A DNA stretch of 64,000 nt from Rufibacter tibetensis (GTDB lineage: Bacteria > Bacteroidota > Bacteroidia > Cytophagales > Hymenobacteraceae), in assembly GCF_001310085.1 (NCBI RefSeq), contig NZ_CP012643.1, forward strand, positions 4,842,001 to 4,906,000, given 5' to 3'. The notes under the pieces were generated by a model that was not told the origin of the DNA, did no database searches, and worked only from the letters and a program-made list of their open reading frames with translations. The translations under genes and the position numbers were made by a program. This document shows, in pieces, positions 1-64,000 of the stretch; positions within the stretch are counted from its first letter, which is position 1, and each line of letters begins with the position of its first letter.

Positions 1-99
1 TACATCATAACCGGCATCTAACAGCATGTTTTTCAACATAGTGCGCATGTAGAAAGAATCATCTACAATTAGTATTCTTTTTTTATCGGTGATTTCCAT
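1..99 (-). CDS. CheY-like response regulator, N-terminal fragment
   Basis: The 33 codons from the ATG at 99 to the left edge read as the start of a receiver domain: a beta-1 strand followed by the acidic pair D13-D14 (motif ILIVDDS) and the start of helix 1. The phospho-accepting Asp lies outside the window, so a stand-alone CheY and a longer receiver-containing protein cannot be told apart. It follows cheW by 24 bp on the same strand, so it is probably co-transcribed with the receptor and cheW and takes the output of that chemosensory array. Confidence 0.8.
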   Translation of the reverse strand, partial: MEITDKKRILIVDDSFYMRTMLKNMLLDAGYDV

Positions 100-123
100 A
101 AGTAATAAGGTCAAATATGAGCA

Positions 124-624
124 CTATGATTTCAATTGCATTACTTCATCTGAGGTAAGAATCTTGAAGATATCCAGCACAATGATGAGCCGGTCTTCGT
201 GTTTTCCTATGCCTTCAATAAAGTTTTCATTGATGTTGATATCCTGAATAAAAGTAGGAGCCTTGTCAATGCTGGAGACTGGCAACGTCAAAGATTGGGG
301 CACCTCATGCACAATGAACCCCATGGTATATTCCTTCGCCTCCATTACCAGGGTATACGTATGCGGGGTAAACATGCCGGAAGGGCGCTCAATTCTGAAG
401 CGCTCTTCCAGATCCATGATGGCTATAATGTCTCCTCTAATGTTGGATACTCCTTTGATAAAAGAAGGTGTTTTGGGCATGCGGGTAATTTCAGGGGTAA
501 TAGTTACCTCCTTTACTTGGTCAATGCGAACCCCGTACTCTTCATTGCCTAATTTAAAGACAATGAGGTGTACCCGCTCTACTACCGAAACATCCTTTTT
601 ATCTCGTATATTCTGAGATTCCAT
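124..624 (-). CDS. cheW: CheW chemotaxis coupling protein
   Basis: This 166-aa protein has a single CheW domain (about residues 18-155). Visible signatures are the first beta-barrel strand LIVFKLGNEEYGVRIDQVKEV-type segment near residues 20-40 and the receptor-contact motif GVSNIRGDIIAIMDL (residues 58-72), with the conserved R63. CheW links chemoreceptors to the CheA kinase in signalling arrays. Its ATG shares one base (624) with the stop codon of the receptor gene upstream, so the two are probably translationally coupled and made in step. No CheA is in the window; it would have to be to the left or elsewhere. Confidence 0.93.
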   Translation of the reverse strand: MESQNIRDKKDVSVVERVHLIVFKLGNEEYGVRIDQVKEVTITPEITRMPKTPSFIKGVSNIRGDIIAIMDLEERFRIERPSGMFTPHTYTLVMEAKEYTMGFIVHEVPQSLTLPVSSIDKAPTFIQDININENFIEGIGKHEDRLIIVLDIFKILTSDEVMQLKS

Positions 625-3600
625 TATTCCTGGCCTCTGTTTTTAATCGTTTTCTTAACGGTTGGTTTCGTGCCGAAGTCGTTGTCATCTAAGTCGTCTC
701 CCGGGAAAGAACGTCTTCTTGGCGCTGGCACAGCCGTTAGTTTACGAGCGTTGCGGTTAGGGTAAACCAAGTTTCCGTTTACCAATTTGAAGGCAGAAAT
801 ACTCATCTGCAGATCATCTGCAATGTCATTCAGACGCTGGCTGGAAGAGGTCAGTTCCTGCATGGAAGTAGACAATTGCTTGGCTGTACCCGCTACTTGT
901 TGTGTACCAGAAGCAGTTTGTTCCGCAATGGCTACCACTTCTTCCACGTATTTAACTACGTCTCCAATAGACGTCTTCTGTACTTCAGTAGACACCAGAA
1001 TGTCTTGGGCACTACGTAGCGTTTCACCACTGGAGGTCGCAATGTTTTTAAAGGCGCCGGATGCTTCAAACGTAGCATTCTTTCCTTTCAATACCCGGCC
1101 CTCCATGGTTGCAATTGCTGCGGCAGCGGAAGAAGTATCTTTCTTCACGTCATCTACCAGCGTGCTGATTTCGCTTGCAGATTTACGGGATCCTTCCGCC
1201 AGCTTCCGTATTTCTTCGGCTACTACTGCAAAACCACGTCCTGCCTCACCAGCTCTAGCCGCCTCAATAGCTGCATTCAAAGCCAGCAAGTTGGTTTGAG
1301 CGGCAATGTCAGTAATTACTCCAAGGGATTTAGAGATCTCCTGGCTACGGGTACTCAATACTTCAATGGTTTTGGCAGTCAAGGCGGCAGAAGAAGAAAT
1401 TTCTTCCATGTTGCGCACCACTTCGGCCACAGTTTTCAGACCCAATTGAGAGGTTTCCTCTCCCATCACCGCAGAACGGTTCACCACATCAGCTTTGTTC
1501 GCAGTTTCTTTTGTGGCCTTCATGATTTCTTCAATCAACTTGAAGGCCTGGTCTGTTTTCAGAGCTTGGTTTTGCGCACCCTCTGCCATTTGTTGCATGG
1601 CCAAGGCTACATCTACTGTTACCCTGTTCATCTCCAATCCTTTAGCAGCCATCTCTTCAGAAGACGAACCTACGATGAGCGAAGAATCATTGATTTCACC
1701 CAACAGGGCATTCAGGTTATCTACCGCCAAGTTCAAGGCATTTGACATAGCCAGAATATCACCCGCAGTATGGATTTCAACCTTTTGGGTCAAATCACCC
1801 TCAGAAATAGAACGCACTACGCGAGATACTTCTAGTACTGGCGTTACAATAGACTCTAACAAATCATTTAACGTATCTACCAGTTCTTTCCAGCTTCCGC
1901 TCACACCGTGTACAGTGGCACGCTCTGTCAGTTTCCCTTCCACCCCTGCTACTCTGGCTACCCGGCTCACCTCACCCGCTAAACGATTCAGGTCTTCCAC
2001 CATGCTGTTGATGGTGTCTGCCAGGTCAGCTAATTCGCCTTTGGCTTGTAAGGTCAGCTTCTGGGTTAAGTCACCTTTAGATACCGCCGTTACTACTTTC
2101 ACGATTCCGCGAACCTGAGTTGTCAGGTTAGAAGCCATGATGTTCACGTTGTCAGTCAGGTCTTTCCAAACTCCTGCCACATTCGGCACAGCAGCCTGTC
2201 CACCTAATCTACCCTCAGTACCTACCTCAAGCGCCACCCGGGTTACCTCACCAGCGAAGATGTTCAGGGAATCCACCATCTGGTTCAGGTTGTCCTTCAG
2301 CTCAGCTAATTCACCACGTACATTCACCGTAATTTTCTGAGTTAAATCTCCTTTCGCTACCGCAGTAGCTACGTTCGCAATGTCCCGCACCTGAAGCGTC
2401 AGGTTAGACGCCATGGTGTTTACATTGTCAGTCAGGTCTTTCCAAACCCCAGCAACGTTAGGCACTTTGGCTTGTCCGCCTAGTCTTCCTTCGGTACCTA
2501 CCTCAAGCGCCACACGGGTTACTTCACCCGCGAAGATGTTGAGGGAGTCCACCATCTGGTTTAATATATCTTTTAGCTGAAGGATTTCACCCTTCACATT
2601 CACCGTCATTTTCTGGCTCAGGTCCCCTTTCGCTACTGCAGTCGCTACGTTGGCAATATCCCGCACCTGAGAGGTAAGGTTAGATGCCATGGAGTTCACG
2701 TTGTCAGTGAGCATTTTCCAGGTTCCTGCCACGTTAGGCACGGAAGCCTGGCCACCCAGTTTACCCTCAGTTCCTACCTCTAACGCCACGCGGGTTACCT
2801 CACCAGCGAAAACGTTCAGAGAGTCCACCATCTGGTTCAAGATGTTTTTCAGCTCCAAAAGCTCTCCTTTTACATCTACCGTAATCTTCTGGGTAAGGTC
2901 CCCTTTCGCTACCGCAGTAGCAACATTAGCAATGTCACGTACCTGCAGCGTCAGGTTAGAGGCCATTGAGTTCACATTGTCTGTCAACTCTTTCCAGGTA
3001 CCGCGTACTTTAGGCACATTGGCCTGACCACCCAGTTTACCTTCAGTTCCCACCTCTCTCGCTACCCGAGTTACCTCGTCTGCAAAGATGTTGAGGGAGT
3101 CCACCATTTGGTTTAGGTTGTTTTTCAGCTCTAAGAGCTCGCCTTTCACATCAACCGTTATCTTCTGGCTTAAGTCACCTCTTGCTACCGCAGTGGCTAC
3201 GTTGGCAATGTCCCTTACCTGAGAGGTAAGGTTACCAGCCATGAAGTTCACATTGTCAGTAAGGTCTTTCCAAACCCCGCCTACATTTGGCACAGATGCC
3301 TGTCCACCCAAGATACCTTCGGTGCCCACTTCACGAGCCACCCGGGTTACCTCCCCGGCGAAGATATTGAGGGAGTCCACCATCTGGTTCAGGTTGTCCT
3401 TCAATTGAAGAAGCTCGCCTTTCACGTCAACAGTGATTTTCTGACTTAAGTCACCACGGGCCACAGCTGTAGCTACGTTAGCTATATCTCTTACTTGAAG
3501 CGTCAAATTAGACGCCATTGAGTTTACGTTGTCGGTCAAGGCCTTCCAGGTACCGGCCACATTAGGTACAGCAGCCTGTCCACCTAACTTACCTTCGGTT

Positions 3601-6092
3601 CCTACCTCACGGGCCACGCGGGTTACTTCCCCGGCGAAGATATTCAAGGAGTCCACCATCTGGTTCAAGTTGTCCTTCAACTCGGCCAACTCCCCTTTCA
3701 CATTAACCGTGATTTTCTGGCTTAGGTCACCCCTTGCTACCGCGGTTGCTACATTAGCGATGTCGCGCACCTGAAGGGTCAGGTTAGAGGCCATCGAGTT
3801 CACGTTGTCCGTCAACGCCTTCCAGGTACCTGCTACGTTAGGCACAGTGGCCTGCCCGCCCAATTTACCTTCGGTACCTACCTCCAGTGCCACGCGGGTT
3901 ACCTCCCCGGCGAAGATATTGAGGGAGTCCACCATTTGGTTAAGGTTGTCCTTCAACTCGGCTAGTTCGCCTTTTACCCCAACGGTTACCTTTTGGCTCA
4001 AATCACCCCTTGCTACCGCAGTTGCTACGTTGGCAATGTCGCGTACCTGAGAGGTAAGGTTACCAGCCATGAAGTTCACATTATCAGTGAGGTCTTTCCA
4101 AACACCACCTACATTAGGTACAGTGGCTTGGCCGCCCAACTTACCTTCAGTTCCCACTTCACGCGCTACCCGGGTTACCTCACCGGCAAAGATATTGAGG
4201 GAGTCCACCATCTGGTTCAGGTTGTCCTTCAACTGAAGGAGCTCGCCTTTCACGTCCACAGTGATCTTTTGGGTTAAGTCGCCTTTTGCTACCGCAGTTG
4301 CCACGTTAGCAATGTCGCGCACTTGCAGCGTCAAGTTAGACGCCATGAAGTTCACGTTATCGGTTAAGTCTTTCCAAACACCGCCCACATTAGGCACGGT
4401 TGCCTGACCACCTAACTTACCTTCGGTTCCTACCTCAAGAGCCACACGAGTTACTTCCCCCGCGAAGATGTTGAGGGAGTCCACCATCTGGTTTAAGCTG
4501 TCTTTTAATTGAAGGAGCTCTCCGTTAACATTAACCGTGATTTTCTGGCTCAACTCGCCACGAGCCACCGCAGTCGCTACGTTCGCGATGTCACGCACCT
4601 GAAGGGTCAGGTTAGAAGCCATTGAGTTCACGTTGTCAGTAAGTTCTTTCCAAACTCCCGCTACTTTAGGCACGTTAGCTTGACCACCTAAGATTCCTTC
4701 AGTTCCTACTTCTCTCGCTACCCGAGTTACCTCATCTGCGAAGATGTTCAGGGAGTCCACCATTTGGTTCAGGTTGTCCTTCAGCTCGGCTAACTCACCT
4801 TTCACGTTTACCGTTATTTTTTGGGTCAAGTCACCTTTCGCTACCGCAGTGGCTACATTGGCGATGTCACGCAGCTGAGAGGTCAGGTTGGAAGCCATAG
4901 TGTTCACGTTGTCAGTAAGGTCTTTCCAAACTCCACCTACGTTCGGAACTTTCGCTTGGCCACCTAGCTTACCCTCGGTACCCACTTCACGGGCCACCCG
5001 GGTAACCTCATCACCGAAGATGTTCAAAGAGTCCACCATTTGGTTGATGTTCTCTTTCAATTGAAGCATTTCCCCTTTCAGGTCTACCGTTACTTTTTGG
5101 TCCAGGTTCCCCTGGGCAACAGCAGTAGTTACTTTCGCGATGTCCCGTACCTGAAGAGTAAGGTTAGACGCCATCGCATTTACATTATCAGTAAGTTCTT
5201 TCCAGATACCAGCCACGTTAGGCACTGATGCCTGACCGCCTAGTTTTCCCTCAGTACCTACTTCCAAGGCCACCCTAGTTACCTCACCGGCAAACAGGTT
5301 CAGGTTGTCAATAGTACGGTTGATGGTTTCAGCCATGACCTTGAAGTCACCGGACACAGGAATCTGGAACGTCTCGTCCAGGTTACCGCGAGAGATGTTC
5401 TTCAATACCTTGCCTACCTCCAATACCGGAACGGCGATGGAGTCTACCAGGCCGTTGATGTTGTTGATCATGTCCTTCCAGAAACCTGAGGCACTCTCAG
5501 CAGAGGCACGGGCTTTCAGGTTACCCTCTACCCCGGCAACTTTAGAGATACGCGACACCTCTCCTCCTACACCCCCAATCATCTCCACCATGGAGTTGTA
5601 GGCTTCGGCTATCTCTGAGAAGATGTCGTTGTTTTGTTTGGTCAAGCGCACCGAGACGTCTCCTTTTTTGAAGGCATCAAGGGCATAAAGCACGCGGTTC
5701 AGCTGCTCATTGATGTAGTCAGAATCCTGAGTCTGGGTAGTCTGGCGCGGAGAGTTGCTTTTCCGGGCCTGATCTGTAGTCTCAGCTTCCAAAGATGTTT
5801 TTTCCGTTTTATCGGCTTGTTTCTCCACTGTCTTTCCTCCTGCACGGGCTTTGGTAGTAGCAGCTCGTCCGTTTGTCTCTGTCAAGGGAAGGTCTACCAT
5901 TGAGGTGGCAGGAGTTTCCTGAACTGGCGTTTCCTCAGGCTGCTCTGCGACAGGAATATCTGCCGGTGCCGAGGCAGGGGCCTCTGCCGGTGCTGAGGCA
6001 GCAACATCCGTAGGCACCTCCACGGGTGTCTCGGCCTCCGTCTTCCCAATCAGTTTATCCTTGTTGAGTTTCAAGTTTTTACCTAAAGCCAT
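624..6092 (-). CDS. Soluble poly-HAMP methyl-accepting chemotaxis protein (about 15 HAMP units)
   Basis: A giant chemoreceptor of 1822 aa from the ATG at 6092; a GTG at 6131 would add 13 residues, but ATG starting MALGKN is preferred. There is no transmembrane segment or signal peptide, so it should be cytoplasmic. Order: a Pro/Ala/Glu-rich low-complexity N-terminus (about 20-125), about 15 consecutive HAMP-type units (about 125-1470), then an MCP signalling hairpin whose conserved tip ([16 protein letters not shown]) lies near residue 1600. The C-terminus is short, basic and Asp-rich, with no visible CheR-tethering pentapeptide. Eleven central units are nearly identical and exactly 92 residues long. 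No separate ligand-binding domain is visible, so sensing is either by the HAMP stack itself or through partners. Downstream cheW overlaps by 1 bp; an orphan ParA gene lies 128 bp upstream of this ATG (89 bp upstream of the GTG). Confidence 0.93.
2109..5144 (-). repeat. Eleven in-frame 276-bp tandem repeats inside the chemoreceptor gene
   Basis: Reading the receptor gene, eleven consecutive units begin with Asp-Ile-Ala and end with Gln-Val/Leu-Arg. Each is 92 codons, and the block from the first unit's Asp codon (5142-5144) to the last unit's Arg codon (2109-2111) is exactly 3036 bp = 11 x 276. Units differ mainly by alternations such as [22 protein letters not shown] and AELKD/LQLKD, which recur in shuffled combinations. 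That pattern suggests unit duplication and gene conversion. Flanking HAMP units on both sides are more diverged. Confidence 0.93.
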
Positions 6093-6220
6093 CTTATCTT
6101 TAATGAAGAACGTTAATATCCTCTGCAGCACCAGATGGTGCCAATATATTTATATTCAATGCCTGGGTTTAGGAGACATCTTCGCAATTTACTAATAAAA
6201 CAAGACTTCCGGAAGCTTTG

Positions 6221-6970
6221 CTAAGCAAGTGAAACAAATTCCTTAGCCAATCCCAGGTAATCTTTTGCCCCGTATGAAGAAGCATCGTAATCCAACACAC
6301 TCTGCCCAAAAGAAGGAGCCTCAGCCAATTTAACATTGAGCCTGATGCGCTGCTGGAAAATGTATTCGTCTACGTTCTCTTTAAGGTAATCTTCTATCTC
6401 TGCGCTCAGCTTGCGTCGTTTGTCATACATTACCACAACAATGCCCTTTACCTTAAGTTTAGAGTTGAGCGTCTTCTTAATTTGTTTTACCGTATTCAGA
6501 ATCTGCCCTAATCCTTGCAGCGTAAGCACCTCCATCTGCAAAGGAATCAACACCTCATCAGATGAAGCCAACGCATTCACGGTGAGCAGTGACAAAGAAG
6601 GCGGACAATCAATCAGGATGTAATCAAAACCAGTCACCTCATCCAGCAAATGCTGCAGAAATCGTTCCCGCTCCTCATGGTTCACCAGCGAAATTTCCAC
6701 ATCTACCAGATCATTTGAACCCGGCGCTATAAACAAACCGTTACTTTCCTGAAGGCAGTCCATGAGTTTGACCTTGCCTGCAAAAACGTCAGCCAGCGTG
6801 GAAGATGGTTCTGTAATGCCTAAAGAATAAGAAAGATTGGCTTGCGGATCTAAATCGATTAACAACACGCGCTTGCCCAGCTTTTGCAGGGCGCTCCCCA
6901 GGTTGATGGTAGTTGTGGTTTTACCTGTACCTCCTTTTTGGTTGATGACCGATACGATTGTTGCTGGCAT
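6221..6970 (-). CDS. ParA/Soj-family ATPase (orphan, chemosensory-linked)
   Basis: This 249-aa P-loop ATPase has the deviant Walker A box KGGTGKTT at residues 12-19 with the signature Lys (K12), and the second signature YILIDCPPSLSLL in the middle. This is the ParA/MinD family, which forms ATP-dependent dimers on the nucleoid and positions cargo. No ParB or parS-like site is adjacent. Instead it is the first gene of a same-strand run with a soluble chemoreceptor, cheW and cheY. By analogy with PpfA of Rhodobacter sphaeroides, which segregates cytoplasmic chemoreceptor clusters, it may position this array (inference). It could also be the chromosomal Soj displaced from parB. Confidence 0.9.
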   Translation of the reverse strand: MPATIVSVINQKGGTGKTTTTINLGSALQKLGKRVLLIDLDPQANLSYSLGITEPSSTLADVFAGKVKLMDCLQESNGLFIAPGSNDLVDVEISLVNHEERERFLQHLLDEVTGFDYILIDCPPSLSLLTVNALASSDEVLIPLQMEVLTLQGLGQILNTVKQIKKTLNSKLKVKGIVVVMYDKRRKLSAEIEDYLKENVDEYIFQQRIRLNVKLAEAPSFGQSVLDYDASSYGAKDYLGLAKEFVSLA

Positions 6971-7077
6971 AGGTTACGGTGGAAAGAAAAAATTTTTCTA
7001 AGTGTGTGACGAGCCGCTAAACTACAAATAAAACAGGGGCTCTAGTAGTATTTTAAGCTTCTTTTGGGCAAATACCC

Positions 7078-7569
7078 TTAAAACCTTGCAGGTTGCTCTT
7101 GGTATAAATAATGCAGTTTACAGGTACCTGCCCGCAAGTTTTCCCATGAAAAACCGTTAAAGTGTAGGTGAGCAATGGTGGCCGTATTGAAGGAAACCTC
7201 TTCATGGGCCAGGCTCGACGCGAAAAAAGAGATAGTTGGGTTATGTCCTACGATCAACAAGGTGTCCACCTCATCTTTTACCCCGTGCAAAAGGGTAAGC
7301 AGGTCATGCTCAGAGCTGTAATAGATGTCATGCTCCAGTTGAACCGGCACTTTGTGCTCCATTTGCTCCAGCATATTCTCTAGCGTCATCTGGGTTCTCA
7401 CAGAAGGACTGCACAAGATCAACTCGGGTAACAGAGACTGGCCTTTAAGCCACAGGCCGGCCTCACCCGCTTGTCTTTGCCCAAACAAGGTAATCTCACG
7501 GTCAAAATCTTTTTGCCCAATGGTTTTATCTGCCGCTGTGGCGTGGCGCATTAATAAGAGATTCTTCAT
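7078..7569 (-). CDS. sixA: SixA-type phosphohistidine phosphatase
   Basis: A 163-aa single-domain histidine phosphatase. The N-terminal catalytic motif LMRHA (R8, H9) and the second catalytic-pocket motif LLIVGHNPTI near the middle are both present. Length matches SixA, which dephosphorylates phosphohistidine on signalling or phosphotransfer proteins. It is separated from ParA by 107 bp and lies divergent to topA. Whether its target is a local histidine kinase or PTS-Ntr protein cannot be told from the sequence. Confidence 0.85.
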   Translation of the reverse strand: MKNLLLMRHATAADKTIGQKDFDREITLFGQRQAGEAGLWLKGQSLLPELILCSPSVRTQMTLENMLEQMEHKVPVQLEHDIYYSSEHDLLTLLHGVKDEVDTLLIVGHNPTISFFASSLAHEEVSFNTATIAHLHFNGFSWENLRAGTCKLHYLYQEQPARF

Positions 7570-7652
7570 GGCTATGTTTACTAAATAAACCTTTTTACCC
7601 CCTCAAGGTATATTAATTTACCTGATTGGAACAATCGGCATAAAGATAGTGG

Positions 7653-7684
7653 TTGGATTGTCTCAAAAAATTACTACATCTTTG
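7653..7684 (+). promoter_or_regulatory. Putative topA promoter, Bacteroidota type
   Basis: TTG at 7653-7655, a 21-bp spacer, then CATCTTTG at 7677-7684, one mismatch from the Bacteroidota -7 consensus TAnnTTTG. It ends 35 bp before the topA ATG. Pattern match only. Confidence 0.4.
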
Positions 7685-7719
7685 AAAAAATTTTGGGCGA
7701 TGCCCCACTTTAATCCCTT

Positions 7720-10170
7720 ATGATAAAGAACCTAGTAATTGTGGAGTCACCGGCTAAGGCCAAGACCATAGAAGGGTACCTGGGGAAGGATTTCGTGGTG
7801 AAATCCAGCTTCGGGCACGTGCGCGACCTCCCCAAAGACAACAATGCTATTGATATACAGAACGGCTTTAAGCCCACGTACGTGGTTAGCCCAGATAAAC
7901 GAGAAGTAATTGCCCAGCTTAAAAAACTAGCAAAGGAAGCCGAAACGGTCTGGTTAGCGTCCGATGAGGACCGCGAAGGAGAAGCCATATCCTGGCACCT
8001 TTCAGAGGCTCTGAACTTGACGGAGGCTAAAACCCGTCGCATTGTATTCCGTGAAATTACTAAGAGCGCCATTCTGAATGCTATTGAAAACCCGCGCTCT
8101 ATTGACACCAACCTGGTAAACGCCCAACAGGCACGCCGCGTGTTAGACCGCCTGGTGGGTTTTGAATTATCGCCGGTGCTTTGGAAGAAAATCAAGACAG
8201 GACTTTCCGCCGGACGGGTACAATCAGTAGCAGTACGGGTGGTAGTAGAGCGTGAACGGGAGATTGAGAAGCACAAAGCTGTTTCTACTTTTAAAGTAGT
8301 AGCCCAGTTTGATGCAGGTGGCAAACGCGTGGAAGCGGAACTAAATACCCGCTTTAAAACCCAGGCCGAAGCTGAAGACTTTTTAAAACGCTGCATTGGT
8401 GCCTCCTATTCTATTGAAAGTTTAGAGAAAAAGCCAACTAAACGGAGCCCTGCCCCTCCCTTTACCACGTCTACCCTGCAGCAGGAAGCCAGCCGTAAGC
8501 TATCTTTCTCTGTAGCCCAAACCATGCAAGTGGCACAACGCTTGTACGAGGCGGGTAAAATATCCTACATGCGTACTGACTCGGTGAACCTGTCACAAGA
8601 TGCCATGACTGCGGCGGCAGTTGAGATTGCGCGCTCTTTTGGCGAAAACTACGTGAAAACACGTCAGTACAAAACTAAATCAAAATCAGCGCAGGAAGCT
8701 CACGAATCAATCAGACCAACTGATTTCGCTGCCCTTCAGGTAAGCTCAGACCGAAACGAGCAACGCTTATATGACCTGATCAGAAAACGTGCCATTGCCT
8801 CGCAGATGGCCGATGCTGAGATTGAAAAAACCACTGCCACCATCACCATCAGTGGCCAGCCTGAAAAACTAGTTGCCACCGGAGAAGTAGTTCGTTTTGA
8901 AGGTTTCCTGAAAGTCTACAGTGAATCCACGGATGATGAGGAATTAGCTGACGATGATGTGAAGGGAATGCTCCCTCCCCTGAATGAAGGGCAGTCTCTG
9001 GCTTTACAGCGCCTGCAAGCCACCGAGCGCTACAGCCGCCCAGCCCCTCGCTACACTGAGGCTAGTTTGGTGAAGAAACTGGAGGAAATGGGAATTGGCC
9101 GTCCGTCTACTTACGCCCCTACCATCTCTACCATCCAGAAGCGCGGCTACGTGGAGAAAGACAACCGGGAAGGTAAGGAACGGGCCTATACAGTTCTGAC
9201 GCTTGAGAACGACCAAATCAGCACTCAAAAGAAAACTGAGATGGCCGGAGCCGAGAAAGCCAAGCTCTTCCCTACCGACATTGCCATGGTGGTAACTGAC
9301 TTTTTGGTGTCACACTTTGAGAGCGTAATTGACTATTCTTTCACCGCGAAAGTAGAGGAAGAATTTGATGAGATAGCTGCAGGTAAAAAGCAGTGGGATA
9401 AAATGTTAGATACATTTTATACAAGCTTTCATCAAACTATAGAAACCAGTGCCAATGTAGAACGCTCTACCGTAAGCGGTGCCCGTGAACTCGGGGTAGA
9501 TCCTGTTTCAGGAATGAAAGTGATTGCTAAATTAGGACGTTTTGGACCTTACGTACAGTTGGGCGAGGAAGTGGAAGGAACTGAAGCTAAACCGGTGTAT
9601 GCCAGTCTACGCAAAGGCACTTTCATAGAATCCATCTCCCTGGAACAGGCGTTAGAGTTATTCAAATTACCCCGTATCGTTGGGGAGTTTGAAGGAAAGG
9701 AAATGAAAGCCGCCATTGGTCGGTTTGGGCCTTACATTCAGCACAACAGCAAGTACTATTCCTTGCCGAAAGACCTGGATCCTTTGTTAGTCACTGAACC
9801 GGAAGCCATTGCTTTGATAGAAGCCAAGCGCAAGGCTGATGCGGAAAAAATGATCAAGACCTTCCCTGAAAACCCGGAAGTAACGGTCTTAAATGGTCGA
9901 TTTGGCCCATACATCTGCGTAGGCAAGAAGAACGTGAAAATTCCTAAAGGACAGGAACCGGCAGAGTTGACTTTGAAGCAATGTCTGGAATTGGCAGAAG
10001 CTACTCCTGACAAACCAGCTCGTGGTGGTTTTAAAAAGAAAGCAGCCCCAGCTGCTGACACCCCTGCTGCCAAGAAAACAGCTGCAAAAAAACCAGCAGC
10101 CAAGAAAACGACTAGTACCACCAAAGCAGCTGCCAAGAAAACTTCTTCTGCTAAGAAAAAAGCCAGCTAA
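7720..10170 (+). CDS. topA: DNA topoisomerase I (type IA)
   Basis: 816 aa. The Toprim domain begins at once (VIVESPAKAKTIEGYLG), with the acidic DEDREGEAISWH motif near residue 90. The catalytic Tyr is Y283 in ISYMRTDS. The C-terminal part contains several GRFGPY-type repeats (about residues 605-740), the Topo_C_Rpt elements of Bacteroidota enzymes. A Lys/Ala/Thr-rich histone-like tail of about 45 residues ends the protein. It relaxes negative supercoils by single-strand cleavage. It has its own promoter-like element and a strong hairpin terminator, so it is probably monocistronic. Confidence 0.97.
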   Translation: MIKNLVIVESPAKAKTIEGYLGKDFVVKSSFGHVRDLPKDNNAIDIQNGFKPTYVVSPDKREVIAQLKKLAKEAETVWLASDEDREGEAISWHLSEALNLTEAKTRRIVFREITKSAILNAIENPRSIDTNLVNAQQARRVLDRLVGFELSPVLWKKIKTGLSAGRVQSVAVRVVVEREREIEKHKAVSTFKVVAQFDAGGKRVEAELNTRFKTQAEAEDFLKRCIGASYSIESLEKKPTKRSPAPPFTTSTLQQEASRKLSFSVAQTMQVAQRLYEAGKISYMRTDSVNLSQDAMTAAAVEIARSFGENYVKTRQYKTKSKSAQEAHESIRPTDFAALQVSSDRNEQRLYDLIRKRAIASQMADAEIEKTTATITISGQPEKLVATGEVVRFEGFLKVYSESTDDEELADDDVKGMLPPLNEGQSLALQRLQATERYSRPAPRYTEASLVKKLEEMGIGRPSTYAPTISTIQKRGYVEKDNREGKERAYTVLTLENDQISTQKKTEMAGAEKAKLFPTDIAMVVTDFLVSHFESVIDYSFTAKVEEEFDEIAAGKKQWDKMLDTFYTSFHQTIETSANVERSTVSGARELGVDPVSGMKVIAKLGRFGPYVQLGEEVEGTEAKPVYASLRKGTFIESISLEQALELFKLPRIVGEFEGKEMKAAIGRFGPYIQHNSKYYSLPKDLDPLLVTEPEAIALIEAKRKADAEKMIKTFPENPEVTVLNGRFGPYICVGKKNVKIPKGQEPAELTLKQCLELAEATPDKPARGGFKKKAAPAADTPAAKKTAAKKPAAKKTTSTTKAAAKKTSSAKKKAS

Positions 10171-10208
10171 CCTAGCTTTTATCAATAAACATAGTCCTAG
10201 TAAGCATT

Positions 10209-10257
10209 AAACTCCCTTTTGGGGCTGTTTCCCTAAAACAGCCCCAAAAGGGAGTTT
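10209..10257. terminator. Perfect 22-bp hairpin after topA
   Basis: Perfect inverted arms 10209-10230 and 10236-10257 with a 5-nt loop. The outer ends are AAA on the left and TTT on the right, so the structure could work as a terminator on either strand. Confidence 0.8.
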
Positions 10258-10374
10258 ATCATTTCAGCGCAACCTTCGTATCCATAGGCATCATCAATCA
10301 AGAAGAACAGCTTCTAACAGGATGATAGCAGCACTAGAATTCAAAAGTCTAACAAATCTTCAAACCTTTTCTCA

Positions 10375-11064
10375 ATGAGACAAAAAATAGTCGTATTAAC
10401 AGGTGCAGGAATAAGTGCAGAAAGTGGGTTGGCAACTTTCCGGGATTCGAACGGGCTCTGGGAAGGGCATGATGTGATGGAAGTGGCTTCTCCTGAAGGC
10501 TGGCACAAAAACCCAGACCTGGTGCTGGAGTTCTACAACCAACGACGTAAAAGCGCTTTAGGCGTAGAGCCAAACGCAGCCCACAAGGCCTTGGTAGCCC
10601 TTGAAAAAAAGTTTAACGTGCAGATCATCACCCAAAACGTGGACAACTTACACGAACGGGCTGGCTCCTCTAACATCATGCACCTCCACGGAAAACTTTT
10701 TGAAAGCCGAAGCTCCTTGGACGAAAACCTTGTATACCCTATGAAAGGCTGGGAGCTGAAGAAAGGCGACCTTTGTGAAAAAGGCTCGCAATTAAGACCC
10801 AACATCGTATGGTTCGGGGAGGCAGTACCACTGATAGAACAAGCCGCTGGGGAAACCATGACCGCCGATTACCTGCTCATTATTGGCACCTCTTTACAAG
10901 TGTATCCGGCTGCTGGTTTGGTGTCCTATGCACCGCATGACGCGCCCATTTACCTCATTGACCCAAACGCACCTGCTGTCTCTTCCAGAAGAAACATCAC
11001 CATCATTCAAGAGAAAGCAACCATTGGAGTTCCAGCTTTGGTAAAGAAACTGATGGAAGAATAA
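10375..11064 (+). CDS. SIR2-family NAD-dependent protein deacylase (class III-like)
   Basis: 229 aa sirtuin. NAD-binding GAGISAESG (10-18), TQNVDNLHERAG, catalytic H105 in HLHG and the GTSLQVYPAAGL segment are all present. The Y54-x-x-R57 pair in EFYNQRRK is the known acyl-carboxylate-binding signature of SIRT5/CobB-type enzymes and predicts desuccinylase/demalonylase activity. Between HLHG and WFGE, where CobB carries four zinc-binding Cys, only one Cys is visible, so the structural zinc is probably absent. No neighbour suggests a specific substrate. Confidence 0.92.
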   Translation: MRQKIVVLTGAGISAESGLATFRDSNGLWEGHDVMEVASPEGWHKNPDLVLEFYNQRRKSALGVEPNAAHKALVALEKKFNVQIITQNVDNLHERAGSSNIMHLHGKLFESRSSLDENLVYPMKGWELKKGDLCEKGSQLRPNIVWFGEAVPLIEQAAGETMTADYLLIIGTSLQVYPAAGLVSYAPHDAPIYLIDPNAPAVSSRRNITIIQEKATIGVPALVKKLMEE

Positions 11065-11174
11065 GGTGCTACGGGATAGAGTCTTATGTAGATTGATAAC
11101 AATCAATTCAAGTGGTCCTAATCAATCGCTTCTGTTTAAGGTTTCCTTTCAGAAAAAGGGCATGAAATAACTTG

Positions 11175-12251
11175 TTACGCCGGCAGTTCCCAGGGACGTT
11201 CAGGGTTGTACCAAAGCTCTTCTCCCCTAATTTCTAAAGGAGAGGCAAAGTTATTATGGTACAATTGACCTGTTCCAAGACCTTGCGGCAAGGGGTTTCC
11301 CAGGTCTGAAGCAAATTGCGCAATGGCATTCAAGCCTATGTTTGACTCCAGCGCCGAGGTCAGCCACCAATCTATACCTAATGATTCTGCTACCTGTATC
11401 CACTCACGGCTACTGACCAAACCTCCTACAAGCGTGGGCTTGATGATGATGTATTGCGGGCGAATCTTATCTAACAACTTCCATTTATTCTCTTTGCCAC
11501 TGACGCCAATCAGCTCTTCGTCCAGTGCGATTGGAATTGGGGAAGCGCTGCACAACAGTTGCAGGTCCTCCATTTTACCTGGTTTGATGGGTTGTTCCAA
11601 TGAATGAATTTCAAAGGTGGCTAACTGCCGTATTTTTTCTTCGGCATCATCAACTGAGAAAGCACCATTTGCGTCAAGTCGCAGTTCCAGCACTTCAGGA
11701 CCCGCAACCCTTCTTATTTCTTTCAGGATCTTTAACTCCTGCGAAAAATCAAGACCTCCAATTTTTAGTTTTAAACAGGTAAAGCCCTGGTCCATCTTCT
11801 TCTCTATCTGAGAGCGCATGAAAGCAGGATCTCCCATCCAGATGAGCCCATTGATTCTAATCCCTTTTTCTGATCTGCTGAAAGCAGTGTTGTACAGCTT
11901 TCGTTTACCTCCCCTAAAGTAATCTACCCAAGCTGTTTCAGCGCCGAAACAGATGGAGGGCCATTGTTCTAGGGCTCTCCAGAATTCAAGGGATTCCTCA
12001 GACTCAGGATCTTCTATGTGCAAATCGTTGTATTGCTGGCAAAGCTGCTCCAGAAGAGAATGGAATTCAGGGGAGAAATCGGTACTTAAACCGGGCAAGG
12101 GAGAACATTCTCCCCACCCCTGCTTTTCTAAATTTTGGGTATGGTGCACCCGCAGGTAATGGGCAAGGTGCGTCTGCATAGCCCCCCTGGAAGTACGGGC
12201 ATCAAACCTGAAAGCTAATTCGCGGGAAAAAGGCGTTAAAACAAAGGGCAT
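11175..12251 (-). CDS. menC: o-Succinylbenzoate synthase, menaquinone pathway (enolase superfamily)
   Basis: 358 aa from the ATG at 12251; a longer frame reaching 12341 would overlap egtB and lacks family similarity. The enolase-superfamily active site is complete: KLK (K161, K163), metal ligands D193 (LRLDANG), E219 (LEQPI) and D244 (ALDEEL), and the opposite catalytic K271 (IIKPTLVGG). It dehydrates SHCHC to o-succinylbenzoate in menaquinone synthesis. No other men gene is in the window. The dipeptide epimerase alternative is less likely given the IIKPTLVGG signature and the overall MenC-like N-terminus. Confidence 0.88.
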   Translation of the reverse strand: MPFVLTPFSRELAFRFDARTSRGAMQTHLAHYLRVHHTQNLEKQGWGECSPLPGLSTDFSPEFHSLLEQLCQQYNDLHIEDPESEESLEFWRALEQWPSICFGAETAWVDYFRGGKRKLYNTAFSRSEKGIRINGLIWMGDPAFMRSQIEKKMDQGFTCLKLKIGGLDFSQELKILKEIRRVAGPEVLELRLDANGAFSVDDAEEKIRQLATFEIHSLEQPIKPGKMEDLQLLCSASPIPIALDEELIGVSGKENKWKLLDKIRPQYIIIKPTLVGGLVSSREWIQVAESLGIDWWLTSALESNIGLNAIAQFASDLGNPLPQGLGTGQLYHNNFASPLEIRGEELWYNPERPWELPA

Positions 12252-12291
12252 AGTTTCTTTAGAACGCAAATGAAGGTACAACCTTTCAGTA

Positions 12292-12299
12292 CAAAAGTA
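12292..12299 (-). promoter_or_regulatory. Putative -7 element of menC
   Basis: On the minus strand this reads TACTTTTG, a full match to TAnnTTTG, 40 bp upstream of the menC ATG at 12251. No convincing -33 TTG was found. Confidence 0.4.
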
Positions 12300-12329
12300 G
12301 TTTAGAAGGTGTAAATACGTAAAAACCAC

Positions 12330-13622
12330 ATGTCCTTCCATCCAACTTACGATACAGGCAATTTTTTATTTCGGTACCAAACCATACGGAAGCAAACGGA
12401 GAAGATCTGTGCACCGCTTTCACCTGAAGACACTGTAATGCAACCTATGGTTGACGTGAGCCCGCCTAAGTGGCACCTGGGGCATACTACCTGGTTTTTT
12501 GAGACCTTCATCCTGGTGCCGCACCTACCCGGCTACCAGTCATACCATCCCCAGTACGCCTTTCTGTTTAACTCTTACTACAACAGCATGGGGAGCCGGG
12601 TAGCCAGATCAGATAGGGGAACGTTATCCCGTCCGCCCCTGGAAGATATCTATGCTTACCGCCGTCATGTGGATGAAGCCATGGAAGAAGCCCTCGGAAT
12701 GACTTCTTTGCTGGAAAACCCATCAATAGCAGCCGTTATAGAGTTGGGCTTGCAGCATGAGCAACAACACCAGGAACTACTCCTTACCGATATCAAATAC
12801 ATCTTAAGCTGCAATCCTCTGCTGCCTGCTTATTTACCTGAGGTCCCTGCAGTTTCTTCATTGTTTTCTGAAAAACACCTATCAAACGAATGGAGCACTG
12901 TTCCTGCTGGTGTATATTCTGTAGGTTATGAAGGCGATGGCTTTTGTTTTGACAATGAACTTAAAGCACACCAGGTGTACATTGCCGAGTTTCAGGCCCG
13001 CCGTTCTCTGGTGACCAATGGAGAGTACCTGGAGTTTATAGAGGCAGGCGGCTACTCTGATTTCAAGTATTGGTTAGATGAAGGCTGGCAACTGGCGCAA
13101 CAGCAGCAATGGCAGGCGCCCCTGTATTGGGTACAACTAGATGGCGAATGGTGGATGTATACCTTACATGGCCTGCTAAAGCTGGACCTGCAGGCACCTG
13201 TTACGCACGTGAGCTTTTACGAAGCCCTTGCTTACGCCAACTGGTCTGGTTACCGGTTGCTGACTGAATTTGAATGGGAAGTACTGGCTCAGCTTCATGC
13301 TAACCCCGTTACGGATGGAAACTTCATGGAAAGTGAGCTGTACCACCCAGTAGCCGCTGTAATCAGGGATGATTCCACTCAAGTGGCACACCTGCTAGGA
13401 AATACCTGGGAATGGACCTATAGCGGGTATTTTCCGTATCCTGGTTTTGAAACAGCACCTGGTGCTTTGGGTGAGTATAATGGCAAGTTTATGGTGAACC
13501 AGTTGGTGTTGCGCGGCGGTTCCTGCGCTACTCCACAAAGCCATATCAGACCCACATACCGTAACTTTTTCCACGCTGACAAACGCTGGCAATTCACCGG
13601 CATCAGGCTGGCTAAACGATAA
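12330..13622 (+). CDS. egtB: EgtB-type sulfoxide synthase (ergothioneine biosynthesis)
   Basis: 430 aa with the two-domain EgtB layout. The N-terminal DinB-like four-helix domain (about 10-165) carries the iron ligands H52 (HLGHTTW) and H143/H147 (GLQHEQQHQELL). The C-terminal formylglycine-generating-enzyme-like domain (about 190-430) ends with RGGSCATPQSHIRPTYRNFF-type sequence. EgtB joins a thiol donor (cysteine or gamma-glutamylcysteine) to trimethylhistidine with O2. It is 3 bp upstream of egtD, so the pair forms an operon. The thiol donor preference cannot be read from the sequence. Ovothiol synthase OvoA is excluded because there is no C-terminal methyltransferase domain. Confidence 0.92.
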   Translation: MSFHPTYDTGNFLFRYQTIRKQTEKICAPLSPEDTVMQPMVDVSPPKWHLGHTTWFFETFILVPHLPGYQSYHPQYAFLFNSYYNSMGSRVARSDRGTLSRPPLEDIYAYRRHVDEAMEEALGMTSLLENPSIAAVIELGLQHEQQHQELLLTDIKYILSCNPLLPAYLPEVPAVSSLFSEKHLSNEWSTVPAGVYSVGYEGDGFCFDNELKAHQVYIAEFQARRSLVTNGEYLEFIEAGGYSDFKYWLDEGWQLAQQQQWQAPLYWVQLDGEWWMYTLHGLLKLDLQAPVTHVSFYEALAYANWSGYRLLTEFEWEVLAQLHANPVTDGNFMESELYHPVAAVIRDDSTQVAHLLGNTWEWTYSGYFPYPGFETAPGALGEYNGKFMVNQLVLRGGSCATPQSHIRPTYRNFFHADKRWQFTGIRLAKR

Positions 13623-13625
13623 TTT

Positions 13626-14633
13626 ATGATGACACACGTTACCCAAAGTTCGCTTACCAACCTGCTGCCCACCCGGGTCTCTGATGACAACGGCCTGGCT
13701 CAGGATGTGATGCAGGGCTTGAGTCAAACCCCTAAAAAGCTCTCATCCCGTTTCTTTTATGATGCAAAGGGAAGTCAGTTGTTCCAGCAAATCATGGAGC
13801 TACCGGAATACTACCTGACCAAGCTGGAGCACCAGATTCTGTCCCAGCAACGAAAGGAAATTCTGTACTCTATAGACATTCAAAAGCCATTCCAATTAGT
13901 GGACCTTGGGGCTGGCGACGCTTATAAAACCAAGCTGCTTCTCTCAGAATTGATGGCTTCAAAGGCTGACTTTTCATACGTTCCTTTAGACATCTCAGAT
14001 GACCAGTTAAACCTCTTGCTGGAGGACATGCACCACCGGTGGCCTACTTTACTGGTTCAAGCCTTAGCCGCAGAATACTTCCAGGGTCTGGAATGGTTAA
14101 ACCAGAACCAGCGCCAACGCAAAGTAGTGTTGTTCCTGGGATCCAACATCGGGAATTTCGATTTGCCAGACGCCAAAAACTTTCTATGCGCCTTAAGAGA
14201 AACCCTTAACCCAGAAGATGCCTTCCTTCTGGGTTTGGACTTGCGCAAAGACCCTGAAAAGATTAGAAGAGCCTATGATGATGCGGCAGGAGTAACCTCA
14301 GCCTTCAACATCAATCTCCTGCACCGCATCAACAAGGAGCTAAAAGCAGACTTTGACCTGGACCAGTTCCAGCACTTCGCAGAGTATGATCCTTTAGAAG
14401 GCACCATGCGGAGTTTCCTCATCAGCAAGAAAGCGCAGGAGGTTCATATTGGCACCTTAAACCAGACGTTCCATTTTGATGCCTGGGAAGCCATTCATAC
14501 AGAGAATTCCTACAAATTCTCCTTGAAGCAAGTTGAAGAAATGGCCCATTCCTGCGGGTTCAAAGTACAGGACGTTTTCACAGACAAAACCCATGGGTTT
14601 GCTGATGTTCTGCTTAGGCCAGTTTCAAATTAA
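13626..14633 (+). CDS. egtD: L-histidine N-alpha-methyltransferase
   Basis: 335 aa SAM-dependent methyltransferase of the EgtD family. SAM-binding VDLGAGDAYKT lies near residue 95, LFLGSNIGNFD near 170, and the C-terminal half has the histidine-binding lobe typical of the family. It trimethylates L-histidine to hercynine, the substrate of EgtB. Its start (ATGATG at 13626) is 3 bp after the egtB stop. egtA, egtC and a classic egtE are absent here; many bacteria work without egtA/egtC when EgtB takes cysteine directly. Confidence 0.93.
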   Translation: MMTHVTQSSLTNLLPTRVSDDNGLAQDVMQGLSQTPKKLSSRFFYDAKGSQLFQQIMELPEYYLTKLEHQILSQQRKEILYSIDIQKPFQLVDLGAGDAYKTKLLLSELMASKADFSYVPLDISDDQLNLLLEDMHHRWPTLLVQALAAEYFQGLEWLNQNQRQRKVVLFLGSNIGNFDLPDAKNFLCALRETLNPEDAFLLGLDLRKDPEKIRRAYDDAAGVTSAFNINLLHRINKELKADFDLDQFQHFAEYDPLEGTMRSFLISKKAQEVHIGTLNQTFHFDAWEAIHTENSYKFSLKQVEEMAHSCGFKVQDVFTDKTHGFADVLLRPVSN

Positions 14634-14660
14634 CTTATCAAAGCTTTAATCACTATAGCA

Positions 14661-14684
14661 CAAATGGTAAGAACTTACCATTTG
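14661..14684. terminator. 24-bp dyad after egtD
   Basis: Perfect inverted repeat: arms 14661-14671 (CAAATGGTAAG) and 14674-14684 with only 2 nt between them. No T-tract follows. It may be a weak terminator of egtBD or an operator for the next gene. Confidence 0.4.
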
Positions 14685-14757
14685 CTTTAAGGATAGTGTC
14701 TCATTTCAGGGCTGCTTCTCAAAAAAAAGGGTTTAATTCTGTTTCTAATGAAAGCCA

Positions 14758-15900
14758 TTGAGTAGATTAGGTCCCGCTATTTGTACTCCTAATAGTCATT
14801 TTCTTATGGACATTATTCCTTTGCACTTAGGCGTAAGCCATTTCCATACACCTGCCGCAGCCGTAGAGGCTATGCAGGAAGCCATTGCCCAACACAACAC
14901 TTTTTATGGACCTAATGAGGGGCTGCCGGAACTTAGAAATGCTTTAGCTCAGCGTTACCTGGAAGATGAAGGGGTGCCAATGCCGGCAGAGCAGATTCTA
15001 ATTACTCATGGAGCCAAACATGCGATCCATCTGTACCTCCATAGCTTGCTGCACCCCGGAGACGAAGTAGTAGCGCTGGCCCCCTACTGGTTTGCATTTC
15101 CGGAGCTAATTAGGCAAAGTGGCGGAAAACTAGTTTCTGTGTCTGCTAATCCAGAGCAAGGCTATTCCTTGAACCTGGAAGCGCTTCGGAGAAAATTGAA
15201 CCCAGACACCAAACTGTTAATCCTGACCAACCCTGGGAACCCCACCGGAAAAGTGTATTCAGTGGAGGAGCTACAGGAAGTAGCCAGGCTGCTGGGGGAG
15301 TTCCCTAATTTGCATGTGCTGTCAGATGAAATCTATGATGGTTTAGGTTTTGACAAACCAGTTCCCTCCTTTTTACGGTTTGAGCACCTGAGAGATAGGG
15401 TTGCGGTGGTAAATGGTTTCTCAAAGTCTTTCGCAATGTCTGGCTGGCGTGTAGGTTACCTGATTGCCCCATTTCAGATTCTGCACAAAGCCACCGAACT
15501 GCAGCTAAAATGGATTTCAGGAGTTTCGCCGTTCCTGCAAGCTGGGGCAGCCGCCGCCACCCGGAACCGTCATCAAATCTGGAAACAGTTCCGTGAGGAT
15601 CTAGAAGGCAAACGCGAGTTGATGAGAAAAGAACTGGACAAGATGCCGAAGCTCAAGTTTACAGTTCCGCAGGCAGGCTATTATTATACCTTACAAGTTG
15701 AGGGATGTCTTTACCCTCAGAATCCTTCCTCTCCTTTTCAGTTGGTAGAGGAATGGGCTGCAGCTTTGAAAGACCAGGTAGGTTTAGAAGTGCTTCCGGG
15801 CACCAACATGGGCATGGCCAATGCTGTAAGAGTTTCGTATGCACTGCCTCAGGCAATATTAGAAAGTGCTCTTATGCGCTTGAAGGCTTTTGTTTCCTAA
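14758..15900 (+). CDS. Class I PLP-dependent aminotransferase
   Basis: 380 aa from a TTG at 14758; the first ATG in frame is 14806 (364 aa). The TTG form keeps an N-terminal SRLGPAICTP segment that looks like the family's first helix, so I prefer it weakly. Fold-type I signatures: GPNEGLPELRNALA, the NPGNPTGKVYS loop, DEIYDGL, and PLP lysine in NGFSKSFAMSGWRVGY. It probably transaminates an amino acid such as aspartate, methionine or an aromatic. It lies 124 bp downstream of egtBD on the same strand, so a C-S lyase role in ergothioneine release is conceivable but not supported by family membership (EgtE is a NifS-like class V enzyme). Confidence 0.85.
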   Translation: MSRLGPAICTPNSHFLMDIIPLHLGVSHFHTPAAAVEAMQEAIAQHNTFYGPNEGLPELRNALAQRYLEDEGVPMPAEQILITHGAKHAIHLYLHSLLHPGDEVVALAPYWFAFPELIRQSGGKLVSVSANPEQGYSLNLEALRRKLNPDTKLLILTNPGNPTGKVYSVEELQEVARLLGEFPNLHVLSDEIYDGLGFDKPVPSFLRFEHLRDRVAVVNGFSKSFAMSGWRVGYLIAPFQILHKATELQLKWISGVSPFLQAGAAAATRNRHQIWKQFREDLEGKRELMRKELDKMPKLKFTVPQAGYYYTLQVEGCLYPQNPSSPFQLVEEWAAALKDQVGLEVLPGTNMGMANAVRVSYALPQAILESALMRLKAFVS

Positions 15901-16241
15901 TCTTAAACTCATTCAAATAAACTTTCACAGTATGGCTGCCAGGTTTACACCAAGAAAAACTCCGCCTATCTGCTAACCTACCTTTTGCGCTTACAGACTT
16001 TGTTTCTACAGCCCATATAAGGCATGAGCTCATCAAGTCATACAAAAAGAGCTAAAGCTGCCTTGATAAAGGCAATTTCACAAAGCCTTGTTTGTAAGAA
16101 AAAGAGTACCACAGTTGCTTTTCAGGTTGTCCCAGTAAAGCATATTCATTTATTTCTCCTCTTCTTTCCTCAAGCTTTTGAGCGGGATAGGTTTAAGAAA
16201 ATAGCCTTACCTTTGCGGGCTGTTTCTAAAAACCTCCCTTT
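15901..16241. other. Intergenic region with a possible MATE promoter
   Basis: 341 bp without a convincing gene. A TAnnTTTG match (TACCTTTG) lies at 16208-16215, 26 bp before the GTG of the MATE gene. A 73-codon frame at 16024-16245 has no recognisable features and overlaps the transporter start, so I do not call it. Confidence 0.4.
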
Positions 16242-17576
16242 GTGATTTTCTCTGCCCATTACCGTGAACATTATAAAAGCACCTTCTGGCTGGCCTACCC
16301 AGTGGTATTAAGTCAGTTGGGGCACATTTTGGTTTCTGTGGCAGACAGCGTAATGGCAGGGCGAATTGGAACAGTGCAGTTAGCGGCAGCCTCGTTGGGG
16401 AACAGCATCTTCACCATTGTCCTGGTCTTTGGCTTGGGTATTTCTTATGCCATTACTCCCTTAGTGGCCCGTGCCGATGGCCGGAAGAATCATACGCGAA
16501 TTGCGTTGGTGTTATTAAATGGCCTGGTGCTGAACACACTCATTGGTATTCTCCTCTTCCTGGCTTTTTGGGGCTTATCGCCTTTTATAGCTTATTTAAA
16601 TCAACCGGAGGAAGTGGTGCGTTTAGCAATCCCTTACGTGAACGTCCTGTTTCTCTCCATGGTACCCCTCATGGTGTTCCAAGCTTTTAAGCAATTCGCG
16701 GAAGGTCTATCCCTCACCAAACAGTCTATGTACATCTCCATTCTGGCCAACGTGATCAATGTGGGCCTGAATTACGTGCTTATCTACGGTAAGCTGGGCA
16801 TGCCAGCTCTTGGTTTGAACGGTGCCGCCTGGGCTACCCTTATATCCAGAATACTAATGGCAGGCATGATGGCGATGTTCATTTTCATGTCGCCACGCTT
16901 TGCAAGGTATAGAAGCTATCTGCACCTTCAGAGCATTTCCTGGTCACACATGACCCGGATGTTCAAAATAGGTTTTCCTATTTCTTTGCAGATGATCTTT
17001 GAAATGGGCGCCTTCAGTTTCTCGGCGGTAATGATTGGCTGGCTGGGTGCAAGAGATTTAGCTTCGCACCAGATTGCCTTAAACGTGGCGTCCGTAACCT
17101 ATATGATGGCCAGTGGTATCTCAGCGGCAGCCACCATCAGGGTAGGAAAGCTCAGGGGATCAGGAGATGCACACGGGATTCATACCGCCGGGTACAGCAG
17201 CCTCATTATGGGAGCCATGTTTATGGCCACCAGTGCCTTGCTGATCATCCTTTGTAAAGATTTGATCCCGCACTTCTACGTGAAAGACGTGACGGTACAT
17301 GCCCTGGCCGCACAGTTACTCATTGTTGCAGCTGTCTTCCAGCTTTCTGACGGGGTACAGGTAGTGGCATTAGGTGCTTTGCGTGGCTTGGAAGACGTAA
17401 AAGTACCCAGCATGATCTCGCTTTTCTCCTACTGGCTTATTGCTTTGCCTTTGGGGTATGCGTTAGGGTTCTGGGCGAACTTAGGTGCCATTGGCATTTG
17501 GTTGGGGCTTCTGACGGGCCTAACTTTTGCAGCAGTTTTATTATTTTTTAGATTCAGGAAGTTTAGCCCGCAATAA
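16242..17576 (+). CDS. MATE-family multidrug/Na+ antiporter (NorM-like)
   Basis: 444 aa with about 12 hydrophobic segments in the MATE two-fold arrangement, starting with LAYPVVLSQLGHILVSVADSVMAG and showing the second-half counterpart IGFPISLQMIFEMGAFSFSAVMIG. Inner-membrane exporter of drugs or cationic compounds coupled to Na+ or H+. The start is GTG (16242), 27 bp after a -7-like element. The next gene begins 67 bp after the stop. Substrate cannot be predicted. Confidence 0.92.
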   Translation: MIFSAHYREHYKSTFWLAYPVVLSQLGHILVSVADSVMAGRIGTVQLAAASLGNSIFTIVLVFGLGISYAITPLVARADGRKNHTRIALVLLNGLVLNTLIGILLFLAFWGLSPFIAYLNQPEEVVRLAIPYVNVLFLSMVPLMVFQAFKQFAEGLSLTKQSMYISILANVINVGLNYVLIYGKLGMPALGLNGAAWATLISRILMAGMMAMFIFMSPRFARYRSYLHLQSISWSHMTRMFKIGFPISLQMIFEMGAFSFSAVMIGWLGARDLASHQIALNVASVTYMMASGISAAATIRVGKLRGSGDAHGIHTAGYSSLIMGAMFMATSALLIILCKDLIPHFYVKDVTVHALAAQLLIVAAVFQLSDGVQVVALGALRGLEDVKVPSMISLFSYWLIALPLGYALGFWANLGAIGIWLGLLTGLTFAAVLLFFRFRKFSPQ

Positions 17577-17643
17577 TTTTTTTCGTAGGTAGTTCATATT
17601 GGAGGAAACTCCTTTGCGGAAGGAGTGTGTTACCCGAGCAGCT

Positions 17644-18192
17644 ATGACCTTTTCATTTCTACCCCTTTGGATAAGCGCGCTGTTTTTCGCCTCTTTTCCA
17701 GTAACTAAACCCAAAACGCTTGCCCCTTCTGCTGACATCCCCTGGACGGTTCGGAAACGACTGACCTGGGATGATTTTGCGGGCAACCCTGCGCCCGAAA
17801 ACCGCCACCACGCCCTCACTTCTACCAACATGGAGATGAAGGTAAAATGCGAGAACAACCAACTCAAGTTTAAAGTGGAAGCTGTTTTCAACCCAAAGGA
17901 ATCCTGGACCCGTAACAAAACCTCCGTTTTGCTCCTGGCCCATGAACAACTCCACTTTGATTTAACAGAGCTCCATGCCCGCCAACTCCGCAAACGTTTG
18001 GCGGAGCTGCCCAATGCCTGCAACCGGGGCGCAGCAGACCTAAATAAATACGCGACGGAGGCTTTCAACAAATGGCACAAAGAGCAGGACCTCTATGACC
18101 AGGAGAGCCGCCACGGGCTTGATAAAGAAAAACAAATGGAGTGGATTGCCTCAGTAGAGATCCGGCTGAAGCAATTGGAAGCTTATAAGTAA
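17644..18192 (+). CDS. DUF922-like exported protease-like protein
   Basis: 182 aa from the ATG at 17644. The N-terminus is a signal peptide-like hydrophobic stretch (FLPLWISALFFASFPV). The middle carries the WTVRKRLTWDDFAG start typical of DUF922, and H100-E-Q-L-H104 in LLAHEQLHFD, an HExxH zinc-protease-like motif followed by a third candidate ligand in ELHAR. The C-terminus is Lys/Glu-rich and probably helical. Activity on a substrate has not been shown for the family as far as I know. Probably periplasmic. It ends at a bidirectional terminator. Confidence 0.75.
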   Translation: MTFSFLPLWISALFFASFPVTKPKTLAPSADIPWTVRKRLTWDDFAGNPAPENRHHALTSTNMEMKVKCENNQLKFKVEAVFNPKESWTRNKTSVLLLAHEQLHFDLTELHARQLRKRLAELPNACNRGAADLNKYATEAFNKWHKEQDLYDQESRHGLDKEKQMEWIASVEIRLKQLEAYK

Positions 18193-18242
18193 GCTTTACC
18201 TGTTTCAATATAACCCTTTAGTTATAAGCCATATATATAAAG

Positions 18243-18285
18243 AGGGGTTTACGTGCTGATTTGCTAAATCACCACGTAAACCCCT
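18243..18285. terminator. Hairpin between convergent genes
   Basis: Arms 18243-18255 and 18273-18285, perfectly complementary (AGGGGTTTACGTG and complement), extended outward by TAAAG / CTTTA after a small bulge. It separates the DUF922 gene from the convergent oxidoreductase. Confidence 0.75.
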
Positions 18286-18308
18286 CACCTCTTTAAAACT
18301 GTTCTCTT

Positions 18309-19847
18309 TTAAAGTTTCTCTAAGTCTTTTGGCGCAGGCCCTGCTACTACTTTCCCGTACGGGTCAAAGCGTGAGCCGTGGCATGGGCAATCCCAGGAAT
18401 TCTCCAGATTGTTCCAGTGCACAATGCAGCCTAAGTGCGTACATACTGCTGAACATTCATGCCGTTGCCCTTGGGCATCACAGTATACGGCTACTTTCCC
18501 AACGCCTTTCTGCACCACTACTCCGGTACCGGGGGCAATGACCTCTTCTTCTTTGTTTCCGGGTTTTACCCAATCTAAATACTGGCCAGCTACGTTCAGG
18601 TTCTCTTTCAGGAACTCCTTGGCAGAATCAGTAGATAAGGTGACCCGGCCCGGATCATAGAGTTTTTCCCAAGGGTTAGCCCGTTCCAGAATCAGGTCGG
18701 TGATGAGAATACCAGCTATAGTGCCGTGGGTCATCCCGTGTCCTGAGTCACCGGTGGCGATGTACACGTTTTTACTGTCGCCGGGATTCCGGCCTATGAA
18801 GCCCATGAAGTCAACCGGTTCCATCACCTGCCCAGACCAGCGGAACACGACGTCTTGCACCATGGGGTATTTCTTACGGGTCCATTCTTCCAGGCAGTCA
18901 AAACGCTCCCGCTCATCGGTTTCACTTTGGCCCGTTTTGTGATCTTCCCCGCCTACAATCAGAATCTCGCTGTCCAGGTTTTCCTCACCTGCAATTGAGC
19001 CAAGCCGAACATAATGGTATGGGTCAGAATCATCCCAATACAAGGCAGTAGGTACGGTCCTCTTGGGCACCCTGGCACCTATCACGTAGGTTCTGTAAGG
19101 CGCCTGCTTTGTGTGCATGGTCACCTGGTCATTCACTGGGGTGTTGGTACATACCACCAAATGGTTGGAGGTGACAGAGAAACCAGCATCGGTTATGACC
19201 CTGTTAACCCTACCCGTGTCAAACTCGGTAACGTGGCTGTTGGTATAAATCTCTCCGCCATGATCCAGGATGTACCGGCTCAGCACTGCCAGGTATTTCA
19301 CCGGATGAAACTGGGCCTGGTGCGGGAACATCAAACAAGGCCCGTCGCTTACAGAAGGCAGTGGGCACTGCTTCAGTTTCACCACATCCATGATGCCCAG
19401 TTCATGACAAGCGGCAAGTTCCTGGTCTAACTGGTCTTCTGTGTCAGTTGCCCCTAAAAACAGATACCCCGGAAGATAGGTGAAGTCGCATTGTATCTTC
19501 TCGTCTTTGATGATCTGTTCTATTCTATGAATGGCTTCCCGATGGCTCTCATAGGCTAACAAGGCCTGAGGCTTACCAAAGACTTTATTTAATTTAGAGA
19601 ATCGGTCATCTAAAGCCCACGAGAGGTGCGCAGTGGTGCGGCTGGTTTCTCCACCACAGATTTCTCCGGCATCCACAACCACCACTTTTTTTCCTTCTTT
19701 GGCTAATAAGTAGGCAGTGGTCAGGCCAGAAATTCCGGCTCCTACCACACAAACATCTGTGGTTACGTTACTGGCTAAGGCTTGGGTGACCGGCATTTCC
19801 ACGCCCGGCTGCCAAACCGATAAAGTTGTTCCCGTATTGTTTTTCAT
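18309..19847 (-). CDS. FAD-dependent oxidoreductase with C-terminal Rieske [2Fe-2S] domain
   Basis: 512 aa. The N-terminal DAO-type FAD domain shows the dinucleotide motif [17 protein letters not shown] (about 37-53) and the ED/ATG-type [10 protein letters not shown] motif near residue 375. The C-terminal ~90 residues are a Rieske domain with ligands C469-x-H471 and C487-x-x-H490. The fusion is known in Bacteroidota and cyanobacteria and is thought to pass electrons between FAD and the cluster; the substrate (an amine or amino acid for DAO enzymes) is unknown. It seems cytoplasmic, since no signal peptide is visible. Confidence 0.9.
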
Positions 19848-19993
19848 AGTTTTGGTGAGGTGTAGATGGAAGCGGATCTATCTGAAAGTCCACCTCTTGA
19901 GGTACGCACACCTGCCTTAGAGGTTTCTACGGATAAGCCAATGGTATTTGTCACTTACCGCAAGAGCCCTTACCTTGTCAGGTAAAAAAGCGC

Positions 19994-20332
19994 ATGGAAA
20001 ACAAGATCATTTGGGAACAGTTTACGGCCGTAGACCTACGGGTAGGCACCATTGTGGAAGCATCTGCCTTTCCTGAAGCCCGAAAGCCTGCCTATAAACT
20101 ACGTGTTGATTTGGGCGAACTAGGCATTAAGAAGTCCAGCGCCCAGATTACGCAGCGCTACACGGTAGAGGAATTAGTAGGAAAACAGGTGATATGCGTC
20201 ACCAACTTCCCTTCAAAGCAGATTGGCCCCTGGCTTTCAGAGGTACTGGTAACGGGGTTTGAAGATGAGGAAGGATTTATTGTTCTGGCGCAGCCTCAGG
20301 CACCAGTCCCCAACGGCAAACGCCTTATTTGA
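19994..20332 (+). CDS. csaA: CsaA-like tRNA-binding-domain protein
   Basis: 112 aa forming a single OB-fold tRNA-binding domain: FTAVDLRVGTIVEA at the start, KPAYKLRVDLG, the Ser-Ser-Ala-Gln-Ile-Thr core, and LVGKQVICVTNFPSKQIG. This matches CsaA, a secretion-associated chaperone of Bacillus, and the stand-alone relatives of MetG C-termini. Its 3' end overlaps the convergent lipoprotein gene by 8 bp (20325-20332), so antisense read-through is possible. Confidence 0.88.
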   Translation: MENKIIWEQFTAVDLRVGTIVEASAFPEARKPAYKLRVDLGELGIKKSSAQITQRYTVEELVGKQVICVTNFPSKQIGPWLSEVLVTGFEDEEGFIVLAQPQAPVPNGKRLI

Positions 20333-20810
20333 TCATTCTTTTACCTCTTTTTTGAAGAGCCTTCAAAGAGTCTGGCAAGGTCAGTCTTCTGAATTTAGTA
20401 GCAACAGCCTGAGCTGTATCTGGTGAGGTAGGTTGAGTTTTAGAGGAATCAGCAGCTGTAGCCAATGATTTAGCCGTTAGTTTTGCTTCTCTTACGCTCA
20501 AACTGTCTAGCACCACTTCATAGATCTTGTCCAGCTGCTCTGGTTTAGACAGGTAAAAATCATAGCTGTGCTTGAAGGCACTATCAGAAACAGCGTGGCG
20601 TTTTAAGATCAGTTTATGCGCTTGCTTATAGGCGACCCTTGAAGAATCATAGTTAGGGAAAGAACGGCCAATAACAGCCTCAGTGAGTTGAACGTCTATC
20701 ATGATGCGGGTCATCTTCTCCTCTGAAATAAGATCCGCTGGCTTTTCTTCTTCCGGGGTGCAGGAGAAAAGTGCCAGTGGCAGTAAAAGGAGGCACAAAC
20801 GTTTTTTCAC
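20325..20810 (-). CDS. DUF4296 lipoprotein
   Basis: 161 aa from the GTG at 20810, chosen because it starts a canonical lipoprotein signal MKKRLCLLLLPLALFSC with the lipobox Cys at 17. A further upstream GTG (20849) would add a non-signal extension. The region after the signal (EKMTRIMIDVQLTEA...) matches DUF4296, a Bacteroidota-only family of unknown function. The C-terminus is Ala/Thr/Pro-rich and then basic. It is divergent from the DUF58 gene, 54 bp apart. Confidence 0.8.
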   Translation of the reverse strand: MKKRLCLLLLPLALFSCTPEEEKPADLISEEKMTRIMIDVQLTEAVIGRSFPNYDSSRVAYKQAHKLILKRHAVSDSAFKHSYDFYLSKPEQLDKIYEVVLDSLSVREAKLTAKSLATAADSSKTQPTSPDTAQAVATKFRRLTLPDSLKALQKRGKRMIK

Positions 20811-20831
20811 GCGGTTGTTCGTAAGTTTGGG

Positions 20832-20839
20832 TAATTTTG
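20832..20839 (+). promoter_or_regulatory. Putative -7 element of the DUF58-BatA operon
   Basis: TAATTTTG, a full TAnnTTTG match, 25 bp before the ATG at 20865. The region between the two divergent starts is only 54 bp, so promoters of both genes must overlap. Confidence 0.45.
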
Positions 20840-20864
20840 CGGGCTGCACAAACCTTAAACAGGT

Positions 20865-21746
20865 ATGAAAGACTTGGTCAGGAAGCTACGAAAGTACGAG
20901 ATACAGATAAGAAAGGCAATTGACGCCCAAATGCAGGGCGACTTCAAATCTGTGTTCAAAAGCTCTGGCCTTGAATTTGATGACGTTCGCGCTTACCAGT
21001 ACGGAGATGATGTGCGCTCTATTGACTGGAACGTATCAGCGAAGGGCCATGGTACGTTTGTGAAAACCTACCGCGAAGAAAAAGAACAAAACGTGTTCCT
21101 GCTGCTGGATGTGAGCGGTTCCCATGCACTAGGTACCCCTGGTTCCCAGAAGATGGACATCGGGAAAGAAGTGGGCGGAATTTTGGCTCTTTCAGCTTTG
21201 CAACAGGGAAGCCAATTGGGCATGATATGTTTCAGTGACGGGAAGGAACGCTACCTGAAACCGGGCAAAGGTAATGAGCACGCGTATACGCTAATCAAGA
21301 CTTTAGCGGAGCTGAAACCTCAGTCACTTAAAACTAATATTGGGGCTGGTATTAAAATATGTTTGAACGTGGTGAAGCGCAAAAGCATCATCATCCTGAT
21401 CTCTGATTTTATAGACCTGAACTATGAGCGTGAACTCATCATGCTGGCCAAAAAGCATGACCTAGTGGTATTGCAACTCATGGACAAGCGGGAGATTGAT
21501 TTTCCTAAATTAGGCATAATTCCCCTGCTGGATAAAGAGACAGGAAAAACCATCTGGATCAATACTTCCTCCAAAGCTTTCAGAGACCGCTACCTTCTCC
21601 CTTATCTCCAGAACCAGGAAAGATTGGCCAAAATTTGCCGTCAATACCAGGCAGATTTTCTGCCTATTTATGTGGAGCAGGATTATGTACCCCAGCTCCT
21701 TCAACTATTTAGGTCTAGAAACAGAACTATGAAACGCGGTTCATAA
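20865..21746 (+). CDS. DUF58 protein of a Bat-type operon
   Basis: 293 aa. The N-terminal SGLEFDDVRAYQYGDDVRSIDWN segment (about 34-56) is the DUF58 signature, followed by a VWA-like fold with LLLDVSGSHALG. No transmembrane segment. In Bacteroidota the DUF58 gene normally sits between a MoxR AAA+ ATPase and BatA/BatB. Here no moxR lies upstream, since the neighbour is a divergent lipoprotein gene. Probably co-transcribed with the next two genes despite a 124-bp gap that holds a small dyad at 21842-21859. Confidence 0.88.
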   Translation: MKDLVRKLRKYEIQIRKAIDAQMQGDFKSVFKSSGLEFDDVRAYQYGDDVRSIDWNVSAKGHGTFVKTYREEKEQNVFLLLDVSGSHALGTPGSQKMDIGKEVGGILALSALQQGSQLGMICFSDGKERYLKPGKGNEHAYTLIKTLAELKPQSLKTNIGAGIKICLNVVKRKSIIILISDFIDLNYERELIMLAKKHDLVVLQLMDKREIDFPKLGIIPLLDKETGKTIWINTSSKAFRDRYLLPYLQNQERLAKICRQYQADFLPIYVEQDYVPQLLQLFRSRNRTMKRGS

Positions 21747-21870
21747 CCTTTTAATTTACAACTATTTAAGCCTATTTATCCATTAAATATCTTCAAAACA
21801 GATAAGCATAAGACCTAACATCAATAACTTTAAGAATGCCCATCGGGATATTTCCCGATTTCAAAATACT

Positions 21871-22809
21871 TTGAAAGAATCATACCTGAATAAAACAAAA
21901 GCCTTGGTTTGGCTTTTGTTGTGTTTTCTGCCCTTTCCCTCTTGGGCACAGCTTCCGGCTATTACGGTAGAAGGGTTCTTTCTGCGCGATTCTGTTGAAT
22001 TAGGGCAATCCATCAAATATGTGCTGCTCTCTCGGCATTCGCCGCAGGCTGAAGTAATTTTCCCCGATACCTCTGCCCGGTTCGCTCCTTTTGAATTAGT
22101 CCGAAAGGATTTTTTCCCCACCCGCACTGTGAAGGGTATCAGTACAGACAGTACCGTTTATACTCTCCGCACCTTTACTTTAAAACCAATACAGTCTCTG
22201 CAACTAACGGCACAGTTGTTTTTCAGCGGAGATACGCTCAACCTTACTACTCCAAGAGATTCGGTGGTGCTCATTCAGAATGTTACCACGGTGCAAGAGC
22301 CGCTGCTTCTGAAATCCGCCACCCAGTTACGGCCGGTTCCGGAGCAATTCAATTATTTGTATTGGGCCTTGGGCGCTGTAGCTGCCAGTATTCTGATTGG
22401 AGGAGTATGGGCCCTCTTTGGAAAAGGCATTAACTTAAGGTATAAATTGTACGTGCTGCAGAAAGACCAGGCTCAGTTTCAATCGAGGTTCCAGACCTCC
22501 AGAGAGCGCTTTCAAAGAGGTAAAACGCTGGATCAACTAGAACGTGCCATCATCTTATGGAAGAACTACTTAACTAAATTGGAAGACACAGCTATTAACT
22601 CCTTTACTACCAAGGAAATTGTGACCTACTATGACGAAGACGAGCGGGTGAGCAATGCCTTGAAAGTCTGTGACCGGGCCATCTACGGGAACATTATTTC
22701 TGATGATGAGGCAGAGGAGACCTTCGCCCTGAACCAACTAGCTGATTTCTCCGCTTCCAGATACGTGTTAATAAGAGACTACCTGCGCAATGTGGCAAGC
22801 TCCCGCTGA
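21871..22809 (+). CDS. BatD-like secreted/membrane-anchored protein, function unknown
   Basis: 312 aa from a TTG codon (21871); no ATG is available in the N-terminal region and the first residues form a good signal peptide ending near PFPSWAQ. An extracytoplasmic beta-rich domain (about 28-165) is followed by one transmembrane helix (about 168-190) and a ~120-residue cytoplasmic helical domain. The layout resembles the oxygen-tolerance protein BatD or DUF4381-type Bat partners, but I do not see a decisive motif. It overlaps batA by 20 bp, which supports co-translation. Confidence 0.7.
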   Translation: MKESYLNKTKALVWLLLCFLPFPSWAQLPAITVEGFFLRDSVELGQSIKYVLLSRHSPQAEVIFPDTSARFAPFELVRKDFFPTRTVKGISTDSTVYTLRTFTLKPIQSLQLTAQLFFSGDTLNLTTPRDSVVLIQNVTTVQEPLLLKSATQLRPVPEQFNYLYWALGAVAASILIGGVWALFGKGINLRYKLYVLQKDQAQFQSRFQTSRERFQRGKTLDQLERAIILWKNYLTKLEDTAINSFTTKEIVTYYDEDERVSNALKVCDRAIYGNIISDDEAEETFALNQLADFSASRYVLIRDYLRNVASSR

Positions 22810-23839
22810 TTTCTCCTGGCTTAATGTGAGCTGGTTTTCATGGCGCACTTGGCAATCATATGACTGGGCGAACCAAGGATTCCTATACGCCCTCTTACTG
22901 GTGCCAGTGCTTTTTTTCCTAAGGTGGCTCTTTTACGTGCGCTTCCGAAAGAAAATGGATGTAGCCTTGTTTGAGGGAAATATCACCTGGCACTGGACCA
23001 GTATTTTGCGCTACATCCCTGATGTAGTGTTTGGTTTATTCCTGATGCTGGTGCTGGTAGCGCTGGCCCGTCCCCAAAAGACGGATGAAACCGTAGAACT
23101 CTCCTCTGAAGGCATTGACATTGTACTGGTCATGGACGTTTCAGGCTCTATGGAATTAACCGATTTTCTGCCAAACAGGCTTGAAGCGGCAAAGGAAGTA
23201 GCTTTGCAGTTCGTGAATGGCCGCGTACAGGATAGAATTGGGCTGGTGGTCTTTGCTGGTAGGGCCTTTTCCCTCTCTCCTCTAACCACTGACTATGACC
23301 TGGTGCGGGAAAGCATCAAAGGCATTCACCTAAACATGGTTTCAGAAGACGGTACCGCCATTGGAAGTGCATTGGCCGTGGCTCTTAACCGCCTTCGTGA
23401 ATCAAAGGCCAAATCAAAGGTGTGTATACTCATCAGTGACGGGGAAAACACCGCTGGTAGTTTGGACCCAGAGTTGGCTGCGCAACTGGCGCACGCCTTT
23501 CATGTAAAGCTGTACACGGTGGGCATTGGCAAAGAAGGAACGGTCCAATTGGCACCTGATTCAACGGGTAAACCTGTGACCGTGCAGACCGGAATGGAGG
23601 AAAAGACCCTTCGGCAACTGGCCGCCCTGTCCGAAGGCCAATTCTTCAGGGCGCAAAACGCCAATACCCTCACCCAGATTTTCCAGCGTATCAATACGCT
23701 GGAGAAAACCGAAATTAAAGAAACCCGCTACCGCGACACCCGTGACTATTACCAGATATATTTGCGGTGGGCCATTGTCATGCTGTTGCTGTGGCTCTTG
23801 CTTAAAAACACCTTTTTCACCAATGCGTTAGAAGATTGA
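22790..23839 (+). CDS. batA: BatA-like von Willebrand factor A membrane protein
   Basis: 349 aa. Two N-terminal hydrophobic segments (about 28-50 and 70-95) precede a VWA domain with a complete MIDAS start D116-V-S118-G-S120, the later T/D elements (SEDGTAIGSAL, LISDGENTAG), and a C-terminal transmembrane helix. BatA proteins are metal-dependent adhesion-type membrane proteins linked to stress tolerance and MoxR chaperones. batB, batC and batD proper are not downstream; the next gene is the YggS homologue, starting on the last base of this stop codon. Confidence 0.9.
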   Translation: MWQAPADFSWLNVSWFSWRTWQSYDWANQGFLYALLLVPVLFFLRWLFYVRFRKKMDVALFEGNITWHWTSILRYIPDVVFGLFLMLVLVALARPQKTDETVELSSEGIDIVLVMDVSGSMELTDFLPNRLEAAKEVALQFVNGRVQDRIGLVVFAGRAFSLSPLTTDYDLVRESIKGIHLNMVSEDGTAIGSALAVALNRLRESKAKSKVCILISDGENTAGSLDPELAAQLAHAFHVKLYTVGIGKEGTVQLAPDSTGKPVTVQTGMEEKTLRQLAALSEGQFFRAQNANTLTQIFQRINTLEKTEIKETRYRDTRDYYQIYLRWAIVMLLLWLLLKNTFFTNALED

Positions 23840-24525
23840 TGATGTCTATTCAAGAAAGCATAAAAGATTTCCAGAAGCGATTGGAAGGCACCAACTGCCA
23901 GCTCATTGCCGTTTCTAAAACCCACCCGGTAGAACTGATTCAGGAAGCGTATGAGGGCGGGCAACGTGCCTTCGGGGAGAACAAGGCCCAGGAGATGAAG
24001 GACAAACACCCGCAGCTTCCGGCAGATGTGGAATGGCACATGATCGGGCACCTGCAAACCAATAAGGTCAAGTACATCGCTCCGTTCGTGCATCTCATCC
24101 AATCGGTTGACAGCTTGCGTTTACTGCAGGAAATAGACAAACAAGCCCAAAAACATAACCGGGTGATTGATTGCCTGCTGCAGTTTTACATTGCCGAAGA
24201 AGACACCAAGTTTGGGTTAGATCTGGAAGAAGCGAAACAGCTCCTTGGCTCTGCTGATTTTCTGAGTTTGCAAAATGTGCGCATCTGCGGAGTCATGGGC
24301 GTAGCCACCAATACCAATGACCAGCAGCACCTGCAACGAGAATTCGTCCGATTAAGAGGATACTTTGAAACCTTGCGAGAAAACTTTTTTCCCAACGCTC
24401 TTCATTTTAAGGAAATCTCTATGGGCATGAGCTCAGACTACCAACTAGCCATTGCTGAGGGCAGCACCATGATTAGAGTGGGCAGCGCCATTTTTGGCAA
24501 CCGCAACTATTCAGTACCTCTTTAA
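23839..24525 (+). CDS. YggS/PipY-family PLP-binding protein
   Basis: 228 aa (ATG at 23839, or the adjacent ATG at 23842). PLP lysine K27 in LIAVSKTHP, the FGENKAQEM loop, WHMIGHLQTNKVK, and the phosphate-binding SMGMSSDY motif near the C-terminus identify the COG0325 single-domain alanine-racemase-fold family. It controls PLP homeostasis and amino/keto acid balance and has no known enzymatic turnover. Its ATG overlaps the batA stop by 1 bp (TGATG), indicating translational coupling. Confidence 0.93.
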   Translation: MMSIQESIKDFQKRLEGTNCQLIAVSKTHPVELIQEAYEGGQRAFGENKAQEMKDKHPQLPADVEWHMIGHLQTNKVKYIAPFVHLIQSVDSLRLLQEIDKQAQKHNRVIDCLLQFYIAEEDTKFGLDLEEAKQLLGSADFLSLQNVRICGVMGVATNTNDQQHLQREFVRLRGYFETLRENFFPNALHFKEISMGMSSDYQLAIAEGSTMIRVGSAIFGNRNYSVPL

Positions 24526-24546
24526 CTTTTAACGTATTTTCAGAAA

Positions 24547-24930
24547 ATGACCATTAAAACGATATTGATCTTGGGTGCCCTTCTAAGCGGGTTGGGTGTG
24601 ATGATTGGGGCCTTCGGGGCACATGGGCTTTCTAAGCTTCTCACCGAAACTGGCCGCACCGAAACGTTTGAGACGGCCGTCAAGTACCAGATGTACCATG
24701 CATTGGGGCTGCTGCTGGTAGGTGTGCTCATGACGCAATTTCCAGCCGCTTCGGGTTTGCGGTTTTCTGGTATTTGTTTCTTAATTGGAATCCTGATTTT
24801 CTCCGGCTCTTTGTATATCTTATGTCTAACCGGAATTAGATGGATGGGCGCTATTACTCCCATTGGCGGCTTATTCCTTATTGGCGGATGGTTGAACTTG
24901 GTATGGGCTTTGGCGAAGAACCTGCCTTAA
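24547..24930 (+). CDS. DUF423 small membrane protein
   Basis: 127 aa with four hydrophobic segments and the family hallmarks GAFGAHGL (near 24), YQMYHALGLL (near 52), SGSLYILCLTG and TPIGGLFLIGGW. DUF423 (YwdK/YgdD) is an inner-membrane family of unknown function. It follows yggS by 21 bp and ends at a strong hairpin, so it is the last gene of the Bat-YggS transcription unit. Confidence 0.9.
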   Translation: MTIKTILILGALLSGLGVMIGAFGAHGLSKLLTETGRTETFETAVKYQMYHALGLLLVGVLMTQFPAASGLRFSGICFLIGILIFSGSLYILCLTGIRWMGAITPIGGLFLIGGWLNLVWALAKNLP

Positions 24931-24943
24931 CTATTTACTACCT

Positions 24944-24998
24944 AAATAAACAGAAAGCGCCTCTCCTGCTTAGCAAGAGAGGCGCTTTCTGTTTATTT
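24944..24998. terminator. Bidirectional 22-bp hairpin
   Basis: Arms 24944-24965 and 24977-24998, perfect, with A-rich left end and T-rich right end (AAATAAACAG / CTGTTTATTT). Placed between convergent DUF423 and DUF1573 genes. Confidence 0.85.
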
Positions 24999-25019
24999 CT
25001 AGAAAAGCAGTGCTTAAAC

Positions 25020-25466
25020 CTAATTGGCGGAAGCAATGGTAGAGGAAAACACAATTTGGGCATTGCCCTGCACTGCGTTAGACTCTACTATAAGCACTTT
25101 GTTTTGCTGACCGCGTTTTTTTGCACTGTCAAAGCGGGCCTTAATGATTGCAGTTTCGCCGGGCATCACTGGAGCCTGAGGATATTCTGAAACGGTACAA
25201 CCGCAAGTAGTTTTTACATCATATATGATAAGAGGAAGCGTGCCATTGTTCGTAAACTTAAAGCCATGCTCTATGACATCACCCTGTTTGATCTCCCCGT
25301 AGTTAAACTTAGGCTCGTCAAAAAGCATAGACGGACCTACCGGAACAGGAGCTGGAGCAACTATTGGAGCTACCGTGGTAGTAGGCTTAATGGCAGTAGT
25401 GTCTTGCGCCATAGCAGCCGAACCGCCAAAAAGCAGGAACAATGCGCCAATGAATATTTTCTTCAT
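25020..25466 (-). CDS. Secreted DUF1573 protein
   Basis: 148 aa from the ATG at 25466, which begins a clear Sec signal peptide (MKKIFIGALFLLFGGSAAMAQ). A Pro/Thr/Val-rich linker follows, then one DUF1573 domain: FNYGEIKQGDVIEHGFKFTN, the Cys motif TTCGCTV, PVMPGETAIIKARFDS. DUF1573 is an Ig-like (ASH/MSP-type) periplasmic domain of unknown function, common in Bacteroidota. A two-domain paralogue sits at 42131-42922. Confidence 0.9.
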   Translation of the reverse strand: MKKIFIGALFLLFGGSAAMAQDTTAIKPTTTVAPIVAPAPVPVGPSMLFDEPKFNYGEIKQGDVIEHGFKFTNNGTLPLIIYDVKTTCGCTVSEYPQAPVMPGETAIIKARFDSAKKRGQQNKVLIVESNAVQGNAQIVFSSTIASAN

Positions 25467-25506
25467 AAAGTGATGTGTTGTGTTCAGGTTGCCAAAGCGA
25501 AGATAC

Positions 25507-26934
25507 TCAATCTTCTTCACGTTCAGGTGCATTTTCCAGCAATTTCTCGTTGAAGTTCACCAGGAACAACTGATCTGAAGCCCGTGTTGCAGCCGTGTAT
25601 AACCAGCGGGCGAACTCCTGGCTCACCAGATTATCCTTCAGAAAACCATGGTCCACGAAAACGGCTTGCCATTGACCACCTTGTGCTTTGTGGCAGGTGA
25701 GCGCGTACGCAAACTTCACCTGAAGGGCGTTCAGGTACTTATCCTGGCGCATTTCCTGAGATCTGGCTCGTTTGCTGGTGATGTGCTGGTAATCCACTAA
25801 CACCTGTTGGTAAAGCTCTTTGTTTTTATCGGCGGGCAAGGCTGGTGCCTCCGAGAACAAAGTGTCCAGCATAATCTTGGTGTCTAGCTCTTCCTCATTG
25901 GGATAATCCACAAACCGGATGCGGACATCCGCGAAGCGCAGGCCGTACATCTCCTCGTAGCGGATGATCTTGGTAATCTCCACAAAGTCTCCGTTAGCCA
26001 TGAACCCAATACTGGATTCCTTGGGTAGCCACGTGTAGTTGTTGCGCACAATCATGAGGTAATCGCCTACTCCAATCTCGTCTTCGGCAAAGAAGATCTG
26101 TCGGCGGATGTGCTGGTTGTACAGGTTCGCGGTTTTGTTTGAACGGCAGATGACGGTGGTGTTATCAATGCCAAACTTGTCATAAGCGTACCGAAGGCCG
26201 TCTTCCAGTTTATCGCCCCGCATAGAGAAAATATCCCTAAATCCGCGGGTCTTAAACGCTAATTCAGGTTGCTCTTTGATCAATTCATTCCGCAGGCGGG
26301 TGGCATTCATGAGAATCCCAGACTCCTCAGCCTGGCGCATTACTTGCCGCATCTCCATTTCGTGCACATGGCACTGGAAATTGCTTTGCAGATAAGCCGC
26401 ATCCAGAGACGGACTGATGGTCTGGTTCACCGGGGGCAACTGGGCCGTATCGCCAATGAGCAGCAATTTATTGCTGGTTTTCTCAAAAACGTATCCCATC
26501 AGGTCCTGCAGCAAGCCATTATCTCCAAACGCTTTGTCGTCAGAGATCATGGAGGCTTCATCTACAATGTAGATCACCTGCTCGCTTTTGTTTGGTTGAC
26601 GGGAAAAAGCCAGACCATCTGAATACGGGTTGGCGGTTTGCTTATAGATTTTCTTGTGGATGGTTGATGCCGGCTTGGCCGAATAGGTTGACATCACCTT
26701 GGCTGCCCTTCCGGTAGGAGCGAGCAGCACATATTTGTAACCGAAGCTGTTCAGGATTTTCACTAACGCGCTCACCACCGTGGTTTTACCCGTACCTGCA
26801 AACCCCTTTAATAAGAACACCTCTTTCAGGCCAGTCCGGCGCATAATGAAGTGGTCCAGCTTTTGGAACAGGTTGGTCTGGTCTTGGGTGGGTTCAAAAG
26901 GAAAGTTCTTGCGGAGCGCTTCTGCTGGGGTCAT
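25507..26934 (-). CDS. RecD-like SF1 ATP-dependent DNA helicase
   Basis: 475 aa. Walker A GFAGTGKTT (44-52), APTGRAAKVMS (motif Ia), Walker B VDEASM, motif III GDTAQLPPV, and the C-terminal UvrD_C_2-type box YALTCHKAQGGQW with TAATRAS (motif VI). This is the short RecD/ExoV alpha-like family of Bacteroidota, much smaller than RecD2, with no N-terminal helix-hairpin domain. A role in DNA repair or recombination is expected. It starts 2 bp after the thioesterase gene ends, so both are one transcript. Confidence 0.9.
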   Translation of the reverse strand: MTPAEALRKNFPFEPTQDQTNLFQKLDHFIMRRTGLKEVFLLKGFAGTGKTTVVSALVKILNSFGYKYVLLAPTGRAAKVMSTYSAKPASTIHKKIYKQTANPYSDGLAFSRQPNKSEQVIYIVDEASMISDDKAFGDNGLLQDLMGYVFEKTSNKLLLIGDTAQLPPVNQTISPSLDAAYLQSNFQCHVHEMEMRQVMRQAEESGILMNATRLRNELIKEQPELAFKTRGFRDIFSMRGDKLEDGLRYAYDKFGIDNTTVICRSNKTANLYNQHIRRQIFFAEDEIGVGDYLMIVRNNYTWLPKESSIGFMANGDFVEITKIIRYEEMYGLRFADVRIRFVDYPNEEELDTKIMLDTLFSEAPALPADKNKELYQQVLVDYQHITSKRARSQEMRQDKYLNALQVKFAYALTCHKAQGGQWQAVFVDHGFLKDNLVSQEFARWLYTAATRASDQLFLVNFNEKLLENAPEREED

Positions 26935-26936
26935 AA

Positions 26937-27392
26937 TTAGTTCTGGGAAGTGGCAGCTTCGGGCCGGATAGTGGCCATCGTTGCCGAGGCCTTGGCGATC
27001 AACTTCTTCGCGCCAGCACCATCTATACTAAAGATTTCTGCTTCACAAAAGTTCAACGTTCTGCCTTGTTTCAAAACCCACCCTTTGGCAAAAAGGGCAG
27101 TTCCCAGACCCGGGTTCAGATAAGATATCTTCAAATCCGAGGTGACCACGTGCTGGTTAGCAGGTACAAGCGTAACCGCCGCAAATCCCATGACAATATC
27201 TGCCAGGGTGGCAATTACCCCACCGTGCGCGAAGCCTTTGTGCTGTTTATGCTTTTCTTCCAGAATAAGTTTACCTTCAATTAAGCCTATTTCTATGGTT
27301 TCTATTTCAAAACCCAGTAAATGCATGTAAAATTGCCGCTGAAGTTTTTCTTTTACCGTACTTGTAAACTCAGGATTGAACGTCTTTAACAT
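26937..27392 (-). CDS. PaaI-like hotdog thioesterase
   Basis: 151 aa hotdog-fold protein with the helix motif HGGVIATLADIVMGFAA (near residue 55) and the strand VTSDLKISYLNPG typical of acyl-CoA thioesterases of the PaaI/YigI type. It probably hydrolyses medium-chain or aromatic acyl-CoA. First gene of a two-gene unit with the downstream helicase (2-bp gap). Confidence 0.85.
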   Translation of the reverse strand: MLKTFNPEFTSTVKEKLQRQFYMHLLGFEIETIEIGLIEGKLILEEKHKQHKGFAHGGVIATLADIVMGFAAVTLVPANQHVVTSDLKISYLNPGLGTALFAKGWVLKQGRTLNFCEAEIFSIDGAGAKKLIAKASATMATIRPEAATSQN

Positions 27393-27430
27393 CTGGCAAA
27401 AGTACTGCCTGAAGACACGCCCTACAACTT

Positions 27431-27916
27431 ATGGAGAACATTCATCCGCTTGCGGAACAATACTCATCTAAAACCAGAGTCAGAGTTTGTGGCTTGCTGG
27501 TACAAGACGATAAATTGCTTTTAGCCCGTCACAAAGCCGCCTTTGGCGAAGGTAATTTCTGGATGCCCCCCGGTGGTGGGCTAGATTTCAGTGAGAAAGT
27601 TAAAGATTGCCTGAAACGTGAATTCCACGAGGAAACCGGTCTGGATGTTGAAGTGGGCCGTTTTTTATACCTTAATGAGTTCTTACGTCCGCCTCTGCAC
27701 GCTATTGAGTTATTCTTTGAGGTAAGGCTGATGAATGGGACTTTGGCTTTAGGAACAGATCCGGAGCATGAACCACACGAACAGCTTCTGGAAGAGGTGA
27801 GATTTTTAGGCATCCGCGAAATCTTCAAGATTAAGCGCGATGAACTACACCCCATTCTGCACGCATTGGTAAACCTGGATGATTTGTTTATCCCTCGTCA
27901 GGTGTTTCTTGATTGA
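27431..27916 (+). CDS. NUDIX hydrolase
   Basis: 161 aa with a complete Nudix box: G49-x5-E55-x7-R63-E64-x2-E67-E68-x-G70 in GGLDFSEKV...REFHEETG. The fold continues with the ELFFEVRLMNG strand and an acidic EHEPHEQLLEEVRF segment. It hydrolyses a nucleoside diphosphate linked to an unknown moiety; specificity is not predictable. It is divergent from the thioesterase and ends at a long hairpin. Confidence 0.92.
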   Translation: MENIHPLAEQYSSKTRVRVCGLLVQDDKLLLARHKAAFGEGNFWMPPGGGLDFSEKVKDCLKREFHEETGLDVEVGRFLYLNEFLRPPLHAIELFFEVRLMNGTLALGTDPEHEPHEQLLEEVRFLGIREIFKIKRDELHPILHALVNLDDLFIPRQVFLD

Positions 27917-27939
27917 TCCTTTTCTTACTCATTACCATA

Positions 27940-28001
27940 AAACAAGATGCCTGTTTAGTGGCCGCTTTCATAAAAACAGCCCCTAAACAGGCATCTTGTT
28001 T
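27940..28001. terminator. 18-bp hairpin between NUDIX and aldo/keto reductase genes
   Basis: Perfect arms 27940-27957 and 27984-28001, with AAAA outside left and TTT outside right; the inner part is partly paired. Serves two convergent genes. Confidence 0.8.
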
Positions 28002-28030
28002 CGATAGCAATAAGCTATATTTAAACGGGA

Positions 28031-28981
28031 TTAGTAAGAGCTTGCTTTATCTAGCAAATCAATATCTAATTGTGTTATAGTTAATTGTGCTGCTTTAGTT
28101 AAATCTTCTAATTGGTTTAAGCTGGTGGCACTGGCAATAGGAGCCGTAATGCTTGGCCGAGCCATGAGCCAGGCCAAAGATACCTGCGCCGGGTTGGCAT
28201 TGTGCCTGGCCGCCACCTCATCTAAGGCAGTTAAAATGTTGAAGCCGCGTTCGTTCAGGTACTTTTTGATACCCCCTCCCCGCTGGCTTTTACTTAGATC
28301 TGCCTCAGATCGATATTTCCCCGTCAGAAAACCACTGGCCAAGGCAAAATAATTGATAACGCCAATTTCTTCCTGCAAACAAAGCTGCTCCATTTCCGCC
28401 TCAAACTCCTGACGGGTGTAGAGGTTGTAATCAGGTTGTAATGTTTGATAAATAGGAAAATGATGCTGTCTGCTTATTTCCAGGGACTGCTTTAAACGGT
28501 CTACGCTGAAGTTAGAGGCCCCAATGGCTCTTACTTTTCCTGATTGAACTACTTGGCTGTAGGCCTCCAGGGTCTCCTCAATAGGCGTGCTCTCATCATC
28601 AAAGTGGGACTGGTATAAGTCAATATAATCGGTTTTTAGGCGCTGCAGGGACTCATCTACTGATTTTAAGATATGGGCTTTATTCAACCCCTTCCGCTCG
28701 GAGCTTAATTCTGATCCCACCTTAGTAGCTATCACTACGTTTTCACGATTCCCGCGGGATTTGACCCAATTGCCTATGATGGTTTCTGATTCCCCTCCTT
28801 TGTTGCCGGGTACCCAGTTGGAGTAAGAGTCTGCGGTGTCAATTAGGTTAAAACCAGCATCAGTGAAGGCATCTAACAGTTGAAAAGAGGTTTTCTCATC
28901 AATGGTCCAGCCGAAGACGTTGCCTCCATAAGCCAATGGAGCTACTTCTAAGCCCGATTTTCCCAGCATGCGCTTTTTCAT
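28031..28981 (-). CDS. Aldo/keto reductase
   Basis: 316 aa TIM-barrel NADPH oxidoreductase with the full catalytic tetrad: D48 and Y53 (IDTADSYS), K87 (VIATKVG) and H126 (DLYQSHFDD). The C-terminal nucleotide-binding region (TAPIASATSLNQLEDL) is present. Reduces aldehydes or ketones; substrate unknown. Single-gene unit bounded by hairpins on both sides. Confidence 0.93.
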   Translation of the reverse strand: MKKRMLGKSGLEVAPLAYGGNVFGWTIDEKTSFQLLDAFTDAGFNLIDTADSYSNWVPGNKGGESETIIGNWVKSRGNRENVVIATKVGSELSSERKGLNKAHILKSVDESLQRLKTDYIDLYQSHFDDESTPIEETLEAYSQVVQSGKVRAIGASNFSVDRLKQSLEISRQHHFPIYQTLQPDYNLYTRQEFEAEMEQLCLQEEIGVINYFALASGFLTGKYRSEADLSKSQRGGGIKKYLNERGFNILTALDEVAARHNANPAQVSLAWLMARPSITAPIASATSLNQLEDLTKAAQLTITQLDIDLLDKASSY

Positions 28982-29017
28982 AGTGTTTGTTTAGGTATGT
29001 CAATTTATTGAATAGAA

Positions 29018-29056
29018 AAACCCGCCGAACCAAAGACTTGGTTTCAAGGCGGGTTT
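29018..29056. terminator. Hairpin downstream of the nitroreductase gene
   Basis: Arms 29018-29026 (AAACCCGCC) and 29048-29056 with a nearly fully paired interior (GAACCAA / TTGGTTTC). It lies 30 bp past the nitroreductase stop. Confidence 0.75.
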
Positions 29057-29086
29057 GTATAGGTATTCTCTTTTTGAGGAGAATGG

Positions 29087-29719
29087 TTACGCTACTTTCA
29101 GGAAAAACTTATCTGCCGGACGACGTACCTTTTTGGCCGAAGCTAGCACATCTTTCTCTGCATCACGGTAGCCCAGAGCCAACAGAGCCACGCTGCGAAG
29201 ACCTTTTTCGCGCAAGCCCAGCAGTTCATCCAAGGCAGGCGGGTTGAACCCTTCCATTGGTGTAGAGTCTATTTTTTCAGCAGAGGCCGCTACTAAACCA
29301 GTACCCAAGGCTATGTAGGCTTGTTTAGCAGCCCAGTTAAAGTTCTCCTCAGCAGTTCTACTCTTGATCATGCTGTTGATGCTGTTGGAGAAACCTGCCA
29401 AACTATCAGGAGAAACCCCTCTCTCAGACGCGATCTGGTTCATGTAAGCCGCCACCTGCTCTTCAGACAACGGATCCCAAGCCGCAAATACCAGAAGGTG
29501 TGATGCTTCCACAATCTGCGGCTGGTTGAAAGCTACTGCCTGAATCTGCTTCCGCATTTCAGGATCTTCCACTACCACCACATTGTAGGGCTGGAAACCC
29601 ATAGAGGAAGCAGAAAGCCGGATGGCTTCAAAGATGTTATCTAATTTTTCCTGCGGGATTTTCTCGCCCGTCATGCGTTTGGTGGCATAGCGCCAGTTCA
29701 GATCCTGAAGTAAGTTCAT
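29087..29719 (-). CDS. NfsB-like NAD(P)H nitroreductase
   Basis: 210 aa from the ATG at 29719 (the frame is open further upstream but the extra 23 residues are not family-like). Begins LLQDLNWRYATKRMTG, the FMN-phosphate-binding Arg-x-x-Thr-Lys-Arg type start of the nitroreductase family, with LSASSMGFQPYNVVVV and the C-terminal SVALLALGYRD. FMN-dependent reductase of quinones or nitro compounds. It is divergent from an HxlR regulator gene, and such pairs are typically regulator and target. Confidence 0.92.
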   Translation of the reverse strand: MNLLQDLNWRYATKRMTGEKIPQEKLDNIFEAIRLSASSMGFQPYNVVVVEDPEMRKQIQAVAFNQPQIVEASHLLVFAAWDPLSEEQVAAYMNQIASERGVSPDSLAGFSNSINSMIKSRTAEENFNWAAKQAYIALGTGLVAASAEKIDSTPMEGFNPPALDELLGLREKGLRSVALLALGYRDAEKDVLASAKKVRRPADKFFLKVA

Positions 29720-29763
29720 GTTATATTTATTTAAAATAATTGTTAGTACGATAGTTGTATAAA

Positions 29764-29822
29764 CAAATTTACGTACTTTTGGTTTCAAATAGATACTGGT
29801 TTACATTTATATACTGGTATCT
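29764..29822. promoter_or_regulatory. Divergent promoters and operator between nitroreductase and hxlR
   Basis: Two back-to-back -7 elements: CAAATTTA at 29764-29771 (minus strand TAAATTTG, for the nitroreductase) and TACTTTTG at 29774-29781 (plus, for hxlR). Immediately right of them ATACTGGT is repeated at 29793-29800 and 29811-29818 (18-bp period), framed by AGATA (29791) and TATCT (ending 29822). The repeats overlap the expected -33 of the nitroreductase promoter and the hxlR leader, fitting an autoregulated operator. Confidence 0.5.
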
Positions 29823-29841
29823 AAGATGAAATCATACAGAT

Positions 29842-30207
29842 ATGGAAGCAGTTATCAAATCAGAACGCAATTTGTGCATCACCCACATCCTGCCCATCAG
29901 AGATGCGCTGGACATTCTAAGTGGAAAATGGAAGATTCCGATTATTGTGGCTCTTTGCGTGCACAAAAGACGCTTTAAAGAATTGCACCGCGATGTGCAG
30001 GGCATCACCGCCAAGATGCTCTCCAAAGAATTGAAAGAGTTGGAAATAAATAAATTAGTAAAACGCACCGTGCATGACACGTCGCCGGTTACCGTGGAGT
30101 ACTCTATTACCGAGTATGGTCATAGCCTTACCCCTGTCATTAATGAATTGCGTGACTGGGGCATGAAGCACCGTGATAAGATCATCTACCACCCAGAAGA
30201 GGTATAG
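29842..30207 (+). CDS. HxlR-family transcriptional regulator
   Basis: 121 aa winged-helix protein. The family hallmark DALDILSGKWKIPIIVAL (about 21-38) is followed by RRFKELHRDVQGITAKMLSKELKELE and EYSITEYGHSL. HxlR proteins respond to redox or electrophile stress, often through Cys; a Cys is present at residue 14 (NLCITH), the typical redox position, and another at about 40. Its divergent neighbour nitroreductase is the likely target. Confidence 0.93.
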   Translation: MEAVIKSERNLCITHILPIRDALDILSGKWKIPIIVALCVHKRRFKELHRDVQGITAKMLSKELKELEINKLVKRTVHDTSPVTVEYSITEYGHSLTPVINELRDWGMKHRDKIIYHPEEV

Positions 30208-30209
30208 TG

Positions 30210-30243
30210 TTTCGGGGCTGTTTTCTGTAAAATAGCCCCGAAA
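30210..30243. terminator. Hairpin between hxlR and the symporter gene
   Basis: Arms 30210-30219 and 30234-30243 (TTTCGGGGCT and complement), immediately after the hxlR stop and just before the convergent symporter stop. Confidence 0.75.
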
Positions 30244-30249
30244 TCATTT

Positions 30250-31512
30250 TCAGCCAATTAGCTTTTTAGCGTGCTCCAGGTCTAGCTCTTTCTCCCACTT
30301 GGCCACGAAGATAGTAGCCACGGCGTTGCCTATGAGGTTGGTGAGCGCCCGCGCCTCACTCATGAACCGATCAATGCCCAAGATCAGCGCCAGACCAGCT
30401 ACCGGAATATTGCCTACGGCCGGAAGCGTAGCCGCTAAAGTGATGAACCCGCTCCCTGTTACCCCCGCTGCTCCTTTAGAAGTTAGCAACAAGACCAGCA
30501 GCAAGGTTAATTGATGCCCAAAGTCCAGCGGAGTATCCGTTGCCTGGGCTACAAACACTGCGGCCATGGTCAGGTAAATGGAGGTTCCGTCCAGGTTGAA
30601 AGAATAGCCGGTGGGTACTACCAGCCCCACTACTGGTTTGGCACAGCCTAACCGCTCCAGTTTTTCAATCAGGTTGGGCAACGCGGCTTCTGACGAGGAG
30701 GTACCCAGCACAATTAGCAGTTCTTCCCTGATGTAGCGCAGCAATTTAAAAATGCTGAGGCCCATCACTTTCATCACCCCTCCCAGAATTACTACTATAA
30801 ACACCACGCAAGTCAGGTAAAAAGAACCCATTAGCTGCCCCAGGGCACCTAAAGAAGCTAAGCCATATCTCCCGATGGTGTATGCCATAGCCCCCAACGC
30901 TCCTAAAGGCGCCACTTTCATGATAATGTGGATCACGGCAAACAATGCATTGGAAAAGGACTGTATGCCGTTGTACACCGGCCTTCCGCGTTCCCCAATC
31001 TTTGATAATCCAAACCCGAACAGCACGGAGAAAAACAGGATCTGCAGTAAGTCTCCTTTGGCAAGGGCGTCAATGATGTTGTTGGGGATGAGGTGCAGTA
31101 AAAACCCTACTGCCCCGGCGTGTTCCGTCTTTTCACCGGCACTTGTCATGGCAGAAAGTGCATCGGTGTCCAAAGTAGCGGCATCTACGTGCATGCCCGT
31201 TCCCGGCTGAAGCAGGTTTACCACTAATAAACCAAGGAGCAACGCAATGGTGGTGAGCACCTCAAAGTACAGCAGGGCCTTCACTCCTACTCGGCCCACC
31301 TGCTTCATGTCCTGCATGCCTGCAATACCCGTGACAATGGTGCAGAACACCACCGGCCCGATCATCATTTTCACTAATTTGATGAACGCATCTCCCAAGG
31401 GTTTTAACTGGACTGCCAGATCTGGCACGAAATGGCCTAAGGCGACTCCTATGATAATAGCGGTGATTACTTGAAAATAGAGGCTTTCGTAGAGAGGTTT
31501 CTTCCTGATCAT
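30250..31512 (-). CDS. Dicarboxylate/amino acid:cation symporter (DAACS, GltP/DctA-like)
   Basis: 420 aa integral membrane protein with eight-helix GltPh-type topology. Signatures include the serine-rich [17 protein letters not shown] loop, [20 protein letters not shown] (NMDGT-like motif), [17 protein letters not shown] (hairpin 2), and the conserved [21 protein letters not shown] ending. Uptake of C4-dicarboxylates or glutamate/aspartate driven by H+ or Na+. A 264-bp spacer separates it from the divergent toxin-antitoxin operon. Confidence 0.94.
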
Positions 31513-31718
31513 GTAGGCTAGTAACTAAGCAAAGGATAAGAATAAGCAGATTTATGGGAAGGAGCAAAAGCAATCCTACTCTAAAACCTGTTTTAAAGTT
31601 TTTTTAGAAAACTCAGTTAAAACAATAATACTTAGTGTTAAATCCTTATCTGGCTAATTCTCTGAAAGCTTTTCCTGTAAGGTATTTTTTATCAAGGTTG
31701 AAGCAAACAAACTAAATT

Positions 31719-31758
31719 ACGACAACTGTCGTTATTATAATGACAATTGTTATCTTTG
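31719..31758 (+). promoter_or_regulatory. Promoter and paired operator palindromes of the RES toxin-antitoxin operon
   Basis: ACGACAACTGTCGT (31720-31733 region) is an inverted repeat with 6-bp arms, and a related palindrome TGACAATTGTTA follows with its centre 20 bp further on (about two helical turns). The second copy touches the -7 element TATCTTTG at 31751-31758. Xre-type antitoxins usually autorepress through such sites. Confidence 0.55.
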
Positions 31759-31776
31759 GCTTAAATCAGAATTACC

Positions 31777-32205
31777 ATGGCAGCGGCACTTAATTTAGAA
31801 ACCAACCTTTCCAATACTTCGGTAGATGACCGCGACATTCTGTTGCTGGTGCAGACAGTGCGGCAGGGAATTAAATACCCACTTTTTGTGAAGATTGCGA
31901 GCCAAAGCCCCTTCAACCTTAGTGAGTGGTCGGTATTTCTGCATTTGTCTGAGCGCACCATTCAGCGGTACAAAAAGGAAAAGAAAACATTTGACCCCAT
32001 CCACTCTGAAAAAATACTGGAGGTAACCTTGCTGTACAAGCGGGGCATTGAGGTGTTTGGAAATCAGGAGAGTTTCAACGCCTGGTTAGAAGCGAAGAAT
32101 GTAGCCTTAGGAGGCATCACCCCAAAAAGCTTACTGGATACCACTTTCGGGATCAGTTTGCTAAAAGATGAACTCACCCGGATTGAACACGGTGTCTTGG
32201 CATGA
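31777..32205 (+). CDS. Xre/MbcA/ParS-type antitoxin (DUF2384)
   Basis: 142 aa. An N-terminal helical HTH-like region (SLPLEASE-type region about 25-80, including FNLSEWSVFLHLSERTIQRYKKE) precedes the MbcA/ParS toxin-binding domain (about 85-140) with EVFGNQESFNAWLEAKNVALGG and the SLLDTTFGISLLKDELTRIEHG ending. It neutralises the RES toxin encoded immediately downstream, and is expected to repress the operon with the toxin as co-repressor. Its stop codon overlaps the toxin start by 4 bp (ATGA at 32202-32205). Confidence 0.9.
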   Translation: MAAALNLETNLSNTSVDDRDILLLVQTVRQGIKYPLFVKIASQSPFNLSEWSVFLHLSERTIQRYKKEKKTFDPIHSEKILEVTLLYKRGIEVFGNQESFNAWLEAKNVALGGITPKSLLDTTFGISLLKDELTRIEHGVLA

Positions 32206-32663
32206 TCGTGTACCGCCTGAGCAAAGGTCTCTACAAAAATGATCTCTCCGGCCGCGGGGCCGAACTGGCAGGCGGCCGCTGGAACAGCAAAGGAACGGCC
32301 CTGCTTTACACCTGCGAATCACGTGCGCTATGCACCACCGAAATAGCCGTACACACTCCTTTGGGAATTGTACCTGTTGATTACTGGCTGATTACGCTGG
32401 AGGTACCAGATACACTTCCGCTCAGTGAGGTTCCCGTACCTCAGCTCAGCTCCGATTGGAAGTCTTTCCCCCACCCCAATGCCACTCAACTCATAGGTGA
32501 TGCTTTTGTGCAGGAGGGCCGCTTTGTGGGCTTGAAAGTCCCTTCGGCAGTAGTGCATGGCGACCATAATTACTTGTTCAATCCGCGTCACCAGGAATTT
32601 GGGGAAATCAAGCTACTAGAATCTGAGCCTTTCCCTTTTGATGCCAGGTTGTTTATCAAATAA
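32202..32663 (+). CDS. RES-domain toxin (NAD+-depleting)
   Basis: 153 aa RES domain: AGGRWNSKGTALLYT with R26 and Y36, CESRALCTTEIAVH with E47, and a C-terminal NPRHQEFGEIKL segment. RES toxins of known systems (MbcT, Res) degrade NAD+ by phosphorolysis or hydrolysis and cause stasis or death. Start ATG overlaps the antitoxin stop, so the pair is translationally coupled and complete. Confidence 0.92.
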   Translation: MIVYRLSKGLYKNDLSGRGAELAGGRWNSKGTALLYTCESRALCTTEIAVHTPLGIVPVDYWLITLEVPDTLPLSEVPVPQLSSDWKSFPHPNATQLIGDAFVQEGRFVGLKVPSAVVHGDHNYLFNPRHQEFGEIKLLESEPFPFDARLFIK

Positions 32664-32883
32664 AATCTAAGGGGTGGTGTGATTATAGTATCAAGGGAAA
32701 TAAAAACTAAGCGCCTATAAATCACTAGATAATAATTTATACCTAAGAATGGGTATTGCTTAAGGCGAATGGTTCTTATACCTTTTGTGAAAGTTAGTCA
32801 TGTGCATTCGGCCCTATCTTCAATGTATAGGTAACATTACCTGCCAAAACCCATGTATTCAATTCAGAATTATCCCCCATCAC

Positions 32884-33336
32884 ATGAAAAAGTTAACCCG
32901 TTTTATTTTTCTTCAAATCCTTTTCATTTTTGTTTTCTTATCCACCTCCTGGACTCCTGCTTTGAAGAGATGCCATAAGATTAACGCCAAAGCAGAAGGT
33001 GTAGTCATATTCCAACACAGAGAGTCTATAGCTACTGAAGCTGATATTATTGGAGGAGGATTGTTAAACGGTACAACAAGAGCTTCCTTTATTCTAACTT
33101 CATTTGGGTCCTTTACGGGATTTCTTCAGATCACGACAAAGCACGGAAAACTTGATTTTCGTATTTACGATGGGTATGCTTCTGAAACAGAATTCAGGGC
33201 TACAGCAGTTGCTATGGAAGGTAGTGGCACCGGAAAATTAAGGGGAGCCACAGGTGTACTGTACCTGGAAGGTGTCACCATTAATGCAAATGGCGACTTT
33301 ACCGAAAACATCACCGGTGAAATTTGTTTAGATTAA
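32884..33336 (+). CDS. Small secreted beta-rich protein of unknown function
   Basis: 150 aa from the ATG at 32884 (start of MKKLTRFIFLQILFIFVFLS, a Sec signal). The mature part alternates short beta strands with Gly-rich turns (GGGLLNGTTRASF, GSGTGKLRGATGVLYLEGV). This resembles allene-oxide-cyclase/dirigent-like barrels seen in bacterial secreted proteins, but I am not sure of the family. It ends with EICLD. No partner gene is obvious. 220 bp separate it from the toxin gene, with nothing recognisable in them. Confidence 0.65.
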   Translation: MKKLTRFIFLQILFIFVFLSTSWTPALKRCHKINAKAEGVVIFQHRESIATEADIIGGGLLNGTTRASFILTSFGSFTGFLQITTKHGKLDFRIYDGYASETEFRATAVAMEGSGTGKLRGATGVLYLEGVTINANGDFTENITGEICLD

Positions 33337-33731
33337 GCCTAATAAGAGCTAATATCTTACTTGTTGCTCTTGTCCACTAATGGCTGAATTTTCATAAAGC
33401 AGAAAAAACCAGTAGAAGCAAAAGCAATTGTCCCAAGTCTATATCCTCTACATTCAGGAGGGAATGGACTTGGGACAATTGCTTTTGCTTCTTTATAAAG
33501 GAGATGAAAGATTCGTATTAAGGAGATACATTATTGATATATGTTGCTTAAAGCAGAATCAGAATCTTTATTTCAGGTGGAATACATTCATTAGGCTTCA
33601 ATCTTTTTTAGCAAATCACCAACCAAAACTAAAGCTGTATTAGCTTATCTTTTAAAGATCATTTACAAGAGATTGAATGAATAGAAAATAGAGGAACTTT
33701 GGTAGATTCATGCTTCCGCTTAAGAGAGAAC
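33337..33731. other. Intergenic region dominated by one long hairpin
   Basis: 395 bp without a convincing gene. It contains the 26-bp-arm hairpin listed at 33414-33492. The remaining 240 bp are A+T-rich with no clear promoter motif. A 71-codon frame at 33428-33643 runs through the hairpin and looks spurious. Confidence 0.5.
33414..33492. terminator. 26-bp perfect hairpin with a 27-nt loop
   Basis: Arms 33414-33439 and 33467-33492 are perfectly complementary. The 27-nt loop can itself fold (CCTC near 33445, GAGG near 33458). The loop is far longer than in the other terminators in this window. No T-tract follows, only CTTTAT. Confidence 0.65.
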
Positions 33732-34547
33732 ATGAAAATAAAGACGTACATCATAGACGCCTTCACGCAAGAAGCCTTCAAAGGAAATCCGGCAGGCGTA
33801 TGCCTGGTGGAGCAACCACTTTCTGAAAACCAGATGCAGGCCATCGCCGCCGAGATGAATCTTTCTGAAACAGCATTTCTGGTGCAAAGACCTGAGCAGG
33901 ATTCTTCTTTTGACATCAGGTACTTCACCCCCACCGTGGAGATTGCTTTCTGTGGCCATGCCACCCTTGCCTCGGCCAAACTGGTGCTGGAAGAATTAGG
34001 CCTGGAACAAGTGACGTTTACCACACAACATCAATTGGTTTTAGAGGCGGTAAAAGAAGAAAACAAGATTTTGATGCAGTTCCCGCTGTACAATTACCAG
34101 CCTCAAGCTTCATTGCCTGTGGTCTTTGAAGCATTAAGTTTACCTCCTTCTCTTCCCCTGTTTTATTCAGAGCCCATTCAGATGCTTATTCTGGAAGTGC
34201 CAAATAAGCAAACTCTGCTACAGCTTCGACCCGACTTTGGACACCTGCTCCGGTTGCTGGATAATGTGAATGGGTTAGCGGTCACCACCAGGTCTGAGGA
34301 CCTGGAGTATGACTTTTACTCTCGATGCTTCTGGCCTTGGGTGGGCATCAACGAAGACCCGGTGACCGGCTCAGCGCACAGTGCCTTAGCAAAATATTGG
34401 GCAGATAAATTACGTAAAACCGAACTGCGGGCTTTTCAGCTCTCAGCCAGAGGTGGCTATCTGGACCTGCGCATCAAGAATGAAAGCACATTAGAAGTGC
34501 GAAGCCAAGCCCAGATTGTACTTGAAGGCGTATTGCACCTGAGCTAA
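33732..34547 (+). CDS. PhzF-family isomerase/epimerase
   Basis: 271 aa from the ATG at 33732 (the frame is open to 33699 but those residues are not family-like). PhzF hallmarks: FKGNPAGVCLVE, the catalytic Glu in MNLSETAF, EIAFCGHATLASA, and the second-half GINEDPVTGSAHSALA. Two-domain diaminopimelate-epimerase-like fold. Phenazine genes are absent, so it is one of the many PhzF homologues with unknown substrate. Confidence 0.92.
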   Translation: MKIKTYIIDAFTQEAFKGNPAGVCLVEQPLSENQMQAIAAEMNLSETAFLVQRPEQDSSFDIRYFTPTVEIAFCGHATLASAKLVLEELGLEQVTFTTQHQLVLEAVKEENKILMQFPLYNYQPQASLPVVFEALSLPPSLPLFYSEPIQMLILEVPNKQTLLQLRPDFGHLLRLLDNVNGLAVTTRSEDLEYDFYSRCFWPWVGINEDPVTGSAHSALAKYWADKLRKTELRAFQLSARGGYLDLRIKNESTLEVRSQAQIVLEGVLHLS

Positions 34548-34669
34548 CCTTTCTATTAGGTTTATTAATAACTTCTTGATGAAGTACTTTAAAGAGTTTT
34601 TGGGGTACTTTCCTGAAGGTAGGCCCAAAACAAACGCTCTTTTTTCCTGCACACACAACAACCAAAACT

Positions 34670-35647
34670 ATGAACAGCAGACGTAATTTTCTGAGGCTTT
34701 CGGCGCTAGGAACCGCTTTTGTAAGTGGATTGTATCCCATCCACAAAGTATTTTCTGGTTCCATCAAACAAGGGAAAATCAACAAACCTTTGGTAATCTC
34801 TACCTGGGACTACGGCATGCCAGCCAACGAAGCAGCCTGGAAGATCCTTTCTCAGAACGGGCATGCCTTGGATGCGGTAGAAGCTGGCGTACGGGTACCG
34901 GAAGCAGACCCCAACGTGCGCACCGTAGGATACGGCGGTTTTCCGGACCGGGAAGGAAATGTGACCTTAGATGCCTGCATCATGGACAAGGACAGCAACT
35001 GCGGGGCAGTAGCCTATTTGCAACACATCAAGCACCCCATCTCGGTAGCCCGGAAGGTTATGGAAGACACGCCGCACGTGATGCTGGTGGGCGATGGCGC
35101 GCTGCAGTTTGCCTTTGCAAAAGGCTTCAAAAAAGAGAACCTGCTTACCCCAGAGTCTGAGAAGGACTGGAAAAACTGGCTTAAGGAGTCTAAGTACAAG
35201 CCGGTCATCAACATAGAAAACCATGACACTATTGGTCTATTAGCGTTAGATGCCCACGGAAACCTGGCTGGCGCTTGTACCACTAGCGGGGCAGCTTATA
35301 AAATGAGAGGCCGCGTGGGTGATTCTCCTATTATTGGCGCAGGCCTGTTTGTAGACAATGAGATTGGAGCCGCTACCGCCACTGGTTTAGGTGAAGCCGT
35401 GATCAGGATGGTGGGAAGTCACCTGGTAGTGGAATTGATGCGCCAGGGGCATGCACCTGAGAAGGCTTGCCAACTGGCGGTAGAGCGTATCATCTCCAAA
35501 CAAAAAAATGTAAAGGACTTGCAGGTAGGCTTCATCGCCATTAACAAACAAGGCGAATACGGTGGCTACTGTATTCAGCGCGGGTTTAACTATGCCGTTC
35601 GAGACGCCCGCACCAATACTTTGTTAGATGCTAAATTCAAACTCTAA
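34670..35647 (+). CDS. Tat-exported N4-(beta-N-acetylglucosaminyl)-L-asparaginase
   Basis: 325 aa Ntn-hydrolase. The N-terminus has a twin-arginine signal (SRRNFLRLSALGTAF). The autocatalytic cleavage site and nucleophile T187 lie in NHDTIGLLALD, followed by AGACTTSGAAYKMRGRVGDS and GAGLFVDNEIGAATATGLGE, very like the glycosylasparaginase of Elizabethkingia meningoseptica. It releases aspartate from GlcNAc-Asn, so it should act in the periplasm on glycoprotein debris after self-processing into alpha and beta subunits. cutC follows after 5 bp. Confidence 0.93.
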   Translation: MNSRRNFLRLSALGTAFVSGLYPIHKVFSGSIKQGKINKPLVISTWDYGMPANEAAWKILSQNGHALDAVEAGVRVPEADPNVRTVGYGGFPDREGNVTLDACIMDKDSNCGAVAYLQHIKHPISVARKVMEDTPHVMLVGDGALQFAFAKGFKKENLLTPESEKDWKNWLKESKYKPVINIENHDTIGLLALDAHGNLAGACTTSGAAYKMRGRVGDSPIIGAGLFVDNEIGAATATGLGEAVIRMVGSHLVVELMRQGHAPEKACQLAVERIISKQKNVKDLQVGFIAINKQGEYGGYCIQRGFNYAVRDARTNTLLDAKFKL

Positions 35648-35652
35648 TTTGC

Positions 35653-36405
35653 ATGAGTAAGGCTATCCAAATGGAGGTGTGCGTGGACTCGGTGCAATCA
35701 GCCATCACTGCTCAAAAGGCAGGAGCACAAAGGGTAGAACTCTGCGACAATCTGGTGGAGGGTGGCACCACTCCTAGTGCCGGTATGATCCAGCTTTGCC
35801 GACAACATCTTTCCATCAGCTTGCACATCCTTATCCGGCCGCGTCGTGGAGATTTCCTTTACACTGATCTTGAGTTTGAGGTCATGAAGCAGGACATTAT
35901 GGTAGCCAAACAACTAGGCGCTGACGGAGTAGTGTTTGGCGTTCTGTTAGCCGATGGAAACATAGACGTGGTTCGCACCCAAGAATTAATAGAACTTGCC
36001 CGTCCACTCAGCGTCACTTTTCACCGGGCTTTTGATTTAACCCCTGATCCACACAAAGCACTTGAAGATTTACTTCACCTGAAAGTAGACCGGCTGCTTA
36101 CCTCTGGCCAAAAAGCCACTGCAGCGGAAGGAGCAGCCTTGATCAAGCACCTCTGTGAAAGAGCTGGCAAGAATCTGATCATTCTGCCCGGGGGTGGCAT
36201 CAATGAGCAAAATATCCAATTTCTACTGGAGAAAACCGGTGCTACCGAATTCCATGCATCTGCGAGAGCGTTTCAGGAGAGCCAAATGGTATACCGAAAG
36301 GAGTACGTACCTATGGGCGGAACTCCCCTAGCTACCGAATATGGCAGCATGAGGGCTTCCTTTGAGAGGATAACTTCTCTGTTGCTACAGGCAAAAGGAT
36401 CTTAA
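35653..36405 (+). CDS. cutC: CutC-family protein
   Basis: 250 aa TIM-barrel with the family signatures VCVDSVQSAITAQKAGAQRVELCDNL-type start (residues 8-32), EGGTTPSAGMI, ILIRPRRGDFLY, VTFHRAFDLTPDP, LTSGQKATAAEG and LPGGGINEQN. CutC was linked to copper homeostasis, although the direct role is disputed. The 5-bp gap to the asparaginase gene implies an operon. Confidence 0.92.
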   Translation: MSKAIQMEVCVDSVQSAITAQKAGAQRVELCDNLVEGGTTPSAGMIQLCRQHLSISLHILIRPRRGDFLYTDLEFEVMKQDIMVAKQLGADGVVFGVLLADGNIDVVRTQELIELARPLSVTFHRAFDLTPDPHKALEDLLHLKVDRLLTSGQKATAAEGAALIKHLCERAGKNLIILPGGGINEQNIQFLLEKTGATEFHASARAFQESQMVYRKEYVPMGGTPLATEYGSMRASFERITSLLLQAKGS

Positions 36406-36573
36406 CTCCTACTTGTCAACTGATCAAATTTTTATACTTTTAAACTTTAGACTGAAGGTATTTTGAGCCAGAATTATTGAAAACAGCCCTAAAATATCCT
36501 ACGGCAGCAATCCCGCGTAAGCCTCGGAAATAAACCACAAACATTTACCGTTGGCACAGAAAAGAAGAAAAAC

Positions 36574-37728
36574 ATGCCCAAAATCCTGATCATAGATGAT
36601 GAACGTAGCATCCGCTACACGTTGAAAGAAATACTGGAGTACGAGAACTACACCGTAGACGAAGCCGAGGACGGTGAACGCGGTCTAGAACTGCTCCAGA
36701 AAAGCAAATATGACGTGGTGCTCTGCGATATTAAGATGCCAAAGTTAGACGGCATGGAGGTGCTGGAGCGGGCAACCATCCTGGTGCCAGACACGCCCTT
36801 TATCATGATCTCGGCGCACGGTACCATTGACACTGCCGTAGAAGCGACCAAAAAAGGCGCGTACGATTTCCTTGTAAAACCACCAGATTTAAACCGCTTG
36901 TTGGTATCGGTACGCAACGCTTTAGACAAAGCAACGCTGGTTACGGAAACCAAAACACTAAAGAAAAAGATCTCCAAAACGTATGAGATGGTGGGTTCTT
37001 CTCCTGCCTTAGGTAAAGTGAAGGCCGCTGTTGCGAAAGTAGCCCCCACTGATGCACGCGTTTTAATCACGGGTCCTAACGGAGCAGGAAAAGAATTGGT
37101 GGCCCGCTCCTTACATGAGCAAAGCAACCGCGCTCAAGGCCCGTTGGTAGAAGTAAACTGCGCCGCCATACCCAGTGAGTTGATTGAAAGCGAATTGTTT
37201 GGACATGAGAAGGGCTCCTTTACCTCTGCCGTAAAACAACGCATCGGGAAGTTTGAGCAAGCCACTGGCGGTACTTTGTTCCTGGACGAGATCGGAGACA
37301 TGAGCCTTTCGGCACAAGCCAAGGTGTTACGCGCCTTGCAGGAACACAAAATTACCCGCGTGGGTGGCGATAAGGACATTACCGTAGATGTACGCGTAGT
37401 AGCAGCTACAAACAAGAATCTGCTGGAGGAAATTGAGGCCAAGAACTTCCGCGAAGACTTGTACCACCGCCTCAGCGTGATTCTGATTCATGTACCACCG
37501 TTGAACGAACGCCGTGAAGACATTCCGGATTTGGTGGAAAAGTTCCTGCAAGACGTGGCCCGTGATTACGGAAATAAACCCAAGAAAATAACGCCTGAGG
37601 CTCTTAGTTACCTTCAAGCCTTAGATTGGCGCGGCAACGTACGGGAACTCCGTAACGTGGTAGAACGCCTGGTCATCATGAGCGAAGACACCATCACTGA
37701 AGAAGATGCCCGCTCTTACGCCAAATAG
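36574..37728 (+). CDS. NtrC-type response regulator lacking a Fis DNA-binding domain
   Basis: 384 aa. Receiver domain 1-120 with D8/D9 and phospho-acceptor D52 (CDIKMP). AAA+ domain about 140-380 with Walker A GPNGAGKE (167-174), the sigma-54-contact loop as GSFTSA (214-219) instead of GAFTGA, Walker B GGTLFLDEIGDM and the arginine-finger region. The protein ends 13 residues after the RLVIMSE helix, so the usual C-terminal Fis helix-turn-helix is missing; downstream DNA is a terminator, not a displaced frame. No histidine kinase is adjacent. Confidence 0.92.
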   Translation: MPKILIIDDERSIRYTLKEILEYENYTVDEAEDGERGLELLQKSKYDVVLCDIKMPKLDGMEVLERATILVPDTPFIMISAHGTIDTAVEATKKGAYDFLVKPPDLNRLLVSVRNALDKATLVTETKTLKKKISKTYEMVGSSPALGKVKAAVAKVAPTDARVLITGPNGAGKELVARSLHEQSNRAQGPLVEVNCAAIPSELIESELFGHEKGSFTSAVKQRIGKFEQATGGTLFLDEIGDMSLSAQAKVLRALQEHKITRVGGDKDITVDVRVVAATNKNLLEEIEAKNFREDLYHRLSVILIHVPPLNERREDIPDLVEKFLQDVARDYGNKPKKITPEALSYLQALDWRGNVRELRNVVERLVIMSEDTITEEDARSYAK

Positions 37729-37740
37729 ATAATGATTTGC

Positions 37741-37788
37741 TAAAACAGCAGCGCCTCTCATAATAAAATGAAGGGCGCTGCTGTTTTA
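37741..37788. terminator. 15-bp hairpin after the response regulator gene
   Basis: Perfect arms 37741-37755 and 37774-37788 (TAAAACAGCAGCGCC and complement), T-rich on the right side, A-rich on the left; lies between convergent genes. Confidence 0.8.
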
Positions 37789-37819
37789 AAGCTATTATAA
37801 GGGTAAAAGGCAATAAACA

Positions 37820-38812
37820 CTAACTTACCAGCAAGTTACATCCTCTAATGTCTGAGTTATCAAATCGGCCCATGATCTCAAAAGAACCATCATGATATAA
37901 CTTTCCCAAGTCTTTCGTCTCTATGAAGGCACAGGAATCTACGTTGGCCAGGTCAATCACGTTAACCCCTCCAGAACCTGCTTGAGCTGTAACGGAGAAA
38001 GGATCATTGACATCACGCACCAACACCCGTAGCGTACTCGAGGGATGAAAGATTCCTTCCCCGGTTGAATAAGCTTGAGAAAGCAGTTCGGTCATGCCGT
38101 ACTCAGAGTGGATAGCCTCCACATGGAAAGAATCCTTCAGCAAGGTGTGAAGCTCTTCGCGTACCATTTCGCGTCTTCGCCCTTTCATGCCCCCTGTTTC
38201 AAAGATGGTGATGCCACTTAGCTCATCTGCCCCGGGCTCCTCTGTTAAATCTAGTAAGGCGTACGTTACCCCAAAGAGATACACTTTCTTCTTCTGAGCT
38301 TTGGCTTCTCCCACAGTTTGCCTTAAGTCTTCATGGTTCCTCAGGTAAAACCCAGGTTTGCTTTGCCCTGTAGCTTTCATAAAATGATCTATCATCATAA
38401 CCAATGAGGAATCTCCCTGCTCCAGATAAGAAGGCAGCAAAGCCAGCACCACACAGCCTTCCAGAGGCCCGTATGTTTGTTCGAATAGGTGTTGGGCATG
38501 CAGTTTGTAAAACTCAGGATCAGCGACTAAGTGTTGACTTCTTTGCTGTAAAGTAGTGCCGCTGCTCTTAAAGATAACTTGAGGGGTAAATGAATGGGAT
38601 TGAACGGTATGGGTTTTGAAGAATTCTATTGGTAAAAAAGGAATCTGATATAGGTCCTTTACCTGCTTAGGATCTCTTTTAAGATGGAATAAGTAGTCTC
38701 TGTAGACCAGATTGTGCTGTGCCTGAAACTGAAATAGTTCTAAAGCAGCAGAGACGAAATCATTTGGTCCGTATTGAATGATATTTCTTTTAAACTCTTC
38801 AGGAAAACCCAT
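37820..38812 (-). CDS. LuxE-like acyl-protein synthetase
   Basis: 330 aa adenylate-forming enzyme of the LuxE/PaaK-like branch: FLPIEFFKTHTV, the P-loop-like FKSSGTTLQQRSQH, the long linker, ETGGMKGRRREM, IHSEYGMTELLSQAY and the C-terminal GRFDNSDIRGCNLL. LuxE activates fatty acids for bioluminescence, but no lux genes are here. Bacteroidota homologues are usually linked to polysaccharide or lipid clusters. The carboxylate substrate and carrier are unknown. It forms its own unit, divergent from a lipoprotein gene. Confidence 0.85.
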   Translation of the reverse strand: MGFPEEFKRNIIQYGPNDFVSAALELFQFQAQHNLVYRDYLFHLKRDPKQVKDLYQIPFLPIEFFKTHTVQSHSFTPQVIFKSSGTTLQQRSQHLVADPEFYKLHAQHLFEQTYGPLEGCVVLALLPSYLEQGDSSLVMMIDHFMKATGQSKPGFYLRNHEDLRQTVGEAKAQKKKVYLFGVTYALLDLTEEPGADELSGITIFETGGMKGRRREMVREELHTLLKDSFHVEAIHSEYGMTELLSQAYSTGEGIFHPSSTLRVLVRDVNDPFSVTAQAGSGGVNVIDLANVDSCAFIETKDLGKLYHDGSFEIMGRFDNSDIRGCNLLVS

Positions 38813-38890
38813 GGGGGATGATGCTTATTCTTACAACAAAGTAAACAAGTGCGCGTTATGATTTGTACCTTAGGTGCATATAAATCTTCT

Positions 38891-39451
38891 ATGAAAAAAC
38901 ATCGACTTCTCTGTGGTTTAGCCTTTGTTCTTGGTACTCTGGGACTAACGTCCTGTTATGACGTTCCGGATTTTGACCTTTCGCCTAACCTTACGTTTAG
39001 AGGAATTGAGCAGCGCACCCTACGAAACCCGCAGAACGTTAGATATGATTCCCTAATTTTAGTGGTACGGTTTCAGGATGGAGATGGTAACTTAGGTTTG
39101 TCTGAAACGCTGTTCCCAGAAGATATTCAGGGTTCTTTCGCGCCAGGGCAACCAAACTTCTACAACTTCTTTTGCAATCTCTATAAGAAAACAAACGGGA
39201 AATATTCTCCAGTTTTAGACCCAAGTGGAAACCGAATTGTCTACAACGGGCGTTTCCCCCGGCTCTCCTCAGATAGCCGCGAAGAACCTTTAGAAGGTGA
39301 CATAAGGTACAGCATCAATATTTTTGAAAGTGGTTTTAGCCCTATTAAAAAAGGAGACACCATTAGATTTGATGTGCAGGTAGTAGATAGAACCTTCAAC
39401 AAAAGCCAGGTTGTCACCACTTCAGATGTCATTCTCTTTTCACAGGAATAG
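38891..39451 (+). CDS. Lipoprotein of unknown function
   Basis: 186 aa from the ATG at 38891, which begins a lipoprotein signal (MKKHRLLCGLAFVLG..LTSC, lipobox Cys at 22). The rest is beta-rich with the DGDGNLGL motif and a second strand set ending VVDRTFNKSQVVTTSDVILF. It resembles Bacteroidota surface lipoproteins with an immunoglobulin-like domain; I do not recognise the exact family. Probably outer-membrane anchored. Confidence 0.78.
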   Translation: MKKHRLLCGLAFVLGTLGLTSCYDVPDFDLSPNLTFRGIEQRTLRNPQNVRYDSLILVVRFQDGDGNLGLSETLFPEDIQGSFAPGQPNFYNFFCNLYKKTNGKYSPVLDPSGNRIVYNGRFPRLSSDSREEPLEGDIRYSINIFESGFSPIKKGDTIRFDVQVVDRTFNKSQVVTTSDVILFSQE

Positions 39452-39466
39452 AAACTTAACTGGTTG

Positions 39467-39518
39467 ATTATAAACAAAAAGGCCTGCTTTATATAAAGCA
39501 GGCCTTTTTGTTTATAAT
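39467..39518. terminator. 25-bp near-perfect palindrome between convergent genes
   Basis: Arms 39467-39491 and 39494-39518 are perfect complements with only 2 nt between them (extended as ATTATAAACAAAAAGG / complement). A-tract left and T-tract right, so it should stop transcription from both sides. Confidence 0.9.
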
Positions 39519-39531
39519 TTCTATTTTGAAA

Positions 39532-41943
39532 TTAATATAAAGATGGAAAAGCCACCGGATCTACCTCATGCATCATGGCATATACAATTTCAAAAACATC
39601 TTCTGCACTAGGCTTAGAGAAATAATCCCCATCTGTTGAATAAGACGGACGATGGTCTTGGGCAGTAAGGGTAGCTGGTTTTGAATCCAGCCAACGCCAT
39701 GCATCCTGGTCCTCTACCACTCTCTGCATCATGTAAGCAGTAGCCCCTCCGGTAACATCTTCATCGGTGAAAAGCACCCTGTTTGTTTTACGGATAGAGT
39801 CAGCGACTATATGCTCCAGGTCAAAAGGCAACAAGGTTTGCACATCTATCACTTCAGCAGATATACCTACTGCTTTTAGCTGCTCAGCTGCCTCAAGCAC
39901 TACACGGCACATAGAACCATATGTAACAATGGTGATATCAGTACCTGGTCTAAGCACTTCCGGCATACCTAATGGAATGGTGAATTCACCAATATTGGCC
40001 GGTATACGCTCTTTCAAACGGTAACCGTTTAGGCATTCCACCACCAGAGCAGGTTCATCAGACTTCAGCAACAGGTTATAGAAACCGGCTGCCTGGGTCA
40101 TATTACGAGGCACCAACACGTGCATACCTCTAAGACTGTTCAAGATCATACCCATAGGGGAACCTGAATGCCAAACACCTTCCAATCGGTGTCCTCTGGT
40201 ACGCACAATAATTGGTGTTTTCTGTCCTCCTTTGGTGCGGTACTGCAAGCTGGCCACATCATCACTCAGAATCTGTATTGCATACAGGAGGTAATCTAGG
40301 TACTGGATTTCAGTAATAGGACGAAGCCCTCTCAAAGCAGCTCCTATGCCCTGCCCTACAATGGTACACTCCCGGATACCTGTGTCAGTAACCCTAAGCT
40401 CACCATATTTATCTTGCAATCCTGCAAAGGCTTGATTTACATCCCCAATCTTACCTACGTCTTCACCAATGGCGAATAACCGGGGTTCACGTGCCAAGGC
40501 GGCATCAAAGCAGGCTTGTAATACTTCCCGGGCATCTACTAAAGGACTTCCTTCGTTGTACTCGGGTTTGATTTCTTCTACTAACAAGGCCGATTCATCA
40601 GACTGGCTATACAGATAAGAATTGTAGCGCTCCGCATTCTCACCTTGAACAGTTTCTAACCATTTCACCAGGTCACGTTTGGCAGCCGTTTTCTCAGCCC
40701 GGGCGTATTGCAGAGCTTTACGGGCTGCTCTGATGGCATCAGACCTAAGCGGATTTATAGTCTTCTGGAGTTCATCCCGCAGAGAGGCTATTTTAGAAGC
40801 GTTTTCATTAATACTGCCTGAAAGCTTCTCCAGCAGGTGCAGACACTGCACATGATCTACCTGGATACCGGCATTAAAAGAGTTCCAGGCTGCAACCCGG
40901 GCCACCCGAACCGCTTCTTTGGCTTCAGCCTCTATTTGGTTTAATTCAGCATGCTCTGCGTAGCCACCAGTGATAAGCCAGTTCCGCATTTGCTTGATGC
41001 AGTCATACTCCTCTTCCCAAGCCAGCCGTTCTTTTGATTTGTAACGTTCATGTGATCCGGAAGTAGAGTGCCCTTGTGGCTGAGTTACTTCTTCCACATG
41101 GATTAGAACCGGAACGTGCTGCTCACGACAAACCTGGGTGGCTTGGTGGTATACTTCACAAAGAGAAGGGTAATCCCAACCTTTTACTTTGAAGATTTCA
41201 TATCCTTGCTCTCCCGGAGCTTCGCGCTGGAAACCAGCGAGTATTTCTGAAATGGAGCTTTTAGTAGTTTGATAATGTGCCGGAACTGAGATGCCATAGC
41301 CATCATCCCACACAGACACCAACATAGGCACCTGTAGAACTCCGGCCGCGTTAATGGCTTCAAAGAAAACACCCTCAGAGGTAGACGCATTTCCTATGGT
41401 ACCAAAGGCGATTTCGTTTCCGTTGATGGAGAAATCTGTGAACTGGCGCAGGTCCTGGTTTTCCCGGTATAATTTAGAAGCATAAGCCAAACCTAATAAG
41501 CGAGGCATTTGGGCACCCGTAGGGGATATATCAGCTGATGAGTTCTTGTTGGTAGTCTGAGGCTTCCAATTTCCTTCTTCGTCTAAAAGTCTGGTCCCGA
41601 AGTGACCTGTCATGCTGCGGCCAGCGGTAGAAGGCTCCTCCTCCACGTCTGTGTGGGCATACAGCTGCGCAAAGAACTGCTGCACGGTTAGCTCACCAAT
41701 GGCAAACATAAACGTTTGGTCTCTATAATACCCTGACCGGAAATCACCGGAGCGGAAAAAACGGGCCATGGCTAGCTGAGCTACTTCTTTTCCGTCTCCG
41801 AAAATCCCGAACTTGGCTTTACCCATGAAAACTTCCTTTCGGCCAGTTATACTGGCTTGCCGACTCTCGCAGGCAATGCGATAGTCTTGCAACATCTCTT
41901 CTCTTGTAAGGGAAAGCTGATTTGTCCGTTCAACGGTTTGCAT
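39532..41943 (-). CDS. Fused E1 alpha-beta 2-oxo acid dehydrogenase
   Basis: 803 aa fusion of the thiamine-diphosphate E1 alpha (about 1-400) and beta (about 460-803) subunits. The alpha part has SGYYRDQTFM and the diphosphate-binding region as GTIGNA (181-186) with D213-D214 instead of the usual GDG...NN. The beta part has FAIGEDVGKIGDVNQAF, VTDTGIRECTIVGQGIGAA and EIQYLDY. Decarboxylates branched-chain 2-oxo acids or pyruvate for an E2 lipoyl partner. E2 and E3 genes are not adjacent. It is the Bacteroidota-type fused dehydrogenase; which oxo acid it takes is uncertain. Confidence 0.92.
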   Translation of the reverse strand: MQTVERTNQLSLTREEMLQDYRIACESRQASITGRKEVFMGKAKFGIFGDGKEVAQLAMARFFRSGDFRSGYYRDQTFMFAIGELTVQQFFAQLYAHTDVEEEPSTAGRSMTGHFGTRLLDEEGNWKPQTTNKNSSADISPTGAQMPRLLGLAYASKLYRENQDLRQFTDFSINGNEIAFGTIGNASTSEGVFFEAINAAGVLQVPMLVSVWDDGYGISVPAHYQTTKSSISEILAGFQREAPGEQGYEIFKVKGWDYPSLCEVYHQATQVCREQHVPVLIHVEEVTQPQGHSTSGSHERYKSKERLAWEEEYDCIKQMRNWLITGGYAEHAELNQIEAEAKEAVRVARVAAWNSFNAGIQVDHVQCLHLLEKLSGSINENASKIASLRDELQKTINPLRSDAIRAARKALQYARAEKTAAKRDLVKWLETVQGENAERYNSYLYSQSDESALLVEEIKPEYNEGSPLVDAREVLQACFDAALAREPRLFAIGEDVGKIGDVNQAFAGLQDKYGELRVTDTGIRECTIVGQGIGAALRGLRPITEIQYLDYLLYAIQILSDDVASLQYRTKGGQKTPIIVRTRGHRLEGVWHSGSPMGMILNSLRGMHVLVPRNMTQAAGFYNLLLKSDEPALVVECLNGYRLKERIPANIGEFTIPLGMPEVLRPGTDITIVTYGSMCRVVLEAAEQLKAVGISAEVIDVQTLLPFDLEHIVADSIRKTNRVLFTDEDVTGGATAYMMQRVVEDQDAWRWLDSKPATLTAQDHRPSYSTDGDYFSKPSAEDVFEIVYAMMHEVDPVAFPSLY

Positions 41944-42046
41944 GCGGTATCTTATAAGGTCCTTGAAGGATTTTTAAAGTCAAAACTAAGCAAGTTTTAC
42001 CCCATTTTCAAATGGTGTTAGGGTAGCCAGACGCTTACTGGTGTTT

Positions 42047-42081
42047 TTTGTAGCTTACAGAACTAATTTTCCTTATTTTTG
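42047..42081 (+). promoter_or_regulatory. Putative promoter of the two-domain DUF1573 gene
   Basis: TTTG at 42047-42050, 23-bp spacer, TATTTTTG at 42074-42081 (TAnnTTTG), 49 bp upstream of the ATG at 42131. Spacer is 2-4 bp longer than the consensus 19-21. Confidence 0.4.
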
Positions 42082-42130
42082 TTTTGTCCCTAACTGGGCT
42101 ACTTTACAGAAGCAAACCCTTAAAAAATTT

Positions 42131-42922
42131 ATGAAAAAAATCTATCTTTTCCTTTCTCTGGCACTGGTAGTGCTTACTCAAGGGATGGTTTTCGCGCAAG
42201 GCGTACTCACCTTTGAAAAAGACATGCATGATTTCGGTAATGTTACCGAAGGTGTACAAGCAATTTACGAATTCAAGTTCAAGAACACCGGAAATCAGCC
42301 GGTTATTATTTCCCATGTGCAGGCCTCATGCGGCTGTACTACCCCAGAGTGGCCCAAAGAAGCTATCTTACCTGGTAAAACTGGTGTAGTAAAAGCAGGA
42401 TATAACAGCGCGGGCCGCCCAGGTGCTTTCAATAAGACCTTGACGGTTACTTCAAATGGAAACCCTGATAATCTTTCTTTGTTTATCAAAGGAACCGTAA
42501 TTCAGAAAAGTGCTACCCCTGCTCCTTCCAGTGTGTCTGCGGCTGACTTACAGAAATCACCAAAAATTGATATTGCCAGCACGACGTATGACTTCGGAAA
42601 ATTAGAAAAAGGCCAGAAAGCTACGGCTAAATTCAGCATCAAAAACACTGGAAAATCTGATCTGACAGTGTCTGGATTGACTACTCCCTGCAATTGTGTA
42701 GCTTTCAAACTGAGTCCTTCTGTAGTAAAGCCAGGACAATCAGCAAAGTTGGAACTAACTTATAGTCCACAAGTGTTACAAGACAGAATAGAGACAGTAA
42801 CCCTTGTTTCTAATGATATTACAGGTTCTGCTACCACCCTTACCCTCAAAGCCAAAGTGGTAGAAAACTTGGCAAAACAAAGTTCAGTTAAGGTTAATAA
42901 GGCTTCTGTGCCTTTTAAATAG
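42131..42922 (+). CDS. Secreted two-domain DUF1573 protein
   Basis: 263 aa from the ATG at 42131, which starts a Sec signal peptide (MKKIYLFLSLALVVLTQG..FAQ). Two DUF1573 Ig-like domains follow: first about 30-125 with ASCGCTTPEWP and LPGKTGVVKAGYNS, second about 150-250 with TPCNCVAFKLSP and KPGQSAKLELTYSP. The Cys motif is CGC in domain one and CNC in domain two. Periplasmic or surface role, unknown. It is a longer paralogue of the protein at 25020-25466. Confidence 0.9.
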   Translation: MKKIYLFLSLALVVLTQGMVFAQGVLTFEKDMHDFGNVTEGVQAIYEFKFKNTGNQPVIISHVQASCGCTTPEWPKEAILPGKTGVVKAGYNSAGRPGAFNKTLTVTSNGNPDNLSLFIKGTVIQKSATPAPSSVSAADLQKSPKIDIASTTYDFGKLEKGQKATAKFSIKNTGKSDLTVSGLTTPCNCVAFKLSPSVVKPGQSAKLELTYSPQVLQDRIETVTLVSNDITGSATTLTLKAKVVENLAKQSSVKVNKASVPFK

Positions 42923-42950
42923 TTTTTTCATAGTTTTATTTTGTACTAAT

Positions 42951-42978
42951 GGCAGTAACGTAGTTGCTGCCTTTTTTT
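42951..42978 (+). terminator. Rho-independent terminator
   Basis: Stem 42951-42959 / 42963-42971 (GGCAGTAAC with GTTGCTGCC, one G-U pair) followed by seven T at 42972-42978. The clearest classical terminator on the plus strand here. Confidence 0.85.
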
Positions 42979-43069
42979 ATTTGTGCCGCTCCTATTTTAG
43001 CCTTATTTACTAGAAAGAGATTCTAAAGTAAACCTACCCAAACAAACGTTAATTAAAATTCGGAAAGTG

Positions 43070-43102
43070 TTGCAAATCTGCTGGCAGGTTGCTGTATATT
43101 TG
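43070..43102 (+). promoter_or_regulatory. Alanine dehydrogenase promoter
   Basis: TTG at 43070-43072, 22-bp spacer, TATATTTG at 43095-43102 (exact TAnnTTTG). The ATG follows 34 bp later. Confidence 0.6.
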
Positions 43103-43136
43103 AACACTTTTTCACCAACTTATAAAAAATCACAAA

Positions 43137-44252
43137 ATGATAATTGGTCTTCCGAAGGAGATAAAAAACAACGAAAACCGTGTGGCCCTCACCCCCGGTG
43201 GCGTAGCTGAGTTTGTTAAGAACGGCCATACTGTATATGTACAGGCTACTGCTGGTGAAGGTAGTGGTTTCTCAAATGAGGAGTACACGGCGGCTGGTGC
43301 TACTATTCTTCCTTCTATAGAGGAAGTGTATGCTATTGCCGAGATGATTGTAAAAGTGAAGGAGCCCATTGAGCAGGAATACTCCCTTATCAAAGAAGGC
43401 CAATTGTTATTTACCTACTTCCACTTTGCTTCCTATGAGCCGTTAACCCATGCCATGATTGAGCGTAAGGCTACCTGCCTAGCTTATGAGACAGTGGAAT
43501 TGAAAGACCGTTCATTGCCTTTGCTTATTCCAATGAGTGAAGTAGCCGGACGTATGGCACCTCAGGAAGGCGCAAAATACCTTGAAAAGCCATTAAAAGG
43601 TCGAGGTATTCTATTAGGTGGTGTACCGGGTGTAAAACCAGCCAACGTGTTGATCTTAGGGGGTGGTATAGTTGGTACCCAAGCTGCTAAAATTGCCGCT
43701 GGTTTTGGTGCCAATGTAACGATCATGGACATCAGCCTTAAGCGTCTGCGTGAACTGGATGACATCATGCCAGCCAACGTGACTACGGTTATGTCAAACC
43801 ATTACAATATCAAGGAGGCAATCAAAGATTCTGATTTGATTATTGGTGCGGTATTGATCCCAGGCGCAAAAGCTCCTCACCTGATTACCCGCGACATGCT
43901 GAAGGACATGCGTCCGGGCACCGTGTTGGTAGACGTAGCCGTTGACCAGGGAGGCTGCATTGAAACCTGCAAGCCTACTACCCATGAAAACCCTACATTC
44001 ATTATTGATGATGTAGTGCATTACTGCGTAGCCAACATGCCGGGAGCAGTTCCTTACACTTCTACTCTGGCTTTAACTAACGCAACCCTACCATATGCTT
44101 TGTTACTAGCGAACAAAGGTTGGAAACAAGCTTGTCTTGAGCGGGATGAACTAAGATTGGGCTTAAATGTGGTAGACGGAAAAGTTGTTTACCCAGGTGT
44201 TGCCGAAGCCTTCAACTTACCTTTAACCAACGTAGCCGAATTATTAGCTTAA
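43137..44252 (+). CDS. ald: Alanine dehydrogenase
   Basis: 371 aa. Begins [22 protein letters not shown], the family start, with the nucleotide motif [20 protein letters not shown] (about 172-191), the substrate lysine/His region in LFTYFHFA, and [21 protein letters not shown]-dependent interconversion of L-alanine and pyruvate plus ammonia. Length and motif order match bacterial Ald closely. It has its own promoter and a strong bidirectional hairpin. Confidence 0.97.
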
Positions 44253-44258
44253 TTGGTA

Positions 44259-44316
44259 GGTATAAAACAGAAAGGCCTCCTCTTGTAAGCAAGAGGAGGC
44301 CTTTCTGTTTTATACC
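44259..44316. terminator. 26-bp perfect bidirectional hairpin after ald
   Basis: Arms 44259-44284 and 44291-44316 are perfect with a 6-nt loop. Ends are GGTATAAAACAG on the left and its complement on the right. Confidence 0.92.
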
Positions 44317-44422
44317 ACTTTCACTTTATAAGAGTTTAAGAAGTTCAGAAGGCTGAACTTTATTAAATGATGTATATCAATTTATTATAAAAGTAAACTC
44401 ACTTTCAAACTTTTATTTCGGA

Positions 44423-44872
44423 TCAGATTTCAAAGAAGGAAGGTAGAACCGGAATAGGTGTTATTTGACCTGTTTCTCTCTGCACGTGCCAGCAATAGTG
44501 TTCCCGCCCATTGGTTACCATCAGGTAAGGAGCGGCAATTGTTTGGTTGTACACGGCAACCTGGCGGATGGTTGCTTCTGTGATGGGAACGTAGGGCGCT
44601 TTACATTCTACCAGCAGAAGCGGAAATCCTTCTGTAGAGTATACCCTTAAATCAGTACGCTTTTGCAGGGAGTTGTATTTAGTGCCCCGCTCAACACTCA
44701 TAAGGGTGAGCGGGTATTGCAGGTGCTCATTTAAAAGAAAAATGATGTGCTGCCTCACCCATTCTTCGGGGGTAAGAAGCACATATTTGCGTCTGACTTG
44801 GTCAAGGATAAATGTTTTCCCTTCAGAATACTTAAGTTTGTGCGAATATGCCGGCAAAGAAAGCTGATCCAT
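44423..44872 (-). CDS. Stand-alone HSDR_N-type PD-(D/E)xK nuclease-like protein
   Basis: 149 aa. Contains the type I restriction R-subunit N-terminal fold (HSDR_N_2): RKYVLLTPEEWVRQHI, the metal-binding core TDLRVYSTEG..LLLVECKAP (Asp...Glu-x-Lys), and TIRQVAVYNQTIAAPYLMVTNG. No helicase, methylase or specificity subunit is nearby. Bacteroidota carry this stand-alone family widely; the role is unknown. Divergent from amn. Confidence 0.85.
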   Translation of the reverse strand: MDQLSLPAYSHKLKYSEGKTFILDQVRRKYVLLTPEEWVRQHIIFLLNEHLQYPLTLMSVERGTKYNSLQKRTDLRVYSTEGFPLLLVECKAPYVPITEATIRQVAVYNQTIAAPYLMVTNGREHYCWHVQRETGQITPIPVLPSFFEI

Positions 44873-44948
44873 GCTCTAAAAATACTAAGTTAGAAGCAGA
44901 CCAACTGTTTTTAAGCCGTTTTTCTGATTGTAGAACTAACCTAAACCC

Positions 44949-45719
44949 ATGAAGACAAAACAGGAGATTGTAGAGAACTGGCTCCCGAGGTACACCGGAA
45001 GGCCATTGAACGAGTTTGGCGAATACATCTTGTTAACTAACTTCCTCAACTACGTGGTCATGTTTGCCGACCAGTTTGAAGTGGAAATTAAAGGAGCGGA
45101 CAAGCCTATGCAAACGGCCACTGCCCAAAACATCACCATCATCAACTTCGGGATGGGAAGCGCCATGGCAGCTACGGTAATGGATCTTCTATCAGCCATC
45201 AAACCTAAGGCAGCCCTGTTTCTGGGCAAGTGTGGTGGTCTGAAGAAATCTAAATTAGGCGACCTTATCTTACCCATTGCTGCAATTAGAGGCGAAGGTA
45301 CTTCAGACGATTATCTTCCTCCAGAAATTCCGGCTCTTCCCTCTTTTCGTCTGCAACGGTCGGTTTCCTCTATGATCAAGAAACATGAGATGGACTACTG
45401 GACCGGAACGGTGTACACCACCAACCGCCGCGTATGGGAGCATGACGAAGAGTTCAAAGAGTACCTGCGTTCCATCAGGGCTTTAGGCGTGGACATGGAA
45501 ACTGCTACCATCTTTGTGGTAGGTTTCATGAACGACATCCCTCATGGAGCATTGTTGCTGGTTTCGGATAACCCTATGACCCCAGACGGTGTGAAAACAA
45601 CTGAAAGTGACCTGCGCATTACTGCAAATTACGTGACCAAACACCTTCAAATTGGAATAGACTCCCTAATGGAACTACGTGATTCTGGTGAATCTGTGAA
45701 ACACCTGCGCTATGACTAA
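44949..45719 (+). CDS. amn: AMP nucleosidase
   Basis: 256 aa nucleoside-phosphorylase-fold enzyme: NITIINFGMGSAMAATVMDLL, FLGKCGGLKKSKLGDLILP, GTSDDYLPPEIPALPSF, the ALGVDMETATIFVVGF box (substrate ribose contact) and LLVSDNPMTPDGVKTTESD. This matches the short Bacteroidota AMP nucleosidase, which splits AMP to adenine and ribose 5-phosphate. Overlaps the next gene by 8 bp, so translationally coupled. Confidence 0.9.
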   Translation: MKTKQEIVENWLPRYTGRPLNEFGEYILLTNFLNYVVMFADQFEVEIKGADKPMQTATAQNITIINFGMGSAMAATVMDLLSAIKPKAALFLGKCGGLKKSKLGDLILPIAAIRGEGTSDDYLPPEIPALPSFRLQRSVSSMIKKHEMDYWTGTVYTTNRRVWEHDEEFKEYLRSIRALGVDMETATIFVVGFMNDIPHGALLLVSDNPMTPDGVKTTESDLRITANYVTKHLQIGIDSLMELRDSGESVKHLRYD

Positions 45720-47364
45720 AAGATTGCGTTATCTGGGCTTATCCGCATTTTTAGGGCTTAGCCTTCTTTCCTCTTCCTGTAGCCGAGGTGAAAAAGCTGA
45801 TTTGCTGGTCTACAATGCCACTTTGTACACAGTGAATAAAGGGTTTGACAAAGCCCAGGCTTTGGCGGTGAAAGACGGTAAAATTTTAGAAGTGGGCACT
45901 TCTGAAGGTCTTCGGAAAAAATACAAAGCCACCGAAGAAATGGATGCGCAAGGCAAGCCGGTGTACCCGGGCTTGATTGATGCGCATGCCCATTTCTTCA
46001 GGTATGCCATGAACCTGCGGGAAGCCGATTTGGTGGGCACAACTTCCTTTAGTGAAGTGATCCAGCGCTTACAGGCACAAAGAAAAGAGCTCCCCAATGC
46101 GGCATGGCTAACCGGAAGAGGTTGGGACCAGAACGATTGGAAGGTAAAGCAATTCCCAACCAAAGACACATTAGATGTACTCTTCCCTGATGTACCAGTT
46201 CTGATTCAACGGGTAGATGGGCACGCTTTTCTGGCTAATCAGAAAGCACTGGATCTGGCAGGCATTACCCCACAAACCACTATCAATGGTGGCAAAGTGG
46301 AAGTAGTAAATGGAAAGCTAACTGGCATTCTGGTTGACAACGCAGGCGACCTTGCTTCAAGCAAAATACCCATGCCCTCTCCTTCTGAATTAGCGGTGGT
46401 TTTGAAAGAAGCGGAGCAGAACTTGTTTGCCGTGGGGGTAACCTCAGTTGTAGACGCTGGTCTGGAAAAAAGTGCGATTGATTTACTTGACTCCCTCCAG
46501 AAAAAAGAGGAATTGGGAATAAGGATTTATGCCATGCTTAGCCCCACTCCAGAGAATAAGAGCTATTTTTTCAAAAAAGGCCCCTATACCACAGAGCGTT
46601 TGAATGTAAGGTCTTTCAAAGTTTACGGAGACGGCGCCTTAGGTTCAAGGGGAGCTTGCTTGTTGCACCCGTACTCTGATAAACCTAATGAGACTGGCTT
46701 CTTACTGGAAACAGTGCAGCAATACAAAGACTTGGCGGCCGAGCTGTATCAGCACAACTTTCAAATGAATACCCACGCCATTGGGGACTCAGCCAACCGT
46801 GTGATTCTGCAGATATACGGCAATCTGCTGAAAGGCAAGAATGACCGGCGGTGGCGCATTGAACATGCTCAGGTTGTAAACCCGGCAGACATTCCATTGT
46901 TCGGGCAGTACAGCATTTTACCATCGGTGCAACCCACCCACGCTACCTCAGACATGTACTGGGCCAGCGAACGACTGGGGCTTGACCGGGTGAAGCATGC
47001 GTATGCTTTTAAAGCTCTACTACAGCAAAACAACATGATTCCGCTTGGGTCAGATTTTCCGGTGGAACACATTAATCCGTTGTATGGGTTTCATTCAGCC
47101 ATAGCCAGGCAAGATGCTGAAAACTTTCCGGCTGGAGGGTTTCAGATGGAGAATGCCTTGACCCGCGAAGAGGCTTTGAAAGGCACTACCATTTGGGCGG
47201 CTTACGCTAACTTTGAAGAAAAGCAGAAAGGTAGCCTTGAGCCCGGAAAAGTAGCAGACTTTGTGATCTTAGACCAGGACATCATGACCATCAAACCTGA
47301 GTCCATTAGGGGCGTTAAGGTGCTCAGCACCTATTTGAATGGTCAAAAAGTTTTCGGTCAGTAA
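45712..47364 (+). CDS. Lipoprotein amidohydrolase (YtcJ-like)
   Basis: 550 aa. Lipoprotein signal with lipobox ending LLSSSCS (Cys 23). Amidohydrolase metal motif GLIDAHAHFF near residue 90, later metal ligands in NTHAIGDSAN and IEHAQVV, and the C-terminal PLGSDFPVEHINP. The family acts on amide or lactone bonds; YtcJ-like members have no confirmed substrate. Membrane-anchored outside the cytoplasm, although its gene overlaps cytoplasmic amn. Ends at a strong hairpin. Confidence 0.9.
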   Translation: MTKRLRYLGLSAFLGLSLLSSSCSRGEKADLLVYNATLYTVNKGFDKAQALAVKDGKILEVGTSEGLRKKYKATEEMDAQGKPVYPGLIDAHAHFFRYAMNLREADLVGTTSFSEVIQRLQAQRKELPNAAWLTGRGWDQNDWKVKQFPTKDTLDVLFPDVPVLIQRVDGHAFLANQKALDLAGITPQTTINGGKVEVVNGKLTGILVDNAGDLASSKIPMPSPSELAVVLKEAEQNLFAVGVTSVVDAGLEKSAIDLLDSLQKKEELGIRIYAMLSPTPENKSYFFKKGPYTTERLNVRSFKVYGDGALGSRGACLLHPYSDKPNETGFLLETVQQYKDLAAELYQHNFQMNTHAIGDSANRVILQIYGNLLKGKNDRRWRIEHAQVVNPADIPLFGQYSILPSVQPTHATSDMYWASERLGLDRVKHAYAFKALLQQNNMIPLGSDFPVEHINPLYGFHSAIARQDAENFPAGGFQMENALTREEALKGTTIWAAYANFEEKQKGSLEPGKVADFVILDQDIMTIKPESIRGVKVLSTYLNGQKVFGQ

Positions 47365-47396
47365 TAAGTTTAACACTACTTTTCTAAAATCGGCCT

Positions 47397-47444
47397 ATAA
47401 ACAAGAGAGGGCATCTGGTTTTCCAGATGCCCTCTCTTGTTTAT
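47397..47444. terminator. 22-bp perfect bidirectional hairpin
   Basis: Arms 47397-47418 and 47423-47444 with a TTTT loop, A-rich and T-rich outer ends, between convergent amidohydrolase and UMF1 genes. Confidence 0.92.
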
Positions 47445-47457
47445 CAATTGGCAGAAA

Positions 47458-48771
47458 CTAAGCGACTGTAGGAGTAACAGGTGCTAATTTGTTTGTTTTA
47501 ATAGAGAGCAGGGCAATCAAACCAATCACGAAAAAGACTAACAATGTTAGAATACTGTTCCGCATAGAGCCAAAGATCTGCTCAGTAATTCCAAAGGCTA
47601 AGGTACCTAATGCCAGGCCTACTTTGTCGCAGATATCATAGAAACTGAAGAAGGAAGCGTTATCTGTAGTTTCTGGTAATAGCTTGCTGTAGGTAGAACG
47701 GGAAAGCGCCTGTACGCCGCCCATCACTGCTCCTACTACAAAAGCCAGCACATAATATTGGTTTCCGGTAGTTACAAAGAAAGCGCCTATGGTAATTCCT
47801 ACCCATACAATCACGGCATATACCAAAGCCATGGTATTCCCTATTTTCCCAGAAAGCCAGGCAAAGAAATAAGCTCCACCTATAGCTACGGCTTGTATAA
47901 TCAATAATACGGTGATTAGTGCCGTATCTGGCAAGTTCAATTCTTTAGATCCAAACAATGAAGCTACGTACATCACTGTCTGCACGCCCATGTTATAGAA
48001 AAAAAAGGCCAACAAGAAACGTTTCAGCAAAGGCAGTTCTTTCAGCATGCTGAAGACTTTCCCTAATTCCCGGAAGCCATTCAAGAGGTAGCCTCCCTCC
48101 TTTTCTTTTCCTTTTGTATTGTTGGGCAGGTAAGCAAAGGAGTACTGTGAGAAGCCAAACCACCAAAGCCCAGTCATCAGAAAAGATATTCTTGCGGGTA
48201 ATCCTTTGTCCTCAATGCCTACTGCTTCAGGAAATAAGACCAAGGCCAGTGAGAGAATCAACAGGATCATGCTTCCTATGTAGCCCAAAGAGAACCCGCG
48301 GGCACTTAGTTTGTCAAAGTTTTCTTCTGTGGCAATCTCTGGCAGATATGCATTGTAGAAGACAATACTTCCACTAAACCCGATGGCCGCGATCATAAAC
48401 AGCAGCACCGAAATGGAGAAAGTGGCTTCCGTAAAAAAGAACAATCCCATACAGGCAGAAGAACCCATGTAGCAAAAAAAGCGCATGAAGGATTTCTTGT
48501 TCCCCCCGTAATCGGCAATGGCTGTCAACAAAGGACTCAAAAAAGCTATAATTAGGAAAGCTCCTGTCAAGGCATAACTGTACAATACGGAGGCTGCTAT
48601 GTCTAAACCAAAAAAACTGACTACCCCCCTATTCACTCCTTTGGTAAGGGCTACATAGTAGATAGGAAAAATGGCGGTGGTAATAACAAGTGAGTAAACA
48701 GAATTGGCCCAATCATAAAAGCACCAGGCTCTTAATACTTTAGGGTCATTTTTAGTTGTGGTTTGCATCAT
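47458..48771 (-). CDS. MFS transporter, UMF1 family
   Basis: 437 aa with about 12 membrane helices. Begins KVLRAWCFYDWANSVYSLVITTAIFPIYY, the UMF1/Atg22-like family hallmark, and has SPLLTAIADYGGNKKSFM (MFS motif A-like) and GAVMGGVQALSRSTYSKLLPE. Related to vacuolar amino acid effluxers; the substrate in bacteria is unknown. Divergent from the ECF sigma gene, 151 bp apart. Confidence 0.92.
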   Translation of the reverse strand: MMQTTTKNDPKVLRAWCFYDWANSVYSLVITTAIFPIYYVALTKGVNRGVVSFFGLDIAASVLYSYALTGAFLIIAFLSPLLTAIADYGGNKKSFMRFFCYMGSSACMGLFFFTEATFSISVLLFMIAAIGFSGSIVFYNAYLPEIATEENFDKLSARGFSLGYIGSMILLILSLALVLFPEAVGIEDKGLPARISFLMTGLWWFGFSQYSFAYLPNNTKGKEKEGGYLLNGFRELGKVFSMLKELPLLKRFLLAFFFYNMGVQTVMYVASLFGSKELNLPDTALITVLLIIQAVAIGGAYFFAWLSGKIGNTMALVYAVIVWVGITIGAFFVTTGNQYYVLAFVVGAVMGGVQALSRSTYSKLLPETTDNASFFSFYDICDKVGLALGTLAFGITEQIFGSMRNSILTLLVFFVIGLIALLSIKTNKLAPVTPTVA

Positions 48772-48890
48772 GGCGGCAGTTCTGCCCGGAGTTAGCTTAT
48801 TTAAACGTTCTAGTTAAGAAAAAAAATGAAAATGTAGTGAATACTTGTTTGATTTTTTGCAGAAATTTTAGGATAGGATTTAGGATATTT

Positions 48891-48898
48891 TATCTTTG
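48891..48898 (+). promoter_or_regulatory. Putative -7 element of the ECF sigma operon
   Basis: TATCTTTG, a full TAnnTTTG match, 24 bp before the ATG at 48923. No TTG at the expected -33 distance, so the promoter may be weak or driven by the ECF factor itself. Confidence 0.45.
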
Positions 48899-48922
48899 CA
48901 CTACACTATAAATGATGTTGTT

Positions 48923-49534
48923 ATGGGTACACCTCTACTTACCCAAGACCAGGAGTTGCACGCCCTGCTCAAAACTAATGAAGCGCTCTTTATGGAAACT
49001 CTGTTTAAACAGTACTATACGTTACTGTGCAGAACAGCGGTGCGCTTCACCAAAGACACTGAGTCTGCGGAAGACCTAGTGCAAGAAGTTTTCTGTAAGA
49101 TCTGGCAGAACCGCGAGGTGCTGGAGGTAACCACATCTTACAAAGCCTATCTGGTAAGATCTGTCACGAACCAGGCCTTGAATTACATTGAGAAACAAAA
49201 ACGATTAGTTTTAGCGGAAGACACCACTCCTTTTGAATCCAGCCTTTCAGCCAATACCACTATGGAATTAATTGCGGGCACGGAGATGGAAGGCCGTATT
49301 CAGCAAGCATTGGAGGCTTTACCTCCGCAGTGCCGTCTCATTTTTGAAATGAGCCGGTTTGAGGAGTTAACTTATAAAGAGATTGCCGATACACTTCAGC
49401 TGTCTCCAAAAACCGTTGAAAATCAAATGGGAAAAGCCTTGCGCATATTACGCGAGCACTTATTAATGCTATTTATAACCTCATCATTTTTAGCAGAGGT
49501 AGAACTTAGCACCAAAACATTAACATTTCTTTAA
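48923..49534 (+). CDS. ECF RNA polymerase sigma factor
   Basis: 203 aa from the ATG at 48923 (a TTG nine codons upstream overlaps the -7 element). Sigma region 2: YYTLLCRTAVRFTKDTESAEDLVQEVFCKIWQ-type sequence around residues 30-65. Sigma region 4: LPPQCRLIFEMSRFEELTYKEIADTL with the HTH LSPKTVENQMGKALRILREHL (about 130-185). The C-terminal tail is hydrophobic. A FecR gene follows after 72 bp, and a TonB transducer lies in the same direction, so this is a cell-surface-signalling ECF of the Bacteroidota (SigH/ECF10-like) type. Confidence 0.95.
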   Translation: MGTPLLTQDQELHALLKTNEALFMETLFKQYYTLLCRTAVRFTKDTESAEDLVQEVFCKIWQNREVLEVTTSYKAYLVRSVTNQALNYIEKQKRLVLAEDTTPFESSLSANTTMELIAGTEMEGRIQQALEALPPQCRLIFEMSRFEELTYKEIADTLQLSPKTVENQMGKALRILREHLLMLFITSSFLAEVELSTKTLTFL

Positions 49535-49606
49535 CAAAATACTGAAGTAGTCATAGGGGTTGTGTGCCCTTTACCTGTCATATAGACACTACGACACTAA
49601 CACAAC

Positions 49607-50680
49607 ATGACACAAACAAAACTTAACAACCACGAGAACCCAGAATGGGTCTTGATGGCCAAAGCGTTGCGTGGAGAATTGTCTGAAGAAGAACAATTTG
49701 CCTTCACCGCTTGGTTAAATGAAGACGACAGTCACACACAGCAATGGACAGAAGCGCTTGAAGTTTGGGATGAAGTAGGCACTGAACAAAATCTCACCTT
49801 CCAACCAAACGCCGACCTAGCCTGGGAGAAATTCTGCACAAAAGTTGAAATGCCTTCTGAGACTAAAGTTATTCCTCTAATTCCTATCAAGGCGGAGGAA
49901 ATTTTTGATAATCGGCAGGAAGCAGTTGAAAAAAGTTTTTTCCAATGGAACAGTCTGTACAAGTATGCAGCAGCCTTTGTTTTGGCCGCCGGCTTAGCTT
50001 GGTTAGGATATCTGCAGTTTAACAACTCTACCGCCTGGACTCAGGTTGCTACTACCGCAGGACAACGTCAGCTTATCAACTTACCTGATGGAAGCCAGGT
50101 TACCTTGAATGAAAACTCCACCCTTAAGTACCTCTCCTCTTTTGATGGAAATGAGCGTAACGTGGAGTTAAATGGTGAGGGATTCTTTGAAGTAGAGAAG
50201 AACCCTTCCAAACCCTTTGTGGTTAAAAGCGGCAATGCTCAGACCAAAGTATTAGGTACTTCCTTTAATGTAAGGGCTGTCACCGGGGAATCTACAGTTT
50301 CAGTAGCTGTAGTTACCGGGAAAGTAGCCCTCTCCTCCTTAAAAGATAACCAACAGGTAGTACTTACCCCAGGGTATACTGGTCAACTATCTTCTAATGG
50401 TCAGTTAAACAAAATAACAACTTTAGAAAGTGCTGCTCCTGTTTGGCGTACCTTAACTTTTAAGAATTCGTCTATCAAATCAGTTGTACATGATTTAGAA
50501 CAGTACTTCAAGGTTTCTATTGAGGTCTCTAACGAGAACCTACATAACTGTACGTTTACAGGTACTTTTGAAAATCCAGATCTAAAAGAGGTACTGACTG
50601 TACTTGCAGCTTCTTCAGATTTGAAGATAGGTAACACGAAAGAAGGGTCATACACACTTGAGGGAGCTGGATGCCAGTAA
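49607..50680 (+). CDS. FecR-type anti-sigma factor
   Basis: 357 aa. Cytoplasmic N-terminus (1-120) with an anti-sigma helix bundle region WVLMAKALRGELSEEEQFAFTAWL, one transmembrane helix (about 125-145, YAAAFVLAAGLAWLGYLQF), then the periplasmic FecR domain (GQRQLINLPDGSQVTLNENS, VELNGEGFFEVEKNPSKPFVVKSG) and the C-terminal DUF4974 region with the DLEQYFKVSIEVSN motif. Holds the ECF sigma until the TonB transducer signals substrate binding. Confidence 0.93.
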   Translation: MTQTKLNNHENPEWVLMAKALRGELSEEEQFAFTAWLNEDDSHTQQWTEALEVWDEVGTEQNLTFQPNADLAWEKFCTKVEMPSETKVIPLIPIKAEEIFDNRQEAVEKSFFQWNSLYKYAAAFVLAAGLAWLGYLQFNNSTAWTQVATTAGQRQLINLPDGSQVTLNENSTLKYLSSFDGNERNVELNGEGFFEVEKNPSKPFVVKSGNAQTKVLGTSFNVRAVTGESTVSVAVVTGKVALSSLKDNQQVVLTPGYTGQLSSNGQLNKITTLESAAPVWRTLTFKNSSIKSVVHDLEQYFKVSIEVSNENLHNCTFTGTFENPDLKEVLTVLAASSDLKIGNTKEGSYTLEGAGCQ

Positions 50681-50714
50681 TAGTATGGTCAGCAATGACC
50701 TTTTAAATAACACC

Positions 50715-51449
50715 ATGTTCCTTAAACCTTTATTGAAGTACCTTTTAATTTGCTTTTCTTTAAGTCTGGTTACTTCCTGTGATATTTTAGGTTCAGGGTT
50801 TTGCATTGAAGGGCAAGGTGAGACTAAAAAGGAATTCAGGGATGTATCTGCTTTCAAGGGCGTTGATCTTAGATTACCTGGTAACGTGATAATCACAGGC
50901 GGTCCCAAAACTGAGATCAGCATAGAAACTTTTGCCAACCTATTGCCTGAAATTACAACAGAACTAGAAGGTTCAACTCTTGTGATCAGATCAGAGTCTT
51001 GCCTTGAATTCACTAATGACGAAGCAACCATCCATATTAGCCTTCCCAATATTGAAAACGTAGAACTTAAAAGTTCAGGGCAAATAAGAGTACAGTCCGT
51101 AAAATCTCCCAAGAACTTAAAACTGAATTTGTCTGGGTCTGGAAAGATACACTACTTGGGTAGTACAGTTAAAATCAATGCTTTAAACAGCGGTTCAGGT
51201 GATATTGTATTAGAGGGTTTTGCTAATACATTAGAAACTAAGGTGAGCGGATCTGGCAGAATGGAAGGCTACTCCCTCAATGCAGACTCCGTAAGGGCAG
51301 TCTCCACAGGTTCAGGACACCAATACCTTTGGGTAAGCCGAGTTCTTGATGCCTCTGTTGAAGGAAGCGGTAACATTTATTTCCGTGGTCACCCATTTTT
51401 GCGCACAACAATCACTAAAGGCTCCGGAAAAGTTATTGATGATAATTAG
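50715..51449 (+). CDS. GIN-domain (DUF2807) lipoprotein
   Basis: 244 aa from the ATG at 50715, which starts the lipoprotein signal MFLKPLLKYLLICFSLSLVTSC; an ATG at 50685 is possible. The mature protein is a right-handed beta-helix-like DUF2807 (putative auto-transporter adhesin, head GIN) domain with Gly-Ser repeats: SGSGKIHYLGS, NSGSGDIVLEG, VSGSGRMEGYSL, STGSGHQYLWVS, EGSGNIYFRG. Starts 34 bp after fecR and shares its transcript. Probably outer-membrane or surface exposed. Its role in the signalling cascade is not known. Confidence 0.85.
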   Translation: MFLKPLLKYLLICFSLSLVTSCDILGSGFCIEGQGETKKEFRDVSAFKGVDLRLPGNVIITGGPKTEISIETFANLLPEITTELEGSTLVIRSESCLEFTNDEATIHISLPNIENVELKSSGQIRVQSVKSPKNLKLNLSGSGKIHYLGSTVKINALNSGSGDIVLEGFANTLETKVSGSGRMEGYSLNADSVRAVSTGSGHQYLWVSRVLDASVEGSGNIYFRGHPFLRTTITKGSGKVIDDN

Positions 51450-51496
51450 AAATAAAGGACAGTTAAATTTAGCTGTCCTTTATTTCTAATTATCAT
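51439..51496. terminator. 24-bp hairpin overlapping the GIN gene stop
   Basis: Perfect arms 51439-51462 and 51473-51496. The left arm contains the last codons and stop (51447-51449) of the GIN gene. Suggests the ECF-FecR-GIN transcript ends here and the TonB receptor is transcribed separately or by read-through. Confidence 0.8.
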
Positions 51497-51799
51497 AAAC
51501 CCTACTCATTCCTTTCATAATTAACTTTGTACCATAGAGAATATCATTATAGTATGTTTTCAACTAACACAATGAACCAAGCTTTGATGTACAACTAATT
51601 TGGCCTCATTTTGATCACTACTTTTTAAAGTAGATAAGTTTTAAAGCAGTTTTCAAGTTTCTAATTAAGAATCTTCTATAAATACTCAACTTTAAGTAGT
51701 GTAATTTTAATATACTATTTTGTAAGTATTCATGAATTATGGAAATTAGCAAATCGGCACTCCTCCCCCGCTAAGAACCTTCAATTCAACATTTAAGCT
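51497..51799. other. A+T-rich intergenic region before the TonB transducer
   Basis: 303 bp without a gene. A near-consensus TATTTTG at about 51716 lies upstream of the receptor start, one base short of TAnnTTTG. No other motif was recognised; an ECF-dependent promoter would be expected here. Confidence 0.4.
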
Positions 51800-54463
51800 T
51801 TGCGTAGACAAGCTTCCATATTACTCTGGACCTTTTTTCTGATACTCGTTAACTTGAGGTCAGAGGCTCAGGAGCTTTCTACTGAATCGGTCATATCTTA
51901 TTCCTATCAAGGTAAACCCTTAGATCAAGCTCTACTTGATCTTCAGAAGCGGTACAATCTCAACTTTTCATATAGCAATAGCCAACTTTCTCTAAAAAGT
52001 TCTGTCACCTGCAGTGCCAATTCTCTGCCTTTGGAGAAAGCTTTGCAGGTTTTTTGTGTTTGCGCCAATTTGACCTTTCAAATTATTGGAGAGCAGATTG
52101 TACTTAAGGCAAAATCAGAAATTACACAATCAACAGCCCTAAAAACCTACACGCAAACATTAAGAGGGAAAGTTTTAGATGCTGGACTAAATACCCCCTT
52201 AATAGGGGCAACAGTCATTCTTCTTTCAGTAGACCCTTCACGTGCGGTGAGTACTGGTATTGATGGCTCCTTTTCCCTGGAACAACTTCCTATTGGTAGG
52301 CACTTCATCAAGGTTAAATACCTGGGGTATAAAGACGGGGAGGTTGCCAACATCCTGGTAGTTTCTGGGAAAGAAACTATTATTTCAGTTCAATTAGAGG
52401 AAAGCTTTATTGAGCAATCTGAAGTATTGGTTGTTGCAGAGCGGGACAAAACATTACCTCAAAACTTACTGATTTCTTCCAGTGTTCATACCCTTAGAAC
52501 TGAAGAAATAAATCGCTTTGCCGGATCAAGGCAAGATCCTAGCCGCATGGCTGCGAACTATGCAGGAGTTTCCAGTGCCTCAGACCAACGAAACGATCTT
52601 ATAGTTCGGGGCAACTCTCCTCTAGGTGTGCTTTGGCGTTTGGAGGGTGTAGAAATTCCTAATCCTAACCACTTCACTTTCACTCCCAATACAGGAGGAG
52701 CTTTCAGTCTTCTAAATAATAACCTTCTGGCCAACTCAGATTTTTTAACTGGAGCCTTTCCAGCTGAATACGGAAACAGGATTGGGGCTGTTATGGATAT
52801 TCGCTTAAGAGAAGGTAACAATAAAAAGGTTGAAAATACGCTCCAACTAGGTCTTAATGGAATGGAAGTAGTCACAGAGGGACCTTTTGTGAAAAAATGG
52901 GGAGGATCTTTCCTGGGAAGTATGCGACTGTTCACCTTTCGTCCCTTAGAAAAATTAGGAGTAGATATAGGATATCAGGGCCTACCTCGTTACCAAGATG
53001 GTTCCTTTAAAGTAGTTTTACCAACACCTAATGCTGGCAAGTTCTCTGCTTGGGGGATAGCGGGCAGTAGTAATGTGACCATATATGACATTGATGAAGA
53101 CACCACCACATGGGGCAAAGTTCGCTACCGTCTGGAACCTACGTTAAACAACCAAATGTATGCTTTTGGGCTCCACCACACTTATTCTAATATCCCTAAA
53201 ACAGTAACAGAACTAATTGTATCAACTTCAGGCAGCCAGGTTGAAGCTACAAGTATTGCCACGTATAGAAATCTTATTGCCAAGTATTATTATTATTTGC
53301 GCAACTATGAGAAACAGCTAATCACAAAATTAAGCGTCACCCATAAACCATACCACCGGCTTCTACTTAAGGGTGGAGTTACCTGGCAAAAAATGTATTA
53401 CAATAACCAGGAAGTCATGTACCAGGATAAAAGAGATGTTTATGAAATTCCATTGGATGCTCAGGGTTCCGCCGCTCTTTTACAAGGATATGTTCTGGCA
53501 AAATACACTGTATCACCAAGGTTTGATGTTCAAACTGGTCTCTATTCTCAAAAATTCTCAATTGGCCAAAGGACCGCAGTAGAGCCAAGGATTTCCTTGG
53601 ATTACTACTTATCAGATGCTCAGAAGCTCTATCTTTCAGCTGGCCTCCATAGCCAAACCCAGCCGTTGGTCTATTATGAATATCGGTTCTTTTCTCAAGA
53701 GAAGCCCGAATACAACCAACCGTACAACCAATTAGATTTTACCAGAAGTAAACAACTGGTTTTAGGTTACAACTACAACCATAATTCTATCTGGCGCTTT
53801 AAAGCTGAAGCTTATTTTCAAAACCACTTCAGAGTACCGGTGAGTAAACGAGAAGGCGAAGAAGCCTTTTCTATGTTAAATTTAGGGACTGACTACAGCT
53901 TTGTTACCGTAGACAGTGTTGTAAGTAATGGAACTGGTAAAAATTATGGTATTGAATTTACTGGTGAACGATTTTTAAAGAAAGGCTTTTACACGTTAGG
54001 TAACCTTTCCTTATTGAAATCTACCTTCACTGGAGGAGACGGAAAAGAAAGGCCAACTGCCTTTAGCATAGGTTTTATTTCTAACTTGTTAGTGGGTAAA
54101 GAATTCAACCTTGATACAGAGAAACGTCACCACTTTTCTGTAGACTTAAGGATTAACTATGCCGGAGGGAGAAGGTATATTCCTATTGATAGTTTAAAGA
54201 CGGGTATGGAGCAGTCGGATAAAATCCATTACGATATTTCCAATGCTTACGAAAAACAACTAAAAAATTATTTCAGAACAGATGTACGTTTCTCTTATCA
54301 ATTAAATACCCAAACAACAACTCATTGGATTTTTGCGGCAGCCGATAACTTCTTAAACAATAAAAATGAATTATACCACGGCTGGGATTTAGAAGAGAAT
54401 AAATCTGTTACTTTTTATCAAATTGGTATTTATCCCTATTTAGGATACCGCATACAATTTTGA
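51800..54463 (+). CDS. TonB-dependent transducer (STN + CarboxypepD-like + plug/barrel)
   Basis: 887 aa from a TTG (51800); there is an in-frame stop just upstream and no early ATG, and the first ~25 residues form a signal peptide (ILLWTFFLILVNL...AQ). STN secretin/TonB short N-terminal domain about 35-105 (LDQALLDLQKRYNLNFSYS), carboxypeptidase-regulatory-like domain about 118-205 (GKVLDAGLNTPLIGATV, GIDGSFSLEQLPIG), plug about 215-330 (NDLIVRGNSPLGVLWRLEGVEIPNPNHF), then a 22-strand-type barrel ending in LGYRIQF with a terminal Phe. The STN domain signals to FecR and the ECF sigma. No SusD follows, which argues against a glycan PUL; the substrate is unknown. Confidence 0.92.
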   Translation: MRRQASILLWTFFLILVNLRSEAQELSTESVISYSYQGKPLDQALLDLQKRYNLNFSYSNSQLSLKSSVTCSANSLPLEKALQVFCVCANLTFQIIGEQIVLKAKSEITQSTALKTYTQTLRGKVLDAGLNTPLIGATVILLSVDPSRAVSTGIDGSFSLEQLPIGRHFIKVKYLGYKDGEVANILVVSGKETIISVQLEESFIEQSEVLVVAERDKTLPQNLLISSSVHTLRTEEINRFAGSRQDPSRMAANYAGVSSASDQRNDLIVRGNSPLGVLWRLEGVEIPNPNHFTFTPNTGGAFSLLNNNLLANSDFLTGAFPAEYGNRIGAVMDIRLREGNNKKVENTLQLGLNGMEVVTEGPFVKKWGGSFLGSMRLFTFRPLEKLGVDIGYQGLPRYQDGSFKVVLPTPNAGKFSAWGIAGSSNVTIYDIDEDTTTWGKVRYRLEPTLNNQMYAFGLHHTYSNIPKTVTELIVSTSGSQVEATSIATYRNLIAKYYYYLRNYEKQLITKLSVTHKPYHRLLLKGGVTWQKMYYNNQEVMYQDKRDVYEIPLDAQGSAALLQGYVLAKYTVSPRFDVQTGLYSQKFSIGQRTAVEPRISLDYYLSDAQKLYLSAGLHSQTQPLVYYEYRFFSQEKPEYNQPYNQLDFTRSKQLVLGYNYNHNSIWRFKAEAYFQNHFRVPVSKREGEEAFSMLNLGTDYSFVTVDSVVSNGTGKNYGIEFTGERFLKKGFYTLGNLSLLKSTFTGGDGKERPTAFSIGFISNLLVGKEFNLDTEKRHHFSVDLRINYAGGRRYIPIDSLKTGMEQSDKIHYDISNAYEKQLKNYFRTDVRFSYQLNTQTTTHWIFAAADNFLNNKNELYHGWDLEENKSVTFYQIGIYPYLGYRIQF

Positions 54464-54530
54464 AAATAGATTAAAAGCTGCAGTATGCATTAAATGTATT
54501 TTAAAAATATATAAGATTTAAGGTTGTGGT

Positions 54531-54737
54531 CTACAATGTATGATGGTTTCGGTAGTAAAATATTAGCTTCATAGCGTTATAGTGATTTTGTTTTTTTTTC
54601 GAGTAACAAGCCGTTTTCCTGACTATTCTTCTGTTCCTAGTCCTCAAGCACAGGTTCACCCCCTCAATGTTCTTGGTGTAGGCCTTTCCCACCAGGTGCT
54701 TTTCCGGTGGGAGTACCTGGTGGGAAAGGCCAGTCAT
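54531..54737 (-). pseudogene. IS1-family transposase C-terminal segment in the shifted frame (copy A)
   Basis: 68-codon frame holding the conserved IS1 transposase ending: KHLVGKAYTKNIEGVN (with the candidate catalytic Glu), LRTRNRRIVRKTACYSKKKQ and NAMKLIFYYRN. It is in the +1 frame relative to the upstream part, and its N-terminal 10 codons overlap that part inside the hairpin. It ends within the terminal repeat. Not expected to be made alone; needs frameshifting or is a remnant. Confidence 0.8.
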
Positions 54738-55230
54738 CGGAGCAAAGCCAACCGATGTTTAGTGGCTGCAGTTGCCTGTAAAGCTTTCTGACCGTATTCT
54801 GGCTGCGGTTCCCCCAACTCCAGGCCAGCACCTCGTCGGTTTCCGGTGCGTAGGCGTAAAAAAGCCACCTCTTGCGCTTCTTGCGCTGGCCAACAAAGGT
54901 CCACACCTCATCCATCTGCACTGACTTGTATGCTTCGAGGCGGGGCTTTACCTGTAGGCTCTCCGCCTTCTGGTTCAGCCACCTGAGCACCGTTTGCCGG
55001 TGTACGCCTGTCACTTCTTCAACGTCGCGGCCGCCGGAATTGCGCACCAGCATGCCCAGCACCAGCTGTCTAACCGCTGGCCGGCAGCCAGCCTTCGCAT
55101 ACTCAAGCTGGAACTGCTTTCGGCGAAGCCGGCACATAAAATTCTGCCTGCCCGTACGCTTCATGCCGTTTTTCACTACTTTCACTCCGTGCCAGTAGGG
55201 GCAGTTTACCCGGATAGTTATCTCGCACAT
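54664..55230 (-). CDS. IS1-family transposase, upstream frame (copy A)
   Basis: 188 aa. An IS1 InsA-like N-terminus with a degenerate zinc finger (C10-P-Y-W13 and C33-R-L-R36 in place of CxxC pairs), HTH about 55-88 (VEEVTGVHRQTVLRWLN), then InsB-like DDE start MDEVWTF (D107) and the second Asp in CSDDW (D165/166). The third catalytic acid is encoded in a different frame (54531-54737), so this frame alone lacks a full catalytic triad. The break coincides with a 17-bp hairpin at 54681-54731. Confidence 0.9.
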   Translation of the reverse strand: MCEITIRVNCPYWHGVKVVKNGMKRTGRQNFMCRLRRKQFQLEYAKAGCRPAVRQLVLGMLVRNSGGRDVEEVTGVHRQTVLRWLNQKAESLQVKPRLEAYKSVQMDEVWTFVGQRKKRKRWLFYAYAPETDEVLAWSWGNRSQNTVRKLYRQLQPLNIGWLCSDDWPFPPGTPTGKAPGGKGLHQEH

Positions 55231-55312
55231 AACTTCCAGAAAACACTCTTGCTGTCCTACTTATTCCAACATCATACATTGTAGACCACAACCAGATTTT
55301 TTATTCAATAAT

Positions 55313-56791
55313 CTAAGCGTTTAAAGCAGTTTTCTTAATTTTCTCTAAAGCTAATTCCCATAAATGCTCATATGGGATAATTTCAATTTCTGCGTAGGCG
55401 TCTCCTGGGGTGGGAGTACGTTGTAATTTTTGATACAAATAAAGACCTTTTTTTTGTGTTGTTAAGTAATCAAAATTAGATCTAACTAACACATTCAATA
55501 ATTTGAAAAAAGTGCGGCTACGCTCGCTAAAACTGTCTTTAAAATGATGTAATGCATATTTTTTCAAAGAATCAACCCTATACTCCAAAGCTTCATAATC
55601 ACTTATTTCAAGGTAATACATTACCTGCAAAATAACTATAGCCACATTAAATCCTTCCTTATCCTTGCTGTATTCAGAAGTATTCAATACTAATGATTGC
55701 CACTTTAAAGGCTGATCTACTAAAGGGTGGACAAAATGGAGGTAAGCTTCAAATAAAATCCATCTTTCCTGAGCGTATTTATTTATCTTTTTGATAAAAG
55801 TGTTCTCCTGAACTTGATGTAATAGCATATGTGCTACCTCATATTTCTTAGCATGAATGGCTAAAAGAGTATAGTTCTCCATGAAAGCAAACCAGTTGTT
55901 GCTTGAAGGAGTAAAAGAAGGTAAATACGCATTAGCTAAGGCTAAACCCTCTTCCAGCTTCTTAGCTCGTAAATAGGCATAAACTTGTATAAACTTATTA
56001 AACCTATGATCAAACCTTTTAGAAACATTATCAAAGTCTTTGATTACCTCTTCAGAATACGTAGTTAAACTTACAATTTCATCAAAATTGCCATTTAATT
56101 CATGCAACCACATCGATATTCTGTAATAATAATTAAAAGTATCAAAGGTTTTCGCTTTCTGCCATAATGAATTCATCTTTTCCAGGACATCATTCACCTT
56201 TACCAGGTATGCTTTGCGAGCTACAATAGAATGGCTGAGCTCAATACTTGCCTCAGAGAAAAACATCTCCGCCTCTTGATCAGCAGCCACTTTTAACATC
56301 ACATTATCTAATTGCTTAACAGCTTTATAAAATAAGTTTCTTTCTTTTAAATTAACATATGATTGAATGATCGCTTTCAGACATAAAGAGGAAATATAAT
56401 TAAAATCGTATTCCGTAGCTTTAGCTAGAGCCTGCTTAAGCAGGGGTAAAGCAAGGTCATTACCTCCAGAGTCTATCAACACTCTTGCTTGTAATAGCTT
56501 TGCTAAGCAGCCTTGCTCTACAGCATGTGGAGCTTGGATACTTTCATTCTTTTCATCTACTAAAAAGAGTTGATTCATTAATTTTTTCCGCAATCTGGAT
56601 TTAATCATTTTCAATCCACCCTTCTCTTGCCCATCTGGATAGAGAAATGATATAGCAGAATTGTCATCCACAATATTTCCCGAGGATATTTCCTGATATA
56701 AACGCTTTTCTTTTGATTTACTAGAAAATAATTGTGCAGGATTCCCTATCCTTTTATCAATTATTTGAATTAATTTGATTAATTCATCCAT
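55313..56791 (-). CDS. Helical-repeat (TPR-like) protein with basic N-terminus; candidate peptide-sensing regulator
   Basis: 492 aa, no signal peptide or membrane segment, so cytoplasmic. About residues 1-85 are a conserved-looking N-terminal module with SKEKRLYQEISSGNIVDDNS and a Lys/Arg-rich helix LKMIKSRLRKKLMNQLFLVD. The rest is all-helical, with aromatic/Leu pairs at TPR-like intervals (LAKLLQARVLIDSGG, LPLLKQALAKATEYDFNY, FMENYTLLAIHAKKYEVAHMLLHQV). I know similar proteins in Cytophagales as multi-copy families of unknown function, often next to small ORFs and transporters. No classical HTH is recognised. It is divergent from the 63-aa small ORF (282 bp), the layout of an RRNPP regulator-peptide pair. 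Function is inference. Confidence 0.75.
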   Translation of the reverse strand: MDELIKLIQIIDKRIGNPAQLFSSKSKEKRLYQEISSGNIVDDNSAISFLYPDGQEKGGLKMIKSRLRKKLMNQLFLVDEKNESIQAPHAVEQGCLAKLLQARVLIDSGGNDLALPLLKQALAKATEYDFNYISSLCLKAIIQSYVNLKERNLFYKAVKQLDNVMLKVAADQEAEMFFSEASIELSHSIVARKAYLVKVNDVLEKMNSLWQKAKTFDTFNYYYRISMWLHELNGNFDEIVSLTTYSEEVIKDFDNVSKRFDHRFNKFIQVYAYLRAKKLEEGLALANAYLPSFTPSSNNWFAFMENYTLLAIHAKKYEVAHMLLHQVQENTFIKKINKYAQERWILFEAYLHFVHPLVDQPLKWQSLVLNTSEYSKDKEGFNVAIVILQVMYYLEISDYEALEYRVDSLKKYALHHFKDSFSERSRTFFKLLNVLVRSNFDYLTTQKKGLYLYQKLQRTPTPGDAYAEIEIIPYEHLWELALEKIKKTALNA

Positions 56792-57073
56792 ATTTTAATT
56801 TAAGGTATAGTACCGTCTGAATTACTTTTGACTATAAATAAGTTTTAAATATAATAACTATATGGAACACTATAAAGGAAAAAATGTTACAGATAAGCAT
56901 AAAAACATTAAAAATTTATTTATAACTATGCCTTTTATATCTATCTATACGTTTATAAAAGTATTATATAAAAATTTCTTTAAATCTTTATAGTGATTAT
57001 TATCACCAATCTTTCCTTTAGCGCGTCATTCAAATTATCCACTTTTGCAATGAACTCTATAACTAATTAAATC
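56792..57073. other. A+T-rich divergent intergenic region
   Basis: 282 bp between the helical-repeat protein and the small ORF. Contains the dyad GTGATTATTATCAC at 56993-57006 (5-bp arms) and a near-consensus CACTTTTG about 30 bp before the small ORF, one mismatch from TAnnTTTG. It would carry promoters in both directions. No protein-coding frame is visible. Confidence 0.4.
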
Positions 57074-57265
57074 ATGATAGAATTACTTCTCGCTCTGCTC
57101 CTGCAACTTACAGTATTAACAGGAAGTCAAAATGACAAAAACCATAAAGATCCAAACACAAATTCCACTACCACTACAACCCAAACAGGCACCACTGCTA
57201 CAGGTGGAACAGATACTAAATTAAACAGCAAAGGTGGTTCAGGCACTTGGGACAACCGCGATTAA
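57074..57265 (+). CDS. Small exported peptide candidate (hydrophobic leader, Thr/Gly-rich tail)
   Basis: 63 aa. Residues 1-17 are strongly hydrophobic (MIELLLALLLQLTVLTGS), like a signal or transmembrane helix, but with an acidic rather than basic n-region. The rest is a low-complexity hydrophilic tail of Asn, Thr and Gly (NDKNHKDPNTNSTTTTTQTG...) ending GGSGTWDNRD. The codon structure and position between a divergent helical-repeat gene and an Opp transporter make it likely to be translated. It resembles precursor peptides of Firmicutes quorum systems only in layout. No similar protein is known to me. Confidence 0.6.
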   Translation: MIELLLALLLQLTVLTGSQNDKNHKDPNTNSTTTTTQTGTTATGGTDTKLNSKGGSGTWDNRD

Positions 57266-57296
57266 ATAGATATATTATAACCTACACTACTATATT

Positions 57297-57316
57297 TAAC
57301 CTTTTCGATAAGGTTA
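57297..57316 (+). terminator. Small hairpin between the small ORF and the binding-protein gene
   Basis: Arms 57297-57303 (TAACCTT) and 57310-57316 with a 6-nt loop. Could attenuate transcription so the small ORF is made in excess over the transporter. Confidence 0.4.
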
Positions 57317-57392
57317 TTATAAGTGAGCCAAGGCAAATTGAGGCAAGTTTTGTAATATTGAGCAGGGCGAATGCCTGTAATATTTGCTCTAT

Positions 57393-59120
57393 ATGAAAAA
57401 TAACTGTGCTAAAAGCCTTGGCTTGCTTTTTTTATGGCTTTTATCTTCTTGCTCAACTCCTTCCAAGGATGACTCTACTATCATAATACGCTTAGCTCAA
57501 GATCCAGTATCCTTGAACCCAATAAGTTATGGCAACGGTCACTCCCTTCAACTACTAAACTATATTTACCAAAGCCTCCTAGTAACAGAATTAAAAGACA
57601 AATCTATAAAGCCTTTGCTGGCAGTAGATTTACCAACAATTAGGAGAGATGATACAAGTTCATATTTCACCTTCACCATAAGGCCTGAAGCAAACTGGGA
57701 TAACAACTCACCTGTAACGGCAAAAGATGTGGCTTTCTCTCTAAAGTTACTTCACAGCCCACTGTTGGAGAATGAAAGGTGGAGGGCCCAGTTTGACTTT
57801 ATTCAAGACATTCAACTTTCTCCTACCAATCCTAAAGTTTTTACATTAGTCTGCAAGGGGTATACACCTGAAATGAAACTAATGACTGGGGACTACTTTG
57901 TACTTCCTGCTTACCTTTTTGATCCTAACGGGATTATCTCTAATGTCCCTTTTAGATTGATCAGACAAAGGTTTGATTCACTATCTACAACCACAACCTT
58001 TAAATCATTTTCAAAACTAATAAACAATTCAAATTTGGCGAGAGACACCGCCTTCATCAAAGGAAGTGGTCCTTATAGAATAACCAAATGGAACTCTGGC
58101 CAAATAGTTGTATTAGACAAGAAGAAATCTTGGTGGGGGAACAAAGCAGAAAAAGGAAAAAATGTTTTAAATAACAATCCTTCTCGCTTGTTTTTCCAGA
58201 TAATCCCAGACAATGCTGCTGCCATTCTAGCACTTAAAACAAGGCAGATAGATGTAATGGACAATGTACCTCTTGTTTCATTTCTTGAAATGCAGAAAGA
58301 CCTCAAATACAAAGAGTTCTACAACTTTCACTCTCCTCCATCTTATGATTTAGTATATATAGGAGTAAATGGGAAAAAGAAAATTTTTGAAGATAAACAA
58401 ACAAGGCAGGCTTTAGCACATCTTTTTAATACTTCTCAATTAATCTCCTCCGTTCAGGGTGGTTTGGCTACTTCAACTGTCGGATTAGTTCACCCTCAAG
58501 AAGAAGAATTCTACAACTCAGAATTAAAGAAGTTGGAATTTGATCCTAACAAAGCTAAAACACTTTTACGATTAGCTGGCTGGCAAGAAACTACAGAGGG
58601 TTGGCAAAAGACAATAAGAGGCAAGCTAGAGAAGTTGCACATGAACCTTATTTATAGGGGGGGCAATTCTGATTTTGAAAACATAGCTTTACTTTTCAAG
58701 CAAAATGCCCTTAAAATTGGAATAGTGGTAACACTTCAGCCAATGGAAAGTAGTCAAATAGGTGAAAAGCTTCAAAGTAAGAATTTTGACCTATTTATCA
58801 GAACACTGATGGGCAATCCTTATTTTTACAATTTTATTCCTTTACTGCATTCTTCAAACTCCAAAGAAGGTGGAGGGAATATAACAGGTTTTGGCACCCC
58901 TGCTACAGATTTATTATTGGAACAAATAGCAGAGGAAGAACACATAATAGAAAAGGCATCTCTTTTGAAGGAACTTCAGAGAAAAATGCAGGAGGAGAGT
59001 AATATGATTTTTCTTTACTTCATGAAGAACAGGATTGCTATATCTAAACAGATTGATTCTGTAGTAGTATCAGGTATAAAACCAGGTTATGATGTTACCA
59101 GATTTATAAAAAAGAAATAA
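57393..59120 (+). CDS. OppA/DppA-family oligopeptide-binding lipoprotein
   Basis: 575 aa from the ATG at 57393. Lipoprotein signal with lipobox Cys 20 (LLFLWLLSSCS). The SBP_bac_5 body shows IIIRLAQDPVSLNPISYGNG, NYIYQSLLV, the EANWDNNSPVTAKDVAFSLKLL segment and the FIKGSGPYRITKWNSGQIVVL motif. It captures peptides outside the inner membrane. Two permease genes follow at once in the same operon, but no ATPase genes. Adjacent to the small-peptide ORF, which could be its ligand (inference). Confidence 0.9.
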   Translation: MKNNCAKSLGLLFLWLLSSCSTPSKDDSTIIIRLAQDPVSLNPISYGNGHSLQLLNYIYQSLLVTELKDKSIKPLLAVDLPTIRRDDTSSYFTFTIRPEANWDNNSPVTAKDVAFSLKLLHSPLLENERWRAQFDFIQDIQLSPTNPKVFTLVCKGYTPEMKLMTGDYFVLPAYLFDPNGIISNVPFRLIRQRFDSLSTTTTFKSFSKLINNSNLARDTAFIKGSGPYRITKWNSGQIVVLDKKKSWWGNKAEKGKNVLNNNPSRLFFQIIPDNAAAILALKTRQIDVMDNVPLVSFLEMQKDLKYKEFYNFHSPPSYDLVYIGVNGKKKIFEDKQTRQALAHLFNTSQLISSVQGGLATSTVGLVHPQEEEFYNSELKKLEFDPNKAKTLLRLAGWQETTEGWQKTIRGKLEKLHMNLIYRGGNSDFENIALLFKQNALKIGIVVTLQPMESSQIGEKLQSKNFDLFIRTLMGNPYFYNFIPLLHSSNSKEGGGNITGFGTPATDLLLEQIAEEEHIIEKASLLKELQRKMQEESNMIFLYFMKNRIAISKQIDSVVVSGIKPGYDVTRFIKKK

Positions 59121-59126
59121 GCTTTG

Positions 59127-60488
59127 ATGTTTATTTTCAGATTTTGCTTCAAAACTATACGGCTCATAATTACTCTCTGGATTACTGTATCTTTTGTTTT
59201 TATACTTAGTCATTTCCTTCCTATAAACAAAGCACCTAAAGGAATGCTGGAGGAAAATTCCGCAGTTTATGGAAACACAAATACAAATACCTTAAACCAG
59301 GTAAGAGATGATTTCCTACATCGAAAAGGACTAGACCTGCCCCTTTTCTATTTTGATTTTATTCAATTAGGCAAAATAAAAGCAGAACAGGTGCCATCTA
59401 CTCAGGAAGACAAACCTTGGACTACTGCCGCGGTTATGAGGCATGGAGTAAAAGGCACACATGCTTTTTATGTGTTTTGGCAAGAATGGGCCAAAAACGT
59501 AAAAGAAAATGATAAAATCAGACTTTTCTCGAAACTGCTTTACTGGGCTGAGGAGAAAGAATATGCTTCAGTAAATAATTTAGGAAAGGAAATTATTCTA
59601 TATCTTCTAAAAACTCCAAATAGTGCAAATCTACAGTTAGCAAATGCTTGGAAAAACCTTCAGGAGAACGAAGTTCCTTTCCACTATCATTTACCTTTCT
59701 CAATTTGGAACGGAAGTAACAATATTTACCACCAGTGGTTAAGCAACTTGATCATTGGTGAGCTAGGTTTCTCTAATCAAGACCAAACTCCCGTTTTAGA
59801 AAAGATTAAGGCCGCATTTCAGGTCTCGTCATCTTTGGCCTTGGCAGGATTGATAACAGCGCTATTCCTTTCCTTTTTAGGTAGCCTTTATTTATCACAA
59901 AATCCCACTTCTGTTTTTACCCAAGTGTGCCAAAAATTTTTATACCTGTTAGATAGCATACCTGGTTTTTTAATTGCGCTAGGTATTTTTGCCATTTACC
60001 TTTCATTAGGTGGCACCCTCTCTTTCTACCTTTATGGGGAAGCTACAGAAAGCCTTTTTCAACATTTCTTAAATCCTTCTGTATTATTAGGTAGTGTTTG
60101 CATCGCTTTATTAGTGACCCCACACCTCACTTTACAATTTGTGCAGGGGCTTCTTGAACAGAAAAGCAAGCTCTACTTTAGAACTGCTTTAGGTAAAGGT
60201 TATTCTTACAAAAAAGCAATGAGGAAGCACGCATTGCCAAATACCCTTGTGCCTACCATTACCTTGTTAAGTGAAGTGATTATAAGCTTAGTAGCTGGGG
60301 TGTTGGTAGTGGAAATTACGTTTTCTTTGCCAGGAATAGGGAGTTTGTTTACTGATTCTATCATAAATGGTGATTATCCAGTTATGGTAGGCCTAACTCT
60401 TTTGTTGCTGGTATTTAGATTAGGGGTAGTATGGCTTTCAGAACTAGCCTTTGTATTTATTGATCCAAGAATGAAGAATAATCTGTAG
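59127..60488 (+). CDS. OppB/DppB-type permease with a large extracytoplasmic insertion
   Basis: 453 aa from the ATG at 59127, 6 bp after the binding-protein stop. TM1 about 12-30, then the usual GLDLPLFYF segment (68-76), an insertion of about 120 residues (77-200) rich in Lys, Trp and helices, then YHQWLSNLIIGELGFSNQ, which rejoins the standard DppB sequence and about five further helices. The cytoplasmic EAA-like loop is FRTALGKGYSYKKAMRKHAL. The insertion lies in the periplasmic loop, where the binding protein docks. Confidence 0.88.
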   Translation: MFIFRFCFKTIRLIITLWITVSFVFILSHFLPINKAPKGMLEENSAVYGNTNTNTLNQVRDDFLHRKGLDLPLFYFDFIQLGKIKAEQVPSTQEDKPWTTAAVMRHGVKGTHAFYVFWQEWAKNVKENDKIRLFSKLLYWAEEKEYASVNNLGKEIILYLLKTPNSANLQLANAWKNLQENEVPFHYHLPFSIWNGSNNIYHQWLSNLIIGELGFSNQDQTPVLEKIKAAFQVSSSLALAGLITALFLSFLGSLYLSQNPTSVFTQVCQKFLYLLDSIPGFLIALGIFAIYLSLGGTLSFYLYGEATESLFQHFLNPSVLLGSVCIALLVTPHLTLQFVQGLLEQKSKLYFRTALGKGYSYKKAMRKHALPNTLVPTITLLSEVIISLVAGVLVVEITFSLPGIGSLFTDSIINGDYPVMVGLTLLLLVFRLGVVWLSELAFVFIDPRMKNNL

Positions 60489-60492
60489 ATCA

Positions 60493-61545
60493 ATGAACTT
60501 AGCATCTACTTGGCGTTCTCTCTCTATCATTGAAAAGTTTTCCTTAATCTGGTTCCTGTTATTTTCTGCATCAGCGTTGATTGCACATGTTCTAACTATT
60601 CTAGGGAAAGAACCTGTTGCCTATCCGGAGCAATCATTTTTAGCTCCCTTTGAATCTTATGATCATTTGTTAGGAACTGACCACCTAGGAAGAGATTTAT
60701 TATTCTACCTTTTATTGAGTTGCAGAAGCGCATGGTTGTTAGCCATTCCTCCCTTAGTGATAGCTACTGCTTTTGGAATCTTAACAGGAACAAGTGCAGC
60801 CATCCTTGGAAATACAGGGTTAAAGATTTCTTCCTTCAAGCTTATTATCTTATCCTTCTCTCTCCTCCTTTTCTTTATTCTTCATGAACCGTTAGTCAAA
60901 TTGGTAGATATGTGGGGAAAGGGCTACCTAAAGTATTTTATTTATAGTGGGACCTTTTTGTTGCTAGCTTTAATAGCAATGAATAAACTACCCCTATACA
61001 TACCTTTAAAAAAAAATCTTATAGTACCTGTAGATGAAGCCCTACAAAAGATTATAAATGTTTGGTCTACCCTGCCTAAGTTACTTTTACTTCTAGTTCT
61101 AAGTGCCTTTACTCCCTTTTCTATCTATAGCTTAATGGGATGGATATGTGTGACATACTGGGTACTCCCTGCTCGTATAACGAGGGCAAGTGTCTTGCAG
61201 TTAAGAGAAGAAACTTATTATGAAACAACAAAGGCTTTAGGAACCCCCTTTCAGAAGGTTTTTATTCAATTTATATGGCCCTCAATCAAAGGTCCAATTT
61301 TAACAAACTTTTGCTTTGCAGCCTCTGGCTTACTAGGCATTGGTTCTACCTTAGCTTATTTAGGGATAGGCATCCCGCCTGATGTACCTTCCTGGGGGAA
61401 GCTTCTAGCAAATTCCCGTTATTCAATTGATGCTTGGTGGACATTTGTATTCCCAGCTTTATTGCTTCTTCTAAGTATCCTTAGTTTACAATCAATTGGG
61501 AACAGATTTTCTTCAAAAGCTAACTACGAATCTGTTACTAAATAG
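60493..61545 (+). CDS. OppC/DppC-type permease
   Basis: 350 aa, starting 4 bp after the OppB stop. An N-terminal transmembrane helix, then the LLGTDHLGRDLLFYLLLS hallmark of DppC (about residues 58-75), the EAA loop REETYYETTKALGTPFQKVFIQFIWP, and GIGIPPDVPSWGKLLANS near the end. An unusually hydrophobic extra segment (about 105-170) lies between helices 2 and 4, longer than in classic OppC. It forms the channel with the OppB subunit; ATPases must be encoded elsewhere. Confidence 0.9.
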   Translation: MNLASTWRSLSIIEKFSLIWFLLFSASALIAHVLTILGKEPVAYPEQSFLAPFESYDHLLGTDHLGRDLLFYLLLSCRSAWLLAIPPLVIATAFGILTGTSAAILGNTGLKISSFKLIILSFSLLLFFILHEPLVKLVDMWGKGYLKYFIYSGTFLLLALIAMNKLPLYIPLKKNLIVPVDEALQKIINVWSTLPKLLLLLVLSAFTPFSIYSLMGWICVTYWVLPARITRASVLQLREETYYETTKALGTPFQKVFIQFIWPSIKGPILTNFCFAASGLLGIGSTLAYLGIGIPPDVPSWGKLLANSRYSIDAWWTFVFPALLLLLSILSLQSIGNRFSSKANYESVTK

Positions 61546-61730
61546 TAAATTAAATTAAATTAAGGCCTACTTTATTAACAATAAAAGCTTTTAAGGGGCA
61601 TTAAATCAATTTTAAGTTTATTAAATTATATAATTTATAAACAAATAACAAGTTCTTCTTTATTAGATTCTTTCCTATTTATCACTCTTTGCTCCTATTA
61701 TTATTGTATCATAATAAAGAGCAACAGGAA

Positions 61731-61991
61731 ATGAATGTATCTGGGAAAAGTTTAATCACTACTTTAAATAAGCAGTTTCATCCAAGAGTAGCCTTACAGG
61801 TTACTAAGAAACCTGGTGGGCAAACTTCTAGATCTTTATTTTTCAAGATAGAAAATTTCTCTTCTAAAGCAATAGGAAACTTGGGAGAATTTTCAACCAC
61901 TTCATTGTCTGAAGGGTTTGTACTGGATGGCTTCTTTCTAGGCACTTTTGAATTTGATTCACTCACTGGGCATCCAGGTATAAGATATTAA
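61731..61991 (+). CDS. Small protein of unknown function after the transporter
   Basis: 86 aa from the ATG at 61731 (frame open from 61689). No signal peptide or clear domain. The composition is polar with several aromatic residues: LEFKIENFSSKA-type middle, GEFSTTSLSEGFVLDGFFLGTFEFD and a C-terminal GHPGIRY. It is 185 bp downstream of the OppC stop and ends before a strong terminator. It could be a second precursor peptide or a leaderless small protein. I do not recognise it. Confidence 0.5.
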   Translation: MNVSGKSLITTLNKQFHPRVALQVTKKPGGQTSRSLFFKIENFSSKAIGNLGEFSTTSLSEGFVLDGFFLGTFEFDSLTGHPGIRY

Positions 61992-62066
61992 AGTTTTGAG
62001 TTGTCTTCCGTAGCCCCCCATGCGAAAGTTAGTGTTTTGTTTCAGTTTTTTTGTTGTTTGTCTGTT

Positions 62067-62098
62067 GCCTGCCGGCTTGTCACCGGCAGGCTTTTTTT
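62067..62098 (+). terminator. Rho-independent terminator of the transporter/small-ORF unit
   Basis: GC-rich stem 62067-62075 (GCCTGCCGG) with 62083-62091 (CCGGCAGGC), 7-nt loop, followed by seven T at 62092-62098. Contrasts with the A+T-rich surroundings. Confidence 0.92.
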
Positions 62099-62260
62099 AT
62101 GCATTTTGATGTAAAGCACAAGAAAACATGTACAAAACTTTATCTACATTAATGTATTGTAGTTTTGAATTAAGGAATGAACACCTAAAAATTACTAGGT
62201 TGTGGTCTACAATGTATGATGTTGGAATAAGTAGGGCAGCAAGAGTGTTTTCTGGAAGTT

Positions 62261-62827
62261 ATGTGCGAGATAACTATCCGGGTAAACTGCCCCTACTGGC
62301 ACGGAGTGAAAGTAGTGAAAAACGGCATGAAGCGTACGGGCAGGCAGAATTTTATGTGCCGGCTTCGCCGAAAGCAGTTCCAGCTTGAGTATGCGAAGGC
62401 TGGCTGCCGGCCAGCGGTTAGACAGCTGGTGCTGGGCATGCTGGTGCGCAATTCCGGCGGCCGCGACGTTGAAGAAGTGACAGGCGTACACCGGCAAACG
62501 GTGCTCAGGTGGCTGAACCAGAAGGCGGAGAGCCTACAGGTAAAGCCCCGCCTCGAAGCATACAAGTCAGTGCAGATGGATGAGGTGTGGACCTTTGTTG
62601 GCCAGCGCAAGAAGCGCAAGAGGTGGCTTTTTTACGCCTACGCACCGGAAACCGACGAGGTGCTGGCCTGGAGTTGGGGGAACCGCAGCCAGAATACGGT
62701 CAGAAAGCTTTACAGGCAACTGCAGCCACTAAACATCGGTTGGCTTTGCTCCGATGACTGGCCTTTCCCACCAGGTACTCCCACCGGAAAAGCACCTGGT
62801 GGGAAAGGCCTACACCAAGAACATTGA
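62261..62827 (+). CDS. IS1-family transposase, upstream frame (copy B)
   Basis: 188 aa, identical to the copy A protein by inspection. Degenerate zinc finger (W13 and R36 where Cys is expected), HTH about 55-88, first catalytic Asp D107 in MDEVWTF, second in CSDDW (D165/166). After residue 167 it reads into non-homologous sequence (FPPGTPTGKAPGGKGLHQEH) because the frame changes at the 62760-62810 hairpin. The real C-terminus continues in the frame at 62754-62960. Confidence 0.9.
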   Translation: MCEITIRVNCPYWHGVKVVKNGMKRTGRQNFMCRLRRKQFQLEYAKAGCRPAVRQLVLGMLVRNSGGRDVEEVTGVHRQTVLRWLNQKAESLQVKPRLEAYKSVQMDEVWTFVGQRKKRKRWLFYAYAPETDEVLAWSWGNRSQNTVRKLYRQLQPLNIGWLCSDDWPFPPGTPTGKAPGGKGLHQEH

Positions 62828-62960
62828 GGGGGTGAACCTGTGCTTGAGGACTAGGAACAGAAGAATAGTCAGGAAAACGGCTTGTTACTCGAAAAAAAAA
62901 CAAAATCACTATAACGCTATGAAGCTAATATTTTACTACCGAAACCATCATACATTGTAG
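62754..62960 (+). pseudogene. IS1-family transposase C-terminal segment in the shifted frame (copy B)
   Basis: 68 codons in the +1 frame that carry the conserved KHLVGKAYTKNIEGVN motif with the candidate third catalytic residue, and the basic end RTRNRRIVRKTACYSKKK. A product joining both frames would need a +1 (or -2) shift inside or just before the hairpin. Confidence 0.8.
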
Positions 62961-62977
62961 ACCACAACCAATTACTA

Positions 62978-63307
62978 AAACTTAAGTAAGTAGCATGACC
63001 CTAAAGCGCACAATGAAAGTATGTAAATGTGGTTAACTTGATTTCAAGGCTGGTACCTATATTTTCATATTTATTTATATACATCCTCTAACAGTACATA
63101 CTGCTGTAGCTTGCTTTATTTTAAACGCTAACTGTGTTTGCAGTGAAAATAAAGAATCAATAAGGTTGTAGCTCTGTAAGGAAGACCCATGTAAAAAGTA
63201 AACATGAGTTTGTCTTAGTAAAACTTCTATCCATCTCGAAGATGAACTTCCGTTAGGGCCACTTCCTTCATTTAGAATGAAAATCCCATAATTATTTAGA
63301 ATTAAAT
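62978..63307. other. Intergenic region right of IS copy B
   Basis: 330 bp of A+T-rich sequence. No ORF above 20 codons with recognisable features, no hairpin or promoter motif that I would call. Confidence 0.4.
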
Positions 63308-63616
63308 TTAATCCTCCTTTGGCAAAGCGCTTTTCATTTTTTTCAGGAATTCAGAAAGAGCCGAAAAGGCTATCCTACCTCCCACTAAAGTAGTATCCAT
63401 TTTAATTAGATTTTCTGCTTTATCAAGTTCGCGTGAAGTTTTGGAAATTTGTTTTAGCAGAGTTCCATTGTTTTCAATAGATTCTATTTCCTGCAAAACA
63501 TGTTTTGCTTTGGAAATAATGGATAAAGCCTCTGTTGACTTTAGGGGCTTTGTTGGCTGGAACTCTAATTCCCCAACTAATGATTGTAATGTATTTAAAG
63601 CTGTATTGTTTTCCAT
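63308..63616 (-). CDS. Small helical protein of unknown function
   Basis: 102 aa, cytoplasmic-looking, predicted mainly helical (LNTLQSLVGELEF, ALSIISKAKHVLQEIESIENN, SRELDKAENLIKM, ALSEFLKKMKSALPKED). No domain is recognised. Composition is consistent with a real gene: no long low-complexity run, good start at 63616 and an in-frame stop. It could be a small regulator or a chaperone-like helper. Nothing nearby tells its job. Confidence 0.5.
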   Translation of the reverse strand: MENNTALNTLQSLVGELEFQPTKPLKSTEALSIISKAKHVLQEIESIENNGTLLKQISKTSRELDKAENLIKMDTTLVGGRIAFSALSEFLKKMKSALPKED

Positions 63617-63749
63617 TTATAGTATATATTTTTTTAAAGCATTCAGAACAAGTTTACAATTCAGTTAAGCACTTTCTTGAATTTATAGATTGTGAGACTT
63701 CAAAGTACAAAACAACATTCACTCTAAAAGCAAGTGAGGGTAAATAAAA

Positions 63750-63781
63750 GCGGGCAATCCAGTTCAATCCTGAATGCCCGC
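63750..63781 (-). terminator. Hairpin reading as a terminator on the minus strand
   Basis: Outer arms 63750-63756 (GCGGGCA) and 63775-63781 plus partly paired interior; on the minus strand it is followed by CTTTTATTT. It lies 110 bp past the stop of the edge gene below. Confidence 0.6.
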
Positions 63782-63892
63782 CTTAAAATGATAAGTAGAA
63801 TGAAAAAATGCTAACGGTTGTTGATACGAAGTCTTGCAAGTGAGGTTTCTTTACTAACCTTGTAATTCCCAAGAATAGCTTCAAAGAAAATC

Positions 63893-64000
63893 TTACAGAA
63901 GAAACATGTAACCTCCAAGATGGGAGTTATCACCTTTATCAGCACCTACTCCCTCTTTTGATAATATAACTTTAAAGCTATCAATATTAAAAATAAGGTT
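63893..64000 (-). CDS. C-terminal end of a gene cut by the right edge
   Basis: The only minus-strand frame open from the edge runs 35 codons to a TAA at 63893-63895 and reads plausibly (FNIDSFKVILSKEGVGADKG, HLGGYMFLL). A minus-strand terminator lies downstream. Too short to identify. Confidence 0.35.
   Translation of the reverse strand, partial: NLIFNIDSFKVILSKEGVGADKGDNSHLGGYMFLL

Follow-up and report, generated by a model that had tools for sequence, protein, structure and literature searches.

A conserved gene cassette of Rufibacter tibetensis and other Hymenobacteraceae as a candidate import-type peptide pheromone system

Does Rufibacter tibetensis, a member of the Bacteroidota, signal with peptides that it takes back up? 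The question is raised by a block of genes at positions 55313-61991 of the window (the whole 64,000-nucleotide stretch of DNA analysed here), for which a sequence-only reading had proposed peptide signalling. All ORFs described for the block were found in place, as were the gaps of 6 and 4 bp between the transporter genes. The minus strand encodes a 492-aa helical-repeat protein (55313..56791), and the plus strand, divergently, a 63-aa propeptide candidate (57074..57265), a peptide-binding lipoprotein (SBP) of the SBP_bac_5 type (57393..59120; Pfam E 8.8e-55; ATG start, TTG at 57384 also possible) and two Opp/Dpp-type permeases with BPD_transp_1 domains (59127..60488, 453 aa, Pfam E 1.9e-18; and 60493..61545, Pfam E 3.7e-17). 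A second small ORF downstream (61728..61991, plus strand) is of uncertain membership in the unit. ATG 61728 is its better start, giving 87 aa (100 aa are reached only from TTG 61689), an NCBIfam search returned no match, and tblastn matches are confined to the Rufibacter group, where 10 of 11 loci (not L085) have one, compared with 0 of 48 other loci. Near-identical inverted copies of an IS1-family element (99.5%) lie at both flanks (54522-55303 and 62186-62969), and a composite transposon was considered and rejected. The cassettes of relatives adjoin equivalents of two genes of the window, one of the ATG22/MFS type and one for an amidohydrolase (47 and 45 of 56 loci, respectively, matched by eye), which makes the insertion sequences look like later additions.

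Within the family, the arrangement is conserved. The divergent neighbours of the receptor candidate, as we term the 492-aa protein, are a peptide-binding lipoprotein and two Opp-type permeases at 56 of 59 named loci; the other three (L088, L093, L094) lack an SBP match and were excluded beforehand from the gap count given below. Of 200 family genomes, 193 have the receptor, and the SBP lipoprotein accompanies it in 193/193 of these versus 0/7 of those without, a split that may reflect one loss, since the seven receptor-less genomes may be one clade (the loci from this genome set lie on contigs equal in length to those of named loci, and the two counts were therefore kept apart). Permease 1 follows the same presence/absence split in the 18 genomes compared. 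The expectation that homologues of the repeat protein keep a small ORF and a transporter nearby thus holds in the family, but the pairing is not general outside it: in the order at large, 4 of 20 more distant loci have a candidate small ORF, and SBP and permease matches are absent from all 20. At phylum level, a candidate small ORF was seen at 2 of 15 loci, and the three named loci excluded above have none. The tails of the candidate small ORFs in distant Bacteroidota differ (e.g., DEDGW, GDGEGW and IDRTED), and one receptor homologue stands alone on a plasmid. Across the 56 loci, no gene is conserved with the unit beyond its syntenic neighbours. A carbamoyltransferase is encoded about 4.5 kb from the cassette at locus L251 of the sister genus g6.

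All 56 gaps examined between receptor and SBP genes contain a small ORF with a hydrophobic leader, a variable linker and a C-terminal tail of the form G..W, mostly GG[ST]..W. In the window, the leader MIELLLALLLQL... is followed by a Thr/Asn-rich linker and, in the last 10 codons (57233..57262, plus strand), by GGSGTWDNRD, the candidate mature signal peptide. The rule combining hydrophobic leader and C-terminal G..W was satisfied by 8 of 5600 Markov shuffles and by 0 of 56 opposite strands; the small-ORF rules (for the 56 gaps and in both versions for genera g5 and g6), like the promoter motif described below, were drafted after viewing examples, and the controls consist of shuffles and random stretches. 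The 63-aa reading frame is conserved, as the sequence-only reading needed it to be, with pN/pS values over 12 Rufibacter-group sequences of 0.36 in the leader (first 16 codons) and 0.15 in the tail (last 10 codons). Matches of the small ORF to New_glue (Pfam; 20 bits where the cut-off is 31, E 5.6e-4) and to spore_YhcN_YlaJ (NCBIfam; under the cut-off, E 0.017) were judged to reflect low complexity and were discarded.

An indication of what the tail may be comes from the sister genera g5 and g6, the latter probably Hymenobacter. A first detection rule found the small ORF in 51 of 58 loci, of which two (L108 and L111) had picked the SBP instead of the true small ORF; six of the seven loci missed were recognized by eye as carrying tandem-repeat precursors, and the rule as then widened gave 57/58. 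An SBP match is absent from 6 of the 58 stretches, three of which end at contig ends while L123, L154 and L176 do not. In 42 of 57 precursors the tail is present in 2-20 tandem copies, separated by spacers that look made for cleavage, and the copies share 92% identity within a precursor versus 53% between precursors. This strengthens the earlier suggestion that function resides in the GGSGTWDNRD end; because evolution has repeated the tail, the candidate signal can be read from the sequence. That relatives keep the same gene set, and that some encode many tandem tail copies, suggests cell-to-cell peptide signalling. The precursor of yeast alpha-factor is likewise a polyprotein of near-identical spaced copies, alike within a precursor and differing between species; the likeness in layout is an analogy only, as the yeast pheromone is secreted by the eukaryotic route and perceived by a GPCR at the cell surface. 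In Bacillus and its phages, Phr propeptides also contain several identical or near-identical pheromone copies with short spacers, usually one to four, with up to eight mentioned (PMC11343458), compared with the 2-20 copies found here in another phylum.

The importer had been read as Opp-type without ATPases, which is correct for the locus but not for the genome, where one fused OppDF-like ATPase (607 aa, G000:C1:2123207-2125030) is encoded in trans, 2.8 Mb from the cassette; the importer is thus no oddity. Homologues of this ATPase are present in 18 of 18 genomes checked, and two genomes of family f22 have one beside the receptor gene. With the SBP_bac_5 lipoprotein, the two BPD_transp_1 permeases and OppD/OppF-type ATPase domains, the system has the components of an Opp/Dpp/App importer. 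It differs in its single fused and distant ATPase, in permease 1, which has an extra N-terminal part beyond the domain match, and in the linkage of its SBP and permease genes to those for a receptor and a propeptide. The cassette might nevertheless be an importer of nutritional or cell-wall peptides, with the small protein as a membrane-anchored SBP helper, its tail as an SBP docking tag and the TPR-like protein as a regulator sensing food peptides. The best solved relative of the SBP is AppA (1xoc), which is one of several ordinary oligopeptide binders among its best solved relatives. Among the four BPD_transp_1 matches of the window genome, the cassette permeases are the only Opp-type pair, the other two residing in a Pst-like operon (read by eye), and some role in general uptake is therefore likely. 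Against an explanation by feeding, all six cassette-carrying g6 genomes tested have a second, remote SBP, and the seven genomes lacking the cassette retain this SBP along with the ATPase and a permease that is likewise remote, so that the cassette importer is dispensable for general uptake there. Up to 20 copies of a docking tag on one chain would also be needless, and we regard this explanation as very improbable.

The leader of the small protein lacks the basic start of the usual Sec signal, which makes export of the propeptide uncertain. Lys or Arg occurs among its first 16 residues in only 1 of 58 and 5 of 57 precursors, whereas all 56 SBP leaders compared have one among the first eight, and an acidic residue is found at positions 2-4 in 32/58 and 32/57 precursors. 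By the positive-inside rule, such a start would favour an N-out orientation. The small protein could then stay in the inner membrane, N-out/C-in, its cytoplasmic tail binding the TPR-like protein as a cell-intrinsic switch while the importer acts elsewhere, and the distant loci with small ORFs but no adjoining importer would fit. Against such a switch stand the perfect co-occurrence of receptor and peptide-binding importer in 200 genomes and the tandem tails with cleavage-like spacers, and it is in our view about as improbable as the feeding role. Similarly improbable is a secreted antimicrobial or RiPP-like product, recovered or detoxified by the importer under control of the TPR-like protein: a leader followed by conserved core peptides in tandem is a known RiPP precursor layout, but genes for modification enzymes, a dedicated exporter or immunity are not kept with the precursor in the 56 loci (nor did Pfam find one among eight window neighbours or, around L251, among 10 of 14 listed ORFs), and the precursor occurs in almost every receptor-carrying family genome looked at, unlike bacteriocins, whose occurrence is patchy.

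For the pheromone reading, a receptor is needed, and the 492-aa protein is the candidate. It comprises a basic N-terminal module (about residues 1-80) and a helical superhelix, and is conserved in its C-terminal half. The structure, predicted with confidence (pLDDT 87.6), is all-helical and TPR-like, with the N-terminal part as a separate helical module. Among the 50 best PDB matches in Foldseek are TPR proteins including AimR (rank 18), Rap (39) and NprR (43), and no PDB match has an E value as low as 1e-3. Profile searches with Pfam (14, 76 and 54 members), NCBIfam and PDB gave weak generic TPR matches and none to an RRNPP family. An HTH assignment of the N-terminal module was dropped, as Foldseek and Pfam gave nothing significant (best PDB match a sigma region 4 domain, E 1.7) and no Pfam match was consistent across members. 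TPR-sensed, re-imported pheromones are described for the Bacillota and their mobile elements, where the RRNPP/RRNPPA group includes Rap, Rgg, NprR, PlcR, PrgX and AimR (PMC11343458), and a detector is presented as run on Firmicutes and viruses only (PMC10075063). The cassette resembles these systems in its small propeptide gene adjoining that of a cytoplasmic TPR-like protein, with the putative signal at a conserved C-terminal end, and in having genes for an Opp-type importer; the basic, helical N-terminal module of the receptor may correspond to their effector module, and uptake would likewise be by Opp-type import. It differs in its Gram-negative host phylum, in a sensor of about 492 aa that matches no RRNPP family by sequence, in including its own SBP and permeases, and in the leader. 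An RRNPP-like mode of working is our best reading of the receptor, membership in the RRNPP families being a separate matter.

A possible target lies upstream of the small ORF, the element AGTNA-N16-TTCCTTT-N24-TTTG (56992..57047, plus strand), a conserved promoter/operator candidate. With its spacing fixed, it occurs in 58 of 116 such regions versus 5/5000 and 5/5800 in controls; the half without the strict motif includes all Adhaeribacter regions. Scanning 16 genomes of the genus with up to one mismatch gave 45 matches, compared with 21 for the reversed pattern. Sixteen are exact: 14 at the cassette, one per genome except in G037 and G051, which lack any match, and two elsewhere (L257 and L273), where a convincing gene is absent. 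The remaining 29 are close to the control count, and we do not claim an operator regulon. Two of these inexact sites (L275 and L279) precede similar small lipoprotein-like ORFs.

The peptide-signalling idea is thus supported and survived the refutation tests run. The sequence evidence, which comprises the conserved unit, the reading frame, the conserved and repeated tail, the co-occurrence, the promoter and the ATPase in trans, makes it likely that the cassette is a pheromone system in which a peptide leaves the cell, is trimmed, returns through the importer and is detected by the TPR-like protein. From it we infer export, processing, uptake, peptide binding, a DNA target, an effect on transcription and density dependence. 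In the model that we propose, the block would form a signalling unit complete in itself. The hydrophobic leader would take the propeptide into or across the inner membrane, and proteases would free a C-terminal stretch some 8-10 residues long (GGSGTWDNRD in the window, many copies per precursor in sister genera). The lipoprotein would capture this segment, the two permeases would bring it in, powered by the distantly encoded OppDF fusion ATPase, and it would bind the groove of the TPR-like protein, altering the activity of the receptor, most likely on the propeptide gene's own conserved promoter (feedback) and on further targets.

A bolder reading, whose chances we consider evenly balanced, is that the Hymenobacteraceae possess an import-type pheromone system of their own, whose receptor family has no demonstrated kinship with RRNPP. 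In g6, probably Hymenobacter, an alpha-factor-like polyprotein, its copies homogenized within and diverging between species, would define species-specific pheromone types; the receptor would control the gene of its own propeptide through the AGTNA-N16-TTCCTTT-N24-TTTG promoter, and distant Bacteroidota would have related receptor/small-ORF pairs with other tails. No described case of an import-type, TPR-sensed peptide pheromone system in the Bacteroidota was found in the literature searched, at the level of listings. If the reading is true, a large group of Gram-negative bacteria would signal with peptides, as is known from Gram-positive bacteria, and the species-specific tails would provide a ready test set for receptor specificity and co-evolution.

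All the open reading frames (ORFs) named in the sequence-only reading were found in the window. The candidate receptor (below, the receptor), a 492-aa helical protein, is encoded at 55313-56791 on the reverse strand, and divergently, on the forward strand, lie a small ORF of 63 aa (57074-57265), an SBP_bac_5 peptide-binding lipoprotein (SBP, 57393-59120) and two BPD_transp_1 permeases (59127-60488 and 60493-61545), the last three carrying the respective domain matches. When a profile of the receptor was scanned over 84,980 species genomes, 59 named loci were obtained, and in 56 of these the SBP gene followed by two permease genes is the divergent neighbour of the receptor; the candidate cassette is real, and wider than the sequence-only reading could see. 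The loci lacking an SBP match (L088, L093 and L094) come from metagenome bins of Cyclobacteriaceae, Bacteroidia and Saprospiraceae. Clustering of neighbouring ORFs of at least 100 aa across the 56 loci returned the receptor, SBP and permease 1 in all and permease 2 in 55, and the next commonest neighbours (47 and 45 loci), matched by eye to the ATG22/MFS-type and amidohydrolase genes of the window, look like plain synteny. The 87-aa ORF after permease 2 (61728-61991, forward strand, best start ATG 61728) is matched at 10 of the 11 Rufibacter-group loci and gave no protein family match.

Several other features of the region deserve mention. Permease 1, 453 aa long, extends far beyond the permease domain at its N-terminal side, and its counterpart at L251 has 354 aa. 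Two inverted IS1-family copies, 99.5% identical (54522-55303 and 62186-62969), lie on either side of the cassette in the manner of a composite transposon, and relatives carry it at the same syntenic place. Elsewhere in the window, a CheW-like ORF (124-624) adjoins an 1835-aa ORF (624-6131) with many near-identical repeat units that appear HAMP-like by eye.

In every one of the 56 receptor-SBP gaps the detection rule finds a small ORF of 45-78 aa, on the same strand as the SBP gene, whose N-terminus is hydrophobic and whose C-terminus bears a G..W signature; the same rule was positive in 8 of 5600 shuffles and 0 of 56 opposite strands. Of 58 small ORFs, 54 show the form GGxx(x)W and four have the ends IGSGGWDDKN or AIGWDDND instead, and one Adhaeribacter locus (L048) carries three small ORFs in tandem. 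At the Pontibacter loci L059, L079, L052 and L092 two to four tandem receptor paralogues (up to four at L059 and L092) stand beside one small ORF, raising the question of several receptors for one signal. Conservation of the 63-aa frame had been set as a check; for the window and 11 Rufibacter-group loci (12 sequences), pN/pS was 0.36 in codons 1-16 and 0.15 in the final 10, and the linker between them varies, the whole ORF having 62-75 codons and always staying in frame, which indicates a reading frame under selection.

The leader of the small ORF departs from a textbook Sec signal. Lysine or arginine lies within 16 residues of the start in 1 of 58 leaders at the named loci and 5 of 57 in two sister genera (g5 and g6), compared with 56 of 56 SBP leaders within the first 8 residues; at position 11, 54 of the 57 have Q and 41 of the 58 have Q or N. 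On this composition rests a rival reading in which the small protein would not be exported but would lie N-out in the inner membrane, its tail being cytoplasmic.

The reading of the tail (GGSGTWDNRD in the window) as the released, functional part finds its strongest evidence in the multi-copy layout seen in the sister genera (58 loci; 3 in g5, 55 in g6). g6 is probably Hymenobacter, since it is the family sample's largest genus and a homologue on a Hymenobacter plasmid is up to 42.5% identical to g5/g6 receptors versus 29.2% to that of the window. The small ORF was found at 57 of the 58 loci, the exception (L176) being a second receptor paralogue of its genome, and an SBP match in 52 stretches; of those without, contig ends truncate L116, L156 and L163 but not L123, L154 and L176. 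The C-terminal unit (for example EHGGSSGWGDGH, TGSGGWGHSDV or DHGNGGWSG) is repeated in 42 of 57 precursors, with a maximum of 20 copies (L166) and counts that are lower bounds for the three cut stretches. For units of nine residues, agreement is 0.92 inside one precursor (1046 pairs) versus 0.53 between precursors (1485 pairs), and 38 of the 55 consensus units are distinct. In several (e.g. L113, L120, L184 and L187) the last copy runs to the stop codon, like the single copy of the window. Bacillus phage Phr propeptides are described as carrying 1-4 tandem pheromone copies, with up to 8 mentioned (PMC11343458).

The genome of the window belongs to the Hymenobacteraceae, and the receptor is present in 193 of 200 genomes of the family. 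All 193 encode an SBP of the cassette type (best E at most 9.3e-67), and the seven without receptor have a remote SBP paralogue only (best E 1.6e-9 to 4.0e-7). Permease 1 splits likewise among 18 genomes (11 with receptor, E 5.4e-26 or lower; 7 without, ~1e-14). The seven losses may be a single event; the distribution argues that receptor and importer belong together. The importer had been described as lacking ATPases, which holds at the cassette itself but not genome-wide, as a fused 607-aa OppDF-like ATPase (two oligo_HPY matches in one ORF) is encoded elsewhere, with no other transporter genes visible in the surrounding 17 kb. Of the four BPD_transp_1 matches in this genome, two are the cassette permeases and two belong to a Pst-like operon. 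OppDF-like homologues occur in 18 of 18 genomes, and in a genus of another family (f22), represented by two genomes (L138 and L140), a fused OppDF gene lies downstream of the receptor gene on the same strand, that of L140 being 46% identical to the ATPase of the window's genome.

The small ORF is preceded by a promoter motif, A[AG]T[CTG]A-N16-T[TG]CCTTT-N24-TTTG (56992-57047 in the window), whose TTTG box is similar to the -7 element of promoters in Bacteroidota. Derived from the very sequences in which it was counted, the full motif is present in 35 of the 59 regions upstream of small ORFs from the window (one) and the named loci (58), and in 23 of 57 g5/g6 regions; among the controls it occurs in 5 of 5000 random stretches and in 5 of 5800 shuffled sequences. 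The strict form is missing in half of the regions, including all Adhaeribacter regions, and an exact site is found at the cassette in 14 of 16 genomes of the genus. Among two-box matches the spacing is 16 in 61 of 62 and 24 in 72 of 76, and the first two boxes were found in 0 of 53 stretches on the receptor side. We hypothesize that the receptor binds this motif. One-mismatch copies also precede similar small lipoprotein-like ORFs (MKK..A.FLTGML.LSCVT) in two genomes, at L275 and at L279, in each case downstream of position 1556.

The receptor was modelled as an all-helical superhelix (pLDDT 87.6, pTM 0.81). Foldseek gave no PDB match at E<=1e-3; among the 50 hits listed, all weaker than this, TPR and other helical-repeat proteins predominate, and AimR appears at rank 18 (TM 0.49 on target), Rap at 39 and NprR at 43. 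The N-terminal 90 residues modelled alone (pLDDT 79.8) gave hits including sigma-factor region 4 domains at non-significant E values of 1.7 and 4.3. The receptor may thus work like those of RRNPP quorum sensing in layout, whereas by sequence no RRNPP family matched it in Pfam (14, 76 and 54 members), NCBIfam or PDB profile searches. The window's own genome also encodes another TPR-like relative, a remote one, at G000:C1:3695656-3696405 (528-aa frame, E 4.6e-6).

The receptor family extends to 85 of 291 genomes of the order and 32 of 395 of the phylum sample. The expectation that a small ORF and a transporter accompany receptor homologues, borne out at the 56 named loci, did not carry over to 20 more distant order loci, where 16 have no small ORF, four have a divergent candidate (L125, L128, L130 and L136), and none has an SBP or permease match beside the receptor within the stretch examined. 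At phylum level, 2 of 15 loci have small ORFs (L227 and L230, one genus of family f44); both encode far receptor relatives, and both divergent ORFs end IDRTED. On the plasmid of Hymenobacter sp. BRD128 (L282, NZ_CP053909.1) the receptor homologue adjoins a tyrosine recombinase, with no propeptide of the cassette kind and no importer nearby. These distant loci and the plasmid homologue are leads rather than results.

Among the literature matches listed, judged by titles and the beginnings of abstracts in a library that lacks many subscription journals, no similar system was described in Bacteroidota, Hymenobacter or Pontibacter. One published search covered Firmicutes and viruses only (PMC10075063), and the main text of another paper has no word beginning Bacteroid (PMC9765709). 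TPR-domain genes are reported in some Bacteroidales RiPP clusters, with signalling raised as a possibility (PMC10352776), but those clusters differ in architecture and include modification enzymes. From the comparisons made here, the best explanation of the cassette is that a Gram-negative family has an import-type unit for peptide signalling.
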